From assembly GCA_025361385.1 (NCBI GenBank), contig JANYAJ010000174.1:1-16330 (forward strand): 16,330 nt of DNA, in the 5' to 3' direction. The translations under genes and the position numbers were made by a program. Below are positions 1-16,330 of this stretch, piece after piece. This DNA is from Nitrospira sp. GTDB lineage: Bacteria > Nitrospirota > Nitrospiria > Nitrospirales > Nitrospiraceae. Numbering within the stretch: the stretch's first letter is position 1; the number at the start of each line of letters is the position of its first letter. A model generated the notes under the pieces. That model was not told where the DNA came from. It saw nothing but the letters and a program-made list of their open reading frames with translations, and did no database searches.

Positions 1-1205
1 GATTCACCGAGGCGCAGTTGGTTGCGCAGGATCTTAGGACGACTCGCGAGCATCATCGGCGCGACCTCCTGCGGATTGAGCAGGAACAACAGGCCGCGAT
101 CGCACGGATTGAGATCGTGACGCGCCATGTCGAAGGGCTGACGGTCTCGATCGAGCAGAGCCGGGCTGAACGGGAAGATCAAGAAACGCGTTGTCGTGAG
201 TTCGGCGAATCGGCCGCCCAGGTGAAGGCACAGTTGGTCGAATTGCAGGAATCGCAGGCGCAGGATATGGCGGCGGCGCAGCAGCTCGATGCCGGGTTGG
301 AGCAGGTTCGTCGTGCGGTATCGTCTCTTCGTGAGTCTCGTGTGGCGGTGGAGGTCAAGAAAGCAGAAGTTCGGATGCAGTTAGGGACGGTCGAGTCCAC
401 GCTCTCGGGTACGTACCAGGTTGATCTCACGACGCTGCTCGATGCCCCGGTTGTGGAGATGACGGCTGAGCAGCTCTCTCTCGGCGAGGCGCCGATTCCA
501 GAAGACCGTTCAGCCGTGAATGAGATGGCGATGAGGGAGCAATTGCAGAAGCTTCGTGAGAAGCTCGACCGCCTGGGGCCGATTAATTTGGCGGCGATTC
601 AGGAGCATCAGGAGTTGGATCAGCGGTATCAATTTCTCACGACGCAGGAACAAGATCTCTCCACCTCCATCAGCTCACTCAAGGAAATCATTCAGCGGAT
701 CAACCTCACCACGAAAGATATGTTTGCCAGCACCTTTGCCGAGCTCCAGCAGAAATTCAGCGAGGTGTTCGTGAAGTTCTTTCCTGGGGGCCGTGCTGAG
801 CTGCAATTGGTCGAGGTTCCCGCGGATGAGACAACAGAGAGCCGTGGGCAACAGGATCCCGGCGTCGACATCGTGGTGCAGCCACCTGGGAAACGCTTGA
901 AGAGTATGACCATGCTCTCGGGCGGTGAGAAGACTTTAACGGCGATGGCCTTGCTCTTCGCGAGTTTTCTGATCAGGCCGACGCCGTTCTGTATCCTCGA
1001 CGAAATCGATGCACCGCTGGACGAAGAGAACATTGGGCGCTTTACCAGTGTCTTGCGGGAACTCTCCGCGAATGCACAGTTCATGGTCATCACGCATAAC
1101 AAGCGGACGATGGCAATTGCAGACTCCTTATTTGGGGTCACGATGGAAGAACCGGGTATTTCAAAACTCGTGTCGGTGGGACTGGGGAACTTGCAGCCGG
1201 TCTAA
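1..1205 (+). CDS. smc: Chromosome segregation ATPase SMC, C-terminal part (5' end outside window)
   Basis: SMC dimerises through a long coiled coil and organises the chromosome with ScpA/ScpB. The reading frame is open from base 3 to the TAA at 1203-1205, so about 400 residues of the C-terminal half are present and the N-terminal Walker A is outside the window. The first 200 or so residues are rich in Glu, Gln, Arg and Leu, as expected of coiled coil. The segment GPINLAAIQEHQEL (near 567-620) is typical of the SMC coil-to-head junction. The ABC signature LSGGEKT lies at 915-935 and the Walker B ILDEIDAPLDEEN follows at about 993-1031, with the late VITHNK histidine motif near 1089. This motif set fits bacterial SMC rather than RecN or SbcC. 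No 5' regulation can be seen. Identification is strong. Confidence 0.95.
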   Translation, partial: FTEAQLVAQDLRTTREHHRRDLLRIEQEQQAAIARIEIVTRHVEGLTVSIEQSRAEREDQETRCREFGESAAQVKAQLVELQESQAQDMAAAQQLDAGLEQVRRAVSSLRESRVAVEVKKAEVRMQLGTVESTLSGTYQVDLTTLLDAPVVEMTAEQLSLGEAPIPEDRSAVNEMAMREQLQKLREKLDRLGPINLAAIQEHQELDQRYQFLTTQEQDLSTSISSLKEIIQRINLTTKDMFASTFAELQQKFSEVFVKFFPGGRAELQLVEVPADETTESRGQQDPGVDIVVQPPGKRLKSMTMLSGGEKTLTAMALLFASFLIRPTPFCILDEIDAPLDEENIGRFTSVLRELSANAQFMVITHNKRTMAIADSLFGVTMEEPGISKLVSVGLGNLQPV

Positions 1206-1237
1206 GCAGAACAAAGTAGCTAAAACATGCGTACTTC

Positions 1238-1263
1238 AGAGGACTTCCGCCTCTCTGTTTCTT
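1238..1263 (+). terminator. Weak possible intrinsic terminator after smc
   Basis: A 5-bp stem AGAGG (1238-1242) / CCTCT (1250-1254) with a 7-nt loop sits 33 nt after the smc stop and is followed by a broken T-rich stretch, CTGTTTCTT. The stem is short and the T-tract interrupted, so this is only a candidate. Confidence 0.28.
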
Positions 1264-1290
1264 GACTCGGGGTAGGGTGTCTGTTATATA
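1262..1290 (+). promoter_or_regulatory. Sigma70-type promoter for the shc-hpnG-mla operon
   Basis: TTGACT (-35, 1262-1267) is separated by exactly 17 bp from TATATA (-10, 1285-1290). Both boxes are close to consensus and the spacing is optimal. The predicted start near 1297 leaves a leader of about 105 nt before the shc ATG. It is the only good promoter I see before the run of genes from 1402 to 8333, so it may drive them all. Confidence 0.65.
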
Positions 1291-1300
1291 CCCACAACGG

Positions 1301-1342
1301 GTAGTACTACGGGCATACGGCTCGTAGTTCAAGCCCATACGG
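1301..1342. promoter_or_regulatory. Palindrome and direct repeat in the shc leader (possible operator)
   Basis: GTAGTACTAC (1301-1310) is a perfect 10-bp palindrome starting a few bases after the predicted transcription start. CTACG (1307-1311) can also pair with CGTAG (1323-1327). CATACGG occurs twice, at 1314-1320 and 1336-1342, 22 bp apart, about two helical turns. This could be a repressor site or a folded leader. The function is inference. Confidence 0.35.
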
Positions 1343-1401
1343 GGACGAAGCGAGTTATTCGTCTTGTCCCATCCACCCGCAGCTTTCCACAGAACAATAT
1401 A

Positions 1402-3582
1402 ATGAATCTGATTCGAGCGTTTCTGGATCGTCTATCGGATAGTCTCTTCGTCTCCGTACCGGAGAAGTTGGGGTTGGCGACCGAGTTGTCTAAGGCCCCG
1501 TCGCTACGTCTGGTGTCGGACAAGCCCCTGCTATCCACACCAATCGATCCTGCGATGCGCCGCCCACCCAGCCATTCCGTGAGTCCCGTGGATGCGCTCG
1601 ACGACGCAGTCAGGCGCAGTCAATCCTGGTTCCTATCCAAACAAGATGCATCCGAAGGCTATTGGGTTGCGGAGCTTGAAGCCGATACGACTCTGACCTC
1701 CGAATATCTGTTGCTGCGAAGGTTTCTGGATCGGGTCGATCCGGAACGCGAGCGCAAAGCGGTGCGCTATCTCCGCGCCATGCAATTGCCCGATGGCGGC
1801 TGGCCGATTTTCTACGGCGGCCCTTCGGAGATCAGCGCCTCGGTCAAAGCCTATTTTGCCTTGAAGTTGAGCGGTATTTCAGCCGATGAGCCGTACATGC
1901 TTCGCGCCCGTGACTGTATTCATGCCAAGGGCGGCGTGGTCTGTGCGAATGTCTTCACGAAAATCACCCTGGCCTTGTTCGAACAGTACGATTGGGAAGG
2001 CCTTCCGAGTATGCCGCCGGAGATCATGCTCCTGCCGAAGCGGTTCTACTTCAGCATCTATGCGATTTCCTATTGGTCGCGCGCCGTCCTGATTCCCCTG
2101 TTGGTCGTGTTTGCGAATCAGCCCGTCTGCCGTATTCCCAAAGAGCAGGGGATCGACGAACTCTATGTCTTTCCCCGGGCACAGATTCATTATCGCGACG
2201 TGCCACCGTTCAATAAGGATCAACGGTGGTTTACCCCGCATAATTTCTTCGTCCAATTGGACGGAGTGCTCAAACTTTACGACCGGATGCCGCTGAGTTG
2301 GTTGCGCGAAAAGGCGTTGCATACGGCGGCCACCTGGATGTTGGACCATATCAAGGGCAGTGGCGGGTTAGGGGCAATCTATCCGGCCATGGCGAACTCG
2401 ATCGTGGCGCTTCGCTGCCTCGGGTACCAGGTCGACGATCCCTTGGTCCGGAAGGCATTCCAGGAAATCGAATCGCTGGAAGTTTACAGCATCGTGTCGA
2501 TCGGCGATCAGCGCGTCGAGGCCCTACATCTCCAGCCGTGCCATTCTCCCATCTGGGACACGGCATTACTGATGAATGCTTTTATTGAAACCGGGATGCC
2601 GCAGGACCATCCCTCGCTCCAGAAAGCGGCTGCGTATTTGGCTTCCCGCCAGACAAAAACGGTTGGAGATTGGAAGTTCTCGGCCCCCAACGCAGAACCG
2701 GGAGGCTGGTACTTCCAGTTTGAGAACGAGCTCTATCCCGATGTGGATGACTCGGCCGTCGTGTTGATGGCCTTGTCGAAAGTTCGAATGGCTCAGACTT
2801 CTGAACTGCAAGAATCGATTCAGCGGGGAACGAACTGGGTGCTCGCCATGCAAGGGTCCGATGGCGGCTGGGGCGCATACGACAAAGATAATAATCGTAT
2901 CGTGTTCAACTACATCCCCTTTGCCGATCACCATGCCTTGCTCGATCCCAGTACGTCCGACCTGACGGGACGTTGCCTCGAGATGCTTGCCGCGCTGGGC
3001 TACGATCAGACACACCCTGCTGTGGGGCCGGCGCTCCGGTTTCTGAAGCGAGAGCAGGAAGCCGATGGCAGTTGGTATGGCCGGTGGGGCGTCAATTACA
3101 TCTATGGTACCTGGTCCGTTCTGGCAGGCCTGCGAGCGATCGGGGTGGATCTTTCGGAGCCCTATATTCAGCGTGCGGTCTCTTGGCTTGAATCGAAACA
3201 GAATCCCGATGGCGGCTGGGGCGAGTCCTGTCATTCGTACGGCGATGATCCTGCGTGGAGCGGGAAGGGAGACAGTACCCCGTCTCAAACGGCTTGGGCC
3301 ATCATGGGCCTGATGTCGGCCGGGATGACCGACGCTTTCAGCGTCGCTCGCGGCATTCAGTATCTGCTCCGTCATCAACTCAAGGATGGTTCATGGGAAG
3401 AGGTTCGCCATACAGGGACCGGATTCCCACGGGTGTTTTATCTCCGCTACCACTGGTATTGCCAATATTTCCCGCTGTGGGCCTTGGCCATGTACCGAAA
3501 TTTACGGACGCGCGGACACATGCGGGCCGATGAAGTGCGTGAACAGGTCTTGGCATCCGGGTGTCATCGAGCCGATCGTTGA
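1402..3582 (+). CDS. shc: Squalene-hopene cyclase
   Basis: Cyclises squalene to the pentacyclic hopanoids hopene/hopanol on the inner membrane, the committed step of hopanoid synthesis. The 726-residue product carries the catalytic DXDD motif as DVDD (residues 447-450), whose central Asp protonates squalene. Several QW-type repeats are visible: DGGWPIFYGG near residue 132, DGGWGAYDKDN near 488, DGSWYGRWG near 555 and DGGWGESCHSYGD near 604. Chosen start is the ATG at 1402, which has no clear Shine-Dalgarno. Another in-frame ATG at 1552 would give 676 residues, nearer the usual size of about 630-680, so the first 50 residues are either a lineage-specific amphipathic extension or untranslated. 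It is followed by hpnG and a lipid-transport block, probably in one transcript from the promoter at 1262-1290. Identification is very strong; the start is uncertain. Confidence 0.96.
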   Translation: MNLIRAFLDRLSDSLFVSVPEKLGLATELSKAPSLRLVSDKPLLSTPIDPAMRRPPSHSVSPVDALDDAVRRSQSWFLSKQDASEGYWVAELEADTTLTSEYLLLRRFLDRVDPERERKAVRYLRAMQLPDGGWPIFYGGPSEISASVKAYFALKLSGISADEPYMLRARDCIHAKGGVVCANVFTKITLALFEQYDWEGLPSMPPEIMLLPKRFYFSIYAISYWSRAVLIPLLVVFANQPVCRIPKEQGIDELYVFPRAQIHYRDVPPFNKDQRWFTPHNFFVQLDGVLKLYDRMPLSWLREKALHTAATWMLDHIKGSGGLGAIYPAMANSIVALRCLGYQVDDPLVRKAFQEIESLEVYSIVSIGDQRVEALHLQPCHSPIWDTALLMNAFIETGMPQDHPSLQKAAAYLASRQTKTVGDWKFSAPNAEPGGWYFQFENELYPDVDDSAVVLMALSKVRMAQTSELQESIQRGTNWVLAMQGSDGGWGAYDKDNNRIVFNYIPFADHHALLDPSTSDLTGRCLEMLAALGYDQTHPAVGPALRFLKREQEADGSWYGRWGVNYIYGTWSVLAGLRAIGVDLSEPYIQRAVSWLESKQNPDGGWGESCHSYGDDPAWSGKGDSTPSQTAWAIMGLMSAGMTDAFSVARGIQYLLRHQLKDGSWEEVRHTGTGFPRVFYLRYHWYCQYFPLWALAMYRNLRTRGHMRADEVREQVLASGCHRADR

Positions 3583-3638
3583 TCGCTTCGCCGACCTCCT
3601 CTCCTGCTGGCGTGGGGCAGCCTCCTGTAGGACCTTCG

Positions 3639-4412
3639 ATGGATCCCATCGCTATCTTTGTCGCGACTCGCTGGGAACTCCAGGCCGTTCAGCGTGCAAT
3701 CGCCACGGATCGTGTTACGACCATTGCCGGAGTCCGCTGTCAGATTGGGCACCAGGGGCAGCGCGCCTACTGGCTTATTCAAACCGGCGTCGGCCCCGCT
3801 GCGGCCAGTGCGGTTGCTGAAAAGGTGCTGAAGGCGCAGCCGATGTCGTTGGTTCTATCCACGGGTTTTGCCTGCGCGCTGATACCGGCTCAAGTGGGAG
3901 ACCTCATCGTTGGGACCGCCGTGTCATCTGTGCCGAGTGACGAAATGGGGACGACGGGGCATGGCTCGATATTGTGTGACGAGGCTGTGCGCTCAGGTCT
4001 TCTCGCCGTGGCAGAGGATGCGGGGATGGCGGTGCGAGTGGGAACAATCGTGTCAGGGCCGACTGTGGTATGGCAGGCCGAAGGCAAGCGCCGGCTGCGT
4101 CGTTTGACTGACGCGACGGGGCTCGATATGGAAAGCGCCGCGCTGGCATCGGTGGCTCGCGAACGCGGTGTGCCGATGGCGATCGTGCGGACGGTTTCCG
4201 ATCTCGTGGATGAAGATCTCCCTCTTGACTTCAACCTCTTTCTCAGGCCCACTGGCTGGATGAAAGGTATCTGGGCGCTCATCCGCCACCCCACTGGCTT
4301 CGTAGGGCTGAATCGGCTGCGAACACAGAGCCGAGTAGCAGCGGATCGATTGACCGAATGGTTTCAACTTTACGCAAAGTCGGACATCGAATCTCCTCGC
4401 TTGTCTAGGTAA
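3639..4412 (+). CDS. hpnG: Adenosylhopane nucleosidase / phosphorylase, HpnG type
   Basis: Member of the purine nucleoside phosphorylase / MTA-SAH nucleosidase superfamily. The hopanoid-linked HpnG removes adenine from adenosylhopane to give ribosylhopane or its phosphate on the way to side-chain-extended bacteriohopanepolyols. The 257-residue product shows E14 near the N-terminus, STGFACAL with VGDLIV (residues 74-91), the ribose-binding MES (164-166) and the catalytic Asp in TVSDLVDEDL (D188), matching the Glu/Met-Glu/Asp layout of MTA nucleosidases. I chose the ATG at 3639, with AGGA at 3629-3632 six bases upstream. A GTG at 3561 would overlap shc and add 26 Pro/Ser-rich residues with no family resemblance. 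Location 56 bp after shc and presence of hpnH in the window favour HpnG over a plain MTA/SAH nucleosidase. The substrate is inferred. Confidence 0.85.
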   Translation: MDPIAIFVATRWELQAVQRAIATDRVTTIAGVRCQIGHQGQRAYWLIQTGVGPAAASAVAEKVLKAQPMSLVLSTGFACALIPAQVGDLIVGTAVSSVPSDEMGTTGHGSILCDEAVRSGLLAVAEDAGMAVRVGTIVSGPTVVWQAEGKRRLRRLTDATGLDMESAALASVARERGVPMAIVRTVSDLVDEDLPLDFNLFLRPTGWMKGIWALIRHPTGFVGLNRLRTQSRVAADRLTEWFQLYAKSDIESPRLSR

Positions 4413-4415
4413 CTG

Positions 4416-5186
4416 ATGACGAATGTGATTGAACAGCTGGGTGCGCGGGCCATCCTCCGTATACAGGAGATGGGGCGCATGTTGTTGTTTGTGCTGTCGG
4501 CCTGTGCCTGGCTGGTGCGGCCTCCGTTTCGATTCCATCAAATCATGAAACAGCTCCACTTCATCGGGTATAAGTCCGTGTTTGTCGTTGTGTTGACGGC
4601 GGGCTTTACGGGGATGGTGCTGGCGCTTCAAGGCTATTATAGTTTGCGGAAGTTCGGTTCCGAGGGGTTGCTGGGTTCTGCGGTGGCGTTGAGCATGATC
4701 CGGGAGTTGGGGCCCGTGTTGGCGGCGTTGATGGTGACGGCGCGGGCTGGTTCAGCCATGACCGCTGAGATCGGCATTATGAGGATTACGGAGCAGATCG
4801 ATGCGCTCGATACGATGGCGATCAACCCGATGCAATATCTGATCGCACCGAAATTGGTGGCGGGCGTGATCGGGGTGCCGTTGCTCGTGGCGATCTTCGA
4901 CGTGGTCGGTATCTATGGCGGATCCCTCGTCGGAGTGGATTTGTTGGGCGTGAGCGAAGGGGCCTACTGGAACTCGATCGAATCGGCGGTGGAATGGAAA
5001 GATATCTACGGCGGCATTCTCAAGTCGATCAGCTTCGGGCTGATCATCAGTTGGATCTGTTGCTATAAAGGATTCTACACGAGACAGAGTGCCGAGGGAT
5101 TGGGAAGTGCCACGACGGAGGCCGTCGTCTTGTCGTCGGTGCTCATCCTCGTCTGGGACTATTTTCTCACCTCGGTCTTGCTCTAA
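4416..5186 (+). CDS. mlaE: Mla-type lipid ABC transporter permease MlaE
   Basis: Inner-membrane permease of the MlaFEDB-type complex that moves lipids between the inner membrane and the periplasmic carrier MlaC. The 256-residue protein has the family hallmark RELGPVLAALMVTARAGSAM followed by EIGIMRITEQIDALDTMAINP, and about five hydrophobic segments (FVVVLTAGFTGMVLAL, then AALMVTA, LVAGVIGVPLLVAIFDVVGIYG, ISFGLIISWICC and a C-terminal helix). Length is that of E. coli MlaE (about 260). The ATG at 4416 lies 3 bases after the hpnG stop, which implies translational coupling; TAGGT at 4406-4410 is a weak ribosome site. Next come mlaF, mlaD and mlaC in the classical order. No MlaB (STAS) gene is seen. 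Confidence 0.93.
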   Translation: MTNVIEQLGARAILRIQEMGRMLLFVLSACAWLVRPPFRFHQIMKQLHFIGYKSVFVVVLTAGFTGMVLALQGYYSLRKFGSEGLLGSAVALSMIRELGPVLAALMVTARAGSAMTAEIGIMRITEQIDALDTMAINPMQYLIAPKLVAGVIGVPLLVAIFDVVGIYGGSLVGVDLLGVSEGAYWNSIESAVEWKDIYGGILKSISFGLIISWICCYKGFYTRQSAEGLGSATTEAVVLSSVLILVWDYFLTSVLL

Positions 5187-5191
5187 TACTC

Positions 5192-5947
5192 ATGATCAAG
5201 CTCGTTGGCGTCGAAAAAAAGCTGGGTGGGCAACCGGTGTTACAGGGCGTCGATCTCTCGATCCCCGTCGGCAAGCTGACGACCATTATCGGCCGCAGTG
5301 GAGAGGGAAAGAGTGTGCTCCTCAAGCACATGATCGGGCTGATGCAACCGGATCGCGGCGAGGTGTGGGTCGGTGATGTGGAGATCTCCCGGTTGTCGGG
5401 CACAAGGTTGAACGATGTGCGGAAACGTTTTGCCATGCTGTTTCAAGGCGCCGCGTTATTCGATTCTCTTTCCGTCTTCGAGAACGTGGCCTTTCCATTG
5501 CGCGAGAAATTGCGCATGAAGGGCTCGGCGGTGACCAAACGGGTTGAGGAAAAGCTGGGGGAAGTCGGGCTGGAGGGGATGGGACACAAGCTCCCTGCCG
5601 AGTTGAGCGGGGGCATGCGGAAACGGGCAGGATTGGCACGGGCGCTGGTCATGGAGCCTGAAATCATTCTCTTCGATGAGCCCACGACCGGGCTGGATCC
5701 GTTGATGGCGAAATCAATTCACGATTTAATCGTCACGATGCAGCGGCGGTTCGGTTTTACGGCGGTGATGGTCAGCCATGAAATTCCAGAGATCTTTGGG
5801 ATTTCCGATTGGGTGGCGATGCTTCGGAAAGGCAAGATTGCGTTGATGGCCCCGGCCGCTGAGTTCCAGCGGACCACCGATCCGGAGATTCACGAATTTA
5901 TTTCAGTCGGTGGGACTGTGGCGTTGCCTGGATCGCTCGTTGGGTGA
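5192..5947 (+). CDS. mlaF: Mla-type lipid ABC transporter ATP-binding protein MlaF
   Basis: Cytoplasmic ATPase that powers the MlaE permease. All ABC motifs are intact in its 251 residues: Walker A GRSGEGKS (34-41), Q-loop FQGAALFDSL with Q85, signature LSGGMRKRAGLARAL (from 138), Walker B IILFDEPTTGLDP (158-170) and switch histidine H196 in VSHE. The LSGGMRKR form is typical of the MlaF/Ttg2A subfamily. It starts 5 bases after the mlaE stop with no obvious ribosome site, so translation is probably coupled to mlaE. Length fits the family (about 250-270). Confidence 0.94.
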   Translation: MIKLVGVEKKLGGQPVLQGVDLSIPVGKLTTIIGRSGEGKSVLLKHMIGLMQPDRGEVWVGDVEISRLSGTRLNDVRKRFAMLFQGAALFDSLSVFENVAFPLREKLRMKGSAVTKRVEEKLGEVGLEGMGHKLPAELSGGMRKRAGLARALVMEPEIILFDEPTTGLDPLMAKSIHDLIVTMQRRFGFTAVMVSHEIPEIFGISDWVAMLRKGKIALMAPAAEFQRTTDPEIHEFISVGGTVALPGSLVG

Positions 5948-5964
5948 GAGGGGGAGTACTGAGG

Positions 5965-6408
5965 ATGGAAAAAGCCAAGCTGGAGATGGTGGTTGGTGTG
6001 TTCGTGCTCGTCGGCATCTTGTGCCTCGGCTATCTGGCGGTCAAGCTCGGGAAACTCGAGCTGGTCAGCGGCGACGTCTATGAGGTCGACGCGCAGTTCA
6101 ATACGGCCTCGGGGCTCAAGCCCGGTTCGACGATCGAAATCGCCGGCGTCGAAGTCGGCCGGGTACGCGGGATTGTGCTCAAGGAGGATCGTGCGATGGT
6201 GAAGTTGGCGGTTAATAACACCGTCAAGCTCTACACCGACACGATTGCCTCTATCAAAACGCGGGGCATCATCGGAGAGAAATTTCTCGCGCTGTCTCCG
6301 GGGGGGGGTGGCGATCCGCTCAAGCCGGGGGATACGATACGGGATACCGAATCGGGCCTCGATCTTGAGGAGTTGGTGAGTCAGTACGTGCATGGCAAAG
6401 TGAACTGA
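5965..6408 (+). CDS. mlaD: MCE-domain lipid-binding protein MlaD
   Basis: Periplasmic-facing MCE subunit, anchored by one N-terminal helix, that forms a hexameric ring on the MlaE permease and passes lipid to or from MlaC. The 147-residue product begins MEKAKLEMVVGVFVLVG, a typical MlaD membrane anchor. The MCE core follows (YEVDAQFNTASGLKPGSTIEI, then AGVEVGRVRGI, IKTRGIIGEKFLALSPG). It ends with a short helix (LDLEELVSQYV). It is shorter than E. coli MlaD (183 residues), mostly at the C-terminus. Start is the ATG at 5965 with GAGGGGGAG (5948-5956) eight bases upstream; a GTG at 5944 overlapping the mlaF stop is less likely. Confidence 0.92.
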   Translation: MEKAKLEMVVGVFVLVGILCLGYLAVKLGKLELVSGDVYEVDAQFNTASGLKPGSTIEIAGVEVGRVRGIVLKEDRAMVKLAVNNTVKLYTDTIASIKTRGIIGEKFLALSPGGGGDPLKPGDTIRDTESGLDLEELVSQYVHGKVN

Positions 6409-6459
6409 CCATCCGATCGTAGAGAACAGACGGGCGTTTAGCAGGGGGGAGGAGTATCC

Positions 6460-7113
6460 ATGGAGATCCAGGGGTCTGCCGGTCGATCAGCGCAGGGATG
6501 GGGTTGGGCAAGGGCCGCGAGTGGGATGGCCTGTTTGCTATTGTTGCTCAGCGTCGTGGCGCTCCAGCCTGCAGTCGCTGGTGGCGCGACCGAGGCCATG
6601 AAGAGCACCATCGACGAGGTGCTCAGGGTCATTCAGGACAAGGAATTGAAACAGCCGGCACGAGCTGAAGAGCGCCGGAAGAGATTGGAGCAGGTTGTCG
6701 GGGACCGGTTCGATTATCCTGAAATGTCGAGACGGGCGCTCGGGGCTCCTTGGAATACGCTCGCCGATAAAGACAAACAAGAGTTCGTCGCTCTGTTCCA
6801 GACGCTCTTGACGAATTCCTATGCCGACAAGGTCGAGACCTATTCTGGTGAGGGAGTGCAGTACCTTAATGAACGGGTCGATAAGGAGTTTGCCGAGGTG
6901 CGGACGAAGGTCCTGACCGGCAAGACCGAAATCCCTCTCGATTACCGCTTGCTCAATAGGGGTGTGGAGTGGCGAGTCTACGATGTGGTGGTGGACGGCG
7001 TGAGTTTGGTGAGTAATTACCGTGGACAGTTCGCCAAAATTCTCCGCTCCTCAAGTTATGCCGACTTGGTCGATCAGCTCCGCAAGAAATCCGATAAGAT
7101 CAAAGCCCCGTAG
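6460..7113 (+). CDS. mlaC: Periplasmic lipid-binding protein MlaC (Ttg2D/HpnM-like)
   Basis: Soluble periplasmic shuttle that carries a lipid between the MlaD ring and the outer membrane. The 217-residue precursor has a Sec signal peptide with hydrophobic core MACLLLLLSVVAL and a likely cut after A40 (PAVA/GG). The mature part has the MlaC/Ttg2 pattern: FDYPEMSRRALGAPWNTL, FVALFQTLLTNSYADKVETY, then YDVVVDGVSLVSNYRGQF. Start ATG 6460 has a strong ribosome site, GGAGGAG around 6448-6454. The hopanoid-cluster protein HpnM belongs to this same family (established knowledge), so with shc and hpnG upstream this copy might carry hopanoids. That substrate is inference; phospholipid is equally compatible with the sequence. 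Confidence 0.9.
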   Translation: MEIQGSAGRSAQGWGWARAASGMACLLLLLSVVALQPAVAGGATEAMKSTIDEVLRVIQDKELKQPARAEERRKRLEQVVGDRFDYPEMSRRALGAPWNTLADKDKQEFVALFQTLLTNSYADKVETYSGEGVQYLNERVDKEFAEVRTKVLTGKTEIPLDYRLLNRGVEWRVYDVVVDGVSLVSNYRGQFAKILRSSSYADLVDQLRKKSDKIKAP

Positions 7114-7130
7114 AGATCTCCAGGAACTCC

Positions 7131-8333
7131 ATGCCAAGCTTGCGCGGCTGTATCGCCGTTGCCCTCCTGTTTCTTGCGGCGAGTGTCGCCTCGCTGCCTG
7201 AGGACGTACGAGCCGACGTTCAATACTTTCCGGTTCCGTCCGTATCGACCAGCAAGAACGATGGGAACGATGTCGGGCTGATCACGCCGATTTTGATCAC
7301 GGACCCTGACGGAGAGTTGAAGTACATCGTCGCCCCGATGGTCGTTCACAATTCCATCGTCGGGACGCGCGGGGCGCTCAACCTCTTTCGCTACGAACCG
7401 GGGGGGCGTGAGATTCGTTTCATCGGCTCCTTCACGGAGCGGATCGAGCGGAAACTGGTATTCAGTTATGCCGATCCAGCCTTCAGTCATGGACGCTACT
7501 CGCTGAACTTCGGTGCCTCGTTTTTCAAGAATGCCACCTCTCGTTTTTTCGGGTTAGGAGAAGCGACCTCTGAGCCTCAACAAACGAACTATACGGCGCG
7601 GGAAGGGCGGCTAAACTGGCGATTCGGGGTCTATGCCAACGAGGTTACCCAGATTTCCATTGGCCAGCGTTTTCGGGATGTAAGCCTGCAAAAAGGCGGC
7701 ACCGATCTCCCCTTTACCGGCGACCGATTTTCGACGGTCGATGGCGTGCAAGGCGAGTCGCTGATTCTCGGCCACCGGGCGACGTTTTATTACGATACGC
7801 GCAACAGTCTTGTCACCCCGACCGACGGCATGGCCGTAACGGCTTATGCAGAAGTGAATCAGAATATTCGCAATGGGGATCATCCCGTCTACTCTCGCTA
7901 CGAAGTCGAGGTCAAGAAACTGTTCCCGAGCGAGTCGAAGCGCGCGATTCTCGTCGTGCGGGCGGATCTTCAGGCGACAATCGGGACACAGGTTCCGTTC
8001 TTCGAGCAAAGCTCCTTGGGTGGACAAAACAACCTCCGGGGGTTTGGTGGCGATCGTTTCATCGACAAGCATCTTGTGTCGCTCAGCATCGAGGAGCGGA
8101 TTCATTTGGCGAGGACGAGGGTTGCGGGCGTCATCGCGGATTTCGAAGTCGCGCCGTTCCTGGATACAGGACAGGTCTTCAATGACTATAAGGACGTCAG
8201 CTTTAAGAGTTATCGCATGACTCCGGGTGTCGGATTCCGCGGCATCGTGCGGCCCAATGTCGTCGGACGCGTCGACTACGGCTACAGCCGGGAAGGTGGT
8301 GCGATCTATGCGGGGTTGGATTTCCCTTACTGA
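7131..8333 (+). CDS. Omp85-family (BamA/TamA-like) outer-membrane beta-barrel without POTRA domains
   Basis: The 400-residue precursor starts with a signal peptide (hydrophobic IAVALLFLAASVA, cut probably after A28, VRA/DV). The rest is consistent with alternating outer-membrane beta strands. The Omp85 loop-6 motif is clear as GGQNNLRGF (residues 297-305, R303), followed by late strands (VAPFLDTGQVF, MTPGVGFRGIV, GRVDYGYS) and an aromatic C-terminus, GLDFPY. The mature part of about 370 residues is enough for a 16-strand barrel only, so there is no room for the POTRA repeats of BamA or TamA. ATG 7131 has AGGA (7122-7125) five bases upstream, and lies 17 bp after mlaC. The position suggests it is the outer-membrane partner of the Mla-type shuttle, where MlaA would sit in E. 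coli. That role is inference. Confidence 0.85.
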   Translation: MPSLRGCIAVALLFLAASVASLPEDVRADVQYFPVPSVSTSKNDGNDVGLITPILITDPDGELKYIVAPMVVHNSIVGTRGALNLFRYEPGGREIRFIGSFTERIERKLVFSYADPAFSHGRYSLNFGASFFKNATSRFFGLGEATSEPQQTNYTAREGRLNWRFGVYANEVTQISIGQRFRDVSLQKGGTDLPFTGDRFSTVDGVQGESLILGHRATFYYDTRNSLVTPTDGMAVTAYAEVNQNIRNGDHPVYSRYEVEVKKLFPSESKRAILVVRADLQATIGTQVPFFEQSSLGGQNNLRGFGGDRFIDKHLVSLSIEERIHLARTRVAGVIADFEVAPFLDTGQVFNDYKDVSFKSYRMTPGVGFRGIVRPNVVGRVDYGYSREGGAIYAGLDFPY

Positions 8334-8848
8334 CCTTCGTCGCTGTCGTGGCGTAGGTGGGGTCTTGATCCTGCAGTTGCGGTGAGGCTCTTCTGGTGGC
8401 GGGAGAGAGGGCTTGGAGCTTGGCTGCGCAGCAGCTATGCCGAAGGGCTTGGGCATTCCCGGTTCGGAACTTTTAGCCGCTCCAGATGTTGGCTCTGGGA
8501 ATACCTGGCGATCGCGTGACGGTGGTAAGTCAAGGTACGGTCGATGTGCGAGTAGAGTTGGCAGATACTGCGTCGATCTTCAATGAATTGCGCCTGAATC
8601 AAGTGCGGTCATGAAATTCGAAACAGTCCGGTCCGGATTGTTTATTCGGTACGGCACAGCTGTCCGACTGAAGATGGCGCTTGATGTACCGATCAACTGC
8701 ACCTGCACCTGCTTTGGCAGGTCTCCGGCGTCGAGAATGTGGGCTTCATCACTGGTGGGTCGGAAGACTGTACGCTCTCGACGGTCTTCACTCATCGAGT
8801 CGAGTCATGAGTGAGATGGGGCGTGCGGGGTGTAGGCTGGCTAACCGC

Positions 8849-8877
8849 TTGACAACATGGGAGTTCCATGTGAAAAT
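8849..8877 (+). promoter_or_regulatory. Sigma70-type promoter for dxs-ispG
   Basis: A perfect -35 TTGACA (8849-8854) is followed after 17 bp by GAAAAT (8872-8877), which matches the -10 consensus at four of six positions. Predicted start is near 8884, about 95 nt before the dxs ATG. An inverted repeat fills the spacer, which would allow control by a bound protein. Confidence 0.5.
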
Positions 8878-8893
8878 CCGAGCTGTTCACATG
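8855..8893. promoter_or_regulatory. Two overlapping, mutually exclusive inverted repeats at the dxs promoter
   Basis: Repeat 1 is ACATGG (8855-8860), 5-nt loop, CCATGT (8866-8871), lying exactly between the -35 and -10 boxes. Repeat 2 is CATGTGAA (8867-8874), 11-nt spacer, TTCACATG (8886-8893), an 8-bp perfect pair. They share 8867-8871, so only one can form at a time. As double-stranded DNA they look like two operator half-site pairs around the -10; mostly upstream of the transcript, they are less likely to be an RNA switch. Confidence 0.4.
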
Positions 8894-8977
8894 TAAGCTG
8901 CTACGTTGCTTCGCCAGTGCGTATCTGAACCCAGCTCTTCTTACAGACCCATGCCTTTATGCAAAGGAGCATCTGCT

Positions 8978-10927
8978 ATGTCGATCTTGAAGACCATTCA
9001 CAGCCCGGCTGATCTGAAACGGCTCTCACCAGCGCAGTTTCCTGTTTTGTGCCAGGAGTTGCGGGAGCAGATTATCGGCGTGGTCTCTAATGTCGGAGGC
9101 CATCTGGCCTCGAACCTTGGAGTGATTGAACTGACGGTCGCATTGCACTATCTGCTCGATACGCCACAAGATAAAATCGTCTGGGATACCAGCAATCAAG
9201 CCTACGCGCATAAACTCCTCACCGGGCGCCGGGAGCAATTTCATACGCTCCGGCAGTACGGGGGTATGAGCGGCTTCACCAAGCGCGAAGAGAGTGTCTA
9301 CGATACGTTCAACGCAGGCCATGCGGGTACCGGCGTATCCGCCGCCTTTGGGTTGGTCGCTGCCCGTGAGCAATTGGCGCAGCATCATAAGGTCGTCTGT
9401 GTCGTCGGGGATGGCGCCATGACCGCCGGGATGACGCTGGAAGGGCTGCATCATGCTGGAGGGTTAGGGAAAGATTTCCTGGTCATCCTGAACGACAATC
9501 AAATGTCCATTTCGAAGAATGTTGGAGCCATTTCCTCGTATTTGAACCGGACCTTTACCGGAGAGTTTTACACGAAGATGCGAGAGGAAACAGGGCAGCT
9601 GTTGGGAAAGATTCCCCATATTGGGCAGGACATGCAGAAGTGGGCTCGCCGAGCCGAAGAATTGGCGAAAGGCGCGATCCTTCCCGGTCTGCTCTTTGAA
9701 GAACTTGGGTTCAGGTATGCCGGACCGATCGACGGCCATAACTTTGAGCATCTGTTGCCCACCTTGGAGAATGTGTTGAAGATGAGGGGGCCTGTGTTGC
9801 TCCATGTCATCACGAAAAAAGGGTTGGGGTATGAGCCTGCGGTGAACAATCCGGTTTGGTTCCATGCCTGTCCGCCTTTTGTGCGGGAAACCGGGGCGCC
9901 GGCCAAGAAAGCGGCTCGACCGTCTTATACGCAGATCGCCATCGAATCATTGGTGAAGCTGGCCCGTCACGATAAGCGCATCGTCGCGATTACGGCTGCG
10001 ATGTGTGAAGGGACCGGCCTGAATATTTTCGAGAAGGAGTTCCCGGACCGGATTTATGATGTGGGTATTGCCGAACAGCATGCGGTGACGTTTGCGGCTG
10101 GTCTGGCGACGCAGGGCCTCCGTCCTGTGGTGGCCATGTATTCCACCTTCTTGCAGCGGGCGTACGACCAGGTGGTGCACGACGTTGCGACGCAAAACCT
10201 TCCGGTAACTTTCTGCATCGATCGCGGCGGGTTAGTGGCGGAAGACGGGACGACTCACCATGGGGCGTTCGATTATGCGTTCCTGCGCCACATGCCGAAC
10301 ATGGTGGTCATGGCGCCGAAGGATGAAAATGAGTTGCAGCATATGATGAAAACCTGCGTCGGGCATGATGGGCCAGCCTCAGTACGGTATCCTCGAGGGC
10401 TGACCTTGGGCGTGACGATGGATCAGGAACCGAAGGCCTTGCCGATCGGGAAGGGTGAACTTTTGCAGGAAGGCACAGATGTCGCGATTGTCGCGATCGG
10501 TGTGTCGGTCTGGCATGCAGTGACGGCCGCAAAACGGCTTGAAGCAGAAGGTATTTCAACAGCGGTCGTGAATGCGCGTTTTGTGAAGCCGTTGGATCAG
10601 GATTTGATCGTTGGGGTCGCGAAAAAAGTTCGCTATGTCGTGACCGTTGAAGAAGGCAGTAAAATGGGTGGGTTCGGTTCAGCAGTACTCGAAGCCCTGT
10701 CAGACGGTGGCGTGACGGATGTGAGGACGAAGGTCCTTGGGTTGCCGGATTGGTACATCGAGCAAGGACCGCAAGACTTCCTGCGCGAGCGGTATGGGTT
10801 GACGGCGGAAGGCATTTATCAGAGCGTGAAGGAATTGATTGGTCAGGCGCAGGCTCCCTCACGGGAACAGCGCACGCTTGCCACCTTGGCCGATCGGCTG
10901 CCGCATGGAGACGAGCAGGGGAGCTAA
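8978..10927 (+). CDS. dxs: 1-deoxy-D-xylulose-5-phosphate synthase
   Basis: ThDP enzyme condensing pyruvate and glyceraldehyde 3-phosphate, the first step of the MEP isoprenoid pathway. The 649-residue product is of usual length. Visible: H42 in GGHLASNLG, ThDP/Mg motif GDGAMTAGM (from G144) with N172 in LNDNQMS, catalytic E366 in AEQHAVTFAAG, YSTFLQRAYDQ (from 388) and the D423/H427 segment AEDGTTHHGAFD. Odd point: the usual GHQAY reads SNQAY, so a His that is normally conserved is N73 here. Start is the ATG at 8978, with AAGGAG (8964-8969) eight bases upstream; an upstream TTG at 8906 gives 24 extra unconvincing residues. ispG follows after 24 bp, so both are probably co-transcribed from the promoter at 8849-8877. 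Confidence 0.95.
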   Translation: MSILKTIHSPADLKRLSPAQFPVLCQELREQIIGVVSNVGGHLASNLGVIELTVALHYLLDTPQDKIVWDTSNQAYAHKLLTGRREQFHTLRQYGGMSGFTKREESVYDTFNAGHAGTGVSAAFGLVAAREQLAQHHKVVCVVGDGAMTAGMTLEGLHHAGGLGKDFLVILNDNQMSISKNVGAISSYLNRTFTGEFYTKMREETGQLLGKIPHIGQDMQKWARRAEELAKGAILPGLLFEELGFRYAGPIDGHNFEHLLPTLENVLKMRGPVLLHVITKKGLGYEPAVNNPVWFHACPPFVRETGAPAKKAARPSYTQIAIESLVKLARHDKRIVAITAAMCEGTGLNIFEKEFPDRIYDVGIAEQHAVTFAAGLATQGLRPVVAMYSTFLQRAYDQVVHDVATQNLPVTFCIDRGGLVAEDGTTHHGAFDYAFLRHMPNMVVMAPKDENELQHMMKTCVGHDGPASVRYPRGLTLGVTMDQEPKALPIGKGELLQEGTDVAIVAIGVSVWHAVTAAKRLEAEGISTAVVNARFVKPLDQDLIVGVAKKVRYVVTVEEGSKMGGFGSAVLEALSDGGVTDVRTKVLGLPDWYIEQGPQDFLRERYGLTAEGIYQSVKELIGQAQAPSREQRTLATLADRLPHGDEQGS

Positions 10928-10951
10928 GAGGAAGACAGTAGAAAAAACACG

Positions 10952-12133
10952 ATGCATATTACTAGACGGAAAACCAGGCAGATCACGGTCGGAAAGCTCA
11001 AGATCGGCGGAGATGCGCCCGTGTCCGTGCAGTCGATGTGCTCGACTGACACGCGAGATGTCGTCGCGACGATCGAGCAAATTCGCCAGCTGGAGGCCGC
11101 AGGGTGTGAAGTTATCCGTGTGGCCGTGCCGGACGACGAAGCGGCGGCGGTGTTGCCTAAGATCAAAGCGGCGATGACCGTGCCGTTGATCGCGGATATC
11201 CACTTCGACCATCGGCTGGCATTGAAAGCCGCCGAGGTTGTCGACTGCGTTCGGATCAATCCCGGCAACATTGGGGCTTGGTGGAAAGTCGAAGAAGTCA
11301 TTAAGGCTGTGAATGAGCGGGGCATTCCTTTGCGCATCGGCGTGAACGGCGGGTCTCTTGAGCGGCCGTTGCTGGACAAGTATGGCTGGCCATCACCCGA
11401 AGCCTTGGCCGAATCAGCGCTCAACGCCGTCCACGCGTTAGAGGACGTTGGGTTTACGAATATGAAGGTGTCGTTGAAGGCATCCGATGTGCATCATGCC
11501 ATTGATGCCTATTGGTTATTTGCCCATCAGTCCGACTATCCTGTGCATATCGGTATTACAGAGGCGGGAACGGCGATGACGGGGGCCGTCAAGTCGACCA
11601 TGGGGCTTGGATACTTGCTCTCGCAGGGAATTGGCGACACGCTGCGCGTGTCGCTGGCTGCTGATCCGGTTGAAGAAGTCAAGGTAGGGTTCGAGATCTT
11701 GAAGTCGCTCGAACTTCGCCATCGAGGGATCAATGTCATCGCTTGCCCAACCTGTGGCCGTGTTGAGATCGATGTGGTGAAGCTGGCCAACGAATTGGAA
11801 AAGAAGCTCGGCCATATCACGACCCCGTTGAATGTGTCGGTCCTTGGCTGTGTCGTGAACGGGATTGGCGAGGGGAAGGAAGCGGATATCGGGATTGCCG
11901 GTGGTGAAGGCAAGGGGATCCTCTTCAAGAAGGGCAAGCTCGTTCGCAAGGTGCCCATCGAAGAGTTGATGGACACGCTGATTCAAGAGGTCGAGTTGAT
12001 GGCCAAGGAAAAGGAAGCTGAAGGGAATGGGACGGTCGTGGTCCCTTCGAACGAAGGATGGGAATCGATGAGTTCGCAGTCGGATGAGCCTACCACGCTT
12101 GGAAAAGAAATCCCTGTGTTGCCCAACCGCTGA
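10952..12133 (+). CDS. ispG: 4-hydroxy-3-methylbut-2-en-1-yl diphosphate synthase (IspG/GcpE)
   Basis: [4Fe-4S] enzyme of the MEP pathway that reductively converts MEcPP to HMBPP. The 393-residue product has the N-terminal barrel (VSVQSMCSTDTRD; PLIADIHFD; VRINPGNIG) and the cluster ligands C265 and C268 in ACPTCGR, C300 in VLGCVVNG and E307 in GEGKEADIG, corresponding to E. coli C270, C273, C305 and E312. It is the compact bacterial form, without the plant insert. The last 40 or so residues after EELMDTLIQEVELM are a Glu/Ser-rich tail of unknown use. Start ATG 10952; the only purine-rich ribosome-site candidate, AGAGGAAG near 10927-10935, is rather far upstream, so coupling to dxs is likely. 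Confidence 0.96.
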   Translation: MHITRRKTRQITVGKLKIGGDAPVSVQSMCSTDTRDVVATIEQIRQLEAAGCEVIRVAVPDDEAAAVLPKIKAAMTVPLIADIHFDHRLALKAAEVVDCVRINPGNIGAWWKVEEVIKAVNERGIPLRIGVNGGSLERPLLDKYGWPSPEALAESALNAVHALEDVGFTNMKVSLKASDVHHAIDAYWLFAHQSDYPVHIGITEAGTAMTGAVKSTMGLGYLLSQGIGDTLRVSLAADPVEEVKVGFEILKSLELRHRGINVIACPTCGRVEIDVVKLANELEKKLGHITTPLNVSVLGCVVNGIGEGKEADIGIAGGEGKGILFKKGKLVRKVPIEELMDTLIQEVELMAKEKEAEGNGTVVVPSNEGWESMSSQSDEPTTLGKEIPVLPNR

Positions 12134-12176
12134 TCATCTATTCGTCACGTCTCCTGCGCATTTCTGAAATGGCAAG

Positions 12177-12206
12177 TTGAGATAGAGGAAGAGTGCCCGC
12201 TATAAT
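12177..12206 (+). promoter_or_regulatory. Promoter of tRNA-Cys
   Basis: TTGAGA (12177-12182), 18-bp spacer, then a perfect TATAAT (12201-12206). The predicted start at about 12213 is only a few bases before the mature tRNA 5' end at 12215, as is common for single tRNA genes. Confidence 0.75.
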
Positions 12207-12214
12207 GCGTGCGG

Positions 12215-12290
12215 GGCGCCGTACCCAAGTGGTTAAGGGAGCAGTCTGCAAAACTGCGATTCGGCGGTTCGAACCCGCCCGGCGCCTCCA
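12215..12290 (+). tRNA. tRNA-Cys (anticodon GCA), CCA encoded
   Basis: A complete cloverleaf: acceptor GGCGCCG (12215-12221) pairs with CGGCGCC (12280-12286); D stem CCC (12224-12226) / GGG (12237-12239); anticodon stem GCAGT (12241-12245) / ACTGC (12253-12257) with loop CTGCAAA, so the anticodon is GCA at 12248-12250; T stem GGCGG (12263-12267) / CCGCC (12275-12279) with loop TTCGAAC. Discriminator base 73 is U (12287), the identity base of cysteine tRNAs, followed by an encoded CCA (12288-12290). Confidence 0.97.
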
Positions 12291-12292
12291 AA

Positions 12293-12321
12293 TTGACGAC
12301 AGGGGATGAGAGTGTTACGAT
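12293..12321 (+). promoter_or_regulatory. Probable promoter for hpnH
   Basis: TTGACG (12293-12298) and TACGAT (12316-12321) are 17 bp apart and begin 3 bp after the tRNA CCA end. The predicted start near 12328 leaves a leader of about 77 nt. hpnH may also receive read-through from the tRNA promoter, since no terminator lies between them. Confidence 0.5.
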
Positions 12322-12346
12322 CTGTGCCGTTTCTTGCTCGCAAGTC

Positions 12347-12365
12347 CAGCTGCGGTTCGCAGTTG
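12347..12365 (+). repeat. Hairpin in the hpnH leader
   Basis: CAGCTGCG (12347-12354) pairs with CGCAGTTG (12358-12365) around a 3-nt loop, an 8-bp stem with one G-U pair. No T-run follows, so it is not an intrinsic terminator. It could stabilise or regulate the hpnH message. Confidence 0.35.
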
Positions 12366-12404
12366 CTCACTATACAAACAGCATAAGTAGAAGGAGAGAG
12401 AGGA

Positions 12405-13421
12405 ATGGCCGTTCCACTTTCCCAGATGTTTACAGTCACGAAGTACGTGCTCACCCAGAAGCTCACCAGGGTGAAGCGGTATCCGCTCGTGTTGATGCTG
12501 GAGCCCTTATTCCGGTGTAATTTGGCCTGTGCCGGCTGCGGAAAGATTCAGTACCCGGACCATGTGCTGGATAAGCGACTTACTCCGGAGCAATGCTGGG
12601 CTGCGGCGGAAGAATGCGGAGCCCCGATCGTCAGCATTCCCGGCGGAGAGCCGATGATCCATCCCGAAATGGCATCGATTGTTCGCGGGCTGGTCGCACA
12701 GAAACGGTACGTCTATCTCTGTACCAATGCGATTCTGATGGAACGGAAACTCGATGAGTATGAGCCGTCGAAGTTCCTCACGTTCAGCGTCCACATGGAT
12801 GGACTGAAAGATGAGCACGATCTGGCGGTGTGCCGGGATGGCGTCTATGACGTCGCGGTGAAGGCCATCAAGGCGGCGTTGAAGCGGGGACATCGGGTGA
12901 CCACCAATACGACGCTCTTCGATGATGCCAATCCTGAGCGCGTGCGCAAGTTTTTCGATGCGATGATGGAACTCGGCGTCGAAGGCATGATGATCTCGCC
13001 GGGGTACAGCTACAATAAGGCGCCGGACCAACAGCATTTTTTGAAGCGAGAACGCACAAGGGAATTATTTTCCCGTATTTTGGGGAGTCCGAAGAAGGGG
13101 TGGCAGTTTAATCAGTCACCGCTGTTCCTCGATTTCTTGATGGGGCGCCGGGAGTATGAATGCACGCCTTGGGGCAATCCAACCTATAACGTATTCGGGT
13201 GGCAGAAGCCCTGCTACTTGCTTCAGGAAGGCTATGCGAAGACGTTCCGTGAGCTGATGGATAGCACGGAATGGGATCACTACGGGACGGGGCGAAATGA
13301 GAAATGCGCCGATTGCATGGTGCATTGCGGCTATGAAGCGTCGGCAGTCGAAGATACCTTTGGCACGTTGTCCGGGTTTGGCCGGACTGTGAAGTTAACG
13401 ATGCTCCCTACCTCGCGATGA
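12405..13421 (+). CDS. hpnH: Radical SAM adenosyl-hopene transferase HpnH
   Basis: Radical SAM enzyme that adds the 5'-deoxyadenosyl group of SAM to the hopene side chain, giving adenosylhopane, the substrate of HpnG. The 338-residue product has the radical SAM cluster motif CX3CX2C as CNLACAGC (C38, C42, C45) and SAM-binding GGEP (80-83) in IVSIPGGEPMIHPE. A second cysteine group, C301, C304 and C308 (CADCMVHCG), is in the C-terminal region typical of HpnH. Start ATG 12405 has AAGGAG (12391-12396) eight bases upstream. It is separated from shc/hpnG by about 8 kb but lies next to dxs-ispG, so isoprenoid supply and hopanoid elongation are neighbours. Identification is strong. Confidence 0.94.
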   Translation: MAVPLSQMFTVTKYVLTQKLTRVKRYPLVLMLEPLFRCNLACAGCGKIQYPDHVLDKRLTPEQCWAAAEECGAPIVSIPGGEPMIHPEMASIVRGLVAQKRYVYLCTNAILMERKLDEYEPSKFLTFSVHMDGLKDEHDLAVCRDGVYDVAVKAIKAALKRGHRVTTNTTLFDDANPERVRKFFDAMMELGVEGMMISPGYSYNKAPDQQHFLKRERTRELFSRILGSPKKGWQFNQSPLFLDFLMGRREYECTPWGNPTYNVFGWQKPCYLLQEGYAKTFRELMDSTEWDHYGTGRNEKCADCMVHCGYEASAVEDTFGTLSGFGRTVKLTMLPTSR

Positions 13422-13428
13422 CAGCTAG

Positions 13429-13496
13429 CGTGAAGCGTCGCTCGTCTCTCGTCGTTCGCAGTCGGGATTATCCTTGTCTGCGAGATACGCTTCACG
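13429..13496. repeat. Long-range inverted repeat between hpnH and the next gene
   Basis: CGTGAAGCGT (13429-13438) and ACGCTTCACG (13487-13496) are perfect 10-bp inverted arms 48 nt apart. Inside them TCTCG (13447-13451) / CGAGA (13481-13485), or alternatively CGCAG (13457-13461) / CTGCG (13478-13482), can also pair, giving a long imperfect hairpin. It fills most of the 96-bp gap after the hpnH stop. It may be a dispersed palindromic element, an mRNA-stabilising structure or a small mobile remnant. Confidence 0.45.
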
Positions 13497-13517
13497 TTTC
13501 ACGAAAGACGTTCTTTT

Positions 13518-13910
13518 ATGACTGATACCAAGAACCATAGTGATGGTGTCGCGGCCTCGCTGGAAGGCCGTGTATTTCAGCCGGCTTCTTTTGCTGAGCT
13601 TGCGGAAGCTGTGGAGCTGGCGTTCGACTATCGTGGCGATGTGACCGCCATATTGAAGTCGGGGGAATCGCTCAGCGGGTATCTTTTCAATCGCCAGGTC
13701 AGCGGTTCCGATTCCTCTCTCGAAGTATTCCCTTCTGACAGCTCTCCTGCTCGTCGCATTCGGTACGACCAGATCACCTCCATTGCCTTCACCGGTGAGG
13801 ACACGGCCACGGGGAAATCCTGGGAAACCTGGATCGCGAAGAAGGATTCTGAGCGACGGGCCGAAGTGGAACGTGTTGCCGCGGACGCACAAGCGCGCGG
13901 AATTCTCTAG
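13518..13910 (+). CDS. Protein of unknown function, 130 aa, possible Sm-like small beta-barrel
   Basis: I cannot assign a function. The 130-residue product has no signal peptide or membrane segment, so it is probably cytoplasmic. An N-terminal helix (FAELAEAVELAFDY) is followed by strand-rich sequence (DVTAILKSGESLSGYLFNRQV; LEVFPSDS; RIRYDQITSIAFTG), reminiscent of an Sm-like barrel in which a solvent-exposed GESLSGY turn joins strands. The segment DTATGKSWETWIAKK and a charged C-terminal helix complete it. Start ATG 13518 lacks a clear ribosome site. It may be co-transcribed with hpnH, but the inverted repeat lies between them. The real-gene call rests on codon pattern and sensible composition; the fold is inference. 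Confidence 0.7.
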   Translation: MTDTKNHSDGVAASLEGRVFQPASFAELAEAVELAFDYRGDVTAILKSGESLSGYLFNRQVSGSDSSLEVFPSDSSPARRIRYDQITSIAFTGEDTATGKSWETWIAKKDSERRAEVERVAADAQARGIL

Positions 13911-14160
13911 CCTCTCTGCTTTCTAGCTCTATCTTTTTCCCGCTCGTTCTTCTATACAGACATATCTTGAATAGCCCGCTCCTAGTGCAGGGAATGGGGC
14001 TTGCTGGCTTGTTGAATTGGGCTGTCGATTCGTTGACAAAGAGTAGGGGCTATGTTAAAAGGGTCGGCCTCAAAATGGCCTGGCTCATTGCTGCAGACTT
14101 TCTGCTGTGTGGGCCGGATGCAAGAGTTCGGCGACCGAAAAAGGCGTCAGTCCAGAGCTC

Positions 14161-14700
14161 ATGAGGCGTAGACAGATCGCACAGAATGAATCGCGGTGGC
14201 GGGAGTGGGTCCTGGCCATAGCCATAGTAGGCGGTCTCCCATCGGTTGTTTCTGCAACGCATGAAGCTGATCACCGATTTACGGTCGAAGGTTTTGTCTG
14301 CGGGACGGATGGGAAGGGCAGCGCAAATATAGACGTGCTCGTGAAGGATACGAGAATCTCCTACGGCCAGATCGTGAAGACCGACGGAGATGGGTACTAC
14401 AAGGCGGCGTTTCATCTCCATAACGATAATCTAGGCGATCCGCTGCTGGTTGAAGCCAGGGGGGAGCAGCAGGAGCAGAAGATTTCGTTTGATCCGAAGG
14501 ATCTGGAGGCAGAGCGAAAAGTCCATGTCAACTTTGGAACCGGCTGTATACATGATCGGGAACGCGTTCCAATGTGGGTCTACGGAGGATTGGGTGCCGT
14601 TGCCGCAGCTGCCGGTGGGTTCGTGGGATTGAAGATGATTCGCTCATGGCGGAAGCGGGAACAGAAGCGAGGGACGTCTCAGGGCAAGCGTAAGAAATAG
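14161..14700 (+). CDS. Secreted, C-terminally membrane-anchored protein with a carboxypeptidase-regulatory-like beta domain (function unknown)
   Basis: 179 residues from ATG 14161. It has a basic N-terminus and signal peptide core WVLAIAIVGGLPSVVSA (likely cut after A32). The exported domain (about 33-132) starts HEADHRFTVEGFVCG and includes VLVKDTRIS, TDGDGYYKAAFHLHNDNLGDPLLVEA, a pattern like Ig-like/carboxypeptidase-regulatory folds. C47 and C129 bracket the domain and could form a disulfide. One membrane helix (about 138-160, WVYGGLGAVAAAAGGFVGLKMI) and a basic cytoplasmic tail end the protein. Starts further upstream are possible: GTG 14107 adds 18 residues including WAGC. The ribosome site is weak. 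A TTGACA at 14034-14039 has no good -10 partner. A strong terminator follows at 14797-14841. Confidence 0.72.
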   Translation: MRRRQIAQNESRWREWVLAIAIVGGLPSVVSATHEADHRFTVEGFVCGTDGKGSANIDVLVKDTRISYGQIVKTDGDGYYKAAFHLHNDNLGDPLLVEARGEQQEQKISFDPKDLEAERKVHVNFGTGCIHDRERVPMWVYGGLGAVAAAAGGFVGLKMIRSWRKREQKRGTSQGKRKK

Positions 14701-14796
14701 CCGAAGCGGTCCGCGGGGCGGATATACGTCTCGCTGGATTAGTGGGTTGATGTTGGCAGGGGGTACGAGTGGCGTTAGAGGACTCGTTGGGATCAG

Positions 14797-14841
14797 CGCT
14801 TTTGCAGGGGAGATTATCCTCCCGGTGAAAGCGTTTTTTTT
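14797..14841 (+). terminator. Intrinsic (rho-independent) terminator
   Basis: Outer stem CGCTTT (14797-14802) / AAAGCG (14828-14833), inner stem GGGAG (14808-14812) / CTCCC (14819-14823) with a 6-nt loop, and immediately afterwards eight T residues (14834-14841). It lies about 97 bp after the stop of the anchored-protein gene and isolates it from the cytochrome genes. Confidence 0.85.
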
Positions 14842-14897
14842 CGCCCTAATGTGAAGTTGACTCGTTATCGATGTGGTTGTGAAAAAAGGAGTATGGC

Positions 14898-15476
14898 ATG
14901 GATATGAAGCAAATCAAGTTTGCGCAGTTGGCGGTGGTGTTGGGGGCGGGGCTCTTTATGGCGGCGTGCGGTGGTGGAGAGAGTGAGGGGCCGGTCGTTC
15001 CGCCGCCTCCAGCGCCTGCCGAGTACGCAGATAAGCATATGCCTGCCGGTTGGTGGACTGATGCCGCTAAGCTGGAAGAGGGACGGAAGCTCTTCATCGG
15101 CGACACGAACCCCGATGTGAATTGCGCGAGCTGCCATGGCAAGGACGGCAAGCCGGTCAAGGCTGGTGCCCGTGACTTCCGCAAGGGCGATCGGATGGGC
15201 CTCTATTCAGATTCCGTGTGGTTCTGGAGGATTTCAGAAGGGGTGCCCAATACGAAGATGAAGGCCTGGAAGAGCAAGCTGTCAGACGAAGATCGCTGGA
15301 AGCTCGTCTTGTTTGAGCGGAACTTCGGCTTGGCTGGCAAGGCCTGGGACAACGAGAAGAAGTCCTGGGTTGATGCGGCGAGCATGTCGGCTGCTCCTGC
15401 GGCTGCGGCTCCTGCAGCGGCACCAACTGCAGCTCCGGCAGCAGCGCCCGCTGCTCCGGCACCGGCAGGCAAGTAG
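14898..15476 (+). CDS. Monohaem c-type cytochrome lipoprotein
   Basis: Periplasmic electron carrier of 192 residues. The N-terminus is a lipoprotein signal (AVVLGAGLFMAAC, lipid on C24), then a Gly/Pro-rich linker (25-42). The cytochrome c domain has one haem motif CASCH (C76, C79, H80), with M121 in VPNTKMKAW the likely axial ligand. Residues 164-192 are a low-complexity Ala/Pro tail. ATG 14898 has AAGGAG (14886-14891) six bases upstream; ATG 14904 is an alternative. It is 38 bp upstream of the bd-like oxidase subunit, so it probably donates electrons to that complex or is a subunit of it (inference). No convincing promoter was found between the terminator and the gene. Confidence 0.9.
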   Translation: MDMKQIKFAQLAVVLGAGLFMAACGGGESEGPVVPPPPAPAEYADKHMPAGWWTDAAKLEEGRKLFIGDTNPDVNCASCHGKDGKPVKAGARDFRKGDRMGLYSDSVWFWRISEGVPNTKMKAWKSKLSDEDRWKLVLFERNFGLAGKAWDNEKKSWVDAASMSAAPAAAAPAAAPTAAPAAAPAAPAPAGK

Positions 15477-15514
15477 GCTGATATCAATCTAGTGAGGAGG
15501 GGTGGCGAAACATC

Positions 15515-16330
15515 ATGAAAACGTGGCAGCGCAGTCTCATGGCGGCATTCGCGCTTCTGGCGTTGTTCGGAGGCGTGGCGTATGCCCAAGCTCCTGGCGC
15601 GCCTCCCGTGGAGTTCCCTTATACAGGGAATCGAACCGCGGTATGGATCGTCGCCCAGCTTCACATCCTGTTTGCGGGATTCATTCTCGGTGCCCCAATC
15701 TTTGTCGTAATCTCGGAATGGTTGGGGTATCGGAAGCAAGATCCTCGGTACGATCGTTTAGCGAAAGAGGTCACGAAGGTCACGGTCATTCTCTACAGCA
15801 TGACCGCCCTCACCGGGGGCCTCTTTATATTCGTGCTGCTCGCGACCTACCCACAGTTCACGACGTGGCTGATCAATCACTTCTATCTGCTATTCGCGGT
15901 GATCTACCCGTTGCTGTTCATCAGCGAGACCATCTTGCTGTACATGTATTTCTATACATGGGATTCCTGGAAGGGTGAAAAGAAGGCCCGGCATATCGCC
16001 CTCGGGGTGCTCCTGAATCTGATCGGCACGATCACGCTGTTCGTCATCGACGGCCCGACCTCGTTTATGAATACGCCGGTGAAGGCCGAGGGTATCTCGC
16101 CGCAAGAGTTCCTCGCGACCGCGAGTTTGTGGGACAAGATCTTCAACTATAGCTGGATGCCGCTCAATCTCCATCGCCTCGTTGGTAACGTGACGTTCGG
16201 CGGGTTTGTGGCAGGTCTGATCGCCGCCTATATGTTCATGGGGGCGAAAAAAGACGAGGAGCGAGCCTACTACGATTGGATGGGATTTGTCGGCAACCTG
16301 ATCGGTGTGGGCGCGTTGCTGTTCCTCCCG
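15515..16330 (+). CDS. Cytochrome bd-like terminal oxidase subunit I (3' end outside window)
   Basis: Multi-helix membrane protein; 272 residues from ATG 15515 are visible and no stop is reached. After a signal-like N-terminus (AAFALLALFGGVAYA/QAP) the first CydA-type helix reads VWIVAQLHILFAGFILGAPIF, with H50 matching the CydA haem b595 ligand (E. coli H19). NLHRLVGNVTFGGFVAG holds H220, matching the haem b558 ligand H186, and E138 in LLFISETILLY resembles the conserved helix Glu. Other helices follow at 160-178 and 225-242. The quinol-loop region is outside the window. The ribosome site AGGAGG (15495-15500) is 14 nt from the ATG. Bd-like oxidases with unusual features are known in Nitrospira; whether this is one cannot be shown from the fragment. 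Confidence 0.85.
   Translation, partial: MKTWQRSLMAAFALLALFGGVAYAQAPGAPPVEFPYTGNRTAVWIVAQLHILFAGFILGAPIFVVISEWLGYRKQDPRYDRLAKEVTKVTVILYSMTALTGGLFIFVLLATYPQFTTWLINHFYLLFAVIYPLLFISETILLYMYFYTWDSWKGEKKARHIALGVLLNLIGTITLFVIDGPTSFMNTPVKAEGISPQEFLATASLWDKIFNYSWMPLNLHRLVGNVTFGGFVAGLIAAYMFMGAKKDEERAYYDWMGFVGNLIGVGALLFLP

Follow-up and report, generated by a model that had tools for sequence, protein, structure and literature searches.

Gene content of the hopanoid locus

The window, by which we mean the whole stretch of 16,330 nucleotides from Nitrospira sp. that was analysed, carries a row of hopanoid and lipid-transport genes (Table 1). The original prediction had read seven genes with gaps of 0-60 bp, namely shc, hpnG, mlaE, mlaF, mlaD, mlaC and an Omp85 barrel gene, and all seven are found on the + strand with gaps of 3-56 bases (56, 3, 5, 17, 51 and 17 from shc to the barrel, taking likely starts). 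Past position 8333 the row continues with dxs, ispG, tRNA-Cys and hpnH; the tRNA, the sole Rfam match at gathering threshold, sits between ispG and hpnH.

Table 1. Features of the shc-mla locus, in positions of the window.
Feature	Position	Strand	Evidence
shc, squalene-hopene cyclase	1402..3582	+	TIGR01507 768 bits, cut-off 431
hpnG, hopanoid-associated nucleoside phosphorylase	3639..4412	+	frame open from 3561; likely ATG 3639 (sequence reading)
mlaE, lipid ABC permease	4416..5186	+	PF02405 285 bits
mlaF, ABC ATPase	5192..5947	+	best NCBIfam PRK11831 MlaF 209 bits, below cut-off 441
mlaD, short MCE protein	5965..6408	+	TIGR04430 (OM_asym_MlaD) 140.3 bits, above cut-off 135; frame open from 5944; likely ATG 5965 (sequence reading)
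mlaC, periplasmic lipid carrier, EFDC type, not HpnM	6460..7113	+	PF05494 169.5 bits
Omp85-superfamily beta barrel	7131..8333	+	PF01103 64.9 bits; NF047779 138 bits, below cut-off 200
DUF3187 gene, decayed remnant	8414..8807	+	tblastn pieces in broken frames
promoter-like site before dxs (TTGACA-17-GAAAAT)	8849..8877	+	promoter scan
dxs	8978..10927 (about)	+	TIGR00204 814 bits; start by sequence reading
ispG	10952..12133	+	NF001540 494 bits
hpnH, adenosyl-hopene transferase	12405..13421	+	TIGR03470 553 bits, above cut-off 225

With shc and hpnH above the cut-offs of their models and an hpnG-like gene present, the locus is a hopanoid biosynthesis cluster; the hpnG product matches PF01048 (PNP_UDP_1) at 88 bits, its best NCBIfam model being TIGR03468 (HpnG) at 103.5 bits, below the cut-off of 187. 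Assignment of the next four genes to the Mla system follows from matches above cut-off to PF02405, PF02470, PF05494 and TIGR04430, from MlaF as the best match of the ATPase yet below the equivalog cut-off, and from trees in which the proteins group with EFDC operons. The barrel protein (400 aa) carries an Omp85 barrel domain and differs from BamA and TamA, which have POTRA domains ahead of the barrel: no POTRA model matched it at E 0.001. Downstream, the DUF3187 remnant was recognized by tblastn at E about 1e-14 to 1e-24 (best piece per query). In 34 of 70 named loci an intact copy of the gene separates the barrel gene from dxs; a relative gave the PF11383 match.

Promoter and terminator scans of the locus gave no excess over shuffled sequence, the promoter scan finding one site against 3.5 expected in shuffles. 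A site before dxs recurs in 10 of 71 loci but in just 1 of 139 control stretches, which hints weakly at a separate promoter for dxs. We infer that the unit is read as one transcript.

Conservation of the arrangement

Our survey was confined to Nitrospirota. A genome scan with the Shc of this locus as query found 214 relatives, of which the best 80 were used; 79 of them bear the name Nitrospira, Nitrospiraceae or Nitrospirae/Nitrospirota, and one, L082, is titled Nitrosospira. The complete set shc-hpnG-E-F-D-C-barrel, in order, is present in 71 of these best 80; eight further loci are broken by a contig end and one has E and F swapped. The adjacency of shc, mlaEFDC and Omp85 is thus far from a peculiarity of one genome, and an arrangement held by so many relatives is more than chance. 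The unit is widely conserved in the order Nitrospirales.

Conservation of this kind could also reflect gene order inherited from the ancestor of the order with no functional coupling, as would apply to the left neighbour of shc. This upstream gene, which we take to be smc, is kept in most loci of family f1 and also in f3 and f4, and we know of no hopanoid role for smc. Such passive inheritance is unlikely, however, as the block stays intact in family f2 where the left neighbour differs, gaps from shc to the barrel are short (407 of the 448 measured do not exceed 60 bases), and a probable second joining in family f16 has another gene order.

Origin of the mlaEFDC block and type of its MlaC

Relatives lacking shc carry the same EFDC operon across the phylum, and the unit is the order's canonical Mla operon. 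Within Nitrospirota, mlaEFDC probably joined shc twice, since a single shared clade of shc-linked mlaEFDC is rejected on E+F+D+C (AU p 0.001, for a test group picked with knowledge of the gene maps and the MlaE tree) and gene order is opposite in f16, the probable second joining. For the two joinings, MlaE by itself gives an AU p of 0.069, which is not decisive. These trees, built on part of the loci collected, held 70 and then 45 rows for MlaE, 37 for the barrel and 38 for the concatenation (C missing in 2).

The original prediction had argued for hopanoid cargo from HpnM of classical hopanoid clusters, a member of the MlaC family. That argument fails: the MlaC encoded here scores 100.3 bits on TIGR03481 (cut-off 160.1), close to the 90-101 bits of three MlaC proteins from shc-unlinked mla operons and well under the 189-196 bits of four HpnN-linked proteins. 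In a quick MlaC tree of 107 rows, drawn from part of the fetched loci, 21 HpnN-group proteins split off by a fully supported branch, with the MlaC of the window on the other side. Identification as HpnM was rejected on both score and tree position; by sequence, the MlaC of the unit is of the ordinary EFDC type.

In 9 of 15 genus genomes no MlaE other than the shc-linked one is present, so this system probably does the general Mla work as well. MlaA occurs in 150 of 156 genomes of the order (a search in the genome of the window, 82% complete, found none). Together with the shc-less EFDC operons and the ordinary type of MlaC, these counts favour a reading in which the block is plain phospholipid Mla, with MlaA elsewhere, that is merely co-transcribed with the hopanoid genes, both serving outer-membrane order, and never carries hopanoid. 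We consider this possible but rather doubtful; the probable double joining to shc speaks against it, as do aspects of pump exchange described below.

Apparent exchange of mlaEFD with RND pumps

Hopanoids are sterol-like lipids of bacteria, and the broad lines of their transfer to the outer membrane are known for HpnN. A second, HpnN-type transport set elsewhere would have refuted the original prediction, and none was found above the TIGR03480 cut-off in the window's own genome (82% complete; best RND E 3e-9) or in the 14 further genomes of the genus that were drawn. Across the Nitrospirota genomes collected here, 187 have Shc above cut-off and 29 have HpnN, so that most shc-bearing genomes are without HpnN above cut-off. 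Three f1 genomes speak against the hopanoid reading: they possess HpnN and an MlaC of the HpnM type yet retain EFDC and the barrel.

Where mlaEFD is not linked to shc, mlaC stays beside shc in all 18 readable loci. A HAE-3-like RND pump, here RND2, is present in 10 of 10 tabulated genomes without linked mlaEFD versus 2 of 27 with it, the table covering 37 of 43 genomes (G362, G252, G356, G396, G420 and G421 left out). G362 runs counter to this either-or pattern, having shc with neither linked mlaEFD nor RND2, and once kinship is corrected for, the exchange comes down to about 5 changes (p 0.125-0.25 in a sign test). In family f4, RND2 stands ahead of mlaC at the place mlaEFD would take, in g12 it is located behind ispG, and in G157 it belongs to a row MlaA-MlaC-RND2, which also agrees with an exchange; in the two f2 genomes without EFD whose RND2 surroundings were read, the pump lies apart from the hopanoid genes. 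HpnN as a general replacement of mlaEFD was rejected: there is no significant association over 37 genomes (p 0.31), independent pairs pointing in either direction, though in f2 HpnN is present in 15 of the 16 genomes that lack MlaE altogether. RND2 fits better than HpnN as the replacement.

Among NCBIfam models RND2 matches HAE3 best, below cut-off; of proteins with a solved structure, an NPC1-related protein and HpnN are closest to it in sequence. A review places hopanoid exporters in the HAE-3 group (PMC8277102). A substitute pump nearest to the group that holds HpnN is not what the phospholipid reading would lead one to expect, and neither is an mlaC that stays beside shc after mlaEFD has gone, even though in the HpnN-bearing f2 genomes looked at another MlaC adjoins HpnN. 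In favour of phospholipid cargo, G356 keeps RND2-MlaC while lacking shc, hpnG and hpnH, and the MlaA-MlaC-RND2 row of G157 is not located at shc.

The Omp85 barrel

The barrel is the part of the unit that follows shc most closely. In f8 and in six f22 loci it accompanies shc in the absence of mlaEFDC, and in G356 it is missing along with shc. Among f2 loci, it is found in none of 16 with HpnN and in all 7 without. Two further genomes, G324 and G338, were rejected as natural losses of shc; neither a true dxs nor the upstream smc-like gene was found there, which makes it probable that their assemblies lack the locus.

A possible Mla-type route for hopanoids

The prediction of a hopanoid-specific Mla unit thus holds in part. 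Wide conservation, the genus genomes in which HpnN was not found and the either-or of RND2 and mlaEFD with mlaC kept all agree with it; the HpnM argument falls away, and the proposal that the unit stands in place of phospholipid Mla is not supported, given the canonical operon, the sole MlaE in many genus genomes and the near-universal MlaA. From gene order and phylogeny, there is about an even chance that the hopanoid operon of Nitrospirales captured the lineage's canonical Mla pump (MlaFED plus MlaC) together with a POTRA-less Omp85 barrel. The captured pump would probably serve hopanoid export, perhaps with other cargo too, and is probably not exclusive to hopanoids. A stricter version, in which a dedicated ABC/MCE export path from MlaFED through MlaC to the barrel as outer-membrane receiver replaces HpnN and is swappable with a second, HAE-3-like RND pump in the same position, is a credible but tentative proposal, somewhat short of even.

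In the path that we infer, with its cargo, direction and role for the barrel, Shc would make hopene in the inner membrane and HpnH and HpnG would extend it. MlaFED, as an ATP-driven MCE pump, would load MlaC with the hopanoid and probably with further polar lipids. Delivery to the outer membrane would be the task of MlaC, and the barrel there may receive or insert the hopanoid.

The block resembles the Mla system (MlaFEDB-MlaC-MlaA) in the family models of MlaE, MlaF, short MlaD and MlaC and in the order E-F-D-C, but no mlaB or mlaA was seen in it, and it is joined to shc, hpnG and the Omp85 barrel. Like HpnN-HpnM, it places a lipid pump of the inner membrane and a carrier of the MlaC family next to hopanoid genes; here, however, the pump is of ABC/MCE rather than RND type, the MlaC lies outside the HpnM clade and below its cut-off, and an outer-membrane barrel is added. 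According to published work on BstABC sterol transport in Methylococcus (PMC10942540), transport genes likewise sit among genes of polycyclic triterpenoid synthesis, whereas BstA is an RND pump and the carriers BstB and BstC are unrelated. Veillonella Mla also combines an Mla pump with an outer-membrane barrel, but there barrel and elongated MlaD are one protein, MlaA and MlaC are absent, and the portion of the source cited here mentions no hopanoid link (PMC10665443).

The joining of hopanoid genes to a lipid pump, its carrier and an outer-membrane barrel suggests a second, ATP-driven hopanoid route to the outer membrane in nitrite-oxidising Nitrospira and its relatives. If this is true, a major group of nitrifiers moves a sterol-like lipid by an Mla-type pump, the cargo of Mla/MCE systems would be broader than phospholipid, and hopanoid delivery would have an outer-membrane partner. 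The loci would then also offer a natural exchange series, ABC versus RND pump on a single carrier, in which to test the determinants of cargo.

Conservation and type of the shc-linked block

The window is C20, one of the 562 contigs of G000, a Nitrospira-like MAG of 3.05 Mb (82% complete), and family models confirm that it carries shc, an hpnG-like gene, mlaE, mlaF, mlaD, mlaC, an Omp85 barrel, dxs, ispG and hpnH in one orientation, with a tRNA-Cys preceding hpnH. The gene to the left of the row is presumably smc, as read from the sequence by eye. Our conservation sample comprised the best 80 of 214 Shc relatives; the nearest named ones, at 98% identity, come from MAGs of Nitrospira or Nitrospirota. 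The tightly spaced shc-to-barrel row of the original prediction is complete in 71 of these 80 loci, interrupted by a contig end in 8, and has mlaE and mlaF swapped in 1. Median gaps inside the row are –4 to 36 bases (starts taken mechanically), and the barrel–dxs gap is larger, with a median of 410 bases. This gap holds DUF3187 remnants in the window and an intact DUF3187 gene in 34 of 70 loci of named relatives; three loci of family f1 have a DUF3187 gene and no barrel (L151, L158, L163). The proposed survey of shc neighbourhoods in Nitrospirota found the same gene order in further loci: in most of f1, in f3 and in part of f2.

Across a phylum draw of 395 genomes, Shc was matched in 230 (187 over the cut-off), MlaE in 370, short MlaD over the cut-off in 219 and HpnN, the RND-type hopanoid exporter, over the cut-off in 29. 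Of 20 short-mlaD loci fetched away from shc, 15 come from genomes lacking Shc over the cut-off (3 of these show weak Shc matches), and in the other 5 the genome has shc at another place. The 20 loci carry mlaE-F-D with mlaC, except for one in which no mlaC was seen, one with mlaC on the opposite strand and one contig without mlaE; some have an MlaA gene before mlaC, and some a gene that we take to be TolC-like. As operons away from shc show this composition, we identify the block beside shc as the canonical Mla operon of the phylum. Another 19 MlaE loci carry mlaE-F-D with no MlaC match nearby; in the four inspected, MlaD is 480–491 aa long. G000 itself has one further MlaE, on C207, with no MlaC match close by, and one further, orphan MlaC on C481. 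The neighbours of the orphan gene at L002 are presumably cytochrome-peroxidase-like and Crp-like genes.

Coordinates of features in the window and in loci of other genomes or families
Locus	Genome or family	Position	Feature
Window	G000	~8414-8807	Broken DUF3187 gene remnants between barrel and dxs
L002		1420-2277	Orphan MlaC-family gene
L119	f22	6743-8962	Frame with Omp85 barrel C-terminal of another stretch
L212	f22	1251-3410	Frame with Omp85 barrel C-terminal of another stretch
L213	f22	4551-6707	Frame with Omp85 barrel C-terminal of another stretch
L195	G164, f25	6362-14673	Full mlaEFDC adjoining HpnN, HpnM and MlaA
L288	G157 (related class)	2999-7086	One-strand row MlaA-MlaC-RND2, away from shc

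MlaC, HpnN and the barrel

The argument that this mlaC may do the same job as HpnM, the MlaC-family carrier of HpnN, because of their kinship did not hold. On the HpnM model TIGR03481 (cut-off 160.1) the window MlaC scores 100.3, against 189–196 for four HpnN-linked proteins; three MlaC of other EFDC operons score 90.3–100.7, the shc-linked MlaC of an HpnN-bearing genome (L169) 105.4 and the orphan MlaC 57.6. In a quick tree of 107 MlaC rows the HpnN group, 21 rows in size, splits off with full support and the window MlaC groups with the EFDC type; it is not HpnM. HpnN adjoins 20 of the 21; the remaining one (L128) adjoins shc, its genome's HpnN lying elsewhere, and thus an HpnM-type MlaC beside shc exists in the phylum, though not in the window.

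An MlaE match is absent in 16 of 27 genomes of f2, and 15 of those 16 have HpnN; of the 11 f2 genomes with MlaE, 3 have HpnN, one split over contigs. Of 18 HpnN-positive shc loci, 2 are cut and all 16 readable ones lack the barrel at this place, whereas 7 of 7 HpnN-negative loci have it there; HpnN changes only about three times on the Shc tree. Each of the nine f2 HpnN loci read (L179–L187) is a mixed RND-MlaC-MlaA set, with HpnN divergent to an MlaA gene and to an MlaC that the tree assigns to the HpnM type. The whole block persists in three f1 genomes that have HpnN over the cut-off next to an HpnM-type MlaC, and two further f1 genomes have HpnN in pieces. Barrels also occur with shc where mlaEFDC is missing, as shc-hpnG-barrel in f8 (L116) and in six f22 loci, one with an intervening HpnG-like gene (L121). 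Three f22 frames of 719–740 aa have the appearance of a fusion between an hpnG-like gene and the barrel; in L119 the stretch before the barrel gives a weak match to PF01048, the nucleoside phosphorylase family (22 bits, under the cut-off).

Apparent exchange of mlaEFD for an RND pump

The shc locus lacks mlaEFD in three f2 genera (g16, g18, g19), in g12 of f1 and in f4, and mlaC stays by shc in all 18 readable loci (12 of 12 in g16, with 2 more cut; 1 in g18; 3 in g19; 1 in g12; 1 in f4, with 1 more cut). In the f4 locus L199, an 841-aa RND protein (RND2) sits between a shortened hpnG and mlaC; RND2 directly follows shc before the contig end in L200, and follows an hpnG of intact appearance in L283. 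Its best NCBIfam model is the HAE3 family (174 bits, below the cut-off of 352), followed by HpnN (108, below 752), and a profile search of solved sequences placed an NPC1-related protein and HpnN nearest, as partial matches. Full-length relatives (at least 47% identity) occur in 16 of 43 genomes searched. Among 37 tabulated genomes, RND2 is present in 10 of 10 without linked mlaEFD versus 2 of 27 with it (Fisher p 2e-7, kinship uncorrected); G362, outside this table, has neither. On the Shc tree each of the two traits requires five changes, and in independent pairs RND2 moves opposite to mlaEFD in 3–4 of 5 and never in the same direction (p 0.125–0.25). In L286 and L287, the two f2 loci without mlaEFD that were read around RND2, its neighbours are not hopanoid genes, and the row in G157 indicates that the pairing of RND2 with an MlaC extends beyond the hopanoid locus.

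A natural deletion is found in G356 (f4, 96% complete), in which true Shc is absent and no HpnH scores over the cut-off. At the syntenic place (L282, L289) shc, hpnG and the barrel are gone and RND2-mlaC-dxs-ispG stay. Loss of the barrel along with shc ties it to hopanoids in this one genome; retention of RND2-mlaC, in the same single genome, speaks against carrier and pump serving hopanoids only.

Two probable joinings of mlaEFDC to shc

Three loci of f16, in another class (L118, L202, L211), have the order mlaE-F-D-TolC-mlaC-(rSAM)-hpnH-shc-hpnG, with rSAM in two of the three; we assume that the TolC and rSAM gene labels are correct. In a tree of concatenated MlaE, F, D and C from 38 loci, the Nitrospirales (16 rows) and f16 (3 rows) blocks are separate clades, with operons unlinked to shc falling between. 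A forced joint clade is rejected (AU p 0.001), a value weakened by the group having been picked after the gene maps and a first MlaE tree were seen; with MlaE alone, p is 0.069. The linkage could conceivably be ancestral, with shc then lost in the intervening lineages, but the opposite gene order in f16 and Nitrospirales favors independent joining events.

Implications for hopanoid transport

In the literature, HpnN is named the hopanoid transporter and HpnM is possibly involved in transport (PMC12583986), hopanoid exporters are placed in HAE-3 (PMC8277102), and MCE systems are implicated in cholesterol transport (PMC9882608), a precedent for polycyclic cargo. The passages on marine Nitrospirales report shc and hpnH without mention of transport genes (PMC10579370). 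In the portions available of the open-licence literature on hopanoids and Mla/HpnM, we found no account of an shc-mlaEFDC-barrel operon.

The shc block is likely co-transcribed, with a shared envelope function. The original prediction of a lipid-specific pathway rather than phospholipid maintenance stands in part: the balance tilts modestly towards hopanoid as a cargo of the Mla block. Exclusivity fares worse. Because the block is a canonical Mla operon and its MlaE has no paralogue in 9 of 15 genomes of the genus, a Mla block dedicated to hopanoid is less likely than one with a mixed role.
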